Assembly: GCF_014697025.1 (NCBI RefSeq)
Contig: NZ_JACJRC010000020.1
Coordinates: forward strand, 1-64,000
Direction of reading: 5' to 3'
Origin: Alkalinema sp. FACHB-956
GTDB lineage: Bacteria; Cyanobacteriota; Cyanobacteriia; Leptolyngbyales; Leptolyngbyaceae
Length of the DNA stretch: 64,000 nucleotides
Below, piece by piece: positions 1 to 64,000 of the stretch. The notes beneath the pieces were generated by a model, which saw only the letters and a list, made by a program, of their open reading frames with translations, searched no databases and was not told where the DNA came from. The translations under genes and the position numbers were made by a program. The first letter of the stretch is position 1, and every line of letters begins with the position of its first letter.

Positions 1-86
1 CGCGGATCACCAAAGACCGTATTGCGGTCTTTGGTTTGCTCAGCACGAATTAAAATCGGGTTATTCATAGAAAATAGCGCTTTCAT
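1..86 (-). CDS. Partial CDS at left edge, unknown product
   Basis: A reading frame opens at ATG 86-84 and runs off the left edge (about 28 residues visible, starting MKALFSMNNPILIRAEQ). A Shine-Dalgarno-like AGGA lies about 10 nt upstream of the ATG. It lies about 105 bp downstream of cphA in the same direction, so it may be co-transcribed. A perfect 11-bp inverted repeat sits inside the coding part. Too little is visible to assign a family. Confidence 0.4.
   Translation of the reverse strand, partial: MKALFSMNNPILIRAEQTKDRNTVFGDP
8..34. repeat. Perfect inverted repeat, 11-bp arms, 5-nt loop
   Basis: ACCAAAGACCG is followed by TATTG and then its exact reverse complement CGGTCTTTGGT. It lies within the partial coding frame at the window edge. 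No T-run follows on either strand, so it is not a typical terminator. Confidence 0.6.
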
Positions 87-190
87 AGCTTTTTCCTAGT
101 TTATTCCGACTTGTGTGTACACGGTAGCCCAACTTGGGAGAGGGACTTGGAATCCGTTGCATGAGGGATGCCCTTCATCCCCCAGAGAGA

Positions 191-2917
191 CTACGACGAC
201 TGCGCCACATCGATCGCCGCTGAAACTTTGGTTTTCCGGGCACTCGATCGGGTAGCTTTCTTGGCGGGGGCAGCGGGTAAGGGCGTCACTTCCATCGCCT
301 CGGAAATCGGATTGCGAGCTTTAATCAAGTCGATCGCCCGCGTCACACTTTCCGGGAAAATCACCACCAAACCATGATCTGGCGCATGGTCGAGGGCGTA
401 GTTAATCGCCTCGGTTTCATTCAGGCGGATTTCATAGGGTGGCGTTTTTTCCGTGACCTGCTGAATGCCCTGCACCAGTAACTCAGCCACTTCGCCTGGA
501 GCGCGACCGCGTTTGTCGTCATCCTCCTTAATAATCAATTGCCCAAAAATCGTCGCCGACAGTTTACCCAGCGCCTGCAAATCCTCATTGCGGCGATCGC
601 CGGGGCCACCCACCACGCCCAGCGTGGGGCCTGTCCAATTGGCGACGAATCCGCCCACCGCTTCATAGCCCGCTGGATTGTGGGCATAGTCCACCAGCAC
701 ATGGTAGCGGCCTAGATTAAAGAGATTCATGCGACCGGGGGTTTGCTGCTCCGAAGCTCGGAAGCTGCGCAAGGCCGACTGAATCACCTTAATTTCCACG
801 CCCTGCACGAAGGCTGACAAACTAGCGGCCAAGGCATTGGCAATCATAAACGGAGCTCGCCCACCCATGGTTAACGGCACCCGATCGGCCTTTTCGATAC
901 GGTAGATCCAATCCTGTTGCAAGATCGACAGATAGCCATCTTCGTAAACCGCTGCAATGCCGCCATTTTGCAGGTGCGATCGCAGCAGCTCATTGTCCGG
1001 ATTCATGGAGAAATAAGCCACCTTCGATTTGACCTGATCGGCCATGGCAGACACCCAAGGATCATCCGCATTCAGAACCGCATAACCATCGGGATGGGTC
1101 GCCTCTGCAACAACCGCTTTCAGTCTGGCCAAGTCTTCAATCGTATCAATGTCCCCAATACCGAGGTGATCCTCCGCCACATTCAGCACCACGCCCACAT
1201 CACAATGCTGGAACGCGAGACCCGATCGTAAAATGCCACCCCGTGCCGTCTCCAATACGGCCATCTCCACCGTTGGATCGCGCAGAATTACCTGCGCACT
1301 GTAGGGCCCCGTGGTGTCTCCTTTCTCAATCAGGTGATTGTTAATGTAAATCCCATCGGTGGTCGTAAAACCAACGGTTCCATACACCTGACGGAAAATG
1401 TGGGCAATCAGTCGTGTGGTCGTCGTTTTACCATTCGTCCCCGTCACAGAAATAATGGGAATGCGCGTTGGGGTTCCCGCTGGAAACAACATGTCCAGAA
1501 TCGGCGCGGCCACATTGCGGGGAATCCCCTGACTCGGCGCTAGGTGCATGCGCAAGCCCGGAGCCGCATTGACTTCCACCACCACCCCGTTGGCATCCCG
1601 CAGGGGACGGCTAATATCGGTCGTGACGACATCAATCCCCGCCACATCCAAACCGATCAACCGTGAAACCCGTTCCGCCAGCCAAATGGTTTCTGGGTGA
1701 ATGTCATCGGTGCGATCGATGGCAATGCCCCCAGTGCTCAAATTCGCTGTTGCCCGCAAATAGCAGACCTCACCCTCCGACAAGACCGAATCTAAATCAC
1801 AGCATTGCCGCTGCAACATTTCCGCAGTCGTTTGATCAAGGGCCAGTTCTGTGAGTAAGTTCTCATGACCGCGTCCCCGCCGGGGATCTTCATTTTCCCG
1901 CCGCACCAATTCCGCAACGCTATCTCGGCCATTGCCCACAACATGGGCCGGAACCCGCTCTGCCACCGCCACAACTTTGTGGTTCACCACCAAAATTCGG
2001 AAGTCATGGCCTTCGTAGTAATGCTCGACGATAATCCCCTTAGAGACTTCCCGCGCTTTTTCGTAGGCCGTTTCCGCCTCATCCCAATTGCGGATGTCTA
2101 GGGTGATGCCTCGCCCGTGATTGCCATCCAGTGGTTTGAGGACGATCGGATATCCCCCTAGGGTATCGATCGCGCTTTCCAATTCCTCTAAATCGTAGAT
2201 AACTAATCCCTTGGGCACCGGGATGCCTGCGTTATCCAACACCTGCTTCGTACTTTCCTTGTCAGAAGCCAACTCCACGGCCAGGACGTTGCTTAGGCTG
2301 GTCAGTGAGGCTTGTACCCGCTGTTGATACTTCCCATGGCCAAATTGCAGCAGATCCCTGGCTCCCACGGCTTGCCAAGGAATGCCCCGCAGTTCCGCTT
2401 CCCGCACGAGGGCTTCCGTACTGGGGCCGAGGGAGGCAGCGAGCTTAAACTCTCGCAAATCCTGCAAATCCTTATCCAGTTCGGATTGGGGATAGCGTCC
2501 GGTTTCAATGATACTGTCACAGAGGCGCACCGCTGCCCTTGCTGCGTAGCGTCCTGCCCGCTCATTTTCGTACTGGAACACCACTTGGTAGACACCCGGG
2601 GTTGCGGTTTCCCGAGTTCGGCCAAAGCCCACCGGCATCCCTGCCAAGGTTTGCAATTCCAGCGCTACATGTTCCACGACGTGTCCCATCATGGTGCCCT
2701 GGCGCACCCGACTCAAAAAGCCCCCTCGACAACCGGGTGAACAGAAATGGTCGTCCAGGCTCGGCAATGCTTTGACCAGTCCATCATAAAACCCAGGAAT
2801 ATCATCCGATGCCCGATCGGCTAGGTCTTCTAAGTCTAGACGAACCACGATTAGCTGACCGTGGCGAATACTCCAATAGTTGGGGCCACGGAGGGTTTGA
2901 GTTTTGAGGATTTTCAT
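191..2917 (-). CDS. cphA: Cyanophycin synthetase CphA
   Basis: This enzyme makes cyanophycin (multi-L-arginyl-poly-L-aspartate), the nitrogen reserve polymer, by ATP-dependent addition of Asp and then Arg. The 908-residue product shows the family layout: an N-terminal domain (about 1-160), an ATP-grasp domain (about 220-470, with IVLKPLDGNHGRG and EVNAAPG) and a Mur-ligase-like domain opened by the P-loop VTGTNGKTTTT near residue 495, followed by LNVAEDHLG and VDYAHNP. The last 35 or so residues form an Ala/Lys/Arg-rich tail, slightly longer than in many CphA proteins. It lies 147 bp downstream of cphB in the same direction, the usual cyanobacterial cphBA order. Start is ATG at 2917; the ribosome site is weak. 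Family assignment is essentially certain. Confidence 0.97.
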   Translation of the reverse strand: MKILKTQTLRGPNYWSIRHGQLIVVRLDLEDLADRASDDIPGFYDGLVKALPSLDDHFCSPGCRGGFLSRVRQGTMMGHVVEHVALELQTLAGMPVGFGRTRETATPGVYQVVFQYENERAGRYAARAAVRLCDSIIETGRYPQSELDKDLQDLREFKLAASLGPSTEALVREAELRGIPWQAVGARDLLQFGHGKYQQRVQASLTSLSNVLAVELASDKESTKQVLDNAGIPVPKGLVIYDLEELESAIDTLGGYPIVLKPLDGNHGRGITLDIRNWDEAETAYEKAREVSKGIIVEHYYEGHDFRILVVNHKVVAVAERVPAHVVGNGRDSVAELVRRENEDPRRGRGHENLLTELALDQTTAEMLQRQCCDLDSVLSEGEVCYLRATANLSTGGIAIDRTDDIHPETIWLAERVSRLIGLDVAGIDVVTTDISRPLRDANGVVVEVNAAPGLRMHLAPSQGIPRNVAAPILDMLFPAGTPTRIPIISVTGTNGKTTTTRLIAHIFRQVYGTVGFTTTDGIYINNHLIEKGDTTGPYSAQVILRDPTVEMAVLETARGGILRSGLAFQHCDVGVVLNVAEDHLGIGDIDTIEDLARLKAVVAEATHPDGYAVLNADDPWVSAMADQVKSKVAYFSMNPDNELLRSHLQNGGIAAVYEDGYLSILQQDWIYRIEKADRVPLTMGGRAPFMIANALAASLSAFVQGVEIKVIQSALRSFRASEQQTPGRMNLFNLGRYHVLVDYAHNPAGYEAVGGFVANWTGPTLGVVGGPGDRRNEDLQALGKLSATIFGQLIIKEDDDKRGRAPGEVAELLVQGIQQVTEKTPPYEIRLNETEAINYALDHAPDHGLVVIFPESVTRAIDLIKARNPISEAMEVTPLPAAPAKKATRSSARKTKVSAAIDVAQSS

Positions 2918-3015
2918 AACATTTCTAGAGACACGGCACTCGTCTGGAACGAAGTGAGAACAACCCGCTCAAGTCAAAATTAGACCTAAGCTCAAGCACA
3001 ACTCAAGTACACAAC

Positions 3016-3069
3016 TTCAGTAGACCACTCAAGTTCAGTAGACCACTCAAGTTCAGTAGACCACTCAAG
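3016..3069. repeat. Tandem repeat, 3 x 18 bp, covering the cphB stop codon
   Basis: Three exact copies of TTCAGTAGACCACTCAAG occupy the cphB-cphA spacer. The third copy includes the TGA stop of cphB (minus strand, 3065-3067). More degenerate CTCAAG-containing sequence flanks it at about 2966-3010. Confidence 0.85.
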
Positions 3070-3880
3070 GGCACGACTCAAGCACGACACGATTGTGAAA
3101 GTCATATCGATCGCCTGCTGTTAGCACATGTAACTTTAGATTGTGCAAACTGAGCGGAGAGATCTCACTTGCAACTGAATAATTTGTCCTAACGGAATCA
3201 CCGGGATCAACCACCGTGATGGTGCCTTTGCCTAACACTTGAAACGTTCCCTGCCCATCCAAAGCCGCGCAGGTATCTTCGTCAATGCCAATCCCCACGA
3301 GGTCGGGAAAGGCCGCCACCGCACTTAACAAACGCGCCATGCGATTGCGATTGTGAAAATGTTGATCGACCAGCAACTCTGGCAGCACGGCGAGCCCCTC
3401 CGAGAGATCGACTAACGATCGATTGGGGGACTCTCCGCTGCTGCCGCCTGCAATCATTTTTTCGCCCATCATGGCAGCTCCGGCACTGGTTCCGGCCAGC
3501 ACCAACTTGCCCAAATAGACATTGGCTTTAATCATTTCAATGAAATGACTGTTGCCGATCAAGTTGCAGAGACGAATTTGATCCCCTCCGGTCACAAATA
3601 CGCCGGTGCATTGAGCCAAGAGATCGAGCCACCGCAGTTCATCGCATTCCTGGGGATGGCGAATATCCAGAATTTCCACCCGTTTAGCGCCCATACCAGT
3701 AAACAGTTGGAAATAGCGATCGCCAACAATGGTTGGTTCTCGGGAAGCACAGGGTACAACACCAATGACCGCATCCTCTCCACCTGCGCTGGCAACAAAC
3801 GCATTGAGAATTTTGCAATCATTGACCTTATCTTCCGCGCCCCCAATCACCATGACTGGGTACTGGTAAGGAATCATCAT
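3065..3880 (-). CDS. cphB: Cyanophycinase CphB
   Basis: This serine peptidase of family S51 cleaves cyanophycin exolytically to beta-Asp-Arg dipeptides in the cytoplasm. The product keeps the N-terminal VMVIGGAEDKV motif, the nucleophile-elbow serine in LAGTSAGAAMM and the following VDQHFHNRNR segment with the family histidine. The frame is open upstream to a TTG at 3913, but ATG 3880 (or 3877) matches family starts, where only about 12 residues precede IGGAEDK; this gives 271 residues. It lies upstream of cphA on the same strand and probably shares a transcript. The stop codon lies inside a tandem repeat array. Confidence 0.95.
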   Translation of the reverse strand: MMIPYQYPVMVIGGAEDKVNDCKILNAFVASAGGEDAVIGVVPCASREPTIVGDRYFQLFTGMGAKRVEILDIRHPQECDELRWLDLLAQCTGVFVTGGDQIRLCNLIGNSHFIEMIKANVYLGKLVLAGTSAGAAMMGEKMIAGGSSGESPNRSLVDLSEGLAVLPELLVDQHFHNRNRMARLLSAVAAFPDLVGIGIDEDTCAALDGQGTFQVLGKGTITVVDPGDSVRTNYSVASEISPLSLHNLKLHVLTAGDRYDFHNRVVLESCP

Positions 3881-4067
3881 AAACTTTTGCACTAACCCTG
3901 GCTCTAGTTCCAATATAAACGCCTATCCTAAACTGGCTGATGCCCAACAGAACAAACTTAGCCGGTAAATTATCAAGAAACCGTAACATTGTTCTGTATG
4001 CGATGTGACGATTTGTCGAAACTAGAGGATCACAATGATCAGCGGGAATCCGATGAGTGAATAAGAC

Positions 4068-4128
4068 GAGTGACTGAGATGAGTGACTGAAATAAGTGAC
4101 TGAAATAAGTGACTGAGTGACTGAGATG
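4068..4128. repeat. Degenerate tandem repeat, unit about 13 bp
   Basis: Four to five copies of a unit close to AAGTGACTGAAAT, with variants GAGTGACTGAGAT, lie between cphB and argZ. Confidence 0.75.
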
Positions 4129-4361
4129 CGCTAGAAGAAGACAGGTTGTAATATCCGGGTTACAAGGTCAACTGCTTCAATCTAGTGGTGTTTCGTTAGT
4201 CTAGATTGGCTAAGGGTAGACTTTCTTCAGATTTAACGAAAAATTAACCTGAAAAATTCACTTTCAGCAATGAATTACCCATCATTGATCTCAAGCAATC
4301 CATTGCCAACCATGAATTACCCTAACCATTCTACGTTGGCATTGTTTTTACAGTGACATTA

Positions 4362-4406
4362 GTTTCTACAAGAGGTTGTTTCTACAAGAGATTGTTTCTA
4401 CAGGAG
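4362..4406. repeat. Tandem repeat, 2.8 x 16 bp
   Basis: The units GTTTCTACAAGAGGTT, GTTTCTACAAGAGATT and GTTTCTACAGGAG follow each other just downstream of the argZ stop codon. Confidence 0.8.
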
Positions 4407-4420
4407 CAATTGGCATAGCT

Positions 4421-6562
4421 TTACACCGATACCGCTTGTCCAGAGCCATACTGACCTTGTAAGCGATGGAGTTGCTGAACCAACAGACTGAGGAATAATC
4501 CCACATCGGTGACCACGCCCGTGGACTCGATCGAACCCCGATCGCTCAACTTAGTCACTACCGCCGGATTAATATCGACGCACACCATCTTGACGCCCGA
4601 GGGGGTCATATTTCCAACCCCGATCGAATGCAACATACTGGACAGCATGAGAATCATATCCGCCCCGTCAATCAAGCGGGCATAATCCGCCTGAGCCGTG
4701 AGCAAATCCATTTGGGTATCGGGCAGGGGGCCGTCATCGCGAATGGAACCGGCTAAGGCAAAGGGAACGTTATTTTTAACACATTCGTACATGATGCCGC
4801 TGGTCAAAATCCCTTGGTCAACAGCCTGGGCAATGCTACCGCAGCGCCGGATGGCATTGATGACCTTCAGGTGATGGCGATGCCCCCCATGGACGGAAAC
4901 GCCCCGTTTCATATCCATCCCCAGGGAAGTGCCCAGCATGGATTGTTCCATGTCATGCACCGCGATCGCGTTGCCGCCCAGCAGCGCATGCACGTAGCCC
5001 TCACGAATCAGTTGGGAGAGGTGTTCACTGCCGCCGGTATGAATCACCACTGGGCCAGCGGTCACGACGACTTTGCCACCGCGATCGCGAATCCGCCGTA
5101 GATCCCAGGCAATTTGTTCCACCACCAGTTCCACGCGCCGCTCGCTGGAAACCCCCGCACCCATGAAGCTAAATTCTTCGGTTTTACTGGATTTGAGGGA
5201 GCTTTCATTGCGCAGGGTGCGAATGCCTTCGCTTCCCACCACCACGGATTCCCCCAGTTGCAGATCCCGCAGAATTTTACACCGGGCGATCGGGCCTTCT
5301 GCGGTTTGGGTGATGGCGATCGCGCCATCCATCCGTTGTCCTTGGACTTTCACCCATTGGTCTTGAATGCGGACTTCCGTAGGATAAATGGTCGTGACGT
5401 AGAAATCATCCGGTGCCACCCCCGCTTTTTCCACGGGTTCCAACGTCGCATTACTGGCTTGCTGCGGCGGACTCATCGCCCCCAGATCAATCAGTTGCCC
5501 CATGATATCAGCCATGACGCTGGCATCGGGCGCAGAGACTCTGACTTCGGCACGGGACTGATCCTGCCGCTGTTCCCCTAGATCAAAGTTCAAGACCTGG
5601 AAGCTGCCGCCGTTGGCCAAGATCGTATCCAGGGCACGGCTGACCAAGCCGGAGTCGAGTAAATGGCCTTCTAGGCGGATCACCCGGCTTTGTAGGGGTG
5701 ACCCGTTGGGAGCAGCATGGCGGGGTTCCGTAACCTTGAGGGTCAGGCACTTGGCTGCACCGCCTGCTTTGAGAAATTCCGTTAGGGGCGTTTCAATCAC
5801 CGTGAAGCCCCGATCGTTGAGCTGTTGCTTCAGCCCATCGCTGGCCTGATTCATCACGATAATTCGTTCCACCTGGCCGTCCTGGGAACGATCAATATTG
5901 ACAGCATTACAGGCGAAATTCACCGCATCCACTTCATCGATGGCAATGCGTTTTTCAGCGGGAACCCGTAACTCAATCAGGCGATTGGAATAGGTATCAA
6001 ACGCTTCAGGATAGTAGAGCAGATAGCCATCGGTCAGGGGACAAAAACAGGTGTCCAAATGGTAAAACCGCCGATCGACCAACCGGAGAGACAACACTTC
6101 CACATCAAGCCATTTGGCTAAATAGGGATGGGCGTCTAGTTCCGATCGAAAGCCATAGCCAGCCCACAACCAGCCACCAGCCCGATCGAAGAGGGCATCT
6201 CCCGCCCCTTCAAAGGGCAAGCTTTTCGGCAAAGTGTGCACCTGAAAGCCATTTTCCGCAAACCAATTTTGGAAATAGGGTTCTTCCCCCTGCCGTTCAG
6301 GATGGAAAAAACGGCTCAACACAGCCACATCTCCCAACACCAAGCCAGCATTGGCCGTAAACACCATATCTGGCCAGCCTTGTTGGGGGGGCACCAGATC
6401 CACAGTGGCGTAGGTTTTCAATACTTGGTAGAGCTTATTCCATTGCTCTTCGGCCAAGTCTCGGGACGATCGATGAACATTCCCTTCCATCCAAGGGTTG
6501 ATCACATAGTCCACATCATAGTGGTGCGGTGCACACATCAAAATCCGCACGGGTTGAGTCAT
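4421..6562 (-). CDS. argZ: Arginine dihydrolase / ornithine-processing bifunctional enzyme (ArgZ/AgrE)
   Basis: In cyanobacteria this enzyme converts arginine to ornithine, CO2 and two ammonia, and its C-terminal half is linked to conversion of ornithine to proline, so it releases nitrogen from cyanophycin-derived arginine. The 713-residue product has an N-terminal guanidino-group-modifying domain (1-280) with Asn71 in FTANAGLV, His168 in FYHLD and the catalytic Cys272 in AAKCLTL, then an LOR/SDH-type region and a dinucleotide-binding-like C-terminal half (about 290-700). Length and architecture match the family (Sll1336 of Synechocystis, AgrE of Anabaena). Start ATG 6562 is preceded by AGGAAG at good spacing. 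It lies upstream of cphB-cphA on the same strand with a 540-bp spacer, which fits joint use of the arginine store. Confidence 0.93.
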   Translation of the reverse strand: MTQPVRILMCAPHHYDVDYVINPWMEGNVHRSSRDLAEEQWNKLYQVLKTYATVDLVPPQQGWPDMVFTANAGLVLGDVAVLSRFFHPERQGEEPYFQNWFAENGFQVHTLPKSLPFEGAGDALFDRAGGWLWAGYGFRSELDAHPYLAKWLDVEVLSLRLVDRRFYHLDTCFCPLTDGYLLYYPEAFDTYSNRLIELRVPAEKRIAIDEVDAVNFACNAVNIDRSQDGQVERIIVMNQASDGLKQQLNDRGFTVIETPLTEFLKAGGAAKCLTLKVTEPRHAAPNGSPLQSRVIRLEGHLLDSGLVSRALDTILANGGSFQVLNFDLGEQRQDQSRAEVRVSAPDASVMADIMGQLIDLGAMSPPQQASNATLEPVEKAGVAPDDFYVTTIYPTEVRIQDQWVKVQGQRMDGAIAITQTAEGPIARCKILRDLQLGESVVVGSEGIRTLRNESSLKSSKTEEFSFMGAGVSSERRVELVVEQIAWDLRRIRDRGGKVVVTAGPVVIHTGGSEHLSQLIREGYVHALLGGNAIAVHDMEQSMLGTSLGMDMKRGVSVHGGHRHHLKVINAIRRCGSIAQAVDQGILTSGIMYECVKNNVPFALAGSIRDDGPLPDTQMDLLTAQADYARLIDGADMILMLSSMLHSIGVGNMTPSGVKMVCVDINPAVVTKLSDRGSIESTGVVTDVGLFLSLLVQQLHRLQGQYGSGQAVSV

Positions 6563-7379
6563 GTCGTCTTCCTGAAACGTCTGTCAACAATAAAAAGCAA
6601 AACCTGCTGAAATCAGTTGAAATCAAGCGTTTGCTACCCTTTTAAAAGCCACCATTCAACCAAAATACGCCAAGGCTTTCAGGGTCTTTTCAAACTCTTA
6701 ATTATTTATTAAAAGGTATAGTATTGAAACAAATTCCAACGCAGAATCGAGCCTGTTTTTCGTTAGAATTCATTGTTTCTCAGCATACATAATTTCATTG
6801 GCATAATGGGTTGACTGCACCATTAATTTTGGCGCATTCGCAGAAATGTCATGAATCCATGAACTTCATTTTGCAAGAACGACTTATCTGGAGGAGGCCG
6901 GTCTAACCCAATTTTCTCCGTTTGGAACAACTCTCTCAATCCTCCTTCAAGCAATTGAATCCCCTTGTTTACCCGCTAGATGCAGGCCCGTTCTAAGTCT
7001 GTTCCAACGATCGCACTATCCCTAGGTCTAACGCCGTTTTACGAGTTGTCCTAACCCTGTGACTAGAGCAGATAGGCGAAATGACGAGCGTCCCGAACCG
7101 ATCAGCGGATAAGGTTAGCCAATCATAAAGATAAGTTTGACCAATCTCGATAAAACTCAAATTTTTCCAAAAAGATCAATTTCCTATAGCAATCTTCCCC
7201 CTGAATAGCTGATACTAATAGTGCTAGTTCACTCACCTTAATTAGTACTGTCTTTGCAAAATACCAAACGGTATCACTAGCAAACATTTAGTCAAATGAA
7301 AATGGTAAATGTCCTAAACTTTGACCCATTTTGATTTGAAACAGTCAAATTACTTGACTTGAATACTCAGAGGACAATC
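6563..7379. other. Long intergenic region between divergent genes
   Basis: About 820 bp separate argZ from the divergent small DUF4327 gene. The region is more AT-rich than its neighbours and must hold both promoters. No gene, RNA gene or mobile element is recognisable; a GTA-N8-TAC NtcA site was looked for near argZ and not found. Confidence 0.5.
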
Positions 7380-7601
7380 ATGTATACCTTGCGCCTGTAC
7401 TCGATCGACGATTTACAGAATGAAGTTCGATCGCTGGTTGACCGTGGCTTAGTTGGACGCCAACACTATATCTACGAACTGATCAAGCATTTCAGTGATC
7501 AGGAATGGCCCAATGTTGAGCGCGTTTTGGAAGATAACGATTACCTACTGCGCGATCGCGTCATTGATCTCTTGGGCAAAGAAGCTTGGTTGAGCGATTA
7601 G
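7380..7601 (+). CDS. DUF4327 family small protein
   Basis: A 73-residue protein resembling the cyanobacterial DUF4327 family, whose members follow the pattern YSIDxIxxEVRxLVxRGxVxRxQxIYxL and then NDYLLRDRVxDLLG, all of which is seen here. Function is unknown; no signal peptide or membrane segment is present. ATG 7380 is chosen because AGAGGA lies 6 nt upstream; the frame is open to a TTG at 7359. An imperfect 15-bp repeat array begins soon after the stop. Confidence 0.85.
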   Translation: MYTLRLYSIDDLQNEVRSLVDRGLVGRQHYIYELIKHFSDQEWPNVERVLEDNDYLLRDRVIDLLGKEAWLSD

Positions 7602-7619
7602 AACTGAGCACTTTAATAG

Positions 7620-7715
7620 TGGGCGAACTCGTGTTCGGCAAACTCGTGTTCGGCAGACTAACGCTGGACAAGCTAGTGCTGGGCAAACTCGTTCTCAAAA
7701 AACTGGCGTTGGATA
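7620..7715. repeat. Degenerate 15-bp tandem array (pentapeptide-like if read)
   Basis: About six units related to GGCAAACTCGTGTTC follow each other. Read on the plus strand they give five-residue repeats (ELVFG, KLVFG, RLTLD, KLVLG, KLVLK, KLALD), and on the minus strand SLPNT-like repeats. Neither frame has a good ribosome site or a recognisable protein around it, so it is listed as a repeat rather than a gene. Confidence 0.6.
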
Positions 7716-7807
7716 ACCAACCTGGATCCCCATGCTCTGCAGCGGAAATCGAAACGAGCGCGATCCCCATCAGGCCACCCTCTAACTAAGTAGACCTTAT
7801 ACGCCCC

Positions 7808-8041
7808 CTACGAGGTCGGCTTAGGATCAGGTTTTTCGACGTTGGCTTCGCCAATGGAATAATCGATTGACTTCGGGTCGTCGATTCTTTGAGATGCCTT
7901 ACGCACCTCTAAACCAATCACTTGCCCATCTTCGTCATAGTCCAGAATTAACCCTGGTGCAATTTGTGCTGTCTCATCGATCGGGCTATCAATGAAAGAA
8001 ATTTGCAAAATATCCTGTTGGGGATCGTAAACCACTTTCAT
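7808..8041 (-). CDS. DUF2283 family small protein
   Basis: A 77-residue protein. The opening MKVVYDPQQDILQISF and the following APGLILDYDEDGQVIGLEVRKAS segment are typical of DUF2283, a small beta-rich family often found near toxin-antitoxin or mobile loci but also widespread alone in cyanobacteria. No partner toxin is next to it here. It is convergent with the DUF4327 gene and divergent from the transglutaminase-like gene. Function unknown. Confidence 0.85.
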   Translation of the reverse strand: MKVVYDPQQDILQISFIDSPIDETAQIAPGLILDYDEDGQVIGLEVRKASQRIDDPKSIDYSIGEANVEKPDPKPTS

Positions 8042-8304
8042 TCAATCGCTGCCCTCAGTCGTCTTCCCCCTGGCAGACTTCCCAGAACAGGGTTTGCCAG
8101 GGATTGAATGACTGTAATTGTAAAGAGCAATACTTATCAAAACTGCATCATCCGTCACAAAATGCAGAAATGGATCGGATTACGGTTAAGGCAATTCCTA
8201 ATCCCATCTGCCCTCAAACCTTGCCCGTCCTCCAGTCATTTGGTTTTGTCCAGAAGGTTCTGGACTGTTTTCTACTGCGGGATTAGACGATTTCGCTATT
8301 TTCT

Positions 8305-10077
8305 ATGTTTGATGCTGATTTGCCTTCATCCAAGGATAATGTGTCTAAGGATATCGTGTCCAAAGATGACGTGTCCGAGGATAATCGTCCGTTGATTGGT
8401 CAGTTGGCTGATCAGCAGGTAACGGGTTCTACTAGGTTCCGTCAGTCCATGATTCAACAGTCTATGATTCAACCAATCGGCCTGTATGCCCTGTCTGGAT
8501 TGGCGGTGGAGGGCGATCGGCTATTGGCGGTCGATCGGGTGCGCGGTTATCTGGTACAGGTCGATCCCCGCAACGACAATACGACCATTTTGAATCCCCA
8601 CCACGCCCAGGAATGGATCAATACAGCGGGTTTGGCGATTGCTTCGGGAGTGGCTTGGTTTGGTAAACGGCGGTGGGTTGTGCAGTGCGATTTGCAGACC
8701 TTCAAGCAGACGGGTTGGGTTGAGCTGCCCTACGATGTCGATGGGGTGGCGGTTTGGGATGGCCTCGTTTACGTCACCTGCCAAAAATCGGGATATATCC
8801 ATGTTTTTGATGAAACAACCCAGCAGTTGTTAACAAAATTTGCCCAACCCGGTATTGGGGTCGCCAATCTGGTGGCGACGGCGGATGCGCTGTGGGTCTG
8901 CGATCGGGAGGAGCAAACGGTGTTTTGCCTCGATCGGGCCACGGGGGAATTGCGCTGGAGTGCTTTGACACCCTATAAATCGCCTACAGCGATCGCCCTC
9001 TACCCTGCGGATCCGGATCCGATTTGTTACGTGGCCTACGTCGAGGAAGAACCCTACGTGCGGGATGATCCCAACGCGCGTTTTCCCTATCAACTGACCT
9101 TTCGCGATCGCACTTGGATTCATGCCTTGCAAGTGGCCCACAATTGGCAGGACCATTACACCCTCTCCAATGGCTACTTGGTAGAACTGTCCTATGTCGA
9201 AGAGTTGCAGCCGTTGGATGCGTTAACGCTGAATCAAGTGGAGTGGCGGATTGCCTTACCCTCGGAAACGGTGCGGCAACGGGTACGCCAAGTGGAACCG
9301 ATCGGCCATCCCTTTACGATCGAAGAGGTGGATGGACAAAAATTTGCGGTGTTCAAGTTTGACCAACTCCAGCCCTATCAAAATGGTTTGCTGGGGTGGA
9401 AGGCATTGGTGGAACTCTACAGTTTCAAGTCCTACCTCACGCCCGATGATGTAGAAATTCACACTAGGAAACGTATTCCGAAAGCACTAAAGGAACAGTA
9501 TTTAGTAGACAACGATGAATTAGCGATGGATACGCCGACGATTCAGCAAGCAGCTCAGGAAGCAGTCGGAACGGAAACGAATATTTTACGCAAGATGCTA
9601 AAAATTCGGAATTATGTTTACGATCGTTTAAGCTATGGCATTCAACCAAAAATTGATACGCCGGATATTGCTTTAGATCGAGGAATTGCGTCCTGTGGGG
9701 AATACGTGGGTGTCCTGCTGGCCTTAGCACGGCTGAATGGTATTGCCTGTCGCACGGTGGGACGGTATAAATGTCCCCCCCATCCCGATCGCCGCAACCT
9801 TCCCCTAGAGCCAGATTTTAACCATGTGTGGTTGGAATTTTATGTGCCCGGTGTGGGTTGGTTACCCATGGAATCCAACGTGGATGATGTCATCGATCGG
9901 GGACCCTATCCAACGCGCTTTTTTATGGGGTTAGCGTGGTACCATGCTGAGCTGGGGAAAGGGGTACGATTTGAGAAAATGACCGCTGAGAATTTACCCG
10001 AGAATTTTGCTTTAGGTGATTTAGCGTTGAACCACATTCGGTTTACGATTATCGATGAACTATCACCCACAGCATAA
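8305..10077 (+). CDS. Transglutaminase-like protein with N-terminal propeller-like region
   Basis: The product has two parts. Residues about 55-290 contain repeated strands with GLAVEGDRLLAVDRVRG, VDGVAVWDGLVYVTC and ANLVATADALWVCDRE, which look like beta-propeller blades. The C-terminal part (about 400-560) is a transglutaminase/cysteine-protease fold with the catalytic Cys in GIASCGEYVGVLLALARL and the His in FNHVWLEFYV, followed by an acidic residue in PMESNVDD. The first 50 residues come from a 15-bp repeat (DNVSK, DIVSK, DDVSE), so ATG 8464 (537 residues, starting MIQPIGLYALSGLA) is a credible alternative start; no ribosome site decides between them. It ends 20 bp before the isoaspartyl peptidase gene, so the two are almost certainly co-transcribed. 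Substrate unknown; a role in peptide processing is inferred from the neighbour only. Confidence 0.85.
   Translation: MFDADLPSSKDNVSKDIVSKDDVSEDNRPLIGQLADQQVTGSTRFRQSMIQQSMIQPIGLYALSGLAVEGDRLLAVDRVRGYLVQVDPRNDNTTILNPHHAQEWINTAGLAIASGVAWFGKRRWVVQCDLQTFKQTGWVELPYDVDGVAVWDGLVYVTCQKSGYIHVFDETTQQLLTKFAQPGIGVANLVATADALWVCDREEQTVFCLDRATGELRWSALTPYKSPTAIALYPADPDPICYVAYVEEEPYVRDDPNARFPYQLTFRDRTWIHALQVAHNWQDHYTLSNGYLVELSYVEELQPLDALTLNQVEWRIALPSETVRQRVRQVEPIGHPFTIEEVDGQKFAVFKFDQLQPYQNGLLGWKALVELYSFKSYLTPDDVEIHTRKRIPKALKEQYLVDNDELAMDTPTIQQAAQEAVGTETNILRKMLKIRNYVYDRLSYGIQPKIDTPDIALDRGIASCGEYVGVLLALARLNGIACRTVGRYKCPPHPDRRNLPLEPDFNHVWLEFYVPGVGWLPMESNVDDVIDRGPYPTRFFMGLAWYHAELGKGVRFEKMTAENLPENFALGDLALNHIRFTIIDELSPTA
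8335..8387 (+). repeat. In-frame 15-bp tandem repeat, about 3.5 copies
   Basis: The units GATAATGTGTCTAAG, GATATCGTGTCCAAA and GATGACGTGTCCGAG, then GATAATCG, form the N-terminal part of the longest reading frame of the transglutaminase-like gene. Confidence 0.8.
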
Positions 10078-10097
10078 ACGGAAGGATTCATTTAGCG

Positions 10098-11021
10098 ATG
10101 ACGAATGGTTATTCATTAATGATTCACGGCGGCGCAGGGGCGTTGGAGGATCTGAAATACGAAGCGACAGAAGCGGAGTTTCGTAGCAGTGTTTTAGAGA
10201 TTTTAGGAGCGGGGCGATCACGGCTGGCACGGGGCGATCGGGCGTTGGATGTGGTGGAATATTGCGTCACGCTCCTGGAAGATAATCCCCTCTACAACGC
10301 GGGGCGAGGATCGGTTTTAAATGCCCAAGGCCAAGTGGAAATGGATGCGGCCTTGATGGATGGCCAGGATTTGAAAGCGGGGGGCGTGACCTGTGTAAAA
10401 GGGGTGAAGAATCCGATCGCCCTGGCGCGGCAGGTTTTGGAACAGGGGGATCATGTCTTGCTGGCCGCTGAGGGGGCGTTAGAGTTTGCCAAGGCACGGC
10501 AGGTGGAACTGTGCGAGGATGCCTATTTCATTACAGCGGCTCGGGTGCAGCAGTTGCAGGAGGCGCAGGCAGCGGGACGGATGACCCTAGACCACGAACG
10601 GATTAAACAGAAGCTGGGCACCGTGGGGGCTGTGGCGCGGGACTTGTCGGGAAATTTGGCGGCGGCAACCTCCACGGGCGGTCTGGTGAATAAACGCTGG
10701 GGCCGGGTGGGGGATACCCCGATCGTGGGGGCGGGGGTGTTTGCGGAGAATGGAACCTGTGCGGTGTCGGCAACGGGCTATGGGGAGCAGTTTTTACGAA
10801 CGGTGTTTGCTAAGACGATCGCCGGTTATGTGCAGTTTAAGGGTATGGATGCGGCGGCGGCGGCCCAGGCGGGGATTGATGAGCTGGTGCGGAAGGTGAA
10901 TGGGGATGGGGGCGCGATCGTGATTGATGCCGCAGGGCGTTGTGGCGCGGCGCAGTCCACTTCCGGATTGATTCACGGCTGGATTGAGTTAGGGGGAGAG
11001 GCCGTGTGTAAGTTGGGGTAA
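10098..11021 (+). CDS. iaaA: Isoaspartyl peptidase / L-asparaginase (Ntn hydrolase)
   Basis: A plant-type asparaginase (family T2) that matures by self-cleavage and hydrolyses beta-aspartyl dipeptides, in cyanobacteria including the beta-Asp-Arg released by cyanophycinase. The 307-residue product has the N-terminal HGGAG motif, the central GTVGAVARD site where Thr175 becomes the N-terminal nucleophile after cleavage, then ATSTGGLVNKRWGRVGDTPIVGAG and the C-terminal SATGYGEQFLR, all as in the family. It follows the transglutaminase-like gene by 20 bp, with GGAAGGA upstream of its ATG. Lying within 8 kb of cphA, cphB and argZ, it completes the cyanophycin degradation route. Confidence 0.93.
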   Translation: MTNGYSLMIHGGAGALEDLKYEATEAEFRSSVLEILGAGRSRLARGDRALDVVEYCVTLLEDNPLYNAGRGSVLNAQGQVEMDAALMDGQDLKAGGVTCVKGVKNPIALARQVLEQGDHVLLAAEGALEFAKARQVELCEDAYFITAARVQQLQEAQAAGRMTLDHERIKQKLGTVGAVARDLSGNLAAATSTGGLVNKRWGRVGDTPIVGAGVFAENGTCAVSATGYGEQFLRTVFAKTIAGYVQFKGMDAAAAAQAGIDELVRKVNGDGGAIVIDAAGRCGAAQSTSGLIHGWIELGGEAVCKLG

Positions 11022-11238
11022 TGGGTCAGTTGAGGGAATGAGATCGAGCATGGGATTATGAATGTCCGTTACAACGGCAACGGCAATTCTAACTGTGCTT
11101 AAGAATTACGTCAATTTAGACCTGTTGATCAGAATTCATGCCAGGATTAAAACACAATGAGCTAATGGTTTAGCGTCATGACGATCGGGCTCGCGATCGG
11201 GCTATAAAAGTTGGCCTAGGGCAAGGAGGGGCAAGGCT

Positions 11239-11664
11239 ATGCCACGGACAGTGCGGATGAGTTCTGTTGTCAAGCATCTGGTGAAGCCTCTCCTGGGGTT
11301 GGGTCTGACGATCGGGGTGGGGATGTTGGGGGTTGTGGGCACTGTGAGCAATGCGGAGGCATCCCAGGAGTTAAGAGGTGCCAAAATTAGTTCATTGCGT
11401 TGTTTCCCAAATACCAATACCTGCACACTGACGATTAATAAAGATCATCAAACTGCGCCAGGGACTAGAGCCTGTGTCAAGCGCACCTTTGCCTGGAATA
11501 AGAAATCTAGCCCCATTGTGTTAGATCGGGTCAATGTAGCCTACTATCGGCGGAGATCGGTCAAGCTACGATATTCCGATAGACAGTGCTATGACGCACG
11601 GCGCGATGGCGGTCGGATCTATGGCAAGTTTTACATGCTGTTAGAAGATCTTTGGCTGCAATAG
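11239..11664 (+). CDS. Secreted small protein, unknown function
   Basis: A 141-residue protein with a clear signal peptide: basic start, hydrophobic core (GLGLTIGVGMLGVVGTV) and probable cleavage after AEA near residue 40. The mature part is basic, with four cysteines that could form two disulfides (RCF, TCT, ACVK, QCYD). AGGAGG lies 9 nt before ATG 11239, which supports this start. The last 34 bp overlap the 3' end of the convergent nSTAND gene. I do not recognise the family. Confidence 0.75.
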   Translation: MPRTVRMSSVVKHLVKPLLGLGLTIGVGMLGVVGTVSNAEASQELRGAKISSLRCFPNTNTCTLTINKDHQTAPGTRACVKRTFAWNKKSSPIVLDRVNVAYYRRRSVKLRYSDRQCYDARRDGGRIYGKFYMLLEDLWLQ

Positions 11665-14600
11665 GAACGATCTTGGGCGGCTGGGGGGTGGCTCTGGAGG
11701 TAGGGTTGGAGCCATTGGCAGCCTTGGGCCAGCAGGGCGGGCAGATCCGTGGGCACTAGGCTGACAACGCCGTCCGGGGTGGCGAGGGCGATTTGCTGGC
11801 CGTTGGGGCTGAAGGCGAAGCTGCTAATGCCGGAGAGCGTGGTTTGCAGATTCCCCTGAAGATCCCAGAACTGGAGGGTGTCTTTGGACAAGGTGGCGAT
11901 TTGTTGCCCGTTGGGGCTGAAACTAACGCTACTGATGGCATCTCGCCCTTGCAGGATGGCCAGCAGTTGGCCTTCAGTGTTCCAGAGGCGAGTTGTGGCA
12001 TCGTCGGACGCGGTGGCAATGATCTTTCCATCGGGGCTGAAACGGATGCTGGTGACGACATCCCGATGCCCTTGCAGGATTGTTAGCAATTTGCCTTGGG
12101 AATCCCAGAGGCGAACGGTTTTGTCGTCGGATGCGGTGGCGATCGTTTGGCCATCGGGACTAAAACTTACTTGATTCACCTTATCCCTGTGGCTCAGGAG
12201 GGTGGCCAAGGGTTTGCCCTCGATGTCCCAAAGCCGCACAGCATTGTCATCAGAAGTGGTGGCGATCGTGTGGCCATCGGGACTGACATAGATGCCATTG
12301 ACCCCATCAATGATTGAAAGACGTTTGAGAGGTGTACCTTGCTGATTCCAGAATTGCATTGTTCCATCTACATTTTTCGTGATGATAAGTTGATCAGTCT
12401 TCTTTGGAGAACTTTGCGGAAGGCTGAGGCTAGCAAAATTATTCACAGACAGACTCATCACCGGATTGGGATTGGCTGAATCTGGCTGATTGAGCGGTAC
12501 GATCGACGACTTCTGCTGGGGCTTCCAAAGTTGGACAAGGCCGTTATCTGCCACCATGCCGACCTGCTGGCCATCGGGGCTAAACCACAGGGACGAAACC
12601 GAGCCGTCTAACTGGATCTGGGAACTTGCTGCCCGGATTCCCAAGGCCCACAGTTGCAGGGTATTCTGATCCGCTAGTATGGCGAGTTGTCGCCCATCGG
12701 GACTGATGCCTAGGAAGGTGCTGTTGGGTGTTGGGGGGATTGGGGTAAGGCTTTGTTGTTTTTTGGGATCCCAGAGTTGAATTTTGCCATCCGTACTGAC
12801 GATCGCGAGGGTGTTTCCCTGGGGGCTGAAGTGCAGACTGAGGGCAGAATTGAACCCTGATAACTGGGCGGGGGGCTTTTGGGTCTGCCAGTTCCAGAGC
12901 TGTAAAAAGCCATCGGTTGTGATTGCAGCCAAGGTTTTGCCATCCGGACTTAGATCAAGACTTGCGATTGGGTGAGAAGTTTTGACTTTAGCGAGGGCTT
13001 GCCCCGTTTGGCTGTTCCAGACCTGCACGGTGCCCGCTCCGGTCGCGGTGGCCAAGATTTTGCCGTCTGGGCTGAGGGCAAAGTCCAAAAAATCCTTCAC
13101 CGATGGAAGTGTAGTGAGTTTACGATCGGTTTTCCAATCCCACACCTCGACTCGGAAGGGCTTAGAAATATCCGGATTGCTCATCAACAGGGCGATCGTG
13201 CTTCCCTGGGCGCTAAAGCGAAAATTAGCGGGGGATTGCTGGGAAATCTTCGGCAGAGGAGACATTTGCCCCGTTTGCCAGTTTCCCCGCTGCACTGTGC
13301 CATTGTCTAACATCACAACTAGATCTAGCCCATCTATATACAGATCCAAAATTTTGCCTTTGACCGCAAATTGGTTGAGTGGTTTGCCCGTTTGGATCTC
13401 ACGGATGGCGATCGTGCCATCAGAAAAGGCCAGGGCCACAATTTTCCAGTCCGAACTGAGATCCAAACTAGTTAACTGGCCAGAGGGGATTTCCAGTTGA
13501 TTTTGCAACTGGATTTGCATCAGCATTTGTTGCAGGGTGGCTGTGGATTGTTGAATGGCCTGATTTTGTTGATTACCCAGTAACCAACGGAATGGACTAT
13601 TTTGCACCCGATGGTTCACCGTTTGCCCAGTTTGTAGCGCCTGTTGTAGACCCTCCAGTTTTTGGCCATTGTTAAATTGCTGAAGTGACTGTTGGGATTG
13701 CTTGATCAATAGATCCACCTTACTTCGATAAGCATCCACCGTTTGCCAGCCGAAGAGAGCAATGATGGCTGTACCCACAAAGGTTCCTAAGATTAACAGT
13801 TGTTTTTTTCTTCGTTGCTTTCGAAGTTGTTCTTGCTCTCTTTTTTCTTTCTCTTTCCGTTCTTGCTCTTGTTTTTCCCGTTCCTTTTTTTCCTGTGCCT
13901 TCCGTTGTTTATCTACGTATTGCATCCGCCATTTTAGGATTGCTGTAGCCAAGACATCGTGGAAAATTTCATAGCGCTCCACATCAGGACGATCGGGCAA
14001 ACAGCCAATCCGACGAATAATCCGTTGCTCCTTCGTCAGTTGATTGAACAAGCGATCGAGATCCCGTGCCTCGCACCCCACCAAATTCGCCAAATCCGCC
14101 GTAGAGTAGGCATACTTCGTCCCCGATGGCGTAACCAAATATTGGAAACTCCGCGCCGCAATGTCCTGTTCCTGCACAGACAAATGCTGCAACGTTTGCG
14201 CCACATGTTCTTGGACAATTCGATCGATCGCGATCGTGACTCTTTCATCCTCATTCTCAATCGTTGGATCGGCAATGCGAGTCAGCCTATCCAGACTTAA
14301 ACCATAGGAATGCTCCTGCACCATCTCATCCCACAGACGAGTCATCACCAGTTGCAAATAAGGCGCAAGAATTTGATTCCCCAGCACCGCTTCCAACTTC
14401 TCCAGCCCCGCACGGCCCTCCCCCCCGCGCCCCACCCGAGGAATCCCCTGCAAAATCGCATCCACCAAATCCGGCGTAATCGTCACCCGCTGATCCGCAT
14501 CCACTTTTTGGTTGTACTGCTCGATCGGCAGCACGATCGCCTCACGGGCCGCATCCCGATCCAAATGCTCAATATGCAAACAAATATCCAGAATATTCGG

Positions 14601-15326
14601 CAGATACCGTCTCAACAAATTCAATTTGGCATAGGCATCTTCCCGCAGCGAAATCAGAAAATTCACCCGCAGATCCGGAGAATTCAACACCTGCGCAATC
14701 TCCGCAATCAATCCCCCCTCCGGTTCCGGAGTCGGATGATATTGGAAATACTCCTCAAACTGATCCAAAATAATAAAAAATCGCCCATCCAGATTCTCCC
14801 CCCCCAACCGGGCCGTCACCGCTTGCAGCATCTCCAGCAACGAAGTTCCCGGCTCCGGCATTTGCATCGGGAAACCACTGGCCTGCATATCAGCAGCAAT
14901 TTGTTGCATCAGACTTTGCAGGGGATCTTGCTGCCAAAAGCGCTCCCCCTGCTGGGACGGAAACAGCACCACTGCCAATTTAGGCAACCCATAATCCTCC
15001 AGATTTTCCTGGGCTTCTTCCCGCAAAGCATGGATTACCCCAGCCTGCAAAACGGAACTCTTACCCACCCCACTTTCGCCATAGAGCACCGTCAACCGCC
15101 ACGCCAACAGATTATTCACAATCCGCTGAATATCCCGCGTGCGACCAAAGAAGATATCAGCATCCTTTTCGGTGTAGGGACGCAAGCCCTTGTAGGGAGT
15201 CTGGTCGGGAATGGGGCTTACAGTGCTCTCGGCAGGGCTGCTGGGGGATGGGGCATAGGTCAGCGGCGGCACCGATTCACCGATCGCTGGGGGCAAAGCT
15301 TGGGGCTTCCTTGAGTCAGATTTCAT
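11631..15326 (-). CDS. nSTAND NTPase with transmembrane segment and WD40 propeller
   Basis: A 1231-residue STAND-type ATPase of the kind used as signal-activated scaffolds or immune sensors. The entry motif PYKGLRPYTEKDADIFFGR precedes Walker A at 82-91 (YGESGVGKSS) and Walker B at 183-193 (FFIILDQFEEY), the pattern of the nSTAND1 group. A helical/winged region follows (about 250-460), then a highly charged coiled coil (about 465-508), one membrane segment (about 508-527) and WD40 repeats from about 600 to 1200. Several blades near the C-terminus are almost copies of each other (SFSPDGQTIATASDD type). Start ATG 15326 has AGGAG 9 nt upstream and lies 21 bp after the PNP-SIR2 stop, so they form an operon. 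A ligand-sensing role is inferred. Confidence 0.9.
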   Translation of the reverse strand: MKSDSRKPQALPPAIGESVPPLTYAPSPSSPAESTVSPIPDQTPYKGLRPYTEKDADIFFGRTRDIQRIVNNLLAWRLTVLYGESGVGKSSVLQAGVIHALREEAQENLEDYGLPKLAVVLFPSQQGERFWQQDPLQSLMQQIAADMQASGFPMQMPEPGTSLLEMLQAVTARLGGENLDGRFFIILDQFEEYFQYHPTPEPEGGLIAEIAQVLNSPDLRVNFLISLREDAYAKLNLLRRYLPNILDICLHIEHLDRDAAREAIVLPIEQYNQKVDADQRVTITPDLVDAILQGIPRVGRGGEGRAGLEKLEAVLGNQILAPYLQLVMTRLWDEMVQEHSYGLSLDRLTRIADPTIENEDERVTIAIDRIVQEHVAQTLQHLSVQEQDIAARSFQYLVTPSGTKYAYSTADLANLVGCEARDLDRLFNQLTKEQRIIRRIGCLPDRPDVERYEIFHDVLATAILKWRMQYVDKQRKAQEKKEREKQEQERKEKEKREQEQLRKQRRKKQLLILGTFVGTAIIALFGWQTVDAYRSKVDLLIKQSQQSLQQFNNGQKLEGLQQALQTGQTVNHRVQNSPFRWLLGNQQNQAIQQSTATLQQMLMQIQLQNQLEIPSGQLTSLDLSSDWKIVALAFSDGTIAIREIQTGKPLNQFAVKGKILDLYIDGLDLVVMLDNGTVQRGNWQTGQMSPLPKISQQSPANFRFSAQGSTIALLMSNPDISKPFRVEVWDWKTDRKLTTLPSVKDFLDFALSPDGKILATATGAGTVQVWNSQTGQALAKVKTSHPIASLDLSPDGKTLAAITTDGFLQLWNWQTQKPPAQLSGFNSALSLHFSPQGNTLAIVSTDGKIQLWDPKKQQSLTPIPPTPNSTFLGISPDGRQLAILADQNTLQLWALGIRAASSQIQLDGSVSSLWFSPDGQQVGMVADNGLVQLWKPQQKSSIVPLNQPDSANPNPVMSLSVNNFASLSLPQSSPKKTDQLIITKNVDGTMQFWNQQGTPLKRLSIIDGVNGIYVSPDGHTIATTSDDNAVRLWDIEGKPLATLLSHRDKVNQVSFSPDGQTIATASDDKTVRLWDSQGKLLTILQGHRDVVTSIRFSPDGKIIATASDDATTRLWNTEGQLLAILQGRDAISSVSFSPNGQQIATLSKDTLQFWDLQGNLQTTLSGISSFAFSPNGQQIALATPDGVVSLVPTDLPALLAQGCQWLQPYLQSHPPAAQDRSYCSQRSSNSM

Positions 15327-15347
15327 GACGGTTCACTCCTGCATCTC

Positions 15348-17294
15348 TCATCGCATCGGTTCCACAACCCTAGGTTTTAACCCTTCCAACTCCTGCTGGA
15401 GGGACGCCACAAACTCCTCTGGAGTGCACGCGATCGACAGCAACTCAACATTTCTCTGGTCTTTCCAAATCTTCTTCTCCAAATCACCGGGATCGGATTG
15501 GTGCACCAACCGCGAGACACTCGGTAGCTTTTGATCAGGCCATAACCAATTCACCAACTGTTGGAGATCGGAGTCATTGGGGCTGTATCCCAGGAACAAA
15601 ATGCCCGCTTCCCCCAGAATTCTTTTTAAGCCCGAGGGCAGATTCTTAATCGGGCTCCCTACTAAGGAATTGAGGTGATCCTCCGTCACCACAAAACGGT
15701 TCTCCTGCGTCCCATACAGCTTCAGGATAATAGGGTAACTAGAATGCTGCTCCCGGATTCCCATCGTGCCACCCGCCCGTCGCAGCGGCAATTGATCATC
15801 ATAGTTTTGAGGATCATCAATAATCTGTGCCGTTTGGGATTGATAGCGCCAATGCTTGTACTTACCCCGATCGGACCCATCGGCGACGTAATAGATAACA
15901 TCGTAGGGCTGCTGCGCTTGGTCAAACGCCTGTTCCAGTAAATTATCGCAATTGGTCGTGACAATCAGTTGATAGGGCAATCCAGGACAACTTCTGGGGT
16001 AATTTTTAGCCAGCATTTGGTGGGGCAGTCCTGCCCAGAAACAATGCACAGGATTGGGACGACGACCACTTTCTAGGGATTCTAAAATTTCATAGAGCTT
16101 GTCGTAAAACGTATCTAAATTGTTAATGAGTTTGTAATATTGCGAGAGATAGCGCAGATTAGTTTTGGCGACTGCTAATCGTTGTTCTAGGTAGACCGGA
16201 CAGTTATCCGCTCTCTCGATTCCCTGGAGCATGGGACATTGCTGGGGTCTTTCATCAGGTAAATAGTGACAAATCTGGCAGGGAACACCAATTAACCGTT
16301 GAATCAGATTCCGTCCAGCGGCATTCTGATTGGGTTCTTGGGGCAGATCGGCCTCAATGGATTCCGTTAAATGGGAAGCAAGCTGAATATAAAAATTTGG
16401 ATTAATCCCAGGCCCTAGGAACGGCACAATATTGCCAAATTTCAATTCATCGATGATGGGTTTGTATTGCCCTGGTGTTGGCATGGCGCGCCGGGGTGGG
16501 TTCCGGGGTTCTAACGGACGATCGAGCAAAAAATGTTTCGTAAAGTCCGCTGCAACCGCCGCCGCATACGCCTGCCAGCGATCGCCCTTACTGGCATCCC
16601 CAAAATCACAAAGAGCCTTAATAACCAAGTGCCGCACTCGATCGAAACTTTGCCAACTGGCTGCACTGAACCCATAGCCCTCCATTTCAATGGCAGCAAT
16701 TTTGCGATCGCTGGCCGTAATCTCATCGCGGACAGCACTATCTGCAATCACTTTTTCCCCCGACGCGATGACCCCGTAGTGAATTTTGGGTTGGGTGGGC
16801 GTGCCATCGGGGCTGAGTAAGTTGGGGGGTAAGCTCCACTCCGGTAGCGCTTGCACATGATTCAACAACGTGGCATCTGCGCGGTACATAATGGGTTCCG
16901 GCTGTTTACCGGTGGGGGTGAGTTTGCCGCGTTCGTAGTAATAGATATCTCGGCCAATCACCACATCGCCCAACTGCTGCTTATCGGGATTGACACCCGC
17001 CGCAATGCCCACCAATAAAATGGCTGCGGGATGCCAGTGGTGCAGAATATCAGAAACGAGAACGGCGGCATCTACCCCAGCCATATCGGGAGATTGGGCC
17101 ACAATCAGGTTGTAAAACTCGCCATGATTGAGATCGATCGACTTGCGCCAGTAAACTCGGGATTCCTTAGAGATTCGATCGCGATCACCGATCTGAAACC
17201 CTGCACAAATGGCTCGCCGCTCAACCTCGATCGCGGTCACAACGACAAAATCAACCGCCACATCCCCTGCAAAATCAGCCTTAAGTTCTCCCAT
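15348..17294 (-). CDS. PNP/MTA-SAH nucleosidase-like domain fused to SIR2-like domain
   Basis: A 648-residue fusion. Residues about 12-255 are a phosphorylase-superfamily nucleosidase domain: ILLVGIAAGV, AIEMEGYG (202-208) and KALCDFGDASKGDRWQAYAA with the expected catalytic Asp230; this version resembles the PNP domains attached to NLR-like proteins. Residues about 283-620 are SIR2-like: VPFLGPGI (290-297, glycine loop), VTTNCDNLLE (445-454) and LFLGYSPNDSDL near 566. At the usual KLHG catalytic histidine the sequence reads KLYG (Tyr527). Four cysteines (339, 342, 353, 365) in an insert could bind zinc. GAGGA precedes ATG 17294. By analogy with PNP and SIR2 immune effectors it could cleave nucleotides such as ATP or NAD; this is inference. 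Confidence 0.88.
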   Translation of the reverse strand: MGELKADFAGDVAVDFVVVTAIEVERRAICAGFQIGDRDRISKESRVYWRKSIDLNHGEFYNLIVAQSPDMAGVDAAVLVSDILHHWHPAAILLVGIAAGVNPDKQQLGDVVIGRDIYYYERGKLTPTGKQPEPIMYRADATLLNHVQALPEWSLPPNLLSPDGTPTQPKIHYGVIASGEKVIADSAVRDEITASDRKIAAIEMEGYGFSAASWQSFDRVRHLVIKALCDFGDASKGDRWQAYAAAVAADFTKHFLLDRPLEPRNPPRRAMPTPGQYKPIIDELKFGNIVPFLGPGINPNFYIQLASHLTESIEADLPQEPNQNAAGRNLIQRLIGVPCQICHYLPDERPQQCPMLQGIERADNCPVYLEQRLAVAKTNLRYLSQYYKLINNLDTFYDKLYEILESLESGRRPNPVHCFWAGLPHQMLAKNYPRSCPGLPYQLIVTTNCDNLLEQAFDQAQQPYDVIYYVADGSDRGKYKHWRYQSQTAQIIDDPQNYDDQLPLRRAGGTMGIREQHSSYPIILKLYGTQENRFVVTEDHLNSLVGSPIKNLPSGLKRILGEAGILFLGYSPNDSDLQQLVNWLWPDQKLPSVSRLVHQSDPGDLEKKIWKDQRNVELLSIACTPEEFVASLQQELEGLKPRVVEPMR

Positions 17295-17325
17295 CGTTCC
17301 TCTCCCCCGTCTCTGTTCTGGCCTA

Positions 17326-17367
17326 GCCCCTTGTCATCTTTTGCCCCTTGTCATCTTTTGCCCCTTG
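17326..17367. repeat. Tandem repeat, 2.5 x 17 bp, inside the operon
   Basis: GCCCCTTGTCATCTTTT occurs twice in full and once in part, between the four-helix membrane protein gene and the PNP-SIR2 gene. Confidence 0.85.
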
Positions 17368-17408
17368 CAATGATTGGGGATGGGCAACTGAATCTAGCGG
17401 CCCTGAAT

Positions 17409-17984
17409 CTAGTGTCCCTTCGACCGATCGGCATAGCGCACAATCTCAATACCCAGTCCCAGCAAGAGCAGCAATTCCAGCACACACAACGTTGCAATCA
17501 GCCAGTGCTTGAACGGTGAAACGAAACCACTAAAGGTTACAAGGGCTGCAATACCAGAGATGACAAACGTAATCTCATCCACGATCATCTGTTTGAACTT
17601 ACGGTGTTGCCGATGGCGATCGCTGCGATGGGCCAGTTCCCACCCTAGGATAGAGTCCGTGCTGGGATGCTCTGAACCAAGATGGTGGCTAATTTTCTGC
17701 ACTAAAGTGTGGCGAATATAATGACCGATCGCCGTAATTTTTTGATCATTGACCAGGTAATTCCAACCTAGAACTAAACTTACCCACGGCAAAATTAATA
17801 AAGCGTAAGGATTCTTAGCCTTATCCCCCAAGGTCTCACCGAGGGCTAACCCCAGAACGACGCCATACAAACTCAGCGTCACATAAAGCAAATTATCCCG
17901 CCAACCAATGCGCTGGGTTTGCTCCTGCTTTAACTGGTTATATTCTTGGAGATAGACATTCAGCCTGGGTTCGTCTTCTTTCAT
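17409..17984 (-). CDS. Four-helix membrane protein, first gene of nSTAND/PNP-SIR2 operon
   Basis: A 191-residue protein with two pairs of membrane segments: about 29-48 and 57-77, then about 134-155 and 159-181. A charged soluble loop lies between the pairs (about 78-133, with ITAIGHYIRHTLVQKI), and the tail is short and basic. No enzymatic motif is visible. AAGGGGG lies a few nt before ATG 17984. It precedes the PNP-SIR2 gene by 114 bp on the same strand. Its shape recalls small membrane effectors of conflict systems (SLATT-like), which would permeabilise the membrane, but no specific family match can be claimed. Confidence 0.8.
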   Translation of the reverse strand: MKEDEPRLNVYLQEYNQLKQEQTQRIGWRDNLLYVTLSLYGVVLGLALGETLGDKAKNPYALLILPWVSLVLGWNYLVNDQKITAIGHYIRHTLVQKISHHLGSEHPSTDSILGWELAHRSDRHRQHRKFKQMIVDEITFVISGIAALVTFSGFVSPFKHWLIATLCVLELLLLLGLGIEIVRYADRSKGH

Positions 17985-18305
17985 GTAGCCCCCTTGCCCC
18001 TGACAGGATCCGAAAGCCCTTCAAATTCTTTGGCTTCAGTATAAAATTCAAAGTTGAGGAAGTTATGAAGGATATCTCTCCACGAGATGGATTAAAGAAA
18101 GAGAGTTGCCCCTGGCAGAACGGCGGGAAATCGGTGGTAGGTGCGTAGACAGAGGTGGCAGACGTGCAGACAGAAGTAGCAGACAGAAGTAGCAGACAGA
18201 AGTAGCAGGTGCGCAGACAGAGAGTGATGGCCGGTTGAGGCGCGTAAATCAACGAGCTATGATGACTGGGTAAACTCCCGCTACTCTTCCCCTGCTACTC
18301 CTCCT
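17985..18305. other. Divergent intergenic region with repeats
   Basis: About 320 bp separate the conflict-like operon from the divergent U32 gene. It holds a 13-bp tandem array (18168-18206) and must contain both promoters; no regulator site is recognisable. Confidence 0.5.
18168..18206. repeat. Tandem repeat, 3 x 13 bp
   Basis: Three exact copies of AGACAGAAGTAGC, flanked on both sides by degenerate copies from about 18145 to 18224, lie between the divergent nSTAND operon and U32 gene. Confidence 0.85.
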
Positions 18306-20903
18306 ATGTCCCAGTCGTCCTCCCAGTCTGTGCCAACCTCTGAGCGATCGGGTTCCCTCCAGAGGCCAGAACTCTTGGCTCCAGCGGGCAATTGGGAATG
18401 CGCTCGGGCAGCGGTGGAAAATGGAGCCGATGCCATTTATTTTGGCCTCGATCGATTTAACGCACGGATGAGATCGCAGAACTTCACCGAAGCCGATCTG
18501 CCGGAGCTCATGGCCTATCTCCATCGTCGTGGCGTCAAGGGCTACGTAACGCTGAATACCCTCATTTTCCCCCAGGAACTCGCCGACGCCAGCCAGTATC
18601 TCCGCAGCATGATTAGCGCTGGCGTGGATGCGGTGATTGTCCAGGATATCGGGATTTGTCGGTTAATTCGTCACCTGTCACCGGATTTTCCGATTCACGC
18701 TTCCACCCAGATGACGGTGACCAGTGCCGCTGGGGTGGAATTTGCGCAAAAGCTGGGTTGTCAACTGGTGGTGTTGGCGCGGGAATGTTCGCTAAAGGAA
18801 ATTCGTAAAATCCAAACCCAAATCCACGATCGGCAAGTGGCGTTACCGTTGGAAGTATTTGTCCATGGGGCGTTGTGCGTGGCCTATTCCGGGCAATGCT
18901 TAACCAGTGAATCCCTGGGGGGCCGATCGGCCAATCGCGGTGAATGTGCCCAGGCGTGCCGGATGCCCTACGAGTTGATTGCCGATGGGAAGCGGGTGGA
19001 TTTGGGCGATCGGCAATATTTGCTCAGTCCCCAGGATTTGTCAGGCTTAGCCGTATTGCCGGAACTGGTGCAAACGGGCATTAGTTGTCTGAAAATTGAA
19101 GGTCGTTTAAAGGCTCCGGAATATGTGGCCAGTGTGACGCGGGTCTATCGGGAAGCCCTCGATCGCGTAATGGCCCAGACCCTGGAGACCCTTGCGAGCG
19201 ATCGCGATCGCTACAGCTTGGAAATGTCCTTTTCGCGCGGACTTTACACGGGTTGGTTTGAGGGCATTAATAACCAGGAACTGGTTCATGCTCGCTTCGG
19301 GAAAAAGCGCGGGGTGTATTTAGGCGATGTGATTCGGGTGCAGAAAGATCGCGTGACGGTGCGGTTAGAGGCCCCGTTGAAACCGGGGAATGGGGTGGTG
19401 TTTGACAATGGCCATCCGGCGGGCAAGGAAGAGGGCGGACGGGTGTACACCTTAGACCGCAAGGGCAAGGAAGCCACGCTGACCTTTGGTCGGGATGCGG
19501 TGAATTTTCGGCGCGTGTATGTGGGCGATCGGGTGTGGAAAACCAGCGATCCAGAATTTGATAAACAGGTACGGCAAAGCTACGAAAAAGAATACCAATT
19601 TCAGCAACCCATCACGATCGAGCTCCATGGAACGGTAGGGGAAACGCTCGTGGCGATCGGGCGAGATCAGCAAGGTCATACGGTGCAGGTGGAATCCACC
19701 ATGGCGCTGGTAGCCGCCCACAGCAAGCCACTGACCCCGGAACGCCTCCAGGAACAGTTTGCACGGTTGGGGAATACGCCCTTTCAGCTCGATCGATTAG
19801 ACAATCACGTCGTGGGAGACACAATGCTTCCCGTCAGTGAGCTAAATCGGTTACGACGATCGCTGGTGGAACAGTTAGAAACTCTGCGGGCTCAACCGAA
19901 GCGCTGGCAATTACATCCCTCAGCCCAGTGGCATGAATTACTGCCAGAGAGTACGCGCGATCGAACCCCAAAATTTGTCTACCAATCCGTAAAAGATCAC
20001 GGTAAATTGTCGGCTGAACCATCACAGAAAGTATCACCAGAGTTAATCATTCTCTCCCGTAATTTAGAGCAGCTAAAAGCTGCATTAGAATCTGGAATTA
20101 CAACGCTATATTGTGAATTTGAAGATCCTTGTAAATACCAGGATGCGATGCAGTTAGTCACAGTCTATCGCGGAGAACAGGTCACGACACCCCGGCTTTT
20201 AGTTGCGCCACCTCGCATTACCAAACCGAGCGAAAATTGGATTCTACAACAGGTACAGAAATCTAACGCTGACGGATATCTGATTCGTAATTATGATCAG
20301 TTGGAATACTTTGTCGATCGGTTCTGTGTGGGTGACTTTTCCCTCAATGTAGCCAATCCCATTACAGCCAACTATTTCAAAACGCAATTTAATCTAGCTT
20401 GGTTAACTGCATCCTACGACCTCAACGTGCAACAGTTACAGGATTTGTTGCAAGCAGTGCCCACGGAGTGGATGGAAGTCACCATTCACCAACATATGCC
20501 AATGTTCCATATGGAGCACTGTGTATTCTGCGCGTTCCTCTCGGAAGGCACCGACTTTACCAACTGCGGACGACCCTGCGAAAAACACTCAGTCAAGTTG
20601 CGCGATCGGGTCGGTACCGAGCATATTTTGCAAGCCGATGCGGGGTGTCGCAATACCGTATTTAACGGCACAGCACAGACGGGGGCAGAATACGTAACCC
20701 ACCTCATGGATCTGGGCGTCCAGCGATTCCGCATTGAATTTGTCAACGAATCACCGAAACAAGTTAAACGGACGATCGAATGCTATCAGCAACTTCTCAA
20801 GGGTGACATTACAGGGGCGCAACTGTGGCGTGAATTGAAACTGCAAAATCAACTGGGGGTCACTCGCGGTTCCCTGGAAAAAACGGGTGTGATGGTGCAG
20901 TAA
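18306..20903 (+). CDS. U32 family protein with C-terminal extension (RlhA-like)
   Basis: An 865-residue U32 family protein. The N-terminal TIM-barrel-like domain has ELLAPAGNWECARAAVENGADAIYFGL and the family signature EVFVHGALCVAYSGQC (183-198), followed by ECAQACRMPYEL, giving the cysteines that hold an Fe-S cluster in characterised members. The C-terminal part (about 700-800) has a second cysteine-rich patch (HCVFCAF, NCGRPCEKH, AGCRNTVF). Although named peptidases, proven members are hydroxylases for tRNA, ubiquinone or 23S rRNA (RlhA), and the size best fits the RlhA-like branch. Activity here is inferred. ATG 18306 has no obvious ribosome site. Confidence 0.88.
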   Translation: MSQSSSQSVPTSERSGSLQRPELLAPAGNWECARAAVENGADAIYFGLDRFNARMRSQNFTEADLPELMAYLHRRGVKGYVTLNTLIFPQELADASQYLRSMISAGVDAVIVQDIGICRLIRHLSPDFPIHASTQMTVTSAAGVEFAQKLGCQLVVLARECSLKEIRKIQTQIHDRQVALPLEVFVHGALCVAYSGQCLTSESLGGRSANRGECAQACRMPYELIADGKRVDLGDRQYLLSPQDLSGLAVLPELVQTGISCLKIEGRLKAPEYVASVTRVYREALDRVMAQTLETLASDRDRYSLEMSFSRGLYTGWFEGINNQELVHARFGKKRGVYLGDVIRVQKDRVTVRLEAPLKPGNGVVFDNGHPAGKEEGGRVYTLDRKGKEATLTFGRDAVNFRRVYVGDRVWKTSDPEFDKQVRQSYEKEYQFQQPITIELHGTVGETLVAIGRDQQGHTVQVESTMALVAAHSKPLTPERLQEQFARLGNTPFQLDRLDNHVVGDTMLPVSELNRLRRSLVEQLETLRAQPKRWQLHPSAQWHELLPESTRDRTPKFVYQSVKDHGKLSAEPSQKVSPELIILSRNLEQLKAALESGITTLYCEFEDPCKYQDAMQLVTVYRGEQVTTPRLLVAPPRITKPSENWILQQVQKSNADGYLIRNYDQLEYFVDRFCVGDFSLNVANPITANYFKTQFNLAWLTASYDLNVQQLQDLLQAVPTEWMEVTIHQHMPMFHMEHCVFCAFLSEGTDFTNCGRPCEKHSVKLRDRVGTEHILQADAGCRNTVFNGTAQTGAEYVTHLMDLGVQRFRIEFVNESPKQVKRTIECYQQLLKGDITGAQLWRELKLQNQLGVTRGSLEKTGVMVQ

Positions 20904-20941
20904 TCGGGATCCTCGCCCGAGCAATTTACCGTCCTAGCAGC

Positions 20942-21526
20942 TTACCGTCCTAGGAAAAAGTGCAATTGCAACGCAGTCATCACTAAACCCAGCAATCCGC
21001 CCGCAACGACCTGGGGCACTTGCTGGCGTTGGGACACAATACGGGACAGGCCAACGAGAGGAATGAGTGAGTAGAACGGTATCATCACAAGGCCAAATTG
21101 ATAGGTCAATGCCACGATCGGGCCTGCGATTCCCGTGGTATGAAGACTGATTTTCCAGCGACGAGTAATGATCAAAATCATTAATGTATTAGCCGCGTAA
21201 CACAACATCAGCCCCCGGAGCATCAAAGGCATCTTGAGCATCGTCAACAGCACATAGCCGAGGGCATAGCTCAGGAGGGCGACCGTCAGCGGAATGATCC
21301 GTTCTTCTCGCTGGACGAGTTCGGTAGACTTCACAACGCCAAGGTACTTGAGATAAAAGACATAGCCAAAGACAATTAAGCTAGAAAATAGCAGCGTAAT
21401 GACATACGCTAAGATTTTCAATAACCAATTCAATTCACTACTGGCGGTCACCAACAAAAAAAATGTCATCGATGCGATGACTAAGGGATTAAAAATATCA
21501 GAAATGACTTGAGCGATTTTTTGCAT
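20942..21526 (-). CDS. PAP2-like integral membrane protein
   Basis: A 194-residue protein with five or six hydrophobic segments. The C-terminal half resembles the PAP2/phosphatidic-acid phosphatase core (ISLHTTGIAG, then LVGLSRIVSQRQQVPQVVAGGLLG), but the second active-site His of SRxxxxxHxxxD appears to be Gln, so catalysis is doubtful. Cyanobacterial genomes carry similar proteins annotated as PAP2-related. It is convergent with the U32 gene, 38 bp apart, and a TAGCGATCGCTA palindrome lies just upstream of its start. Confidence 0.7.
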   Translation of the reverse strand: MQKIAQVISDIFNPLVIASMTFFLLVTASSELNWLLKILAYVITLLFSSLIVFGYVFYLKYLGVVKSTELVQREERIIPLTVALLSYALGYVLLTMLKMPLMLRGLMLCYAANTLMILIITRRWKISLHTTGIAGPIVALTYQFGLVMIPFYSLIPLVGLSRIVSQRQQVPQVVAGGLLGLVMTALQLHFFLGR

Positions 21527-21595
21527 CTCTAGCCCGTAAAATAGCGATCGCTAGAAGCCATCATATAGCAACTGCGCTATCCTGGCTCATTCTGC

Positions 21596-22180
21596 TCAAT
21601 GATAGAGCCAACTAGTCCAAGCGTATTTACGGCCTTGGGTTACTGGGAGAGCTTGATGGGGGTGGGTATAGTAGGCTGGAAAGACGATCGCGCTGCCCAT
21701 TTTAGGTTTTACTTTGATGTTTTGGCGATCGAAAAAGGTTTCTCCCCCCTGAAAATCCTCATTTAAATAACCAACAATACTGACATCACGGGTGGGAATT
21801 CCTTGATCCACTTCTTGGAAGCGACTCGCGAGCAAAATATTATCGACGTGACGTTTGTACTGTTGGCTCGGGGAATACCGCAAAATGGAGCAGGTTTCAG
21901 CATGGGGAAACCGAATACCATAGGTCTTGTACAGCATTTCCTGAACAATTTCAATTTTTTTGACTAACAAGTCATTTGTCGATTTTTGGACTGGATTGCG
22001 GAGATCAAGGGGCAAAATACCACTGTTGCGCACATCAGAGTCGATCGCACTGAGTAGGATGGTAGCGGACTCAAAGTGACAAAATTCTGCGACATCAATA
22101 ATTTGTGTGCAGAGCTCCAGTTCTACCAGGTTCTCAATGAGGAGAACATCAGCCCCTAAATCCCGAATAGAATAAGTCAC
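21596..22180 (-). CDS. 2-oxoglutarate/Fe(II)-dependent oxygenase (prolyl-hydroxylase-like)
   Basis: A cytoplasmic dioxygenase of the prolyl 4-hydroxylase superfamily. The iron ligands are visible as HxD in YKRHVDN and the distal His in YYTHPHQALPV, with the 2OG-binding Arg in QGRKYAW; DVSIVGYLNEDFQGGETFF is the usual core strand. The substrate is unknown. The frame is open to ATG 22363 (255 residues), but the extra N-terminus looks unlike a protein domain; I prefer GTG 22180 (194 residues), because family members begin just before a YSxxxxGxxxxLIEN segment. It lies upstream of the PAP2-like gene and downstream of a glycosyltransferase on the same strand. Confidence 0.82.
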   Translation of the reverse strand: MTYSIRDLGADVLLIENLVELELCTQIIDVAEFCHFESATILLSAIDSDVRNSGILPLDLRNPVQKSTNDLLVKKIEIVQEMLYKTYGIRFPHAETCSILRYSPSQQYKRHVDNILLASRFQEVDQGIPTRDVSIVGYLNEDFQGGETFFDRQNIKVKPKMGSAIVFPAYYTHPHQALPVTQGRKYAWTSWLYH

Positions 22181-22441
22181 AGCAGCAATCCCAACCCATA
22201 GCTCTTCTATCGTTCCACAGAAATTTGAATTTGGAACAGCATGCTGGAGAGAGAAAATATGCCGCAGTCCACTTGGGGCTTTTCTCCAAGGAATAGACAA
22301 ACCAAAGCTTAGACCACCTAAAGCGTAGCATGTACGAGAAGACAGAGAAGACCGAGCCTTCAACAGGGTTGTGGTAGAAGCACATCGTCAAATCGTCTAT
22401 GGTACTCAGTTCTCATCCCAAGCACGACTAGACAGCACCAA

Positions 22442-23401
22442 CTAGACAATACCGAGCAGTTTGGCAACTTTGTTGGAATTGGATTTAAGAGAGGCCATGA
22501 CCAGCATGAGAAATCTTAGTTGCCGTTTGGCTAACCATCCCACCATTGCCACGATCGTTACTTTGAACAGGGCCAGGATCTTCTGCGGGAAGGGACAGTA
22601 CTGCCAAATCAAATAAACCCGGGTCGGTAAGAACCAGCTCGATCGTTGATGGAAAAAGGTATAGGCAAATTCTGATAATAATGGTCGAGTAAAGGCTTGT
22701 TGGGCATTACGACGCTGCATTTCTGGGTGAGGAGAATCGTCATACACTACGACTTGTGGCGTCACACAAGCCCGAATCCCTGCCTGACGTGCCCGCATAA
22801 TCAACTCAGAATCAGCATGATAGTGGGGCAGAAATTTAGCAGCATACAAACCAATTTGCTCAAACACAGACCGATGGATCAAAACACCATCTCCTGGAGC
22901 TGCATCTACATCAATCACCTCAGCGGTGCGGAGGGCCGTCGGTAAATCAGCCGCCTGTACATCATGCCAAGCTAATTGCAGAATCCGAACCCCCCAGGAA
23001 ACTTGAGTCCCCAAGGCCCAAATCAACCCAGGAACACCCAGATAATCAATACGACTCGCGAGAATTTTGACATCATTCCGTTGGGCGATGTCCACTAACT
23101 GTTCTACATAATCCGAAGCGATCGTGCAGTCATCATTAATCGTCAGAATATAGTCATAGTCTGCTTTCAGAGCGGCTTGCACCCCATAATTGGTTGCGGT
23201 TGACCAATAACACTGATCATCGACTTGTAGAATTCGCACCTTGGGAAAGCGTTGATGAACAGCCTCAGCCGTTCCATCACTAGAGCTGGCATCAACGAGG
23301 ATCACGTCCACACCTGGATGGGTCTGCTGTTGCATGGATCTCAAGAACCGCAGGGTCTTTTCTTTTCGGTTGTAGCAAGTAACGACCGCAGCAATTTTCA
23401 T
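22442..23401 (-). CDS. Glycosyltransferase family 2
   Basis: A 319-residue GT-A fold enzyme, probably acting on cell-surface polysaccharide. It opens with AAVVTCYNRKEKTLRFLRS, followed by VILVDASSSDGT, the metal-binding NDDC region (YILTINDDCT) and PHYHADSELIMRARQAG, typical of rhamnosyl- or GlcNAc-transferase-like GT2 proteins. The C-terminus has a hydrophobic stretch (about 275-305) that may attach it to the membrane. Donor and acceptor cannot be told. An 895-bp AT-rich gap lies upstream. Confidence 0.88.
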   Translation of the reverse strand: MKIAAVVTCYNRKEKTLRFLRSMQQQTHPGVDVILVDASSSDGTAEAVHQRFPKVRILQVDDQCYWSTATNYGVQAALKADYDYILTINDDCTIASDYVEQLVDIAQRNDVKILASRIDYLGVPGLIWALGTQVSWGVRILQLAWHDVQAADLPTALRTAEVIDVDAAPGDGVLIHRSVFEQIGLYAAKFLPHYHADSELIMRARQAGIRACVTPQVVVYDDSPHPEMQRRNAQQAFTRPLLSEFAYTFFHQRSSWFLPTRVYLIWQYCPFPQKILALFKVTIVAMVGWLAKRQLRFLMLVMASLKSNSNKVAKLLGIV

Positions 23402-24323
23402 GACTATTAAACTCTCTCTACAGCAGACAACCTAGATCAATTGCTAGGAAACACAGCATCCAAACGCAAGGCTGCACTATCGCAACCTTCATAAACCTTA
23501 GTTATATATCACCTAATTAGTAGAGCGAAAGAATATAAATGCCAGTTTAAGATCTGGGTGAAGGCTAGATAAATTCCGGCGCACCAAACTAATTTCATAA
23601 ACTGGTAGCTGTACCTGCTCCTCCATAGATTAACTAGCCTGTTTAACTAGTCTGTAGAACACCAACTTGCTATGGCAAGCGCTGTCAGAGATAGCAGTAG
23701 CCCTCATCTAAATATGTAATTAGTCAAGTAGGGATAGCTCTACTTCAATCAAGGACCCAGATTATTTGATTACTAGATTAATTTTTATATATCCGACCTA
23801 TGTTTGGAGCATACCCCTATAACTGTACGACTGAAATCGCCATATGAAATCATCATAAAGTTATAAAACTCTCCTACCTCGGATTCTATCTCTAGGCGCA
23901 TGGAAAGATAGAGATCGAAATCACTGAAGGGATACCATTGAGAGCACCAAAGATCTATTCAGAAATCACTTTCTGAAAGCACTGGAATCTTGCCCTATCA
24001 GCACAACCCAAAAGGAGTATTTAAGTTGCAATAAATAGAACCAATGATATGAGAAATTTAGATGCAAGAAATTGATGAAATCATGATTTTTCCCTTCCAT
24101 ATTAGCGGTCAAGTTACTAGTGCGAACAATGTGATTTAGTACATAATTTAGTACAATGTACTTCAATTAATCCAGCGAAATCTAAACTAGATTTTTTTAC
24201 AAATTTCAATTTTTATCTACTTAAATTTAACGGCGATCGAGTTGGACTCGCCTTAAATCTTGTTGCCATCGGTTAATTTCATCCTTCACGATAGCAATGG
24301 TGTCTTTGAATAGGTGGTCAGTC
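23402..24323. other. Long AT-rich intergenic region
   Basis: About 920 bp without a supported gene between the GT2 gene and the divergent M23 peptidase gene. Base composition is clearly more AT-rich than the flanks. Short palindromes such as CTTGCTATGGCAAG and GTACAATGTAC occur. A minus-strand frame at 23966-24166 has no family features and was not called. No insertion-sequence ends were seen. Confidence 0.5.
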
Positions 24324-25334
24324 ATGTCAACCGCTCCAACATCCCATTGCCAGTCGCCTCGATCGGGGCAATCTTCCCGCCGCTGGCCGCCTATCATCGG
24401 GGTTCTAACCAGTGTGGGCCTCAGTTGTGGGATTCTGAGCCACGGGCAAAGTTCTGCGATCGATGTGTCACCTTCGTTAGAGCCGCATTCATTCCTGATG
24501 GTGCAATCCGCAGGCAATTCATCAGCCAACCCATCAGCTAACCCATCAACTAACCCATCAGCGAATAACAGCCTCTGTCCGTCTGTGTTTGAGGAAATGA
24601 CGACCCATCGCATTGCGGCTGGGGAAACCCTGGAGAGTATTGCCCGCCAATACAACCTGCTACCTGAGACATTAATGGGGCTGAATCCAAGCCTGCGGAA
24701 TCGTCAAGCCCCCGTGGGTCAAAGCATTGTCATTCCGCCGTTTAATGGCATTCGAGTGGACGTCCCACCGGGAACAAGCTTGCGGGATTTAGCTGCACAG
24801 TACAAAGTCCGATCGGATGTTTTGTTTGAGGTGAATGGTTGTCAATCTGCACCCTCCGTTGCCTTTATACCGGGTATAGTGTGGACTCCACTCCAACCGA
24901 CGACGGGAACCACCGCCCAGTTCCCGATCGCCTATCCCTTGCCCAAGGCGGGCGCAGTCCTCATGGGTTTTGGCTTCCAGTTGCGCGATCGCGGAACCGT
25001 CACACCCCATAGTGGAGTGGACTTAGCGGCTCCGATCGGAACACCAGTCTTGGCGGGGGCGGATGGCACCGTCGCCTTTTCAGGAAGTCAGGGCGCGTTT
25101 GGCAATATGGTGGTGATTAACCATGCCCAAGGCTATCAAACCCGCTATGCTCAACTCGATCGCATCCAAGTCAAACTAGGACAGCAGATTAAACGCAGCA
25201 CCACGATCGGCACTGTAGGTCAAACGGGTAAACCGAGTTCCAGCCAGTCTCACCTACATTTTGAAGTGCGATCGAATTCAAAACTAGGGTGGGTGGCCGA
25301 AAACCCCACGAATTACCTACAGCCTCCCAAATAG
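24324..25334 (+). CDS. LysM / M23 family murein endopeptidase-like protein
   Basis: An exported cell-wall protein of about 336 residues. After an N-terminal hydrophobic stretch (PPIIGVLTSVGLSCGIL) and an Asn/Ser-rich 12-bp-repeat linker (SANPSANPSTNPSAN) come two LysM-like modules (THRIAAGETLESIARQYNL and RVDVPPGTSLRDLAAQYKV), then a C-terminal M23 domain with the zinc-ligand motifs HSGVDLAAP and SHLHFEVR. Such proteins cut peptidoglycan cross-links or activate amidases. ATG 24324 is preferred over ATG 24297 because a weak GGTGG precedes it. Confidence 0.88.
   Translation: MSTAPTSHCQSPRSGQSSRRWPPIIGVLTSVGLSCGILSHGQSSAIDVSPSLEPHSFLMVQSAGNSSANPSANPSTNPSANNSLCPSVFEEMTTHRIAAGETLESIARQYNLLPETLMGLNPSLRNRQAPVGQSIVIPPFNGIRVDVPPGTSLRDLAAQYKVRSDVLFEVNGCQSAPSVAFIPGIVWTPLQPTTGTTAQFPIAYPLPKAGAVLMGFGFQLRDRGTVTPHSGVDLAAPIGTPVLAGADGTVAFSGSQGAFGNMVVINHAQGYQTRYAQLDRIQVKLGQQIKRSTTIGTVGQTGKPSSSQSHLHFEVRSNSKLGWVAENPTNYLQPPK
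24525..24560 (+). repeat. In-frame 12-bp tandem repeat, 3 copies
   Basis: GCCAACCCATCA, GCTAACCCATCA and ACTAACCCATCA encode the Ala/Thr-Asn-Pro-Ser linker of the M23 peptidase. Confidence 0.85.
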
Positions 25335-25429
25335 CTGTCCAATCCACCAGACTGGGCCATGAATGCACTGGCTAACCCAGGCTGACCCAGACCTGCGCCC
25401 TTTACCTGTGCCCTAGACCTACACCTAGA

Positions 25430-26878
25430 CTACGCTGCCGTAGTTGGCTGAGACGCAGACTGAGAAGTTGCCTGGGACGTTGGTTGAGCAATGGCTGCCT
25501 CCTCCGGCAAACCCAGCAACTGACAGTAGAGCTTGGCATAGGCGAGGGCGGATTTTCGCCAGCTAAAGTCCTGCATCATGCCCCGCTGCTGGAGCAGTCT
25601 CCACTGGGGTTTGAAGCGATAGGCTTCCGTGGCCCGCACCATACAGGTCAGCAAGTCTAGGGGCTCGTAGCGATCGAAACAGTACCCTGTACCCACCCCT
25701 GCCACCGGATCATTGTGGGATACGGTATCCACGAGTCCCCCGGTACGCCGGACGATCGGCACACAACCATAGCGCATGGATAGCATTTGGCTAATGCCAC
25801 AGGGTTCAAAGCGGGAAGGCATTAAGAAGGCATCGGCCCCGCCATAGATCCGGCGAGCCAGGGCATCGTTATAGAGCAGATAGGTGGCCATCCGTCCAGG
25901 ATATTGGGACGCCAGTTGCCAGAGGGCCGTTTCATAGTAACGATCGCCCGTACCCAAGACCACTAGCTGGGCATTGTTATAGGCTAGGTAGCGATCGAGA
26001 ATTTGCAGAACAAGATCTAACCCCTTTTGTTCAACCAATCGGGAGACCATACCAATCATAAAGGCTTGGGAATTGACCTCTAGGCCCACTTCTTCCTGAA
26101 GCGCAATTTTATTCTTAACGCGATCTTCCAAGGTTTCAGCCGTAAAGGGCTGAGCCAACGCTTTGTCAACGGCAGGATCGTAGGCTTCCGTATCAATCCC
26201 ATTCAACAATCCAGACGTTTTGCCGCTGATGAAGGACAATAATCCTTCTAACGTCTCCCCGTAGGTGGCAGTTTTGATTTGCTCAGCGTAGGTGGGAGAA
26301 ACGGTGGTGACGCGATCGGCAAACTGCACGGCGGCGGCCATCGTGTTATGACCTTGCATGTACCAGGGGCACCAGGTCATGGTTTCTAATTTCCAGCGCC
26401 AGGGACCTTGATAGGCTAAGTTATGAATTGTGAAAACAGTAGAAATATCGGGGTCCTGGTGCATCCACACGGGAATCATCCCCGTATGCCAGTCGTGACA
26501 ATGGATAATTTGAGGTTTCCAGTAATTCCAAGCAAATTCCGCTGCACCATTGGAGAAAAAGGTAAACCGCCAATCTTCATCTTCCCCAGCATAGACGCGG
26601 CGCGGATCAAAGGCCGGATGGCCAAAGAGATATAAGGGCACATCGGTACCGGGCAGCTGGGTTTCGTAGACCGCAAAGCGATTGAACATCGCACTGCCCG
26701 ACCAGATGGGATCCTTGGGAATGGTTAATTTATCGTTCAAAAAGCCGTAATAAGGCATGAAAATGCGGACATCATGGCCCATTTGCCGAAGCACCTTGGG
26801 TAATGCACCCACCACGTCGCCCATTCCTCCGACTTTCGCGATCGGGGCTACCTCTGCTGAGACAAATAGAATCCGCAT
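25430..26878 (-). CDS. glgA: Glycogen synthase GlgA
   Basis: A GT5 enzyme that transfers glucose from ADP-glucose to growing glycogen chains. The 482-residue product opens with the ADP-glucose-binding motif [14 protein letters not shown] (from residue 15; the family has K-T/V-G-G-L/M) and has the C-terminal catalytic region [18 protein letters not shown] with TGGLVDTV. The last 20 residues are Ser/Thr/Gln/Ala-rich low complexity ([14 protein letters not shown]). Start ATG 26878. It stands alone on the minus strand, not in a glg operon. Confidence 0.96.
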
Positions 26879-27052
26879 ACTGCTTGCTATCCTGGTCAGG
26901 CTGACATAAGAGCCATCATACCGACTTTGGGGATCGGAGCAGTGTCGATTTTGGCAGATTGGTCAGATTGTCAATCTCCCTCCAAAGATCAATTTTTCGG
27001 GCTTGGATTGATTCGACATCAACCACTCGGTAAATTAGGCCAAATTCCAGTC

Positions 27053-27766
27053 CTACAGACGGCTCTGGAGCGATTGATCGAGGACTAGCCGCTGGATAAA
27101 GAAAGGCTGAGCCGCAGCATGTTTGCGTTTGTAGAGTTCAAAGGCTTTGACCGTAGGGGAAGCAATTAGGTTTAACTTTTTGCCTAAGTCAGCGGAAAAC
27201 GCAGGGCCATCCAGGAATTCCGTAGTTTCGATCGTTACTTTGAGCAACGTTTCCTGTAATTCCAGAAAGACCTGAGGATCGGCATGGACAATCACCTCTT
27301 CACCTTCCAGAGGGGCAGGCCGTTGTTCCCGAGCCTGGGTGAGCAGTGCAGTCACCACCTGTTCAACATAGGTTTGCAACGCAGTCCGATCGCCTTCACG
27401 GGCGAGGGCCAGTAGATTCCCTTGGCCAAAATCATCGGTGGCGGCTTCTCCGAGGCTGACTTCTGTTAAACCCATATCCTGCTGCTGAAACGATCGCTTC
27501 CAAGCCGCTTCCTTGACACCTGTTTGTTTCCCGTAGATATGAAGTTGATTAATCGTGGCAATTTGCAGTTTTTGTACCCCTTGGGTCACCAGGTTGACCA
27601 TACGGGTTTCGTCCGGAGTATCGAGTCCTTCCAAGAGAATTTGGAGGCGAGCATCGCTGTTGGCGACTTTGGCTTCAATCCCTTGGGGCTTCAGGGTACG
27701 GTTCAGCAGAAAAGCGATCGCGTCTGCATTTCCCTGTTGTGCGAGTTCTAAGACCTGTTGTGACAT
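27053..27766 (-). CDS. Conserved hypothetical protein, cytoplasmic
   Basis: A 237-residue soluble protein beginning MSQQVLELAQQGNADAIAFLLNRTLKPQGIEAKV. The N-terminal 75 residues resemble a small module found in several cyanobacterial proteins; the rest is helical and acidic and has no known motif. The frame is open to 27958, but ATG 27766 has AAGGAG 8 nt upstream and the extra 64 residues are not protein-like, so the shorter start is chosen. Function unknown. Confidence 0.72.
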   Translation of the reverse strand: MSQQVLELAQQGNADAIAFLLNRTLKPQGIEAKVANSDARLQILLEGLDTPDETRMVNLVTQGVQKLQIATINQLHIYGKQTGVKEAAWKRSFQQQDMGLTEVSLGEAATDDFGQGNLLALAREGDRTALQTYVEQVVTALLTQAREQRPAPLEGEEVIVHADPQVFLELQETLLKVTIETTEFLDGPAFSADLGKKLNLIASPTVKAFELYKRKHAAAQPFFIQRLVLDQSLQSRL

Positions 27767-27950
27767 CGGAGTCTCCTTGGTTCGCAAACCCCAGAGCCTT
27801 TTGCCTAGTGAATCTGAGGTTGCTGATTGTGAACTGGTTATAGGACGGACAGTCTTCCTAAGATAGCCCAGGCCCAATCGAGGACAGGGGGAATTCTGTG
27901 CCAATTTTGGGTGAGTCCACTGGTTCTGAGGGGTCTGAATCTGATCCGGT

Positions 27951-28610
27951 TCAGCCACAGGGAAGGGTGATGTTCAAGTCCGATCGCCAGTCCGCGATCG
28001 ATTTTTCCCATTGGGTTTCCCAGGTTTGGGCCAGAAAGGGTTTCGCTTGCAAGCCCATCTGCCAGCCTCTTTGCAAACTTTCGACTACTTGATTCAAGGG
28101 GCCAGTCATTTTAAGGGTATGCAGCAGGGTAGCCGCTAGGATCGTGACGGAAAGGGGAGAATGGGTTTGGGCCAGGGTGAAGGCTTGGAGTCCCATTTCT
28201 CCAGCTAAGTCGGTACCAAATCCGGTGATCAGATGCCAAATGTCATGGGTCTGCCGCATCCGAATCGCGAGGTAACTATAGTCATCTTCGATCGGAATTT
28301 GGCGATAGAAATTGGGGTCGAGGTTCATGGCCTTGAGGGTTGAGGCATAGCCATACCCTAAGGAGTCAGCAGAATAGGTTAGGAGTTGTTCCAGATCGAT
28401 CGCAGGGGGTTTGTAGCGAGTCTGCACGATCGCGGCGACTTCCGGCTGGGCGTAGGCATAGTCGATAAACTGCTGGTAAAGGTCGGTCGGTCGTAGACCA
28501 TCGGCCAGGTCAAAGACGGCTTCGGTCTGACTCGGATTATTCACGAGGTTGATAAATCCCTGGGCCGCTTGGAGCAGATGGGGAGCCAGATCGATGGGAG
28601 GGTGGGGCAT
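27951..28610 (-). CDS. Coq4 family protein
   Basis: A helical protein of 219 residues with the Coq4 hallmark HDxxH followed by Glu (RQTHDIWHLITGFGTDLAGEMGLQAF). Coq4 supports late ubiquinone synthesis in mitochondria and proteobacteria by decarboxylating and hydroxylating the ring. Cyanobacteria use plastoquinone, so this homologue must have another substrate or a related quinone role; that is not known. The frame is open to 28739, but the upstream 43 residues are Cys-rich and unlike the family, so ATG 28610 is preferred. Confidence 0.82.
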   Translation of the reverse strand: MPHPPIDLAPHLLQAAQGFINLVNNPSQTEAVFDLADGLRPTDLYQQFIDYAYAQPEVAAIVQTRYKPPAIDLEQLLTYSADSLGYGYASTLKAMNLDPNFYRQIPIEDDYSYLAIRMRQTHDIWHLITGFGTDLAGEMGLQAFTLAQTHSPLSVTILAATLLHTLKMTGPLNQVVESLQRGWQMGLQAKPFLAQTWETQWEKSIADWRSDLNITLPCG

Positions 28611-28790
28611 GGTGGGTAGATGGTTCCAATAACAACACCAGGATTCTAGCGAGGATAATGGGGGGCGATCGCGATGAGCAAGGCAATCAATGCAATCTCG
28701 ATCGCAAACAGCCATCGCCAATAACTCTTTGAAACGCATCCCCCATGCATTGCGATCGCAAATTCAAAGCAACTTTTTATATTCAATTCA

Positions 28791-28822
28791 AACGTCTAAC
28801 CCAAACGTCTAACCCAAACGTC
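28791..28822. repeat. Tandem repeat, 2.5 x 13 bp
   Basis: AACGTCTAACCCA occurs twice, followed by AACGTC, between the rbc terminator and the Coq4-like gene. Confidence 0.85.
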
Positions 28823-28849
28823 AGCAGTCACGCACAAATAGGATATTTT

Positions 28850-28892
28850 TAAATTTAAAAAATAAAATAGGGTAAGCGATCGCTCACCCTAT
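28850..28892 (-). terminator. Rho-independent terminator of the rbc operon, with HIP1 apex
   Basis: Arms ATAGGGT and ACCCTAT flank the palindrome AGCGATCGCT at 28867-28892. On the minus strand the hairpin is followed by a T-rich run (reverse complement of AAATTTAAAAAATAAAA). It lies about 27 bp after the rbcS stop. Confidence 0.8.
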
Positions 28893-28919
28893 CCTTGAAT
28901 CTAATCAAACGCTTCCAAC

Positions 28920-29267
28920 TTAGTAACGGTAGCCGCTGTTGTTTTGGTTGGGCTTGTGCACGATGAAGCTCATCACTTGGCACTGCTTGATGTTATCGAA
29001 TGCCACAACGCGGATGTAGCAGTTGGGGTATTCCGACTTACATTGCTGCACTTCGGTCAACACTTCCTGGGGAGAGTTGCACTTGAACAGGGGCAACTTC
29101 CACATTGTCCAGTAAGACTGAGCGGGGTCGGGGCTTTCGTCAAATTCCACACAGGGGAAGTAGCCTTGCTGCATCGTGTACTCGATTTGACGAGCAATTT
29201 GCGCATCCGTAAGGGGAGGCAAGTAAGAAAAAGTTTCGTAACGACGCTCTTTGGGCAGAGTCTTCAT
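28920..29267 (-). CDS. rbcS: RuBisCO small subunit
   Basis: The 115-residue small subunit caps the L8S8 RuBisCO complex in the carboxysome. It opens [25 protein letters not shown] and includes the conserved [10 protein letters not shown] and [10 protein letters not shown] segments. It is the third gene of rbcL-rbcX-rbcS, 35 bp after rbcX, and is followed by a strong terminator. Slightly longer than the usual 109-113 residues owing to a short C-terminal extension ([10 protein letters not shown]). Confidence 0.98.
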
Positions 29268-29302
29268 GGTTTCCTCAGTAATCGTTGAGTGAAGAATTCT
29301 AA

Positions 29303-29695
29303 TTAAGAGTCTTCTGACTCAGAAATTTCTCGCTGCTCTGGATGGTTTCCTTCCACACTCACGCGGGTCATACGTTCCAATTGCTGCGATCGCTGCTTGA
29401 GATTCGCTTGCTGCATTTCCGCTAACAGGCGATCGGACAACCCCTCGGCCAATTCCTGAGCCAAGTGTTCCCGTACCGTCAGGATCCGGAAGGCTAAATC
29501 TTGCCGTTCCTGAAACAGCTTCTCCATAAACAGTTCACCATCTTTAATGCTTTCGCGAGAGGCAAACTGATGAAGCCAGTAGGCGCGTTTGGGTTCCGTT
29601 TCATCGAGTTGCTCGTAAACCACCCGCACTGCCCGGTAAGTCAAGTAACTCATCAGCGTCTTGGTCGTATCCTTCGCAATCTGCTTGAGATCCAT
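29303..29695 (-). CDS. rbcX: RuBisCO assembly chaperone RbcX
   Basis: A helical 130-residue homodimeric chaperone that binds the RbcL C-terminal tail and helps assemble the RbcL8 core. It starts [26 protein letters not shown], as in the family, and ends in a disordered acidic tail ([11 protein letters not shown]). Located between rbcL and rbcS, the standard beta-cyanobacterial order. Confidence 0.97.
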
Positions 29696-29734
29696 ATCTG
29701 GCGTGGAAGTAAGAGGAACGGGAAAGGTGAAGAC

Positions 29735-29751
29735 GTTAATCTGAGATTAAC
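29735..29751. repeat. Palindrome in the rbcL-rbcX spacer
   Basis: GTTAATCT and AGATTAAC flank a single G, midway in the 135-bp rbcL-rbcX spacer. It could mark RNA processing or be chance. Confidence 0.4.
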
Positions 29752-29830
29752 CCAGGATTTAAATTTCTTCACCCTGAGTCACCCATCCCTCACAATCCGT
29801 CACAGAAGGGGATTAGGACACAAAGCGCAA

Positions 29831-31261
29831 TTAGATGGTGTCTTGAGCTTCGAATTCGAACTTGATTTCCTTCCACAGTTCGCAAGCCACAGCCAGTTCA
29901 GGAGACCAACGGCAAGCTTCACGGATGATGTCGCCGCCTTCACGCATGAGGTCGCGACCTTCGTTCCGTGCTTGGACGCAAGCTTCCAGGGCAACCCGGT
30001 TAGCCGTTGCACCCGGCGCGTTACCCCAGGGGTGACCCAAGGTACCACCACCGAACTGTAGGACGGAGTCATCACCGAAGATGTCCACCAACGCAGGCAT
30101 GTGCCATACGTGGATACCACCGGAAGCAACTGCCATCACACCAGGCATGGAAGCCCAGTCTTGGGTGAAGTAAACCCCACGGGAACGGTCTTGCTCGATG
30201 TAGTTTTCGCGCAGCAGGTCGATGAAACCGAGGGTAACAGCCTTGTCCCCTTCCAGTTTCCCTACAACGGTACCGGTGTGGATGTGGTCACCACCGGACA
30301 TCCGCAAGCACTTGGAAAGGACGCGGAAGTGGATCCCGTGGTTCTTCTGACGGTCAATCACCGCGTGCATTGCACGGTGAATGTGCAGCAGAACGCCGTT
30401 ATCACGACACCAGTGCGCCAAGGAGGTGTTGGCGGTGAAACCACCGGTCAAGAAGTCATGCATGATGATCGGCATTTCGAGTTCTTTTGCGAACTCAGCC
30501 CGCTTCAGCATTTCTTCACAAGTCGCAGCGGTCACGTTCAGGTAGTGACCTTTAACTTCGCCGGTTTCAGCTTGCGCCTTGTGGATTGCATCCGCAACGA
30601 ACAAGAAACGATCGCGCCAGCGTTGGAAGGGCTGGGAGTTGATGTTTTCGTCGTCTTTGGTGAAGTCCAAACCGCCGCGCAGACATTCGTACACTGCACG
30701 ACCGTAGTTCTTCGCAGACAGACCCAGCTTGGGTTTGATGGTGCAACCCAGCATCGGACGACCGTACTTGTTCAGCTTGTCGCGCTCAACCTGGATACCG
30801 TGGGGAGGCCCTTGGAAGGTCTTCAGGTATGCAACAGGAATGCGTAAGTCTTCCAAACGGAGAGCTTTCAACGCTTTGAACCCGAACACGTTACCGACCA
30901 AGGAAGTCAGCAAGTTAGTCACGGAACCTTCCTCGAACAAGTCGAGGGGGTAAGCGATGTAGCAGATATATTGGTTATCTTCGCCGGGAACGGGTTCGAT
31001 GTCGTAGCAACGTCCCTTGTAGCGATCGAGATCGGTCAGCAGGTCCGTCCACACGGTGGTCCAGGTACCGGTAGAAGACTCAGCCGCAACTGCTGCCCCA
31101 GCCTCTTCCGGCGGAACGCCTGGTTGAGGAGTCATGCGGAACGCCGCCAAGACATCCGTGTCTTTGGGGGTGTAATCAGGGGTGTAATACGTTAATTTGT
31201 AGTCCTTTACCCCTGCGTCGTACCCAGCTTTCGCTTGGGTTCTAGCTTGCGCGTAAGACAT
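29831..31261 (-). CDS. rbcL: RuBisCO large subunit, Form IB
   Basis: The catalytic subunit of ribulose-1,5-bisphosphate carboxylase/oxygenase, 476 residues. Signatures include [19 protein letters not shown] and [17 protein letters not shown] (with the carbamylated Lys and the metal-binding Asp and Glu). The C-terminal end EFEAQDTI keeps the RbcX-binding type of tail (EF.A.D). The frame is open to 31405, but the real start is ATG 31261 ([23 protein letters not shown]), preceded by GGAAGGGAG. First gene of rbcLXS. Confidence 0.99.
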
Positions 31262-31775
31262 ATCTCCCTTCCTGTGAAATGTGAAAATCTTCACGAGCGG
31301 TTCCAGAAGACCAGAAAAACTCTGAAGTTCCGGAGTACAATCTGTTGTCCAAACCCGCTGAGGTCCACAAAACCTGCTTACCTTCGACTGTAGCAAAGCT
31401 AACAAATTTGCTTGATCTCGCGAGCCAGGGACGAGTTCTTAAGCATAATATCAGGATCTCAATAAGCTTTACTTTAGAGATCCTGTAGCGAATGATTAAT
31501 CCTTGTTATGGTTTGTAGCGAAATCTAAAGGAATGCTTAAGCAGCGCTTTACCTAGGCTGAAATGCATTGATGCTGCAAAAAAGCAAGCTGAAATCAGAT
31601 CCAGCTTCAGGCCACTGAAACCAGCGCGGGGCCAGTACATCCTGAAGCCCACGATACCCTGGAACCCACGGCCCCTTGGAGTTTGAAGCGTTAGCGGGGT
31701 GGGGTGGGGTGTCGAAGATCGAAAGATTAAGTTGAGTTAAGAAATTGAATTAAGAAATTTGGTGAAGAAATTGGG
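31262..31775. other. Upstream region of the rbc operon
   Basis: About 510 bp containing the rbcL leader and promoter region and an inverted repeat at 31452-31485. Repetitive AGAAATTGAATT-like sequence lies at about 31736-31770 next to the ExbB-like gene. No coding sequence is supported. Confidence 0.55.
31452..31485. promoter_or_regulatory. Inverted repeat upstream of rbcL, possible operator
   Basis: CAGGATCTC and its exact complement GAGATCCTG are spaced by 16 bp, about 190-225 bp upstream of the rbcL start. Such spacing suits a dimeric (for example LysR-type) regulator, which controls rbc in many cyanobacteria, but the regulator is not identified here. Confidence 0.4.
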
Positions 31776-32459
31776 TCAAGGGTGAGGCTCATTGCTGGGG
31801 ATATAGGTGCCCATCCGTCGTTCAAACCGTCGCCGATAGAGGAGTTCTAGCTGGCCACCGTATTCTTGGATTAACGCTAATTGCCGGAGATACAACCCGC
31901 GAAAACTGTTGGCAAAAATTAAGGTGACGATCGCAACGGTTAACCCTGCCGCCGTAGAAATTAAAGCAGTACTAATCCCCCCGGTCACATTGGCCGTATT
32001 CGTACCCCCCACGTTTCCCGGCTGCAATGCCGCGAAAGATCGAATCAAGCCCAAGACGGTTCCCAGAAGCCCCAGGAGCGGCGATAGGCTGATGATGGTT
32101 TCGAAAATTGTGTTGAATCGCTTGAGCAGCGGAATTTCAGCTTGGGCAGAACTTTCTAGGGCGAGACGAAATTCCTCCGGAGTCGCCTGCTCCAGTTCCA
32201 GGGCCGCTAGGAAAATACGGGCGATCGGAATATCCGAATTCTTTTCCAATAATCCAAAGGCAGCGCGGGGGTTACGTCGATAGAGATGTAAGGTTTCTTG
32301 CACAAGGCGATCGGTTCGCTTGAGGACTTTTCCCCAAAAAATTAAGCGCTCCAAAACTAGTGCAATTCCTAGAATCGAGAATCCCAGGAGGGGGACCATG
32401 ACCTCTCCCCCCGCAGAAAACCAGTCAGTAGACTGTGATGCCATAGACTGTGATGCCAT
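31776..32459 (-). CDS. MotA/TolQ/ExbB proton-channel family protein
   Basis: A 227-residue inner-membrane protein with three membrane segments (about 20-38, 122-142 and 165-190) and the family core SPLLGLLGTVLGLIRSF and ISTALISTAAGLTVAI. Such proteins pair with an ExbD/TolR-type partner to turn proton flow into force for transport or envelope integrity; no partner gene is adjacent. The N-terminus is a perfect duplication (MASQSMASQS) caused by a 15-bp repeat that includes the start codon, so ATG 32459 or 32444 could be used. Confidence 0.9.
   Translation of the reverse strand: MASQSMASQSTDWFSAGGEVMVPLLGFSILGIALVLERLIFWGKVLKRTDRLVQETLHLYRRNPRAAFGLLEKNSDIPIARIFLAALELEQATPEEFRLALESSAQAEIPLLKRFNTIFETIISLSPLLGLLGTVLGLIRSFAALQPGNVGGTNTANVTGGISTALISTAAGLTVAIVTLIFANSFRGLYLRQLALIQEYGGQLELLYRRRFERRMGTYIPSNEPHP
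32429..32458. repeat. Perfect 15-bp duplication spanning the start codon
   Basis: TAGACTGTGATGCCA occurs twice in tandem and encodes MASQS-MASQS at the start of the ExbB-like gene. Confidence 0.85.
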
Positions 32460-32698
32460 CGTGTAATGCCTATCCCATCGAACGTCATCATTAATCGATC
32501 GACCAGCATATCAGGTCAATCTATCCTATGGGGGAATTGGATCCGTAAATGGGGATGAAGTGGGAGAACGGAATGGCCTATCAGCACGGGCAAGGAAGGT
32601 TTCAGAGAGCTTAGGGTTCCAGCCGATAGACAAGGTCTAAGGGGAAGCCCGGACTTGATTTATGAGGAGTCCGTAAATTCCAGCTCTATGATTCCGAA

Positions 32699-32720
32699 AT
32701 CTCCGTAAAAAAACGGAGAT
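32699..32720. repeat. Hairpin, 8-bp perfect stem
   Basis: ATCTCCGT, six A, then ACGGAGAT. It sits alone between divergent genes, so it is not an obvious terminator for either. Confidence 0.5.
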
Positions 32721-32794
32721 GTAATTGACCATTTTTTTCGGATTACGCGAAGATACGGAGAATACGCTACTCAATAATCGAATTAAGATACTTT

Positions 32795-32853
32795 GAGCTT
32801 CAAATTTGGGCTTCAAATTCTTGTGAGCTTCAAGTTCTTGTGAGCTTCAAATC
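32795..32853. repeat. Tandem repeat, unit about 17 bp
   Basis: Copies related to GAGCTTCAAATTCTTGT recur three to four times. Confidence 0.8.
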
Positions 32854-32973
32854 AAGTAGATGCATTGTTCATGACAAATCAGGGTATTCACCTCAGAATA
32901 TCTCCGGATTTGGTCAAGCATAATGACCATGATGCGATACGACCCATTGAAGTGATGTCATTGAAGCGATCTA

Positions 32974-33001
32974 TTTGAACTCATTGATTTGAACTCATTG
33001 A
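32974..33001. repeat. Tandem repeat, 2 x 14 bp
   Basis: TTTGAACTCATTGA occurs twice exactly; related TCATTGAAG sequence precedes it. Confidence 0.8.
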
Positions 33002-33065
33002 ATCGGTGCTGTATCTACCCTTTTGTACTACCAGATTTCTCTCAGGAAATGGGATTGATTGACTT

Positions 33066-33272
33066 ATGCTAAAGTCCAATATTTCTTCCCCCCAGGGATT
33101 GGATGTGGTGATTGATCGAATTCTGGCAACGGGGCGGATTACCTTGGCCGATCGAACGTATTTAATGCAAATGGGTTGTTCGGATAGTACCTTGAGCTTT
33201 CAGGAGCAGGACAAAATTAATCAGGTCATGCAACGTTTGCAAATGGGCCTCGTTCGAGTTTCTAAAGAATAA
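33066..33272 (+). CDS. Small conserved hypothetical protein
   Basis: A 68-residue soluble, mostly helical protein (GLDVVIDRILATGRITLADRTYLMQMG, then QEQDKINQVMQRLQMGLVRV). The pattern is typical of a short cyanobacterial protein family of unknown function. Codon use matches neighbouring genes, and it stands alone between repeat-rich spacers. Confidence 0.65.
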   Translation: MLKSNISSPQGLDVVIDRILATGRITLADRTYLMQMGCSDSTLSFQEQDKINQVMQRLQMGLVRVSKE

Positions 33273-33614
33273 AGCAGGCTTGAGAATCAAGCAGGCCAAG
33301 GCTTAAGGCAAGTTCCGATGCAGGGCGAACCACGATTCAGCAAGCTAGCAGCTCAATCCCAACTAGCTCAACGCCAAGCAGAGCCTTCAGTAGTTCCAGG
33401 ACTTGTTAAGGCATCCTGCCTGTTAGCCCAGGTCATTAGTCAGTTTTGCCGACCTTACAACTGTCGAAACAACGGTCGAATTCCTCTAGATTCAACGTGT
33501 TTCTGCTGAAAATTCTGGAATTGGTGATAAAAGATTGTGATGGATGAAGGCTCTGCACAGTAAAATTCAAGACTAAATGATTGAGGCTTAATTATTTAAG
33601 CTTGAGTAGAGGGT
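33273..33614. other. Intergenic region
   Basis: About 340 bp with short direct repeats (CAAGCAGGC, AGCTCAA) and no convincing coding sequence; the plus-strand frame at 33318-33509 lacks a ribosome site and any family features. Confidence 0.5.
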
Positions 33615-34781
33615 ATGCGAGTAGCCCCTCGCAGGATTCCCCCTCGTCCGATCGCTCATTGCCAACTCAGCCGCATGAAAAAGCAACTTTGGGTCGCCCT
33701 CTCTATTTTTGCCGCCGGGGTCATCGCGCTGTTTGCCAGTATTGGCAATAGTGATGCTGAGTTTATTGAAGGCCGACCGATTGCACGATCGGATCACCCC
33801 TCAGCCATTTCCCGGCTCGATCAACGGGACGCAAGCGAGGCACCTTTACCCGCTTCAGCAGCAGCCGACATTCCAGCTAAGGCCAAAACCCTGGGAGTGG
33901 AAAAGTCCGCTTCAGAAAAACCTGCGTCACAGACTACCGCTTCAAAAGCGATCCCAAGTGTCCAGCAGCGGACTCCTCCGGCGATTGCGCAATCGGCCAC
34001 CAACGATCCCCGCCTGTCTACCGATTGTGCCCTCCGGCCCGATCCCAAACCTCGTCGTCCCACTCGCCAAGAATTAGCCCAGTTACGAGATTCTTTGCCC
34101 TTAACCCGATTTCGCCCAACCGCGAATCAGCCCGATGCCAAGGCACCGACGGAAGTGGTTGCCCTAGCCCATCCCACCAATTTTGGCGATCGTTTTCTGC
34201 AAGACATTGCAGGACAGCCTGTCAATAATGCCCCGATCGTCGTGCTCCATGAAACCGATGCTTCCGGTCAGTCCACGTTGAACTTCTTCCAGACGCCCCA
34301 CGCCAACGATGACGATCAAGTGAGCTACCATGCCTTGATTGCGGAAGATGGCAAAGTGATTTACATTGTTCCACCGGACAAGCGAGCCTTTGGGGCCGGA
34401 AATTCGGTCTTTGTCAACAACGATCGACAAAAGGAAGCGGTGAAAACCAATCCTAAGTTTCCGCCCTCAGTCAATAACTTTGCCTACCACATCTCCTTAG
34501 TCACCCCCCGTGATGGTCGGGGCAGTCGCCGCAGAAACCATAGTGGTTATTCTCAAGCACAATACGAATCGTTGGCCTGGTTGATCTCCAAGCTAGGGGT
34601 TACCGCCGATCGCATTACCACCCATCAGTTGGTCGATCGGTCTGGGGAGCGGGTTGACCCTCGCAGTTTTAACGTGCGCTATTTTCTCGATCGATTTAGC
34701 CAATACCCACTGACCACAGAGATTTCGATTCAATGCACCATCCCCGGCAATGGAAATCCAGCCAATTCACCCACAACTTAA
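33615..34781 (+). CDS. N-acetylmuramoyl-L-alanine amidase (Amidase_2/PGRP type)
   Basis: An exported or membrane-anchored peptidoglycan amidase, up to 388 residues. A membrane segment (WVALSIFAAGVIALFASI) lies at about 24-44 and is followed by a long Ala/Pro/Ser-rich linker. The catalytic domain (about 180-375) shows VVLHETDASG, VSYHALIAEDGKVIYIVP and THQLVDRSGERVDPRSF, with the zinc-ligand histidines of the Amidase_2 fold. ATG 33615 gives a 20-residue basic extension; ATG 33675 (MKKQLWVALS) is an equally likely start and gives a conventional signal-anchor. Confidence 0.85.
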   Translation: MRVAPRRIPPRPIAHCQLSRMKKQLWVALSIFAAGVIALFASIGNSDAEFIEGRPIARSDHPSAISRLDQRDASEAPLPASAAADIPAKAKTLGVEKSASEKPASQTTASKAIPSVQQRTPPAIAQSATNDPRLSTDCALRPDPKPRRPTRQELAQLRDSLPLTRFRPTANQPDAKAPTEVVALAHPTNFGDRFLQDIAGQPVNNAPIVVLHETDASGQSTLNFFQTPHANDDDQVSYHALIAEDGKVIYIVPPDKRAFGAGNSVFVNNDRQKEAVKTNPKFPPSVNNFAYHISLVTPRDGRGSRRRNHSGYSQAQYESLAWLISKLGVTADRITTHQLVDRSGERVDPRSFNVRYFLDRFSQYPLTTEISIQCTIPGNGNPANSPTT

Positions 34782-35002
34782 AGCACCCAAAACTTAAATC
34801 AGTCAAGCCAGAATCAGTTGACGCAAAATTAGTTCAGATCAAAATTAGACGCTATCAACTTCATTGGAAGAGTAAAGCAGGCATCAGTTTGATCAATCAG
34901 CTTAAAATCACAAATCTATTTCTAAACGAGCAACCCTGAAATAGTGGTCAACTCACAGAAGCAATGGCCCAGCTACAGATTTCCTATAACTGCATCGAAT
35001 CG

Positions 35003-35314
35003 CTAGGGATTGCTAGACAGAGTGGTCGAAGAATCACTAAGGTAAACTTGACTAGCTTCCAAACTTTCCGCTTCTAGATAGCTTTGCACCGATCGATAAA
35101 CCTGCTCTAAAACCTCCGGATCGCGATCCATCCGGGTAATAAATCCCATGTAATTCCCCATGATGCAGTAGACCGAGACAAGTCCTGCCGCCGCAGAAGC
35201 CACTAGCGTCCCTGCCAACATCAGGGAGAACTCCTGCCGCGTCACAGCCTCTTGCATCAGATGCAAGGCCCACGCCACCAAAGCAATTACAAATAGCAAA
35301 ATTACTATTAGCAT
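35003..35314 (-). CDS. Small membrane protein, unknown function
   Basis: A 103-residue protein with two membrane segments (about 2-19 and 31-52) and a soluble acidic C-terminal tail (RMDRDPEVLEQVYRSVQSYLEAESLEASQVY). No known domain is recognised. It lies between the amidase gene (convergent) and hisF. Confidence 0.65.
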   Translation of the reverse strand: MLIVILLFVIALVAWALHLMQEAVTRQEFSLMLAGTLVASAAAGLVSVYCIMGNYMGFITRMDRDPEVLEQVYRSVQSYLEAESLEASQVYLSDSSTTLSSNP

Positions 35315-35388
35315 ATGTTAAAGATTGTAACAGATTCTTATTAAAAGTGCCCCATTGCGAGGCAAAAATCGCAAGATAACTTAACTAT

Positions 35389-35413
35389 ACCGCCCCAAAT
35401 TCCCCAGGGCGGT
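35389..35413 (-). terminator. GC-rich hairpin downstream of hisF
   Basis: ACCGCCC and GGGCGGT form a 7-bp stem 37 bp after the hisF stop. No T-run follows, so termination is only possible. Confidence 0.35.
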
Positions 35414-35449
35414 CATCTGGAAGACTGATTAGCAAAGGGCTTGAGCCGC

Positions 35450-36217
35450 TTATTGACGCACAATTAGGCTACGATCGCTTAAGTATGTCTTTATCTGAGA
35501 GACGGTTAACTGTCCGTAATGAAGCAACGAGGCCAGCAGAGCTGCTTCCGCCTTCCCCGTTGTCAAGGCGTCATAAATATGCTCACAGTTACCCGCACCC
35601 CCCGAGGCAATCACCGGGACATCCACCGTTTCCGCGATCGTCCGCGTAATGTCTAAGTCATAGCCCGCTTGGGTTCCATCGGCATCCATGCTGGTGACCA
35701 GTAATTCGCCTGCTCCCCGACTGACGACCTCCTTAGCCCAAGCGATCGCATCAATGCCCGTATTCTCCCGGCCCCCCCGCACGTAAACATCCCAACCAGG
35801 ATTGGCCGGGTCAGTGCGTCGCCGTGCATCGATCGCCACCACAATGCATTGATTGCCAAACTGCCGCGCGGCCTGGTTAATGAAATCCGGGTCCCGCACC
35901 GCCGCAGAATTGATACTGACCTTATCGGCCCCGGCCCGCAGCAATTTTTTAATGGTGTCGAGGTTACTGATCCCGCCCCCGACGGTCAGGGGAATAAACA
36001 CCTGTTCCGCTGTGCGGTACACCACGTCATAGATAATGTCTCGGTCTTCGTGGGTGGCTGTGATATCCAGAAATACAAGCTCATCCGCCCCCGCTTGGTT
36101 ATAAATCTGCGCCATCTCCACTGGATCGCCCGCATCCCGCAAATTGACAAAATTCACGCCTTTGACCACACGACCAGCTTTGACATCTAGGCAGGGAAGA
36201 ATTCGTTTTGCGAGCAT
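35450..36217 (-). CDS. hisF: Imidazole glycerol phosphate synthase subunit HisF
   Basis: The cyclase subunit that, with HisH, converts PRFAR and ammonia to imidazole glycerol phosphate and AICAR in histidine synthesis. The 255-residue TIM barrel has the catalytic Asp in [48 protein letters not shown] (second catalytic Asp) and [12 protein letters not shown]. Length matches the family. No other his gene is near. Confidence 0.98.
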
Positions 36218-36308
36218 AGGCTGAACTCAGAATGGATAACACAAAGAACCGTAGACGCCGTAGTATATCGCTATTTACAGGGCTTTCCAAGTTAGTGCGC
36301 TTGCCAAA

Positions 36309-37823
36309 TTACTCAGCTTGCCAAGCTTTAATCGACCCATCACTGCCTGCACTGACTAACCAGTTTGCGTCAGGAATCCAGGTGAAGGCTTGGATGGCCC
36401 CCTGTTCCGCAGACCAATGGGTGATGCGCTGCCAGGTCTGAGCATCCCAGAGTTTGATTTCACCGTCGGTTCCCCCCGTAAAGAGTAAAGTTCCGCAGGC
36501 ACTAAATTGCAGGCCCTGGATCGCGCCAACCCCGTGGGCAGGAATCGTTTTTAACCAGTCCCCGCCGATCGACCAGAGATGCAAATTACCCTGATCGTCG
36601 CTGACTACCAACGTTTGTCCATCGGGGCTGACGGCACTTTTGTAGCAACAGGGCGAAGGGAGTGCCATTTCCCGCAGCAGTTCACCCGTTTGACATTGCC
36701 ACAGACGCAGGCATTGATCCGCACTGGTGGTGATGAGCTGAGTCCCACTGGCGTTAAACAAAACCGACCACACGATCGATCGATGGATCAAGGTTTTTAA
36801 CAGCGTGGCTGGATTGAGCCGAAACAGCTTGACTTGGCCATCTGCCCCGGCACTGGCTAGTAACTGTTCTGTAGCGTCCATCGCTAAGGCTTGAATGGCT
36901 CCTTGGTGAAGGGGCACGGTTCTAATCAGCCGCTGATTGGACAGGTTCCACATTTTCATCTGCCCATCCTTACCACCCGTGACCAGCAACCCACGCTGAG
37001 CCGCCACCGAAATTGCGGTAATGGGCACACGATGGCTGGTCAAAACCGCTTCCCCACCCGTGGGCCAGTGCCATAATCGCAAGGTTGTATCAGTGCTAAT
37101 GCTAATCAGAGTCGATTTAGCCCAACCTAGGCCCGTAATCGCTTCCCCGTGGCTCTGCCAAGTTTGGTGCAACCTCCAGGAAGTCGAGGGAGAATGACCG
37201 GACGTTGCGGAGGATGGAGAAGTTGAAGCGGCGTGAGTAGAGCGGGTCGATTGGGTCGATTGGGTCGATCGCGCCGCCTGTTGGGTTTGAGTTGGGTGCG
37301 TCTGAGCCTGTTGTGCCTGCGATGGCTCTTGCTTAGGAACCCAGCCGTATTGCTTGGCCTTAGCTAAATCCTCCTGGGCAGAGGCTGTCCAGCCCTTGGC
37401 CTGTCTGAGTTGGCTCCGGTACCAGTAAGCTTCCGCGAAATCTGGTTGGAGGTGAATCGCAAAGGAAAAGAAATCCAAGGCGGCCATGTACTGCTGGGCT
37501 TGGAACTGTTCGATGCCTTTTTTCAAGGCAATTTCTGCCTCTGAGGGTTTGCGGGGGCCTGCCTCTCGCCGGGATTTTGTGCGGATGGAAACCCCTGAAG
37601 GGTGAGCCTCTGATTGCGTCGATCGCGCGGAACTGGGGGAAAATCCCTTTAGCGCTTCGTAGGCGGTCTGAATGGTCTGAAACTTTTCCTTCGCCGCTTG
37701 CTGTTCTGCGGGATCTTGATAGCGATCGGGATGATAGGTCTTGGCCAATTTACGGTAGGCTTGCTTGACCGCTTCCGGCGAAGCGCCCCATTCCAGTCCT
37801 AGGATTTCGTAGTAATGCCTCAT
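36309..37823 (-). CDS. DnaJ-domain / WD40-repeat protein
   Basis: A 504-residue protein with an N-terminal J domain (1-60, HPD motif at 31-33 in KTYHPDRYQ) that can recruit DnaK, a short TPR-like helical region (about 90-150), a Gln/Ser/Thr-rich linker with repeats (STQSTQSTRSTHA) and about seven WD40 repeats (about 205-504, with LISISTDTTLRLWHW and LLFTGGTDGEIKLWD). The DnaJ-TPR-WD40 arrangement is seen in cyanobacteria; the client is unknown. It lies just upstream of hisF on the same strand with a 90-bp gap. Confidence 0.9.
   Translation of the reverse strand: MRHYYEILGLEWGASPEAVKQAYRKLAKTYHPDRYQDPAEQQAAKEKFQTIQTAYEALKGFSPSSARSTQSEAHPSGVSIRTKSRREAGPRKPSEAEIALKKGIEQFQAQQYMAALDFFSFAIHLQPDFAEAYWYRSQLRQAKGWTASAQEDLAKAKQYGWVPKQEPSQAQQAQTHPTQTQQAARSTQSTQSTRSTHAASTSPSSATSGHSPSTSWRLHQTWQSHGEAITGLGWAKSTLISISTDTTLRLWHWPTGGEAVLTSHRVPITAISVAAQRGLLVTGGKDGQMKMWNLSNQRLIRTVPLHQGAIQALAMDATEQLLASAGADGQVKLFRLNPATLLKTLIHRSIVWSVLFNASGTQLITTSADQCLRLWQCQTGELLREMALPSPCCYKSAVSPDGQTLVVSDDQGNLHLWSIGGDWLKTIPAHGVGAIQGLQFSACGTLLFTGGTDGEIKLWDAQTWQRITHWSAEQGAIQAFTWIPDANWLVSAGSDGSIKAWQAE
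37244..37270 (-). repeat. In-frame 9-bp tandem repeat, 3 copies
   Basis: GGGTCGATT occurs twice and GGGTCGATC once, coding the STQSTQSTRS linker of the DnaJ-WD40 protein. Confidence 0.8.
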
Positions 37824-38052
37824 TGAATTCGTGACGCTTCCCGCAAACCGTTAAATTCTGGCGATTCCTAATATTGGGCACCCACAGGGTTCGCCCCCAA
37901 TAGGTTCCACCTCAACAGGTTTCGCCTACACAGGTTCGCCCACATTTACTTTTTCAACATGCCCTTGATACTCCACTACGGAACAAATCCACTGCGATCC
38001 CACGAGCCAACTGCTGGTACACTTTGAAGTGGTCTGTATCAATGTTGCTGTG

Positions 38053-38247
38053 ATGGAAATCGGTCAAAAAGTGCGTGTCCGTCGTCTGCGCGATCGCGTT
38101 CCCCAAGAAGTGGTCAGTAAGCTGGGTAAAGTCGGTACCGTCAAGGACTTCAAAGTCGTAGATGGAAAAGGTCTAGGCCGTCTCGTTCAGTTCGATGACC
38201 AGTATGCCACCTGGTTTTTTGAAGACGAACTGGAAGCCTCTAATTAG
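38053..38247 (+). CDS. petP: Cytochrome b6f complex subunit PetP (DUF2862)
   Basis: A 64-residue SH3-like peripheral subunit on the cytoplasmic face of the cytochrome b6f complex in cyanobacteria. The sequence MEIGQKVRVRRLRDRVPQEV and the downstream GKVGTVKDFKVVDGKG and ATWFFEDELE closely follow Ssr2998-type PetP. ATG 38053 is the family start; an upstream in-frame start at 38029 is unlikely. Confidence 0.92.
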   Translation: MEIGQKVRVRRLRDRVPQEVVSKLGKVGTVKDFKVVDGKGLGRLVQFDDQYATWFFEDELEASN

Positions 38248-38517
38248 TCAGCTAGTAACTGAGTCATCTAGTAATTAGTGAGCTAGTTAGTGCGCTAGCA
38301 TCTGCGATGGAAAGCTTGAGTGAGGCAGTGAGTGAGTTAATCATTGACTGCCTTCTTGTTTTGGGGCCGATCGTTGGGTGGAGCGCAGAATGGGCTGAGC
38401 AATAGTCTGGATAGGAACCTGAGCAGTTTTCTGAGCAGTTTAATGCGCCAGCAATCTTGGCAGGAACTCGATAAATTGAATGGGTAAACCCGGCATCGGA
38501 GTCACAGCAAATTTACT

Positions 38518-39597
38518 ATGGCGTTTATTCTGACGTTTTTAGGCAAGGGCGGCACAGGGCGGACAACGTTAGCGATCGCCGCTGCCCAGCGATTGGCGGC
38601 CCAGGGCAAACGAGTGCTGCTGGCCAGCCAGGATTGTAGTCCTGCGTTGGGGATTGCTCTGGGGGCTGAGGTAGGGCCTGATCCAACCACGATCGCCCAC
38701 AACCTAGAAGCCGTCCAACTCCACACCGCTGTATTGCTAGAGCGGGCTTGGGAAGAATTGAAAAAACTGGAAGCCCAGTATGTCCGTACCCCGTTCTTTC
38801 GCAATGTCTATGGCCAGGAATTAGGGGTGTTGTCGGGCATGGACAGCGCCCTGGCCTTAAATGCGATTCGGCAATGGGACAGCCGCTATGACGTGATTGT
38901 CTACGACAGTGGCAGTAGTCCCGAAACCCTGCGGATGTTGGGAATGCCAGAAATCGTTAGTTGGTACATTCGGCGTTTCCGTCAGGTGTTTATCGATTCT
39001 GACCTGGGCAAAACCCTCGCCCCCTTTATCCCACCGATCGCCACGGCCATCCTGAGTGTCAATTTTGCGGCGGATAACTTTGCCCAGCCCACCGCCGAGA
39101 TGAATAGTCTCTTGGAAAAAGGCAAAGCCGCGATCGCAGATCCCCAGCGCACCGTGGCTTACCTGGTCACGACGGATGATCCCTTAGCGGTCAGTACGGC
39201 GCAGTATCTCTGGGGCAGTGCCCAGCAGATTGGCTTGACGATCGGGGGCGTGATTGCCAACCAAAGCCGTTATGCCGGGGATGCCTTCCATCCGTTATCC
39301 ATCACCTCGGTACCCCGAAAAATCGGGGAGGACTGGCTAACCCTCATGGAAGCCTTGCCCGACTTTAGTCAAGCGGTACAGGCCCCCCGTCCGATTACGA
39401 TTAACGTGGGCGATCGCACCGTGACGCTGTTTCTACCCAGCTTTGACAAAAAGCAAGTTAAGCTAACCCAGTACGGGCCCGAAATCACGATCGAGGCGGG
39501 CGATCAGCGACGGAATATTTTTCTGCCGCCGGAACTGAGTGGTTTACCCGTCAAAGGGGCCAAATTTCAAAACAGTTCCCTGGTCATTTCGTTTTAG
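38518..39597 (+). CDS. ArsA/Get3-like P-loop ATPase upstream of chlG
   Basis: A 359-residue protein of the deviant-Walker (SIMIBI) ATPases. Its P-loop reads FLGKGGTGRTTLA: the signature lysine of KGGxGK is kept, but the normally invariant second lysine is Arg. DSGSSPETLRML (switch/Walker B region) and VIANQSR follow, and the C-terminal 80 residues form a beta-rich HSP20-like domain (INVGDRTVTLFLPSFDKKQ) seen in plant and cyanobacterial ArsA-like proteins. It precedes chlG by 74 bp on the same strand; a role in membrane-protein or pigment handling is inferred from context only. Confidence 0.88.
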   Translation: MAFILTFLGKGGTGRTTLAIAAAQRLAAQGKRVLLASQDCSPALGIALGAEVGPDPTTIAHNLEAVQLHTAVLLERAWEELKKLEAQYVRTPFFRNVYGQELGVLSGMDSALALNAIRQWDSRYDVIVYDSGSSPETLRMLGMPEIVSWYIRRFRQVFIDSDLGKTLAPFIPPIATAILSVNFAADNFAQPTAEMNSLLEKGKAAIADPQRTVAYLVTTDDPLAVSTAQYLWGSAQQIGLTIGGVIANQSRYAGDAFHPLSITSVPRKIGEDWLTLMEALPDFSQAVQAPRPITINVGDRTVTLFLPSFDKKQVKLTQYGPEITIEAGDQRRNIFLPPELSGLPVKGAKFQNSSLVISF

Positions 39598-39671
39598 TCG
39601 GGCGGTGGGCGCTCTGGTGGCGGCCCCTTTCCCTGAAATTTACCCTTTAATATCCACCTGCACCTAACCCT

Positions 39672-40679
39672 ATGACAGAATCCAAATCTACGGAAATTTT
39701 GACTGAACCCGTTGAAGACAAAGAGACTCGATCGGCCAAAGCCCGCCAACTGCTGGGCATGAAAGGGGCAGAGGTGGAGGAGAAGTCGATTTGGAAAATT
39801 CGGCTGCAACTGATGAAGCCTGTCACCTGGATTCCCCTGATGTGGGGTGTTCTCTGTGGGGCGGCCTCCTCGGGCAACTACACCTGGTCGATCGAAAATG
39901 TCTTGATTTCCCTGGCTTGTATGTTGATGTCGGGGCCGTTGCTGACGGGCTACACCCAAACGATTAATGACTACTACGATCGGGAAATCGACGCCATTAA
40001 CGAACCCTATCGTCCCATTCCCTCCGGGGCCATTTCCCTCGGCCAAGTCAAAGCGCAGATTTTGATTTTGCTGGCGGCGGGCATTGGGGTGTCTTACCTA
40101 TTGGATCAGTGGGCGGGCCATGCCTTTCCGACGATTACCGTCATGGCGATCGGCGGCTCCTTCATTTCCTATATCTACTCCGCCCCACCCCTCAAGCTCA
40201 AGCAAAACGGTTGGCTGGGGAATTATGCCTTGGGGGCGAGTTACATTGCGCTGCCTTGGTGGGCAGGTCATGCTTTGTTTGGCGATTTGAATCCGACGAT
40301 CGTGGTGCTGACCCTGTTCTATAGCTTGGCGGGTCTGGGGATTGCCGTGGTTAACGATTTCAAAAGTGTAGAAGGCGATCGGGCCTTGGGGCTGAAGTCC
40401 CTGCCTGTGATGTTTGGCATTACCACCGCCGCTTGGATTTGCGTCTTGATGATTGACATCTTTCAAATCGGCGTGGCGGGTTACTTAATGTCGATCCACC
40501 AAAATCTCTACGCGACGATTCTGTTGCTGTTTGTGATTCCTCAAATCACCTTCCAGGACATGTATTTCCTGCGGGATCCGCTGAAAAATGATGTGAAATA
40601 CCAAGCGAGTGCCCAACCGTTCCTGGTGCTGGGGATGTTGATCACAGGGATTGCCTTAGGGCATTCCGGCTTGTCCTAG
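39672..40679 (+). CDS. chlG: Chlorophyll synthase ChlG
   Basis: A UbiA-family thylakoid prenyltransferase that attaches the phytyl/geranylgeranyl tail to chlorophyllide a, the last step of chlorophyll synthesis. The 335-residue product has 8-9 membrane helices and the two Asp-rich motifs: NDYYDREIDAINEPYRPIPS near 105 and NDFKSVEGDRALGLKSLPV near 230. The start MTESKSTEILTEP is soluble, as in other cyanobacterial ChlG proteins. It follows the ArsA-like gene. Confidence 0.97.
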   Translation: MTESKSTEILTEPVEDKETRSAKARQLLGMKGAEVEEKSIWKIRLQLMKPVTWIPLMWGVLCGAASSGNYTWSIENVLISLACMLMSGPLLTGYTQTINDYYDREIDAINEPYRPIPSGAISLGQVKAQILILLAAGIGVSYLLDQWAGHAFPTITVMAIGGSFISYIYSAPPLKLKQNGWLGNYALGASYIALPWWAGHALFGDLNPTIVVLTLFYSLAGLGIAVVNDFKSVEGDRALGLKSLPVMFGITTAAWICVLMIDIFQIGVAGYLMSIHQNLYATILLLFVIPQITFQDMYFLRDPLKNDVKYQASAQPFLVLGMLITGIALGHSGLS

Positions 40680-40690
40680 GTCGGCAAGAA

Positions 40691-40730
40691 GCCGCTAATC
40701 GCCGCTAATCGCCGCTAATCGCCGCTAATC
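40691..40730. repeat. Tandem repeat, 4 x 10 bp
   Basis: GCCGCTAATC is repeated four times exactly, beginning 12 bp after the chlG stop. Confidence 0.9.
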
Positions 40731-40736
40731 ATAGTC

Positions 40737-40793
40737 AACTGTGCGATCGTCCGGGCGATCTGAGAATGGCAAAAGACCAGCGATCGCACAGTT
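40737..40793. repeat. 13-bp inverted repeat with HIP1-like core
   Basis: AACTGTGCGATCG and its exact complement CGATCGCACAGTT are separated by 31 bp downstream of chlG. No T-run follows the second arm, so it may be an RNA 3'-end stabiliser, a weak terminator or a DNA-level element. Confidence 0.6.
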
Positions 40794-41016
40794 TGAACGA
40801 AAAAACTCTAAAAAGACTACAAATTTTCCCCATCCTTCCTGTAAACTGTTCGATTAACTTCTGGGTTAGTCTATGGTTTGGTTAGTCCGTGGTTCTAACC
40901 TACGCGAACCGTTCAGGCTCTGGGTGCACCTTATGATGTAAACCGTTGGAGTGGTTCAACAATTGACACTTCCATGGCTCGGCAATTCCCGCTAGATACT
41001 TAAAGAGGCTTCTTGT

Positions 41017-43350
41017 GTGGCTAAGTATGGCTTCCGGCGATCGAAACCATCCAAACCTCCTGGAATGGATCCCATGACAGGTAAGCAGGAGGAACAGACG
41101 CCGCGTAGAAGAGAAAAGCAACGCAGGGTTAAACTCCCACCCAAACTGCGTCATGTTTTAGTGAGTGCAGGTCATCAGGTCTCAGCGCAATGGACTTGGA
41201 TGACGCAACGGATACCTGCGCCGCTGAAACGACGGAGAAATCAATTCGGCCTAGCGGCTGTCGGCGTGGCCGCGATTGGGTTATCGATCGGGTATGTCAG
41301 ACTAGAGCGCGAACTTCCGGATGTGTCTACGCTGGGCATCTTTGTGCGGCCTGGAACCTTGACCATCAAGGCGGAGGATGGCACCGTTCTGTTACAAAGT
41401 GGGCCGGCCACCCGCGAGCGCATGTCCATCAATGAATTGCCGAAGCGAGTCAAAGACGCCTTTATTGCCGCTGAAGATCGCCGCTTTTATCAACATAGCG
41501 GCGTGGACTACTGGGGGATTGTCAGAGCCACCGCCCGCAACGTCACGTCGGGGGAAATGGTTGAAGGGGGCAGCACCATTACCCAGCAGCTGGCCCGCAT
41601 GGTTTTCCTCAATCAAGACCGCAGCCTCGTGCGCAAAATTCGCGAGGCGATGCTGGCACAAAAGCTGGAGCGGGAATTATCCAAGGATAAACTGCTAGAA
41701 AACTATCTCAACCTGGTTTACCTGGGTTCGGAAGCCTACGGCGTGACCGATGCCGCCTGGGTATTCTTCAGCAAATCCGTCAAGGACTTAACCCTTTCAG
41801 AAACGGCGATGATCGCGGGGTTGCCGCCTGCCCCCAGTCTCTATTCGCCCTTAGTTGATCCCAAGAAAGCGCAACAACGGCGGGATATTGTCCTGGAACG
41901 CATGGCAGAACAGGGATTTATTTCCCAAAGTGAAGCTGATGCAGCCAAAGCAGAACCGATCGCGTTGAAACCCGCGATTCCTAAAAACCTCTACAGTGCC
42001 AGTCCCTACTTCACCTCCTTTGTCCAGCAACAGTTGGCCCAATATATCTCGAAGGAAGCGATCGAATACGGTGGGCTAACGGTCGAAACAACGCTGAATG
42101 CAAAGTGGCAAAAAGCCGCAGAAACAGCGGTGAAAGAAGCGGTCGAAATTGATGGTCGAGCCCAGGGCTTTGAGCAAGCGGCTTTGGTGGCGATCGATCC
42201 TCGGAATGGAGCCATTCGGGCCTTGGTTGGGGGCTTGGATTACTACAAGGAAAGCCAGTTCAATCGCGCCACTCAGGCCCAACGGCAGCCCGGATCGACC
42301 TTTAAGGTATTCGTCTATGCCGCCGCGATCGCCGCAGGGTTTTCGCCCTATCGTGGCTACGTGGATGAGCGCTATGTCGTAGATGGTTACGAGCCAAAAA
42401 ACTTTGGCAATAAGTATTCTGGCTCTGTGGATATGCGTACCGCACTGACTAAATCCCTCAACGTCGTGGCGGTGAAGGTTTTGATGGATGTGGGGTTTGA
42501 ACCCGTCATCAAATTGTCGAAGGAAATGGGGATTAAATCGCCCCTCCAAGATACCTACTCCCTGGCTTTAGGAGCCTACGAAGTCAATCTACTAGAACTC
42601 ACCAGTGGCTATGGCCCGTTGGCAAATAATGGGGAATACACACCTCCCCACGCCATTCTGAAAGTGACGGATAACAAGGGCAAGGAGTTATATAAATCTG
42701 ACTTTAAATCCCGCAAAGTTCTCGATCCCGGCACCGTTTCGATCATGACTTGGATGTTGGAAAATGTCGTTGCCAAGGGAACGGGTTCTCCGGCTGCATT
42801 GACCGATCGCCAAGTGGCGGGGAAAACGGGAACCTCTGAACAGGCTCGCGATCTCTGGTTTATTGGCTATATTCCCCAGATGGTGGCCGGGGTTTGGTTA
42901 GGTAATGATGACAATTACCCGACGGGAGGCAGTAGTGGCACCGCTGCCTTTACTTGGAAGCAATTCATGAAGGTGGTGGCCAAGGACTTACCTGTCGAGA
43001 AGTTTCCAGACCTGCCCAAGAATATCGATACCCGGAAAGGCAGCATCAAAGCCAAGCCCGTGGAGCCGAACAGCGCCTATTCTAAAGGAACTGCACCGGA
43101 TCCAAAGGAATCCGATCGTTGGCGCGATCGGCAGGAGAGCACCCCTGAGGATTCGCAGGACAATCGATCGAGACCTGCGGAGGACGCACCTCCCCCACCG
43201 GATGATATTCCACCGCCCTCGGCCTATGAGGCTCCTGCGCCCTACAATCCACCGCCGGAGCCTGATCCGATCGAGGCTGCTCCCCCAGCCGCCCCAGCCG
43301 ATCCACCCCCACCGGCAGAACCCGATCCCTTGCCTCCTTCGACACCTTAG
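41017..43350 (+). CDS. Class A penicillin-binding protein (PBP1A type)
   Basis: A bifunctional peptidoglycan synthase anchored in the inner membrane. The 777-residue product has a basic cytoplasmic N-terminus, one membrane helix (about 75-95), a GT51 transglycosylase domain (about 115-300: EDRRFYQHSGVDYWG from 153, EGGSTITQQLAR) and a transpeptidase domain with the active-site Ser427 in PGSTFK, SLN at 480-482 and KTGTSE at 603. The tail (about 700-777) is Pro/Asp-rich and disordered. It begins at GTG 41017 with AGAGG upstream. Its TAG stop lies inside a tandem repeat. Confidence 0.94.
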   Translation: MAKYGFRRSKPSKPPGMDPMTGKQEEQTPRRREKQRRVKLPPKLRHVLVSAGHQVSAQWTWMTQRIPAPLKRRRNQFGLAAVGVAAIGLSIGYVRLERELPDVSTLGIFVRPGTLTIKAEDGTVLLQSGPATRERMSINELPKRVKDAFIAAEDRRFYQHSGVDYWGIVRATARNVTSGEMVEGGSTITQQLARMVFLNQDRSLVRKIREAMLAQKLERELSKDKLLENYLNLVYLGSEAYGVTDAAWVFFSKSVKDLTLSETAMIAGLPPAPSLYSPLVDPKKAQQRRDIVLERMAEQGFISQSEADAAKAEPIALKPAIPKNLYSASPYFTSFVQQQLAQYISKEAIEYGGLTVETTLNAKWQKAAETAVKEAVEIDGRAQGFEQAALVAIDPRNGAIRALVGGLDYYKESQFNRATQAQRQPGSTFKVFVYAAAIAAGFSPYRGYVDERYVVDGYEPKNFGNKYSGSVDMRTALTKSLNVVAVKVLMDVGFEPVIKLSKEMGIKSPLQDTYSLALGAYEVNLLELTSGYGPLANNGEYTPPHAILKVTDNKGKELYKSDFKSRKVLDPGTVSIMTWMLENVVAKGTGSPAALTDRQVAGKTGTSEQARDLWFIGYIPQMVAGVWLGNDDNYPTGGSSGTAAFTWKQFMKVVAKDLPVEKFPDLPKNIDTRKGSIKAKPVEPNSAYSKGTAPDPKESDRWRDRQESTPEDSQDNRSRPAEDAPPPPDDIPPPSAYEAPAPYNPPPEPDPIEAAPPAAPADPPPPAEPDPLPPSTP

Positions 43351-43385
43351 TTCTTCGACACCTTAGTTCAGACACCTTAGTTCAA
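43338..43385. repeat. Tandem repeat, about 3 copies, containing the PBP stop codon
   Basis: TTCGACACCTTAGTTC is followed by a second copy and a third shortened one. The first copy includes the TAG stop of the PBP gene, so each further copy carries the same triplet. Confidence 0.85.
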
Positions 43386-43423
43386 AGGACTGAGTTCAAA
43401 GAGCAAGACAGAAGGAAAAGGGG

Positions 43424-43455
43424 TAGAAAAGAAAAGGCATAGCGTTTGCTATGCC
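43424..43455 (-). terminator. Rho-independent terminator of acsF
   Basis: GGCATAGC and GCTATGCC form a perfect 8-bp stem with a four-base loop (43436-43455). Read on the minus strand it is followed by TTTTCTTTTC. It lies 45 bp after the acsF stop. Confidence 0.8.
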
Positions 43456-43499
43456 TGGTGATCGCTCAAGTCTAGTGAAACTCACGAAGTGGCTGGGGA

Positions 43500-44567
43500 T
43501 TAACGCACCGTCCCCCGTAGGGCTTCCGCATCGATCGGTTTTAGCAGGTAAATTTTCAACAGGTGCCCCAAAATCCCCAGTTGCAACGGTAGCTTGCGCA
43601 GGGCTTTTACCCATTGGGGTTGGTTGGACTGGTTGACTTCGGTGATCTTGAGATTGAGTTCGGAACATTCAGACAAGCGTTGGAAAAACTCTGGATGTTC
43701 CGTATCCAGCACTGACGGGAACGTGCGGGCGGCAGTTTCATTCGTCCGCCGGATCACATCTTCATCAAACGCCGTTGGATCAATACCCAAAAGGCCATAG
43801 AACCCCGATCGCTCATGCACCGTTAACGTGTGGGTGGCAAAGACGGTGAGTAGGAAAAACCGACTCCAGAGCCGCGATTGCCAAGTCTGCCACAACTGCG
43901 GCTGCGATCGCAGCAAGGCTTTAAAAATATCCCCATGGCGATTTTCATCCTGACACCAGGGTTCAAAGTAGCGGAAGAGGGGGTAGAAGTGATTTTCGGG
44001 ATGGGCTTGCAGGTGACGATGGATCAGAATATAGCGCCAGTAGCCAATTTTTTCCGATAGGTAAACGGTATAAATCACCCATTCGATCGGGAAAAACGTA
44101 TAGGTGCGCGCCTTCGTTAACTTCGCCAAATCCATAGATCGGTTAAAGTCGCCCATGGCCTTGTTGAGGAATCCGGCGTGGCGGGCTTCGTCCCGTGCCA
44201 TCAGATGGAAGATTTCCGACAAGACCGGGTTGCGATCCTTCAAGCGGCGGGACAGTTCCTTAAATAGCAAAAAGCCGGAAAATTCCGAAACACACGATCG
44301 CTCCAGGTAATCCAGAAACGCCTGCCGATCTTCCCCTTGCAGATGCTCCCACGATCGCTCAAAGGACTCATCCCGGACGAAGTGGTGCCGGTTGTAGTCC
44401 GCCCGCATTTCCGCAATCATGGCCTGAATCTCCTCATCCTGGGCGGAGAGATCCAACTGAGCTGCGACATCAAAGTTCGTCGTGTAGAAGCGAGGGGTCA
44501 GTAGATTTTCCTGAATCTCAGCATAGCCACGACTGCTTGCGATCGGCTTGGTGGGTGTTTCAACCAT
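43500..44567 (-). CDS. acsF: Mg-protoporphyrin IX monomethyl ester oxidative cyclase AcsF (ChlA)
   Basis: A di-iron oxygenase that forms the fifth ring of chlorophyll. The 355-residue product has iron-ligand motifs DEARHAG and DENRHGD and the family segment ENLLTPRFYTTNFDV. GAGGAAACC precedes ATG 44567. It is divergent from heme oxygenase and hemN with a 325-bp spacer. In cyanobacteria a second cyclase gene (chlA-II) clusters with a second heme oxygenase and hemN and is used at low oxygen; this arrangement suggests the gene is that isoform, although sequence alone does not separate the two with certainty. Confidence 0.95.
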   Translation of the reverse strand: MVETPTKPIASSRGYAEIQENLLTPRFYTTNFDVAAQLDLSAQDEEIQAMIAEMRADYNRHHFVRDESFERSWEHLQGEDRQAFLDYLERSCVSEFSGFLLFKELSRRLKDRNPVLSEIFHLMARDEARHAGFLNKAMGDFNRSMDLAKLTKARTYTFFPIEWVIYTVYLSEKIGYWRYILIHRHLQAHPENHFYPLFRYFEPWCQDENRHGDIFKALLRSQPQLWQTWQSRLWSRFFLLTVFATHTLTVHERSGFYGLLGIDPTAFDEDVIRRTNETAARTFPSVLDTEHPEFFQRLSECSELNLKITEVNQSNQPQWVKALRKLPLQLGILGHLLKIYLLKPIDAEALRGTVR

Positions 44568-44892
44568 GGTTTCCTCAAAAAAATAAATGCAGGGTTATGA
44601 AGCGTTTAAAAGAGAGTCGGACAACTAGAAGAGGGTCAGACAACAATATCGTGATTTAACGAAAGAGTTAAAGAGAGTCTTGGCAGGAGTGCGGTCAACA
44701 GTCGCTCAATCCCTTCAAGTTAGTAACTTTCTCAGATTTTCAAGGACTTGGCAATCCTCTTACAAAAGTTCACCTCCGGGCCATTTGTCAGCCATTTGTT
44801 AAGTTATGAGAATACCCTCTTTATTTAATCCTTTAATCGCCATATGGTAATGAAACGTTTATAGAACTTTACCTGATACTAAGGGAATGGCC
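44568..44892. promoter_or_regulatory. Divergent promoter region of acsF and heme oxygenase
   Basis: About 325 bp, AT-rich towards the heme oxygenase side. It must contain both promoters. A direct repeat GCCATTTGT (about 44779 and 44790) is visible. A MarR-type activator (ChlR) is known to control such genes at low oxygen elsewhere, but no site can be assigned and no chlR gene is in the window. Confidence 0.45.
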
Positions 44893-45648
44893 ATGACTGT
44901 TGATCTTGCCTCACGCCTGCGGGAAGGAACCCAACAAGCCCATACCGCCGCCGAAAACTCAGCCTTTATGAAATGTTTTTTGAAGGGCATTGTGGAGATT
45001 CAGCCCCTGCGTAAGTTGCTGTCGGATTTATATTTTGTTTATTCTGCGTTGGAAGAAGAGCTGGCAAAGCACGCGGAGCATCCGATCGTGGGGTTGATCC
45101 AGTTTTCAGAGCTGAACCGTCAAGCGGCCTTGGAAGAGGATTTGACGTTTTACTACGGCCAAAACTGGTGGGAGCAGATCCGGATTTCCCCTGCTGCCCA
45201 AACCTACGTCAGCCGCATTTATGAAGTCTCCAATTCCGAACCTGCGCTATTAGTTGCCCATGCCTATGTGCGCTACCTGGGGGATCTATCCGGGGGGCAA
45301 GGGCTGAAGAGCATCATTCGATCGGCCCTGAATTTACCCGCCGATCGGGGCACCAGTTTGCATGAATTTAAAGCACTGCCAACGGTGGAGGCGCGGCGCA
45401 ATTTTAAGTTTACCTACCGCGATCGTTTGAATGAGCTCCCCGTGGATGAAGCGTTAGCAGAGCAAATCGTCAACGAAGCGATTCTGGCCTTTAGCCTCAA
45501 CCGCGACATTTTCCATGAGCTGGAACCCGAGGTCAAAGCGGCCATTGGTGACCATGTGTTTGAACTGTTGACGCGCCAGGATCGGCCTGGGAGTACCGCT
45601 GCCCATCCCAGAGGTCATGCGGCCCCGGAACTGGTCACAGCGGAATAA
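44893..45648 (+). CDS. ho: Heme oxygenase
   Basis: Ferredoxin-dependent enzyme that opens heme to biliverdin, the precursor of phycobilins. The 251-residue product has the axial histidine at residue 17 (REGTQQAHTAAEN) and the distal-helix glycines in VRYLGDLSGGQGLKSI, as in Ho1/Ho2. ATG 44893 is chosen over ATG 44887 because AAGGGA then sits at a good distance. It precedes hemN on the same strand and is divergent from acsF. By gene context it may be the Ho2-type isoform used when oxygen is low. Confidence 0.95.
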   Translation: MTVDLASRLREGTQQAHTAAENSAFMKCFLKGIVEIQPLRKLLSDLYFVYSALEEELAKHAEHPIVGLIQFSELNRQAALEEDLTFYYGQNWWEQIRISPAAQTYVSRIYEVSNSEPALLVAHAYVRYLGDLSGGQGLKSIIRSALNLPADRGTSLHEFKALPTVEARRNFKFTYRDRLNELPVDEALAEQIVNEAILAFSLNRDIFHELEPEVKAAIGDHVFELLTRQDRPGSTAAHPRGHAAPELVTAE

Positions 45649-45663
45649 TTTGTGCCCACCCTG

Positions 45664-45689
45664 CTTATTAAGGGGGATTTAGGGGGATC
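45664..45689. repeat. Solo copy of dispersed CTTATTAAGGGGG repeat
   Basis: CTTATTAAGGGGGATTTAGG and the following GGGATC lie between ho and hemN. The same element occurs in the 55.1-55.2 kb inverted pair. Confidence 0.7.
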
Positions 45690-45822
45690 GAAAACCTACG
45701 ATCGACGGTAAACCCATTTCAATTCACCACCTTAGGGAATTGCCTTGAGTGATGTTATTCCCTTCGCCTATAACATCGCTCATCCCCTCACTATAGTCAC
45801 AGAAAGGAGAACATTAAGTCCA

Positions 45823-47220
45823 ATGCAGCTTACGTCCCAAGATGTCACCTTCGACGCCAACCTACTCCAGAAGTACGATCGACCCCTACCCCGCTACACC
45901 AGCTATCCACCCGCGACGCAATTGGATACGGACTTTAATGCCATTGACTTAGTAACTTCGATCGCCGTTGGTAATCACAAACAATCCCCTTTATCGATTT
46001 ACTGTCACATTCCCTTTTGTGAAACCCCTTGTTACTTCTGCGGTTGCAACACCATCATCACCCAGCGCAAAGCCGTTGCTGAACCCTATTTGGATTACTT
46101 AATTCGCGACATCGCCCAAACGGGAGCACTGGTCAAAGGCGAACAACGGGTCCAGCAATTGCACTGGGGCGGTGGCACGCCGAACTATTTGTCCCTCGAT
46201 CAAGTTGAACGGCTGTGGAATGCGCTGCATGAGCATTTTTCCTTTGATCCGGCAGCGGAAGTTTCCATTGAAGTCAATCCCCGTTACCTCGATCGGGATT
46301 ATATCCATGGCTTAAAAGCGCTGGGCTTTAACCGTATCAGCTTTGGCATTCAGGATTTCAATCCTCAGGTGCAGGAAGCCATTAACCGGGTGCAGCCGGA
46401 AGAAATGCTGTTCCAGGTCATGGACTGGATGCGGGAAGCGCAGTTTGAGAGTGTCAATATTGATTTAATTTACGGCTTGCCCTTCCAAACCCTGGCGACA
46501 TTCCGGGAAACGATCGCCAAAACCATTCAACTCAACCCCGATCGCATTGCAGTGTTCAACTTTGCCTATGTGCCTTGGTTGAAGCCCATTCAAAAGCGGA
46601 TGCCCTTGGACGCCATGCCCGTGGCAGCGGAAAAATTGGAAATCCTGCGCATGACGATCGATGAGCTCACCCACCAGGGCTATGTCTTCCTAGGCATGGA
46701 TCACTTTGCCAAACCCAACGATGAATTGGCGATCGCCCAGCGCAATGGCCAACTCCATCGCAATTTCCAAGGCTACACCACCAAACCGGAATCCGATCTG
46801 TTGGGCTTTGGGGTCACCTCAATCAGCATGTTGCATGATGTCTATGCCCAAAACCACAAGCGACTGAAAGATTACTACAAAGCGATCGATGCCAAGGAAC
46901 TGCCGATCGAACGGGGCGTCACCCTCGATCGGGATGATGTCCTGCGGCGGGCGATCATCATGGAATTGATGTGTCAGTTCCGCTTAGACAAGGTGGCTGT
47001 AGAGGAAAAATACGGCCTGCATTTTGACCACGACTTTGATGAATACTTTGCCCAGGAAAGCGCAGAACTGGATGCCCTCGCCGCCGATGGCCTGTTGGTG
47101 CGATCGGCCAACCACTTGGAAATCACCCCAGCGGGACGGCTGTTGATTCGCAATGTCGCATCGGTGTTTGATGCCTACCTGCGTCGTCAGAATAAGGCGG
47201 CTTTCTCACGATCAATCTAG
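45823..47220 (+). CDS. hemN: Oxygen-independent coproporphyrinogen III oxidase HemN
   Basis: A radical SAM enzyme that decarboxylates coproporphyrinogen III without oxygen in heme and chlorophyll synthesis. The 465-residue product has the CHIPFCETPCYFCGC cluster motif (61-75), the HWGGGTPNYL loop and the SIEVNPRYL segment of true HemN, and ends in the HemN C-terminal domain. The frame is open to 45745, but ATG 45823 with AAGGAG upstream matches family starts. Co-directional with heme oxygenase; both support tetrapyrrole synthesis at low oxygen. Confidence 0.96.
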   Translation: MQLTSQDVTFDANLLQKYDRPLPRYTSYPPATQLDTDFNAIDLVTSIAVGNHKQSPLSIYCHIPFCETPCYFCGCNTIITQRKAVAEPYLDYLIRDIAQTGALVKGEQRVQQLHWGGGTPNYLSLDQVERLWNALHEHFSFDPAAEVSIEVNPRYLDRDYIHGLKALGFNRISFGIQDFNPQVQEAINRVQPEEMLFQVMDWMREAQFESVNIDLIYGLPFQTLATFRETIAKTIQLNPDRIAVFNFAYVPWLKPIQKRMPLDAMPVAAEKLEILRMTIDELTHQGYVFLGMDHFAKPNDELAIAQRNGQLHRNFQGYTTKPESDLLGFGVTSISMLHDVYAQNHKRLKDYYKAIDAKELPIERGVTLDRDDVLRRAIIMELMCQFRLDKVAVEEKYGLHFDHDFDEYFAQESAELDALAADGLLVRSANHLEITPAGRLLIRNVASVFDAYLRRQNKAAFSRSI

Positions 47221-47589
47221 CAAACGCGATCTAGCAGTCGCGATCGCGCAGACTCGTAGCAGCCCCCTAACGCCCCTGCAAATTAACCATCAGCCATCTT
47301 GACTTCTAATGTGTTATATCGTTAAATAGTTATATATTCAGTCTGAAGCGACTGCGGTCTTCAATTCATTCCCTTCCTTCATGACCGATCCTCTCCAAAA
47401 AGCTGAGTTTGTGATTGCGATTTCGATAAACACGATCGTCCAGATTGCAGCCATCGAATCCCTTCACAGATCCACGAATTGAAGCCGTAGGCTGGCAGTA
47501 CAAGAGCCTCCATCACTGCGGACCCCAGCCATTGCACTCTTTGCAATTTCGACTTTCAGGCTGAATTCACTTCAACGAGCACAGAAATC
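47221..47589. promoter_or_regulatory. psbA upstream region with direct repeat
   Basis: About 370 bp between hemN and psbA. GTTATAT occurs at 47313-47319 and 47329-47335, a 16-bp period in an AT-rich patch about 255-280 bp before the psbA start. This might bind a regulator, but no known consensus was matched. Confidence 0.35.
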
Positions 47590-48678
47590 ATGACAACCAC
47601 TTTCAATGATTTCCAGAAGAGAAGTTTCTGGGATCGGTTTTGTAACTGGGTGACCAGTACCGAAAATCGACTGTACGTTGGCTGGTTTGGGGTTCTGCTC
47701 ATTCCAACCGCCCTTGTTGCAACCATTGTTTTTATTCTGGCCTTTATTGCAGCCCCTCCCGTGGATATCGACGGGATTCGGGAGCCCGTCACGGGGTCTC
47801 TCCTGGGGGGAAATAACCTCATCACTGCCGCCGTTGTTCCGTCTTCCAATGCGATCGGGTTGCACTTATATCCCATTTGGGATGCGGCCAGCTTGGATGA
47901 ATGGCTGTACAACGGTGGCCCCTACCAAGTGATTGTGTTTCACTTCCTGATTGCCATCTATGCTTACATGGGTCGGCAGTGGGAATTGAGTTACCGCTTG
48001 GGAATGCGGCCTTGGATTCCAGTGGCTTACTCTGCCCCCTTGGCCGCAGCAACCTCGGTCTTGTTGATTTATCCGATCGGTCAAGGCAGTTTTTCCGACG
48101 GGTTAATGCTAGGCATTTCCGGGACGTTTAACTTCATGATCGTATTTACAGCGGAGCATAATATTTTGATGCATCCGTTCCATATGTTGGGTGTGATTGG
48201 AGTGTTTGGGGGAGCGTTGTTCTCTGCAATGCACGGTTCGTTGGTAACGTCTTCCCTAGTTCGTGAGACGAGCGAAGTGGAATCTCTCAACTACGGCTAC
48301 AAATTTGGTCAGGAAGAGGAAACCTACAATATCGTGGCCGCCCATGGCTACTTCGGTCGCTTGATTTTCCAATACGCTTCGTTTAACAACAGTCGATCGC
48401 TGCACTTTTTGCTAGCGGCTTGGCCCGTGGTGGGGATTTGGTTCGCATCCCTCGGGATCAGCACCATGTCCTTTAACCTCAATGGGTTTAATTTCAACGC
48501 TTCGATTCTGGATAGTCAGGGTCAAGTCGTGGATACCTGGGCTGATTTGTTAAACCGTGCCAACTTGGGAATTGAAGTGATGCACGAACGCAATGCCCAC
48601 AACTTCCCCTTGGATTTAGCGGCGACGGGATCTGGAGAACCGATCGCGCTGTCTGCTCCAACGATTAGTGTTTCCTAG
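47590..48678 (+). CDS. psbA: Photosystem II D1 protein, low-oxygen D1' variant
   Basis: The reaction-centre D1 subunit, 362 residues with five membrane helices. Cofactor residues are intact: Tyr161, Asp170, His190, His198, His215, Ser264, His272, His332, Glu333, His337, Asp342 and the processing site after Ala344. It carries the three substitutions used to define microaerobic D1' (Ala80, Leu158, Ala286 instead of Gly, Phe, Thr) and also Pro144 and Met173, which I recall from PsbA2 of Thermosynechococcus. Gln130 is of the low-light type. It sits downstream of ho-hemN, consistent with induction at low oxygen. As a variant it is expected to be one of several psbA copies in the genome. Confidence 0.95.
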
Positions 48679-48745
48679 ATGATTGCTTCTGACGTTGAGT
48701 TTCCTTAGGTTATCGGTTTGGCGAGATAACTACCTAATGACTCCC

Positions 48746-48773
48746 GCGAGTTGGTATTTCGGTATCAACTCGC
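48746..48773 (+). other. Hairpin between psbA and the desaturase gene
   Basis: GCGAGTTGGTA and TATCAACTCGC pair over 11 positions (one G-T) around the loop TTTCGG. It lies 67 bp after psbA and 51 bp before the desaturase start. No T-run follows, so partial termination or mRNA stabilisation is more likely than full termination. Confidence 0.5.
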
Positions 48774-48824
48774 ATTCCTGCGGTGGTTGTTGTTCATTAA
48801 TTTTCAAGGTGTGGAGGAGTTGTT

Positions 48825-49673
48825 ATGACCGCAGAATTAATGCCGGAAAAACCGGAAAAACCCCTAAAGCTCGATCGACGGGCGGTGGTTTTCTTTGCGG
48901 CGGTTCATGGGGTGGCTTTGCTGGCCCCTTGGTTTTTCACTTGGCAGGCGTTGGGACTGCTGATCTTCTTACATTGGCTGCTAGGCAGTGTTGGTATTTG
49001 TTTGGGCTATCACCGGCTGCTGAGCCATCGTAGTTTTCAAGTGCCGCAGTGGTTGGAATATCTCATTGGATTTATTGGGGCTTTAGCCCTGCAAGGGGGG
49101 CCGATTTTTTGGGTCAGTGGTCACCGTCTGCACCACGCCTTTACGGAAGATGAGGTGAAGGATCCCTACTCCGCACGGCGCGGGTTTTGGTGGAGTCATA
49201 TGCTGTGGATCTTATACCCCCGTCCAGAATTCTTTGAAAACCGTCAGTACGAACGCTTTGCCCCAGATCTCGCCCGCGATCGCTTCTATTGCTGGCTCGA
49301 TCGCTACTACATTCTTCTGCAAATTCCCTTCGCGATCGGCTTGTATTGGCTAGGGGGTTGGCCGTTTGTCATCTATGGCGTGTTTGTTCGTGCAGTTTGT
49401 CTGTGGCATAGCACTTGGTTTATCAATTCCGTAACCCATTGCTGGGGCTATCGCACCTTCAATACCGCAGACAATTCCCGTAACCTCTGGTGGGCGGCCA
49501 TTCTCACCTATGGCGAAGGCTGGCATAACAACCACCACGCCTATCCCAACGTAGCCAAAGCCGGTTGGCGATGGTGGGAAATTGATCCCACTTGGTGGGT
49601 CATCCAAGTCCTGCGGGGATTGGGACTCGCGCAAAAAGTTGTTATGCCGCCGGTTTACAACCGTTATCGCTAA
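48825..49673 (+). CDS. Acyl-lipid / acyl-CoA-type fatty acid desaturase (delta-9 like)
   Basis: A 282-residue di-iron membrane desaturase. The three histidine boxes are HRLLSH (63-68), HRLHH (100-104) and HNNHH near 240, with the GNVRGNH-like segment replaced by NSVTHCWGYRTF as in the DesC/SCD1 family. Four membrane spans are predicted. It lies 146 bp after the D1' psbA on the same strand. Members of this family introduce the first double bond into membrane lipids; the position of action is inferred. A low-oxygen form with higher oxygen affinity is plausible from context. Confidence 0.9.
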   Translation: MTAELMPEKPEKPLKLDRRAVVFFAAVHGVALLAPWFFTWQALGLLIFLHWLLGSVGICLGYHRLLSHRSFQVPQWLEYLIGFIGALALQGGPIFWVSGHRLHHAFTEDEVKDPYSARRGFWWSHMLWILYPRPEFFENRQYERFAPDLARDRFYCWLDRYYILLQIPFAIGLYWLGGWPFVIYGVFVRAVCLWHSTWFINSVTHCWGYRTFNTADNSRNLWWAAILTYGEGWHNNHHAYPNVAKAGWRWWEIDPTWWVIQVLRGLGLAQKVVMPPVYNRYR

Positions 49674-49693
49674 GGGTGATTGCTAAAAATCCA

Positions 49694-51028
49694 CTAGTGC
49701 GGTTCTTCGGTGGAATCTGCGGCGGGGCGATCGGCAACTTTGTCGCCCACTTGGTCATCCACTTTGTCGCCCACTTGATGCTCTGCTTGCAGCGTCATCA
49801 CCGTGGCCGCGATCGCCCCTAGGGGCAGCCCTGGGGGATAGGTTCCCGACGATTTCACCTGCTTGATCAGCACGGGAGACACCGCAAACCCGAGCCGTTC
49901 TCCCACGGTTCGGGTGATATCACCGCGATCGATCACACCCGCAACCGCCCCCGCAGGCGTCAGAACCGTGATTTGGTTCAGTGATTGCGTTTCCATTTTG
50001 TGAATCGTTTCTGCTAGCGATGTTTTTTCGGTTACTGACGGAATCGTCGTCAGAGGAATGGCAATGTCCCGCAGGGTTTGGTGATCCCATTGGCTCCGTT
50101 CCACCGATTGCAGCATATCGGCACTGACCCAGCCGCGATATCGCCCATCGGATGCCGCAAATAACATGCCTTTGGGATTTTCGTTTAAGACCATTTCCTC
50201 CGCAAATTGCCGCAGGTTCATGTCTGCATCCAGCACCCGAAAATCACGGGTCATGACGGTTTGCGCTTCGATCTTGAGTAACGTTTCCTGCACATCGGTA
50301 AAGCGATCGGCATTCAAGGCATTCCGGCGCATGAACCAGCCAATTAAAATTCCCCAAATGCCGATGACGGAGGGCAATCCTAATTCTGCGGTAATGCCCA
50401 GAACATCGGCAAAGCCCACTAAGCTGATCACCCAGCCCAGCCACAGCCCCGTTTTGGCAGCCCAGTGAGCCCCAGTCAGATAGTCGCCGCTATATTTCCA
50501 CACGATCGCTTTCAGCATTTGGCCGCCATCGAGGGGCAAGCCCGGAATCAGGTTAAACATCACCAAGGTGAGATTCAGCGTGGCGAGACTGGACAGCACG
50601 ATCGACAGCACCACCCACAGCGGGTTTGTGGAGAACGGTAAAAATAATCCCGCCCCGGTGAAAATTAGCCAAAGTCCAAAGCTGACCAACGGCCCCGCGA
50701 TCGCCACTTGCAACATGTCCGTGGGTTTGGCGGGTTCCCGTTCGATCGAGGCGACGCCCCCAAAGAGAAAGAGGCGAATCGAGGTGACATCAATGCCCTT
50801 GGACTTGGCGACGAGGCTATGGCCCAATTCATGGAGCAGGACAGAGCCAAACAGCAACAACGCCATGACAAATCCTGCGCCATAGGCAACCCCTGCATTC
50901 CAACTCGGATGGCTCTGCTGCCAAACGAGGCCATCGCGAAAGGTGATCCACCCGACAATGAGGAACCAAGAGGGATCGATGTAAAGCGGAATTTTAAAGA
51001 GAGAGCCAATGCGCCAACCAGTTTGCAT
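49694..51028 (-). CDS. Site-2 protease family (M50) with CBS domains
   Basis: A 444-residue intramembrane zinc metalloprotease that cuts membrane-anchored substrates such as anti-sigma factors. The active-site HELGH near residue 67 lies in a membrane helix and is matched by the third ligand in NLIPGLPLDGGQML near 165. Two CBS modules (about 255-400) can bind adenosyl nucleotides and may regulate it. The C-terminus carries a short repeat (QVGDKVDDQVGDKVAD). It is convergent with the desaturase gene. The substrate is unknown. Confidence 0.92.
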   Translation of the reverse strand: MQTGWRIGSLFKIPLYIDPSWFLIVGWITFRDGLVWQQSHPSWNAGVAYGAGFVMALLLFGSVLLHELGHSLVAKSKGIDVTSIRLFLFGGVASIEREPAKPTDMLQVAIAGPLVSFGLWLIFTGAGLFLPFSTNPLWVVLSIVLSSLATLNLTLVMFNLIPGLPLDGGQMLKAIVWKYSGDYLTGAHWAAKTGLWLGWVISLVGFADVLGITAELGLPSVIGIWGILIGWFMRRNALNADRFTDVQETLLKIEAQTVMTRDFRVLDADMNLRQFAEEMVLNENPKGMLFAASDGRYRGWVSADMLQSVERSQWDHQTLRDIAIPLTTIPSVTEKTSLAETIHKMETQSLNQITVLTPAGAVAGVIDRGDITRTVGERLGFAVSPVLIKQVKSSGTYPPGLPLGAIAATVMTLQAEHQVGDKVDDQVGDKVADRPAADSTEEPH

Positions 51029-51083
51029 GGGATTTCGGGGGATTTAAGGTGCTGTTTTCTCTAGTGTAAACGGCGGCTTGAGA

Positions 51084-51107
51084 AAACTCAGGCGGAAACT
51101 CAGGCGG
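51084..51107. repeat. Tandem repeat, 2 x 12 bp
   Basis: AAACTCAGGCGG occurs twice in the spacer between the M50 protease and pirin genes. Confidence 0.8.
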
Positions 51108-51227
51108 AAACCCCGCAGGAACCTGTAGGGCTTGCCCCCGAAAATTGTTTGTACACAAACCATTGAGAATGTTAAAATGTTTCCAGAAAGTTCGAGTTAG
51201 TACCTTTCTAAAGCAAGAGGATTGAGT

Positions 51228-51926
51228 ATGTTAACCCTTCGCCGTTCCCACGATCGCGGCCACGCAAACCACGGCTGGCTGGACTCCTACCACACCTTCT
51301 CCTTCGCCAACTACTACGACCCTGCCCACATGCAGTACCGCAGCCTGCGCGTCATCAACGAAGACTACATCGCCGCAGGCATGGGCTTTGGTTCCCACCC
51401 CCACCGGGATATGGAAATTGTGACCTACGTCCTCGAAGGGGCATTGGAACATAAAGACAGCTTGGGCAATGGAGCCATCATGCGACCGGGCGATGTCCAA
51501 CGCATGACCGCAGGGACTGGCATTGTCCACAGCGAATTCAACCCCTCGGCGGAAGAACCGACCCATTTGTTACAAATCTGGATTCTGCCGGAACAAGCCA
51601 ACCTCGAACCCAGCTACGAACAGAAATACTTCCCCCCAGAGGCGCGATCGGGCAAATTGCGGCTGATTGCATCACGGGATGGGCGGGATGGCTCCGTTGT
51701 TGTGCACCAGGATATGAACCTCTATGCGGCTCTTTTGCAGGCTGGGGAGCAGATCCAACACCCTGTTTCCGCCGATCGGCATTTCTGGGTACAGGTGGCG
51801 CGAGGCACGGTGCAAATCAATGGCGAAGTCCTTGAGGCGGGGGATGCTGCCGCGATCGACAACGTAACCACCCTCGGCGCGATCGCCCAGGCCGACGCGG
51901 AATTCCTAGTTTTTGATCTGGCCTAA
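51228..51926 (+). CDS. Pirin family protein
   Basis: A 232-residue bicupin. The iron-ligand histidines appear in [19 protein letters not shown] and the later His and Glu in [10 protein letters not shown], as in human pirin and E. coli YhhW. Family members include quercetin dioxygenases and redox-sensing regulators; activity here is not known. ATG 51228 has AGAGG 9 nt upstream and is preferred to TTG 51222. It stands alone. Confidence 0.93.
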
Positions 51927-52180
51927 GTTCGATCTGACCTGAGATCTGACCTAAGTAAGTTTCCCTACGACAGAGATACGACAGAGAACTGTAGGGACAT
52001 CCGAATCTAAAACGACGTAACAAATGTTTACATCTTCGCAATATTTCGTTACATTGTTAATCAAGGGTGGTTGAAGCAAGGCATTCCTGGTTACGCACCT
52101 AACTTGATGTAACGCCCTCTCTCAACCAACCTTTGAATCTCAATCAACCGTTTATCTCAATCAATCCACAGGTAACAATC

Positions 52181-52417
52181 ATGAGAACTGACTTAGAATT
52201 CCGTCGTCCCGAACTCTTTGGCCCCGTTGTCTTCCGTCCCGAATTCAACGCTTTCCAAGAAATCAATGCCGCCCAAGCTTGGTCGCTCTTTTTCACCGGC
52301 AGTCAGGAAGATAAGGCCCTCGGTTTCAATCCCGAAATTGGCCGCTTCTTTACCAATGCGCTGATCGCGATCGGAGTGAGTGGTGTCCTTCTGGCGACCT
52401 TCTTCACGGGGCAATAG
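52181..52417 (+). CDS. Small single-span membrane protein, unknown
   Basis: A 78-residue protein with one membrane segment near the C-terminus (FFTNALIAIGVSGVLLATFF) and a conserved-looking soluble N-terminus (RTDLEFRRPELFGPVVFRPEFNAFQEINAAQAWSLFF, read in parts). The GFNPEIGRF step before the helix vaguely recalls high-light-inducible proteins, but the ExxNGR chlorophyll-binding motif is absent. AGGT precedes ATG 52181; the frame is open to 52133. A strong terminator follows, which suggests its own transcript. Confidence 0.65.
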   Translation: MRTDLEFRRPELFGPVVFRPEFNAFQEINAAQAWSLFFTGSQEDKALGFNPEIGRFFTNALIAIGVSGVLLATFFTGQ

Positions 52418-52518
52418 TTGCCGCAAACGTGCAGCGATAATCGTGCGAAATTTCGCCGAAAGGCTACGACCCAGTGACGATTCACTTAACGCATAACTTG
52501 AGGGCAACCGCTTGCCCT

Positions 52519-52556
52519 GCCTCTTTTCTCAGTTTGAGAGAAGGGGCTTTTGATTT
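52519..52556 (+). terminator. Rho-independent terminator after small membrane protein gene
   Basis: GCCTCTTTTCTC pairs along its whole length with GAGAGAAGGGGC (two G-T pairs) around an AGTTT loop (52519-52547) and is followed by TTTTGATTTG. A second small hairpin GGGCAA/TTGCCC lies just before it (52502-52517). Confidence 0.75.
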
Positions 52557-52653
52557 GTGAGTTTTTGCAACAAAAAAATGCCTTCCGCAGAACCTAGGGA
52601 AAAGAGGGCGTATTGATTCTGACAAATGAGTTTTTTGTGCGTCAAAGCAGCAA

Positions 52654-53946
52654 TTAATCATCTAACCAAGAATCGTCATCATCCCAAGCATCCGGTTTAC
52701 GATCGGGTCTAGGTTGCGGTTTTGCAGTAAAGGCTTGGGATTGGGGTCTGGGTTGGGCGGTAAACGTTGACTCCGTATTCGATCGAGATTGGGCAGTAAA
52801 CTGCTGATCCGATCGTCCTTGGGTAGGTGCAGCAGTTTCTCGCCGTTGCGGATTCGATTGCTGATCCGATGGCTTAGACGGTTGTCGCTGGGGTGGTTGA
52901 TAGGATTGCGGTTCAGATTGCGGGTTAAATTGTTGACGGGAGGGTTGCTGTGGTTGCTGGCGTGAGGGTTGCCGTTGGGGAATCGGTTGTCGTTGCTGTT
53001 GTTCTTCCTCAACCCACGCATCAAAATCAAATTCGATCTCGTCTTCAAAATCGTCTCGCCGATCGTCATATTGATCAGGATATCGACCTTCAGAGCGATC
53101 GTCTCGATCTCCATACCGAGAACCTGCTTCGTACCGTTCATTGCCCTCAGAGCGAGTACCCCGCGTCCCCGATCGCCAGCGATCGATCTGCGGTTCCAAC
53201 TCATCCAGCAGCGGCGGCACTTCTTCTAAGAGATCCTGAGCCTTTTCCCGCACTTGTTCCGTCACTTCCCGCAGATCCTTGGCCCGTTCCTTGACCTGAT
53301 CTGTCACCTGGTCTTTGACTTGGGAAGTCACCGTTTTCGCCTTTTGGAATAATGACTGTAACCCTTCCTTCGCCTGGGATTTCTCTTCCGTTAATAACTC
53401 ATTGGCCCGCTTCAGTTTTTCCTCAAGCTTCTGCTCTAAGCCCGGTTTGTAAAGATCTAGACCATCCGCGATCGCCTCGGATACCATGACGCGCGTACTG
53501 CCGAGACTGAGGATTTGGCTGGGATACAACGCATAAATTTTGCCCGTCAGACCCTGGAGGCCACTTCCCGCCATCAAGTATTGGCGAATATTCCCCGTTT
53601 TCAGGTCAAACATGTAATCTACAATTTTGCCGATTTTATTGCCTTCATCCGTCCAAACTTCGCAATTAATCAGCGATTCCAGTTGGCGGACCCGATCGCG
53701 ATCGGTTTCCACGGGCGCGGAATTCACCAACACCCCATTGGTGCCAAACCGATCCAGTTGATCCAGATTGAAGGCGGTTTTGCGGCGATCCATAAACCCC
53801 GACTTACAGATAAATCCCAATACCCGATGGAGTTTCGGGTAGCTCCACAGCACCTCCACCCGCCCCAGTTCTTCCATGCTGGCGCGATCGAGAACTAACT
53901 GATCCAACAATTCGCTCTGCTTAATGTAATCGGGCTGTGCAGTCAT
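52654..53946 (-). CDS. PRC-barrel domain protein with long Gln-rich tail
   Basis: A 430-residue protein. The N-terminal half has two PRC-barrel modules (about 1-80 and 85-165; VEVLWSYPKLHRVLGFICKSG and LINCEVWTDEGNKIGKIVDY). A charged amphipathic helical stretch follows (about 170-245, VKDQVTDQVKERAKDLREVTEQVREKAQ in parts, LEA/apolipoprotein-like). The C-terminal 180 residues are disordered, rich in Gln, Pro, Arg and Ser. Similar cyanobacterial proteins are annotated only as PRC-barrel. Function unknown; a role in photosynthetic membranes or RNA handling has been seen for other PRC proteins. Confidence 0.85.
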   Translation of the reverse strand: MTAQPDYIKQSELLDQLVLDRASMEELGRVEVLWSYPKLHRVLGFICKSGFMDRRKTAFNLDQLDRFGTNGVLVNSAPVETDRDRVRQLESLINCEVWTDEGNKIGKIVDYMFDLKTGNIRQYLMAGSGLQGLTGKIYALYPSQILSLGSTRVMVSEAIADGLDLYKPGLEQKLEEKLKRANELLTEEKSQAKEGLQSLFQKAKTVTSQVKDQVTDQVKERAKDLREVTEQVREKAQDLLEEVPPLLDELEPQIDRWRSGTRGTRSEGNERYEAGSRYGDRDDRSEGRYPDQYDDRRDDFEDEIEFDFDAWVEEEQQQRQPIPQRQPSRQQPQQPSRQQFNPQSEPQSYQPPQRQPSKPSDQQSNPQRRETAAPTQGRSDQQFTAQSRSNTESTFTAQPRPQSQAFTAKPQPRPDRKPDAWDDDDSWLDD

Positions 53947-54130
53947 AGGACGATCGGAGGGTATGCCAATCAGAAGGGGCTAATCGTAACCAGGCTAGCC
54001 TCTCCGGTGGTCGAAGAGACTGCATTCATTGTAGAGACTTTAGGATCCTTTCGGACAGATCGGGATTCCGACTCTCCCGTCAGACTCTCCTGTCCGACTC
54101 TACCGATCGTGCATTTCTGGCCGATCGGGC

Positions 54131-55021
54131 CTACCGCATCCCAGACCGTCGATCGCGTAGAAGTTGCATCCCTCGAAAAATTAAAGCGCGATCGTAATGC
54201 AGGCGATCGTGCCAGTGGGGGTTACGTTGCTGCAACAGGTTGGCTAGAACCGCTCCATCGCCCCCAGTTAAGCAAATTGCGCAATGACTCTGGGTAGCAC
54301 AATTACCCTGGGTAGAATGCTGGCGATCCCAGTCCTGAATAGCCGATTCCAAACCCGCCAGCACGGTGTAGAGAATGCCACTCTGGATCGCGTCGGGGGT
54401 ATTGTGCGCCCAGCGGGTTGGTAACGCAGCCTGCACCGCATCCAATTTCGGCAATGCTGCCGTGGACTGTCCTAGCGATCGAAATTGCAATTGCAGTCCG
54501 GGTAGAATCGCGCCCCCTGCAAAGGTTCGATCGACCGTTGCCCCGGTCAAGGTTAACGCAGTTCCGCCATCAATGACTAACACTGGGGAGCCATAAATCT
54601 CCATTGCGGCCCACAACGCTACAATTCGATCGATGCCCAAGGTTGAATAGAGTCCTGGGATGGGAATTTGAGAACGTTCGATCGAGTAGATTGGATAGCA
54701 TTTCTGCCAATCATCTGTTTGCTGCGGAACAACAGAAGTCAACCATAGTTCTAGATTATTTTGATCAGCAGAATCGGAAATACTCGATTGAATCGAGGGT
54801 GATACATCTAAATCAATCTGGCCAGCCCATTCCTGGAAATTAAATCCATGGCTAACCAAATGCTGAATCTCTTGCAAATTCAAGTGCGACGTATCCCAAA
54901 CCTGTTGTAATTCCCCCGCCTGGAACCAAGCCCAATGCAACCGAGAATTTCCGATCGCCAACGCCAACCAAGCACGACGATCGGGATTCTCGATCGCAAG
55001 TTGTTCAAATACCTGTGACAC
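54131..55021 (-). CDS. coaX: Type III pantothenate kinase CoaX
   Basis: Phosphorylates pantothenate in the first step of coenzyme A synthesis. The 296-residue product has ALAIGNSRLHWAWF (phosphate-1 motif; the family has D/A-x-GN[TS]), GIDRIVALWAAM, VIDGGTALTLTGA and GGAILPGLQLQFRSL, all family signatures. It opens at GTG 55021 with no clear ribosome site, so a slightly shorter start is possible. The segment at about 75-100 is poorly conserved. Confidence 0.93.
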   Translation of the reverse strand: MSQVFEQLAIENPDRRAWLALAIGNSRLHWAWFQAGELQQVWDTSHLNLQEIQHLVSHGFNFQEWAGQIDLDVSPSIQSSISDSADQNNLELWLTSVVPQQTDDWQKCYPIYSIERSQIPIPGLYSTLGIDRIVALWAAMEIYGSPVLVIDGGTALTLTGATVDRTFAGGAILPGLQLQFRSLGQSTAALPKLDAVQAALPTRWAHNTPDAIQSGILYTVLAGLESAIQDWDRQHSTQGNCATQSHCAICLTGGDGAVLANLLQQRNPHWHDRLHYDRALIFRGMQLLRDRRSGMR

Positions 55022-55082
55022 AAAAATTATTAGAGAGTCAAAGTCGGAGAATCGAAATTTACGCGATCGTGCCCCAGATTCG

Positions 55083-55189
55083 ATCCCCCCTAGCCCCCCT
55101 TATTAAGGGGGGAATAAGAATTAGGAATTTTGTAAAATTTCCTGTTTCGCTTTCAAAGTCCCCCTTATTAAGGGGGATTTAGGGGGATC
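55083..55189. repeat. Inverted pair of dispersed GGGGGATC repeats (MITE-like)
   Basis: GATCCCCCCTAG at the left end and ATTTAGGGGGATC at the right end face each other, each attached to a CCCCCTTATTAAGGGGG palindrome. The 107-bp block lies between the GH57 and coaX genes. A solo copy lies at 45664-45689. This element type is familiar from many cyanobacterial genomes. Confidence 0.7.
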
Positions 55190-55193
55190 TCCA

Positions 55194-57428
55194 CTACGGA
55201 ATCGTCACCGGAATCAGGGCATTTTCCGGTAGGTATTGACGATAGCGCCCCCCATCGGACATCACCGCCAAAATCCGCAATTTAGAATCCGGCTCCATTT
55301 GCAAATCAACCCAAGGCATGGAAATTTCCAAGCACTGCTCAATTTCCACCTGGGCGCGACTCACCCGATTTTGCCAGCGCAAATGTTCCTGAGCCTCCTG
55401 GAACCACAGGGTTCGCGTCAACAAATTCACTCCCAAATGGTGGTGGTAGAAGTAGGTCAACGGCGCTTCGTCCGGCAGTTCCACCAACGGCAGCGGACTG
55501 TTAAACATCGGCTTGTCCGCGTAGAACCAGAACAGATTAAACTCCGGTGGGCAGTCAATGCCGGGTTTAATGCCACTCCGGAAATCGAGGCGGAGATAGA
55601 AATTCAAGTGGTCAAACCCATACCACAGGCGTTGGATGGCACTGCTTTGGTGCATCGTCCCTCGCGCACCCCCCACTTCAAAGCGACCCGCCTTATCCCA
55701 ATCCTGCTCATCTCCCCGACCATCAATGATCGGATGGATGAAGCCCTGGGGTGCCCGATCGCCCGCAGCGGCATGGATTTCCACGGGACGCAGCACCTCT
55801 TCCGGCACCGGTTCATCCAAGGCTTGATACAGCGCCACCAGGTGCTCTCGGAACAGTTGATCGAAGATGGCATCGTGGTTGGACGAGTGCCCTTCGCCAA
55901 ACCACCAGAACCAGTCCGACCCTTCCGCCGCATAGAGGGCTTCCCAGGCTTCCGGATTCGCGTCTTCCGTGGCTTCGGGATGGCGGGCGAGGGTGTCCCG
56001 CGCTGCTGTTAGTAAATCCCAGGCTTTGTTTTTAGCCGGATCGCCAATCCAGGTGGTAAAGCTGCCGTCCACCCAGGAGCCGCTGTGCAGTTCTGCGGCG
56101 GGGATTGTGGCAGTGGTGGGGAATTTTTCAATAAATTCCGAGACGGTGACGAGTTCAATATCCGAGGTTGCACTCAGGGTGGAATAGAGCGCCTCTAGGA
56201 ACGGCTTACCGTCCTCGGGGTAAAACTCCCAGCAGTTTTCACCATCTAGGGCGATCGTAACGAGCCAGGGTTCATCCAAGGTGGTGGAAGTCGTGTCCTG
56301 CTTATCCTTCAACGCACGGGAAATCGATTCTAAATGCCCGATTAAATCCGCAGCGGCTTTCTTGGGTTCCATACCGCTGTAGGTAAAGCCAATCAGGTCA
56401 GACAGCCGGTGATCCCGGAAGACGATCGAAATATCCCCCGCAGGGGTTTCCAGCTTGTAGGGGCGATAAATCAGTTCAGGATCCTGCACCGTTCCCGTTT
56501 CATCGCGGTGGAAAAAGTGCTTAATGCTCCAACCCAAAACCGCTTCATCGGAACAAATCCAGCGAATATTTTCCTTGGCGACGTAGGGCAGGATCGCGGG
56601 ACTCACGGACTGTTCCGAGGGCCATAACCCACGCAGGGGCCGATCGAAGCGCTCTTCGTACATTTCCCGAGCTTTGCGCAGGTGGCGGGGGATATCTTCA
56701 GCGTATTGGAACCGGGCATTGGGCAACTTCATTTCGGGCACGGCCACGCGACCCGCATCCGTATCCGCCAGCAGCGGCATGATGGGATGGGTGTAGGGCG
56801 TGGTGGTCACTTCCAACTGGCCCGCATCCTGCATTTTCTTGTGCTGCGGGATGATGTTGGCCATGATTTCCCGATGCTTGCTGATGATGCGCTGCCGATC
56901 GCCCAGGGTAAAGCCCTTGCCCTGCTCCAACCAAGCGGCAATGTCGCGATCGCCCCAGAACAGGGGATCAATCCAGCACAGGTTATGCCAAGCCAGCAGA
57001 TCGCTGTAATCTGCATCTTGCCAATTTTCTAAACACCAGCCCCGACCCATTTCCTGCCGCTGGGCGTAGAGTTGGGAGTAGCGCGGGTGGGGATCAATCA
57101 TCGTGCGGTGGTGGGCATCGAAGAAATGCTCGATGATAAATTCCTTTTGGGTTACCGCTAGGTGCTCCGTGGGCGTCAGCGTCAGTTTTAGGTAGGGATC
57201 GAGCGCTGTGCCTTTGACGTAATCCTCAATTTGCAGCATCAACGACGGCACAAGATTCACCGTTTGATGCAATTTCGGATATTTCTCTAGTAATAAGATC
57301 AAATCTAGATAATCCTTGGTGCCATGCAAGCGCACCCAAGGCAAACGGTATTCCCCTTCAGCGGCACGGCTTTTGTAGAGCGGTTGGTGTTGGTGCCAAA
57401 TGAAGGCAACGTAGAGAGGATGTGGCAT
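55194..57428 (-). CDS. Glycoside hydrolase family 57 protein
   Basis: A 744-residue enzyme of the GH57 alpha-glucan-active family. It opens VAFIWHQHQPLYKSR, has the nucleophile motif GLWPSEQSV with Glu272 and the acid/base region IALDGENCWEFY near 395. The C-terminal 190 residues form a beta-sandwich-like extra domain (DLQMEPDSKLRILAVMSDGG). Cyanobacterial homologues are annotated as alpha-amylase or amylopullulanase-like and probably act in glycogen turnover; the exact linkage is unknown. Start ATG 57428. Confidence 0.92.
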   Translation of the reverse strand: MPHPLYVAFIWHQHQPLYKSRAAEGEYRLPWVRLHGTKDYLDLILLLEKYPKLHQTVNLVPSLMLQIEDYVKGTALDPYLKLTLTPTEHLAVTQKEFIIEHFFDAHHRTMIDPHPRYSQLYAQRQEMGRGWCLENWQDADYSDLLAWHNLCWIDPLFWGDRDIAAWLEQGKGFTLGDRQRIISKHREIMANIIPQHKKMQDAGQLEVTTTPYTHPIMPLLADTDAGRVAVPEMKLPNARFQYAEDIPRHLRKAREMYEERFDRPLRGLWPSEQSVSPAILPYVAKENIRWICSDEAVLGWSIKHFFHRDETGTVQDPELIYRPYKLETPAGDISIVFRDHRLSDLIGFTYSGMEPKKAAADLIGHLESISRALKDKQDTTSTTLDEPWLVTIALDGENCWEFYPEDGKPFLEALYSTLSATSDIELVTVSEFIEKFPTTATIPAAELHSGSWVDGSFTTWIGDPAKNKAWDLLTAARDTLARHPEATEDANPEAWEALYAAEGSDWFWWFGEGHSSNHDAIFDQLFREHLVALYQALDEPVPEEVLRPVEIHAAAGDRAPQGFIHPIIDGRGDEQDWDKAGRFEVGGARGTMHQSSAIQRLWYGFDHLNFYLRLDFRSGIKPGIDCPPEFNLFWFYADKPMFNSPLPLVELPDEAPLTYFYHHHLGVNLLTRTLWFQEAQEHLRWQNRVSRAQVEIEQCLEISMPWVDLQMEPDSKLRILAVMSDGGRYRQYLPENALIPVTIP

Positions 57429-57600
57429 GGCAATGTGAGCAACGAAACGTTAATGAATAAGGTGCTGTGTTCTATTGTGCTACTTTCCTGCGATCGTAAC
57501 AGCTCAATGGTGACGGTTCCCATGATCTATGGGTTGTTTTAATTTGTGGTGCTGGGAATGATGGCCGTGAAATTGGAGAGAGTCCAGCCTGGGGACGCCG

Positions 57601-57624
57601 GAGCGATAGACTGAGCGATAGACT
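57601..57624. repeat. Tandem repeat, 2 x 12 bp
   Basis: GAGCGATAGACT occurs twice, between the divergent GH57 gene and the Uma2 remnant. Confidence 0.75.
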
Positions 57625-57694
57625 ATTAACCAGGAACCGGAATGCGAGGGATGTGACCCCATGAATTTTCCTGCCCAACCCCATCGATTTACGG

Positions 57695-57922
57695 TATTTG
57701 AACTATGATCGCGGGGTCAAAGCCACCGCCTATGCCCAAGCAGGCATTGAGGATTACTGGGTCTTAGATGTCATCGATCGACGGCTCCATGTCTTCCGTC
57801 AACCAGCAGCCTCTGGCTATCAGCAGGAACTGATTCTCGCGGAAACCTTAACGGTCAGGCTGATCGCGTTCCCGGACTTAGAAATTGCCATTCAAGATCT
57901 GCTGCCTCCTCTCATTCCTTAA
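57695..57922 (+). pseudogene. Uma2/DUF820 nuclease-fold remnant (C-terminal part)
   Basis: About 75 residues match the C-terminal part of the Uma2 (DUF820) PD-(D/E)XK-like family: YDRGVKATAYAQAGIEDYWVLDVIDRRLHVFRQP, read in pieces. The usual N-terminal two thirds, including the acidic active-site residues, are missing, and upstream sequence has no matching frame. ATG 57698 would give a 74-residue product, but a decayed copy is more likely. Confidence 0.7.
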
Positions 57923-57939
57923 AACAACATCGTGCCTTA

Positions 57940-57986
57940 AAACAGCAAGACAGGCGATCGCCGATGTTAACGATCGCCTGCCTTGC
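57940..57986 (-). terminator. Long stem-loop with HIP1 sequence downstream of nfu
   Basis: GCAAGACAGGCGATCG and CGATCGCCTGCCTTGC form a 16-bp stem with one mismatch and a 10-nt loop (57945-57986). On the minus strand it is followed by TGTTTTAAGG. It is 62 bp past the nfu stop and 22 bp past the convergent Uma2 remnant. Confidence 0.7.
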
Positions 57987-58048
57987 CAACTTGAACTCCG
58001 TGGCCCAAGATCACCCAGTCGTTGAGCCGATTTCAGAATCTCGAAATC

Positions 58049-58285
58049 CTAGAAAACTTGTTCGACTTCCGTAATTTCGGGAATTTGCTCCCGCAGACGG
58101 CGCTCAATCCCCATGCGCAGGGTCATGGTGGAACTGGGGCAAGATCCACAAGCGCCCTGGAGCCGCAGCTTGACGATCGGGCCATCAATTTCAACCAATT
58201 CCACATTGCCGCCATCGGAAATTAGGTAAGGACGCATTTCATCCAATACCGTTTCCACATTGTCGTTTGTTAATGCCAGTGCCAT
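58049..58285 (-). CDS. nfuA: NifU-like iron-sulfur scaffold (Nfu)
   Basis: A 78-residue single-domain Nfu protein that carries and delivers [4Fe-4S] clusters; in cyanobacteria it is essential for photosystem I assembly. It has [21 protein letters not shown] and the cluster cysteines in [12 protein letters not shown] 58285, with AAGGA upstream, matches family starts; the frame is open to 58306. Confidence 0.95.
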
Positions 58286-58463
58286 ACAGGATATTCCTTG
58301 TTGCAACTTGATGAAGGTTTGCCTATGCCAATCCTAGCGGATCACGCCTCCCCCCTAGCCACACCCCCAGCCATCCTGCATTGATTTTTTGAGGGGTAAC
58401 TATGGGAAAAATCTCTAGAACTCATCTTCTAGAACCAACGTTCTGCAACCTTTTCTCTGGAAC

Positions 58464-59117
58464 CTAGGCCAGTAATTGAATGTTGGTAAACACAAATTCA
58501 ACGGGTTGAGAGTTATCTTCCGTAGTGATCACTCGCTTGTTAAGGACTGTGTACCCATTCACTTCTTCGTAGCTATCCTCAAATAGTTGTTTGGGGCTGG
58601 TTTGCACACCAGTTTGGGGATCATGATACACAGAGTCGTAGGTGTGGGACAGATAGCCAGCCCCCGTCTCGTAGGTGCTAAAGGTGTTAATCGTTACAAC
58701 ATTGCCATGGATATGGCGATGGACAAGTACCACTTCGTTGTTGCGCACTTTGTAGCGATCGCCCGTTGCCTTACCGCCCATGATAATTTCCACCGCGCCG
58801 GACTCATCGGTCTCGCCAAAGGTGAAGGTGTTGGCTCCGTGGGTTTGCTCAAAGGCACGTCGAACTCGGTGAATAGCCGTTTCCCACAGTTGACCTTGAA
58901 TTGCTTTCAGAACTTCTTCGTCCTCAATCCCCGTCACCTCACCCTTATAGCCCATACGTGGATCCGGAGAGACCTTGGCCTGTCCCTGGAACACCTGGTC
59001 ACCACAACGATAGGTCACATCTGCGGTATAGCCGGGAAAGCTGGAATCCCAGGTATAACGGTTTTCATAGGCCGCCCGAAACAGGGTGGTTGCATCTGCG
59101 CCTACAGCAATGTTCAT
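58464..59117 (-). CDS. DUF3386 family protein
   Basis: A 217-residue soluble protein resembling cyanobacterial DUF3386, with ATTLFRAAYENRYTWDSSFPGY and TGDRYKVRNNEVVLVHRHIHG. The fold appears mostly beta. Function is unknown, and no signal peptide is present. GGAG precedes ATG 59117. Confidence 0.88.
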   Translation of the reverse strand: MNIAVGADATTLFRAAYENRYTWDSSFPGYTADVTYRCGDQVFQGQAKVSPDPRMGYKGEVTGIEDEEVLKAIQGQLWETAIHRVRRAFEQTHGANTFTFGETDESGAVEIIMGGKATGDRYKVRNNEVVLVHRHIHGNVVTINTFSTYETGAGYLSHTYDSVYHDPQTGVQTSPKQLFEDSYEEVNGYTVLNKRVITTEDNSQPVEFVFTNIQLLA

Positions 59118-59176
59118 CAGTCTTCTCCATGAAAGTCTGTTCTATCTTAGCGTTCTGCCTTGCTAGATTTAGCGGA

Positions 59177-59245
59177 GCTGGGATAGGGAGACCCGACAGG
59201 CTGAGATAGGGAGACCCGATAGGCTGGGATAGGGAGACCCGATCG
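59177..59245. repeat. Tandem repeat, 3 x 23 bp
   Basis: Three 23-bp units, each containing GATAGGGAGACCCGA, with one or two changes between copies. Each copy has an internal small palindrome GGGAGACCC-like core. Confidence 0.85.
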
Positions 59246-59282
59246 ATCCTGGCTGCAAAAACGCAGTAACTGCCAGAAAAAT

Positions 59283-59319
59283 ACAGTAAAAAACCAGCCT
59301 AGAGATGGTAGAAGGCTGG
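59283..59319 (-). terminator. Rho-independent terminator, minus strand
   Basis: CCAGCCT and AGGCTGG (59294-59319) form a 7-bp stem; on the minus strand it is followed by seven T. The nearest upstream minus-strand gene is glycerate kinase, about 410 bp away. Confidence 0.65.
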
Positions 59320-59652
59320 CTTACACTGAATATCAGGACTGTCAGGTAGACGGACTTTCGGCAGATGCTCTTGCTAGATTTGGTAGATTAGAGGTTTAGA
59401 TCCAACGCGATTTAAATTCGTAGTTTTAATTCAGAGTTTAAATCTAGCTGGGTGGTAGATGGCCCTTGAAAAATTCCTACTACCGGACAAGGACCCAAAC
59501 TTGCGTACTTGTTGACAGTTTAAGGGTCAACGATCGCCAGATTCTTGAGTAAATTCCCCATACTTTTGATGAGGAATTGATGAAGCGGGATCAGCGTATT
59601 TTGTACAGAAGCGCCTGAATGGTCGGGCCATATCTGACGAGCAAGACTTAAC

Positions 59653-59736
59653 TTGCTCACAGGTTATTGCTCACAGGTTATTGCTCACGGGCAATTGAGC
59701 ACGAGCAGTTGATCACGGGCAATTGCTTACGGGCAA
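59653..59736. repeat. Tandem repeat, 6 x 14 bp, covering the glycerate kinase stop codon
   Basis: Units run TTGCTCACAGGTTA (two exact copies), TTGCTCACGGGCAA, TTGAGCACGAGCAG, TTGATCACGGGCAA and TTGCTTACGGGCAA. The sixth unit contains the TAA stop (59727-59729, minus strand) of the glycerate kinase gene. Confidence 0.88.
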
Positions 59737-60785
59737 TATATCCGGCAAGGGAGATGGTTAGGCTGAATGTCGATCACGCGATCGACCCATTGTGGCTCTT
59801 CCAGCAACGGTTGAATAAACAGTTCTGGATGCAGTGCTTTCCAAAAATATTTCACGAAGTCAGTAATTTCTGCGTCGCTCATCCCCGGCTTGCCCTGGGC
59901 GATCATGCGATGTTCTGCCTCGCAGCGCCATTGGATACTCAAACGGTAGTCTGGCACCTGCAAAACAATCAACCGATCGAGCAACTCCCACAATGGCTGA
60001 TAGGCATACAAGTTCCGGTTCATATCCCGAGCAAACTGGCGATCGGCCTCCGTCACGATCGGTTCCGGCGCAGAGTCAAACATAAACGGCGCAACGGGCC
60101 GACAGCCGACAAACCAGCCCTCAAACAACACCACATCTGCCAGCGCAATCCGCTCGGACTGGCGGCGATCGCCCGCCCCCTGGAAGGCTGATTTATCGAA
60201 GCGTGGCAGGTCTACGGGAAATTGCTGCGATCGTATTTTTTCCAAGACCGTTAACCCCAATTCCACGTCATGGGTTCCGGGTGGCCCTCGTCGATCGAGA
60301 CGCGGATCCCGCAATCGCAAGGCTTGACGCTCAGCATAGGTCAAGTACAGATCATCCAGGGAAAAGCCGATCGCGCGCTGGCCCAAGTGCTGCAATAGAA
60401 TCGCCAAAATTTGGGTCAATGTAGTTTTGCCTGTGCCCTGACCGCCCAAAAAGCCTACGATCAACGGCTGCGCTTGTTGCTTTCGCCATTCTGCAATCTG
60501 CTGCGCTAGGGGAATCCACACCTGCCATAACGGAGGCAGCAAATCCTCAGGAAAAGCTAAGGCTTGGGAAAAGGTTTGAAAATCAGCATAAATCCGCTGT
60601 AAAAACGTCAACCTTGCCTCAATTTCTGTCTGGAGTGCCTGGGGATCGTCGCTGGGTCGATCGGCCTCCGGTACAGCCTGTGGCCCTGGGTCTACTAATC
60701 GACGAGCCGCTAGTTGACGAGCCACGGTGGCAATTGAGGCTTGTCCTGCTAAAAATTCCTGCAATGGTTGGCTCAAATCGCCCAT
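59727..60785 (-). CDS. D-glycerate 3-kinase (plant-type GLYK)
   Basis: Phosphorylates glycerate to 3-phosphoglycerate, the last step of photorespiration. The 352-residue P-loop kinase has a helical N-terminus, Walker A at 114-122 (GGQGTGKTT), SLDDLYLTYAERQAL, RGPPGTHDVELG and VVLFEGWFVG, the plant and cyanobacterial GLYK signatures. The N-terminal 80 residues are poorly conserved. The final residues come from the tandem repeat at the 3' end. Divergent from the COP23 gene. Confidence 0.92.
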   Translation of the reverse strand: MGDLSQPLQEFLAGQASIATVARQLAARRLVDPGPQAVPEADRPSDDPQALQTEIEARLTFLQRIYADFQTFSQALAFPEDLLPPLWQVWIPLAQQIAEWRKQQAQPLIVGFLGGQGTGKTTLTQILAILLQHLGQRAIGFSLDDLYLTYAERQALRLRDPRLDRRGPPGTHDVELGLTVLEKIRSQQFPVDLPRFDKSAFQGAGDRRQSERIALADVVLFEGWFVGCRPVAPFMFDSAPEPIVTEADRQFARDMNRNLYAYQPLWELLDRLIVLQVPDYRLSIQWRCEAEHRMIAQGKPGMSDAEITDFVKYFWKALHPELFIQPLLEEPQWVDRVIDIQPNHLPCRIYCP

Positions 60786-60900
60786 GAATTTCTATCAAAC
60801 TCTCCCTGACCACCCCCCATTTTATTCCGGACGGCTCAAATCGGCTGGCGTCTTAAGGGATCAAGGTGCTTGTTCTCTGGGCATCCCTTACTGGCTATGG

Positions 60901-61563
60901 ATGCAACCTCCTATGACTTTTTGTGACTGCTACCTGCCCATTCTGTTGAATCGCCCCAGGGCTACAAGCGAGCCATCTCAAAGCCCCAGGGCAAAACAAG
61001 ACTCATCCATCGGCCCTCTGGCTCGATCGATCGCAGTTGGCCTCTTGGCGATCGGAAGCACTCTGGCCATGTTTCCCAGAGCCAGCCAAGCAGCCACCTT
61101 TCCCAACCTGGTTTTTGAATGTCCCAAGGGTAGCCGAGTCATGGTGGCGCGATCGATTACAAGCCGCAAGGTCAGCCAACCCATTTTGCAGTTCACGGGA
61201 CGGGGCAAGTTCTCTGCCAACCATCGCTGCCGGGAAGTGGCCGCCCGCTTCAATTTCCTCAATTCTGGTACTAGTGAATATTCCCTCGCCTATCTGACGA
61301 CCGGAATTCGCAAAAATCAGCCGATCGTCTGTAGCGTGGAGGAATACGGCGCACCCTGCAATCAGACGGAAGGTGTGCAGATCCTCACCCTCAATCCCCG
61401 CGATCGCAGTCCTGCCCGCCGAGATTATGCGTTGAGTCTCATTGTGGCGCGCTTGCACCAGGCAAACACCAAAACACCTGTTCTAGTGGATTCTCCTCCG
61501 GCGCAGTATGTCAACCTTCGGGAGTTAATTGAGCAAGCCCTACAAGACACACAGGCAGAGTAA
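60901..61563 (+). CDS. COP23 domain secreted protein
   Basis: An exported protein of about 220 residues. After a long N-terminal stretch a signal-peptide core (IAVGLLAIGSTLAMF) ends in RASQAATF, a typical cleavage site. The mature domain has the four cysteines of the COP23 family (FECPKG, HRCREV, VCSVEE, APCNQ). COP23 was found as a circadian oscillating membrane protein; its role is unknown. The frame is open to 60727, overlapping the divergent glycerate kinase start; ATG 60784, 60901 and 60913 are all possible and no ribosome site decides. Confidence 0.78.
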   Translation: MQPPMTFCDCYLPILLNRPRATSEPSQSPRAKQDSSIGPLARSIAVGLLAIGSTLAMFPRASQAATFPNLVFECPKGSRVMVARSITSRKVSQPILQFTGRGKFSANHRCREVAARFNFLNSGTSEYSLAYLTTGIRKNQPIVCSVEEYGAPCNQTEGVQILTLNPRDRSPARRDYALSLIVARLHQANTKTPVLVDSPPAQYVNLRELIEQALQDTQAE

Positions 61564-61608
61564 CTGAGCCCGTTTGAAGGCTCTAGCGGTCTGAAGCGTT
61601 GGCCTTCT

Positions 61609-61794
61609 TTAGCCTTCTGCCAGCGAACTTTGAACGGGCTGGCTTGGCGCAGGTTTAGGGATGCCGACAGACACAGACAGAGAAGGGGTGGGCCAATGGG
61701 GCATCGTTTGCCAACAGCGGGGACAAAACCATTCGACTTGTCCACGCTTGACATAACGCAGCAGGGAAGTTGAGCAGCAAGGACATTGGGTCAT
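61609..61794 (-). CDS. Small zinc-ribbon protein
   Basis: A 61-residue protein with two CxxC knuckles (QCPCCSTSLL and WFCPRCWQTMP), typical of a short cyanobacterial zinc-ribbon family. The C-terminal half is Pro/Ser-rich and disordered. AGGT lies 8 nt before ATG 61794. Convergent with the COP23 gene, 45 bp apart. Function unknown. Confidence 0.75.
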   Translation of the reverse strand: MTQCPCCSTSLLRYVKRGQVEWFCPRCWQTMPHWPTPSLSVSVGIPKPAPSQPVQSSLAEG

Positions 61795-62115
61795 GGTGGA
61801 TTACCTAAGTTAGACTTTAAAATTTTTTGAAAAATTATAAAAACGACCAACGGTGAAAACCCCAAAGGACTGGGACAACCAGGCAAGCCCGTCTGGACAG
61901 GGATCCTAGGGAAAATCCTGGCTGAGTTGGCGGACTAAGTTTTACGGACTGAAGTTAACTTGAAGTTAACTATGAATAACGATGAAGATTTAGTTGACTA
62001 AAACGCTGCTCCTTCAGCTGTCAGCTCAGGGGTTCCCCATTGTCCAGTTCAGGGATTCTGCAACGGGGGAGGCGCAGGGGATGGAGAAGAATGTGCTGTG
62101 CGATCGAGGACAACT

Positions 62116-62173
62116 GAATTCACTGACTACGGATTCACTGACTGCGGATTCACTGACTGCGGATTCACTGACC
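62116..62173. repeat. Tandem repeat, 3.9 x 15 bp
   Basis: GAATTCACTGACTAC, two exact GGATTCACTGACTGC units and GGATTCACTGACC follow each other. Confidence 0.88.
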
Positions 62174-62458
62174 ATCATTTACTAACAAACAACATCTCCT
62201 AGGGTGAAGGGGGATCGATGGGAGTCGGCTTCTCATTTCACAATCATCATTTCCTGTAGTGTGGTACGTTTCGTTGTTTAACCACTGGTGATAGACTAAC
62301 GAACTTCATGGGGATCAAACATTGGGCAATCTCCCTATTTGCCTGGGGAGATTCACCCAATCCGGTGTTAAGTTTGATGTCATTTGGAGAGAAATCGGGG
62401 GGATGCGAATTCGGGTATGATGCCGACAGAGCGGATATACAAGGATGCAGGCAAGCCT

Positions 62459-62540
62459 GTATTGGGTTACGCCCGTATTGGGTTACACGATTGAGTTACG
62501 CCTGTATTAAGTTGCGCCATTGAGTTACGCCCGTATTGAG
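62459..62540. repeat. Degenerate tandem repeat, unit about 16 bp
   Basis: Four to five copies related to GTATTGGGTTACGCCC with alternation of GGGTTACGCC and GAGTTACGCC lie just before the GT39 gene. Confidence 0.75.
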
Positions 62541-62554
62541 TCAGTAGTGAGTTC

Positions 62555-64000
62555 ATGAGTCCCAATCTGTTTACCTATGGACGGTTTGGCCGATCGTTGC
62601 CTACCCAAGAACGCTGGATTGATTTGGCTTGGGCGGGCGGGTTGTTGCTAGCGGCTAGCTTTTTGCTTTGCTTTCAGCTCGGCAATCTCCCTCTACGCGA
62701 TTGGGACGAGGGCATTGTGGCCCAAGTAGCGCGAGAAATTTGGCGATCGGGTTCTGCAATTTTTCATGATCTTTCTGCATGGCCGGAGTGGATCTACCCC
62801 AAGGATGTCGTTGGCAATCCCTACTTTAATAAGCCGCCGTTGATGCACTGGTTGGTGGCCTTGAGCTATGGCTTGGGGGGCGTGACAGAACTGAGCTCAC
62901 GCTTACCCAGCGCACTATTGACCGCGACCTCGGTGCCGTTGCTCTACTGGATTGGCCGTGAAATTTTTTATGAGCGGGTTCCAGCACTGTTTTCCGCCAT
63001 GGTGTATTTAACCTGGTTGCCGATCGTTCGGCAGGGGCGCTTAGCGATGCTAGATGGCGCGATTCTCTGCTTTTTTTTGTTTATGATGGCCTGTCTGTTG
63101 CGATCGCGGCGGGATTTGCGCTGGAGTTGTGGGGTTGGCATCGGCATTGGCCTGATGTGCTTTACGAAGGGCATTTTGGGACTGTTCCTGGGGGCGATCG
63201 GTCTAGCATTCATGGTGTGGGATACGCCACGTTTGCTGTCCTGTGGCTATCTTTGGTTGGGGTTGGGGTTGGGGATTGCGCCCGTGGCCAGTTGGTACGG
63301 GGCACAATGGTTGCAATACCAGCATCAATTTGTTGGGGAACACCTGATGAAACAGTCCATCAATCGGGTGTGGGAGGATGTGGGCAGTAATAAAGGCCCA
63401 GTATGGTACTACCTCCTAGAGGTGTTGAAATATGGGGTACCTTGGATTTTCTTTTTGCCGCAGGCGATCGGGTTTGCTTGGCACCATCGCAATTTGAGCT
63501 GGGCGAGACTGTTATTGCTGTGGAGCGGGGTCTATTTTGCGGTGATTTCTATCATGAGTACGAAGCTACCCTGGTATGTCCTGCCGCTGTATCCAGCCTT
63601 ATCTTTATTGGTGGGTGCGCAGTTATCGCGTCTGTGGACGCCACCTTTAGCATCATCGGTGCATCAACCCATGCGAATGACCTATCGGAAGGCATGGACT
63701 GGTTTATTTGGTCTATTGATGGCGATTTCCGGAGCGGGCATTGCTTATTTTGTCACGCAGCCCAATCCCGAATGGGATATTGTGTTGGCATTGGGGACGC
63801 TGGGGATTACGGGACTGGTGGTGATGATTTTGCTATTCCGGCAGGATCGACAGTTTATTCCTGTTCTGATGTGGGGAATGTATTTAACCCTGTTGTTTTT
63901 TGTGGGATCCAATGTGTGGATTTGGGAATTAAATGAAGCCTATCCCGTTAAGCCGATCGCCCAAATGATTCAAGCTCGTACGCCCGATCGATCGACGATT
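62555..64000 (+). CDS. Glycosyltransferase family 39 (ArnT/PMT-like), partial
   Basis: An integral membrane glycosyltransferase that uses a polyprenyl-phosphate sugar donor. The frame opens at ATG 62555 and is open to the right edge (482 codons visible), so the C-terminus is missing. The first periplasmic loop has the acidic catalytic motif LRDWDEGIVAQVAREI; the PYFNKPPLMHWLVALSYGLGG segment and RQGRLAMLDGAI are standard for the family. At least nine membrane segments are visible. The acceptor could be a lipid or a protein; not determinable. Confidence 0.88.
   Translation, partial: MSPNLFTYGRFGRSLPTQERWIDLAWAGGLLLAASFLLCFQLGNLPLRDWDEGIVAQVAREIWRSGSAIFHDLSAWPEWIYPKDVVGNPYFNKPPLMHWLVALSYGLGGVTELSSRLPSALLTATSVPLLYWIGREIFYERVPALFSAMVYLTWLPIVRQGRLAMLDGAILCFFLFMMACLLRSRRDLRWSCGVGIGIGLMCFTKGILGLFLGAIGLAFMVWDTPRLLSCGYLWLGLGLGIAPVASWYGAQWLQYQHQFVGEHLMKQSINRVWEDVGSNKGPVWYYLLEVLKYGVPWIFFLPQAIGFAWHHRNLSWARLLLLWSGVYFAVISIMSTKLPWYVLPLYPALSLLVGAQLSRLWTPPLASSVHQPMRMTYRKAWTGLFGLLMAISGAGIAYFVTQPNPEWDIVLALGTLGITGLVVMILLFRQDRQFIPVLMWGMYLTLLFFVGSNVWIWELNEAYPVKPIAQMIQARTPDRSTI

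Follow-up and report, generated by a model that had tools for sequence, protein, structure and literature searches.

Two predicted units of a cyanobacterial low-oxygen photosynthesis locus carry the same candidate palindromic operator

For cyanobacterial tetrapyrrole genes at low oxygen, the accounts of regulation consulted here centre on ChlR and on a few model strains. The locus at 43500-49673 of the window (the whole 64-kb stretch of DNA analysed here) raises the questions of whether pigment synthesis, photosystem II and lipid desaturation are grouped there as low-oxygen isoforms, and what would switch them together. A sequence-only reading had placed acsF divergent from heme oxygenase and hemN genes, followed by psbA and then a desaturase gene, and the ORF list of the window confirmed this order. 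The features are as follows.

43500 to 44567, minus strand: acsF-II, oxygen-dependent Mg-protoporphyrin monomethyl ester cyclase, assigned to the low-oxygen isoform (ORF, family match, tree)
44829 to 44862, plus strand: proposed palindromic operator in the divergent acsF/ho gap (both matrices)
44887 to 45648, plus strand: ho2, heme oxygenase, HO2 type (ORF, PF01126, structure match, tree)
45745 to 47220, plus strand: hemN, oxygen-independent coproporphyrinogen III oxidase (ORF, TIGR00538)
47299 to 47304, plus strand: TTGACT, candidate -35 hexamer for psbA transcription (by resemblance only)
47311 to 47344, plus strand: proposed palindromic operator upstream of psbA (both matrices)
47590 to 48678, plus strand: psbA for D1', micro-oxic type A80 P144 L158 M173 A286 (residues, alignment, tree)
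48825 to 49673, plus strand: desF-type desaturase (ORF, PF00487, tree)

By ORF ends, the acsF/ho, ho/hemN, hemN/psbA and psbA/desaturase gaps measure 319, 96, 369 and 146 bases. The ATG at 45823, with AGGAG just before it, is a likelier start for hemN, and an alternative in-frame ATG at 44893 is possible for ho2. Against family models, the window AcsF scored 507.8 bits (TIGR02029), HemN 701.1 (TIGR00538), PsbA 714.3 (TIGR01151), the heme oxygenase 242.4 (PF01126, Heme_oxygenase) and the desaturase 73.0 (PF00487, FA_desaturase).

None of acsF, ho, psbA and the desaturase gene proved to be a sole copy; each has an aerobic-type copy elsewhere in the genome. The second acsF, ho and desC are 56%, 49% and 50% identical to their window counterparts, and the second psbA is canonical. 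In phylogenetic trees all four window genes stood apart from the aerobic copies and with low-oxygen types, so that acsF and ho did not group with aerobic isoforms. The window AcsF lay outside the type-I split (100). In the HO tree, 19 HO1-type rows formed a separate group (99) with the window HO outside it, and 26 other cluster-borne ho rows were nearer to that group than the window HO was. The window HO was closer to 1wov 'Heme oxygenase 2' (308.8 bits) than to 1we1 'Heme oxygenase 1' (259.4 bits), both of which we take to be from Synechocystis. The desaturase had been proposed as a low-oxygen isoform, and its tree bore this out: DesC and DesF separated at 100/100 (49 versus 21 rows) with the window copy on the DesF side, the name DesF being anchored on rows from two genomes with a PCC 7002-like gene order (L114, L117) and not on PCC 7002 itself. 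These isoform types support the proposed grouping of the three functions at one locus, and judged from sequence the four isoforms tested are almost certainly low-oxygen types. The genome gave no bchE match at 1e-30, so that the anaerobic cyclase was not seen to stand in.

The window PsbA carries A, P, L, M and A at positions 80, 144, 158, 173 and 286, as had been claimed, and with them all three of the D1' residues A80, L158 and A286. The Mn-cluster ligands are present, unlike in rogue D1 (D170, E189, H332, E333, D342 and A344 are all kept). In the D1 tree the window copy fell in a group of 12 rows (97/96), apart from 18 canonical rows (89/92); A80 occurs in 11 of the 12, with G80 in L235, and seven other D1'-type rows lie outside this group. 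The best solved match was the PsbA2-type D1 of PDB 7yq2, presumably from Thermosynechococcus, which has the same A80, P144, L158, M173 and A286. The two differ at Q130, Y124 and T187 of the window D1 (E130, F124 and Q187 in 7yq2), and six D1' proteins related to the window D1 carry S187.

The gene content itself is known, matching acsFII-ho2-hemN-desF of PCC 7002 and psbA1 of Synechocystis; the novelty is regulatory. The Synechococcus sp. PCC 7002 cluster has the same three tetrapyrrole isoforms and a desF-type desaturase, with a reported low-oxygen role (PMC4500134). Its desF is already known as a form of DesC for low oxygen that ChlR controls (PMC4500134), so linking a desaturase to such a cluster has a precedent. 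There, chlR lies just upstream of acsFII, which leads the cluster (PMC4500134), whereas in the window acsF is divergent, hemN and desF are separated by the D1' psbA, and a palindrome of another kind lies ahead of both units; the chlR homologue is carried by another contig. In Synechocystis 6803, D1' and the chlAII-ho2-hemN cluster respond alike to low oxygen, and ChlR-D35H binds the psbA1 promoter (PMC4500134); psbA1 is at another locus there, whereas the window psbA sits inside the cluster and has a palindromic site of its own.

One explanation is that the island is simply a ChlR regulon of the PCC 7002 kind: at low oxygen the iron-sulfur protein ChlR would switch on acsF, ho-hemN and possibly psbA-desF, and the palindrome would either be the site that ChlR binds in this lineage or have no role. 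The acsF-II, ho2 and hemN genes with desF, as in known ChlR-controlled clusters, are all in the window, and this set corresponds to the known ChlR targets (PMC4500134). The search for chlR that the sequence-only reading had suggested recovered a homologue, G000:C3:355754-356092, on another contig than the island (105 bits against HxlR; 59% to the ChlR candidate from a genome whose gene order resembles that of PCC 7002; four-Cys pattern read by eye). However, the published motif (tested as TTMCC-N3/4-GGWAA) had 2, 2 and 3 mismatches in the acsF-ho, ho-hemN and hemN-psbA gaps, no better than shuffles, and it was rejected as the island's explanation for these three of the four gaps. In the psbA-desC gap a ChlR-like site with one mismatch lies at 48700-48712, and 4 of 200 shuffles were as good. 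With the motif not above chance in three gaps and another palindrome ahead of both gene groups, ChlR is unlikely to be the main switch of this locus.

That palindrome, which is not the published ChlR motif, reads about ATAACT-N4-AGTTAT and is longer in some genomes (TTAATAACT-N4-AGTTATTAA). It occurs before ho2, in the gap common with acsF, and before psbA. We scanned the 64 kb with two matrices, one of 26 columns trained on 7 D1' psbA promoters of other genomes, none from the window, and one trained on 35 acsF-upstream sites of other genomes, the sites being chosen with the psbA-trained matrix. The acsF-trained matrix ranked 44829..44862 first (28.0 bits) and 47311..47344 second (22.2), with the next separate site at 14.9 and a top score of 17.5 in 60 simulated 64-kb windows. 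With the psbA-trained matrix the best separate sites were at 47315 (24.1 bits) and 44833 (16.2), and the next scored 13.9. The ho site is weak by this matrix, its 16.2 bits standing against simulated whole-window maxima with a mean of 13.0 and a top of 19.9, and this score was reached in 1 of 2000 simulated 400-bp stretches. The strong site in the acsF/ho gap is about 260 bp from the acsF start. No palindrome was found in the 146-bp gap before the desaturase (7.2 and -3.5 bits), and the desaturase gene is probably co-transcribed with psbA. The low-oxygen photosynthesis genes of the locus would then form an island transcribed as two units, one with acsF-II divergent from ho2-hemN and the other made up of D1' psbA and desF.

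The palindromic site overlaps a -10-like sequence, and TTGACA was seen by eye shortly upstream in five psbA copies (L165, L167, L170, L018, L045), which would fit a mere strong -10 element in AT-rich DNA, with the low-oxygen isoforms not switched together. A sigma-70 promoter scan gave 3 sites versus 6.4 expected and was uninformative. A mere -10 element is quite improbable, since the palindrome scored lower at the aerobic copies of the same genome (4.0-14.1 bits by the psbA-trained matrix; own canonical psbA promoter 14.1, or 8.7 by the acsF-trained one) and was missing from all 5 canonical psbA promoters examined. By the acsF-trained matrix, those 5 scored 4.6-10.2 bits and 2 rogue promoters 7.2, whereas 13 D1' psbA promoters scored 15.3-32.7; in L166 a canonical promoter at 6.0 bits adjoins a D1' psbA at 17.5. 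Furthermore, the L167 psbA copy has palindrome arms of 10 bases around 4, and column-permuted matrices of equal composition failed in the survey of acsF loci. Of 71 loci scored in that survey, 43 had the palindrome as the top site of the 600 bp preceding acsF and 54 had it first or second, compared with at most 15 and 25 for any of 30 permuted matrices, and it ranked first in 1 of 71 on the control side, 600 bp downstream.

The same palindrome before both gene groups, and before the same genes in many cyanobacteria, suggests shared control, and we consider it very probable from these sites that one operator is common to both window units. Shared on/off control by this palindrome is apparently undescribed. 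An alternative is a chance gathering, in which psbA-desF recently arrived beside the tetrapyrrole cluster and is regulated apart. None of the 74 acsF loci surveyed has the window order, with psbA between hemN and desF, and in three genomes from another family (L148, L149, L154) a psbA-desF pair lies away from acsF. Descent of the window pair from that of family f9 was not shown by the psbA and desaturase trees, in which the forks stayed open. Against such a gathering, several lineages have desF after hemN, others have a D1' psbA near acsF-II, and the palindrome is common to both units; we regard it as very improbable.

The survey also bore on which protein might act at the palindrome. Wherever the acsF stretch holds an ArsR-family gene of the linked type (9 loci), the score was at least 18.0, and in all 5 loci with chlR there it was at most 11.7, which sets the palindrome apart from ChlR. 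Scores were below 15 in 20 of 74 loci and below 12 in 11, five of these 11 not being among the ChlR-type loci. Strong ChlR homologues occur alongside the palindrome in G033 and G123 as well as in this genome, a point in favour of a ChlR regulon, so the separation holds by locus and not by genome. Conversely, three genomes without a ChlR match at E 1e-3 have loci that carry the palindrome (G145, 26.2 bits; G014, 19.5; G074, 19.2). Near acsF (within 300 bp), the ChlR motif occurs in seven loci with a low palindrome score (0 mismatch in 3, 1 in 4) versus 0 exact and 5 one-mismatch cases in 68 others, a count in which a single mismatch is common by chance and which has no shuffle control. We therefore judge an ordinary ChlR regulon unlikely at this locus.

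By the acsF-trained matrix, 4 of 5 genomes with the sqr region examined had a site upstream of that gene (26.3-31.5 bits; in 3 of the 4 in the gap to divergent petC), and further sites lay before bchE in 1 of 3 loci (30.7 bits) and before some arsR genes; 1 of 5 sqr, 2 of 3 bchE and 6 of 13 arsR genes had no upstream site. The genome of the window has an sqr of its own at G000:C18:43077-44360. Gene neighbourhood, operator-like sites before about half of the arsR genes and separation from the chlR-linked loci make an ArsR-type repressor the somewhat favoured regulator of both window operons, and this is the least certain step. The 64-kb window holds no ArsR gene of the linked type. Membership of these proteins in SqrR/BigR was rejected, as NCBIfam BigR gave 31.7-38 bits, far below the cut-off of 155, and they are thus called ArsR/SmtB family only. 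The SqrR-like motif is ATTC-N8-GAAT, and it was found in none of 13 regions inspected upstream of psbA.

A dimer of a two-cysteine ArsR/SmtB-family repressor (cysteines were read in 12 of 14 matches, leaving out L154, which had been translated out of frame, and L017, which yielded no full-length ORF) would sit on the operator in air, overlapping the -10 region, and would be released when oxygen falls or reactive sulfur rises. Chlorophyll, bilins, haem, the micro-oxic D1 and unsaturated lipids would then be made with isoforms suited to low oxygen. Taken as a whole, a low-oxygen island of two units with one palindromic operator and an ArsR-type repressor is a likely explanation. We hold a broader version tentatively and doubt it slightly more than we believe it: control in most cyanobacteria that have low-oxygen isoforms would fall not to ChlR but to a repressor of the ArsR family that senses thiols or sulfur and acts on one palindromic operator. 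Its regulon would comprise acsF-II, ho2-hemN and in some bchE (chlorophyll, bilins and haem) and D1' (photosystem II), with desF (lipid desaturation) and sqr/petC (sulfide oxidation together with an alternative Rieske protein) in some genomes, and the 'low-oxygen' genes would be read out as sulfidic anoxia.

A second widespread palindrome marking the same isoforms, and telling D1' from canonical psbA by promoter alone, means that the way cyanobacteria sense anoxia or sulfide could be put to a direct test using one protein and a 34-bp probe. Where expression data are lacking, the palindrome also offers a handle to predict which genes of a genome belong to the micro-oxic programme, with relevance to photosynthesis in sulfidic mats and low-oxygen early oceans; the window would be a compact version of such a regulon, with two proposed operators serving five genes. 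In Geitlerinema and others, low-oxygen group 2-3 psbA, sqr and arsR-like genes lie close together and linked regulation has been suggested, while the portion of that report available to us names no operator and does not tie in acsF-II or ho2 (PMC5061849). RexT of Anabaena PCC 7120 is, like the proposed regulator, a cyanobacterial thiol-switch repressor of the ArsR family, although its motif, ATTCG-N15-CGAAT at the target trxA2, differs from the window palindrome (PMC13421787).

The five genes of the low-oxygen island lie where the sequence-only reading had placed them, and each matched the profile of the family named there.

43500-44567 (-), acsF
44887-45648 (+), heme oxygenase gene (ho)
45745-47220 (+), hemN
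47590-48678 (+), psbA
48825-49673 (+), desaturase gene (desF)

The D1 residues that it had named were also found (80 = A, 144 = P, 158 = L, 173 = M, 286 = A). Because the manganese ligands are intact, the product is a micro-oxic D1 (D1') that could in principle carry the oxygen-evolving cluster, and not a rogue D1, the type without these ligands. Its best solved match was 7yq2, 'Photosystem II protein D1 2' (700.6 bits; runner-up 681.7). The heme oxygenase scored higher against 1wov, 'Heme oxygenase 2' (308.8 bits), than against 1we1, 'Heme oxygenase 1' (259.4 bits), both of which we take to be from Synechocystis. The window D1' has Q130, Y124 and T187; six related D1' proteins share Q130 and Y124 but have S187, where Q187 is usual, and in four of the six cases the gene adjoins an arsR gene. 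A 94-aa short ORF at 52133-52417 (+) matched nothing in Pfam or NCBIfam at 0.001.

The claim of low-oxygen isoforms turned on second copies, and the window's own genome (G000; 6.16 Mb, 59 contigs, 99.98% complete) contains them: acsF (56% identical), heme oxygenase (49%), desaturase (50%) and, on contig C4, a canonical psbA (81%) with G80, C144, F158, P173 and T286. Ends of psbA copies also lie at the ends of contigs C3, C13, C19 and C55, the pattern that identical copies collapsed in the assembly would give. No bchE was found in this genome at 1e-30. Phylogeny separated the desaturases cleanly, with the window among 49 rows against 21 rows with its own second copy (100/100). In the psbA tree, whose bootstrap is not fully settled, the window is one of 12 rows that group together (97/96), and the C4 copy is among 18 canonical rows (89/92). 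Eleven of the 12 have A80, the exception being L235 (G80), and seven more D1'-type rows lie outside the group, six of them together (98/94) plus L166. By a quick method, the 20 rows labelled type I AcsF (those left from 20 retrieved and the genome's own copy once duplicates were dropped) fell in a split of 23 (100) with three further rows, L042, L043 and L119, and the window lay outside. In the heme oxygenase tree, also by a quick method, the window protein is outside the group of 19 (99) that holds its own second copy, these 19 being the rows fetched from outside any acsF cluster, but 26 cluster-borne rows are nearer to them, giving a larger group of 45 (100) from which the window is again absent. 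Since these 26 (one is L083; the other 25 belong to family f7 or to named strains of Calothrix, Brasilonema, Scytonema, Tolypothrix or Nostocales) group with the 19, presence in the cluster does not equal HO2 type.

To place the arrangement in the phylum, 244 of its genomes were searched for AcsF, and 115 had it at 1e-50. The survey set, among the matches listed, comprised 74 loci from 69 genomes (73 rows of at least 505 bits plus L119 of genome G056, whose AcsF the tree put with type I), reaching at most 9.3 kb each side of acsF, with nine stretches under 15 kb. Among these listed matches, ho was present in 44 of the 74 loci, hemN in 46, a DesF-type desaturase in 12, D1' psbA in three, both of the latter in one (L107) and rogue D1 in two; psbA between hemN and the desaturase was found in none of the 74. 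Among 31 named loci, L018 and L045 (Oscillatoria) also hold desF and D1' psbA in the stretch, with psbA on the other side of acsF. DesF-type desaturases occur in 41 of the 244 genomes at 1e-105, and in three of the 41, from one family (L148, L149, L154), a D1' psbA-desF pair stands in the same order remote from acsF. The slot between hemN and desF is occupied by bchE in L050, from the window's family, and in L018, where the call was by resemblance to L050.

L050:4597-6642 (-), bchE (anaerobic cyclase), between hemN and desF
L018:3728-5764 (-), bchE (anaerobic cyclase), between hemN and desF

The L050 BchE has a C-terminal response-regulator receiver domain (residues 538-655, Pfam). In family f7, rogue-type D1 genes (D189, A333, I342, S344) at L094:4435 and L101:4591 lie 3.7-3.8 kb from acsF, and their promoters are without the palindrome described below. 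The content of the window locus is a new arrangement of a gene set already known in kind. PMC4500134 covers the cluster, its control by the low-oxygen activator ChlR, desF in PCC 7002 and the psbA1 response, and PMC5295598 reports that acsF, ho and hemN go up at low oxygen in Acaryochloris.

Side-by-side reading of D1' psbA upstream regions revealed a common palindrome, approximately ATAACT-N4-AGTTAT. A first matrix of 26 columns was built from seven D1' psbA sites of other loci, which had been aligned by eye. Its best score in the window was at 47315 (+) before psbA (24.1 bits), the next at a separate site, 44833 (+), before ho (16.2 bits), and third at 13.9 bits. Maxima in simulated whole windows averaged 13.0 and reached 19.9, so this matrix, taken by itself, sets the psbA site apart but not the ho site. 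The own aerobic copies scored 6.1 (acsF), 11.6 (ho), 4.0 (desC) and 14.1 bits (psbA). Of 71 surveyed loci (two short stretches and L073, a training locus, were left out of the 74), 43 had the top site of the stretch no more than 600 bp upstream of acsF, and 54 had at least one of the two highest-scoring sites there. Thirty column-permuted matrices gave 1 to 15 loci (best two, 3 to 25), and the 600 bp downstream of acsF held the top site in 1 of 71.

A second matrix was then trained on 35 unique sites from upstream of acsF, with the window excluded; as these had been picked with the first matrix (at least 18 bits), the reciprocal test is not fully independent. It ranked 44829-44862 first (28.0 bits) and 47311-47344 second (22.2 bits) in the window, with the next separate site at 14.9 bits. 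The maximum never exceeded 17.5 in 60 simulated windows (order-2 Markov), nor 18.0 in 2000 simulated 400-bp intergenic stretches. D1' psbA promoters with at least 300 bp upstream scored 15.3-32.7 (n=13), seven of them being first-matrix training sites and L045 and L149 near-copies of training loci; the remaining ones were L079 (25.3), the window (22.2), L166 (17.5) and L107 (16.1). Canonical psbA promoters scored 4.6-10.2 (n=5) and rogue ones 7.2 (n=2). At L166:5001-7472, where canonical and D1' psbA stand in tandem, the scores were 6.0 and 17.5, respectively, with the palindrome at the D1' copy only. At the sequence level, these results show a site common to both window units.

The second matrix also found kinds of site outside its training, before sqr (sulfide:quinone oxidoreductase), bchE and arsR genes. 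Of 20 genomes searched, 12 had sqr, and five of the twelve regions were scored; four carried the palindrome (26.3-31.5 bits), in three of them between sqr and a divergent alternative petC, and the fifth, L073, did not (-2.0 bits).

L165:8664, palindrome upstream of sqr (acsF-trained matrix)
L170:9313, palindrome upstream of sqr (acsF-trained matrix)
L255:2953, palindrome upstream of sqr (acsF-trained matrix)
L256:1279, palindrome upstream of sqr (acsF-trained matrix)

This finding suggests that sulfide oxidation belongs to the same regulon in the genomes with the palindrome before sqr, three of the four having it in the gap to the alternative Rieske gene petC. A palindrome also lies 16 bp before the bchE ORF of L133 (30.7 bits), with no site upstream of bchE in L050 or L018 (1.8 and -1.0 bits), and scores of at least 21 bits were obtained before the arsR genes of L054, L073 and L165. 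Among 32 stand-alone desF genes (in L132-L163), the first matrix gave 29.4 in L135, 15.9 in L153 and at most 11.8 in the others, and the 140 bp before desF held no site in the window or in 16 of 17 cluster-borne copies (exception L068, 15.5). As most desF genes have no site of their own, desF would share this control in some genomes only, and in the window via psbA. High-scoring palindromes also precede ORFs named by sequence reading alone: efflux-pump-like (L024:14500), phosphatase-like (L050:12517) and short NifX-like (L045:5566).

Which regulator might bind the palindrome was considered from gene neighbourhood. An ArsR-family gene lies near acsF-II or D1' psbA in 13 loci, with a remote match in L024. 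The two proteins tested matched HTH_5 and an NCBIfam ArsR/SmtB subfamily (79-82 bits, above cut-off). Among 13 arsR genes scored, seven have an upstream site of at least 17 bits (two of these sites are shared with a divergent psbA, and the gene start of L154 was misread) and six do not. By eye, the 12 readable proteins have a cysteine at the same first-helix place in eight, one residue earlier in two more, and near the C-terminus in 11, a layout reminiscent of two-cysteine persulfide sensors such as SqrR. Membership of BigR was considered and dropped, as the BigR model was not reached. From the conservation of the palindrome and its separation of isoforms, we infer that it is an operator, and the neighbourhood points to an ArsR protein as its probable binder. 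A repressor would occupy the palindrome, which overlaps the -10 region, and would let go when oxygen drops or sulfur species increase; this choice of signals is a guess guided by the sqr and petC sites.

PMC5061849 places sqr, arsR and group 2/3 psbA near each other and suggests linked regulation, PMC5776472 describes a strain, hensonii, with enzyme forms for low oxygen, psbA of groups 2 and 3, and sqr, and a review from 2026 on redox regulators in cyanobacteria (PMC13421787) gives ChlR for chlA2-ho2-hemN and RexT as ArsR family. In the mainly open-access literature searched, neither this palindrome nor control of these genes by an ArsR protein was found described. The palindrome turns a neighbourhood argument into a testable promoter-level one that reaches well past this genome.

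ChlR is the other candidate regulator. Palindrome scores were 18.0-26.3 bits in all nine acsF stretches with arsR of this type (L073 among them supplied a psbA training site), whereas they were 3.4-11.7 bits in all five with chlR. The ChlR motif, as published in PMC5295598 and PMC13421787, was sought within 300 bp of acsF. Seven ChlR-type loci were picked for chlR in the stretch (five), or for a low palindrome score with strong ChlR elsewhere in the genome or genus (L118 is from G070, with strong ChlR; L116, of the same genus, was picked on genus-level ChlR). The motif was exact in L116, L117 and L118 and had one mismatch in L029, L078, L107 and L114; in 68 other loci it was exact in none, with one mismatch in five and two or three in 63. 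Because L116/L118 and L114/L117 are close relatives, no probability was put on this contrast. The ChlR search gave no match in the palindrome-carrying genomes G145, G014 and G074, and palindrome and strong ChlR match occur together in G033, G123 and the window's genome. ChlR may act at the window locus too, since a homologue is present and the psbA-desC gap has one near-match to its motif. On contig C3 of the own genome (L124:582-1947), the ChlR candidate adjoins a divergent alternative-oxidase (PTOX-like) gene, and at L029:5346-6609 a PTOX gene 70% identical to this copy adjoins chlR, near acsF.
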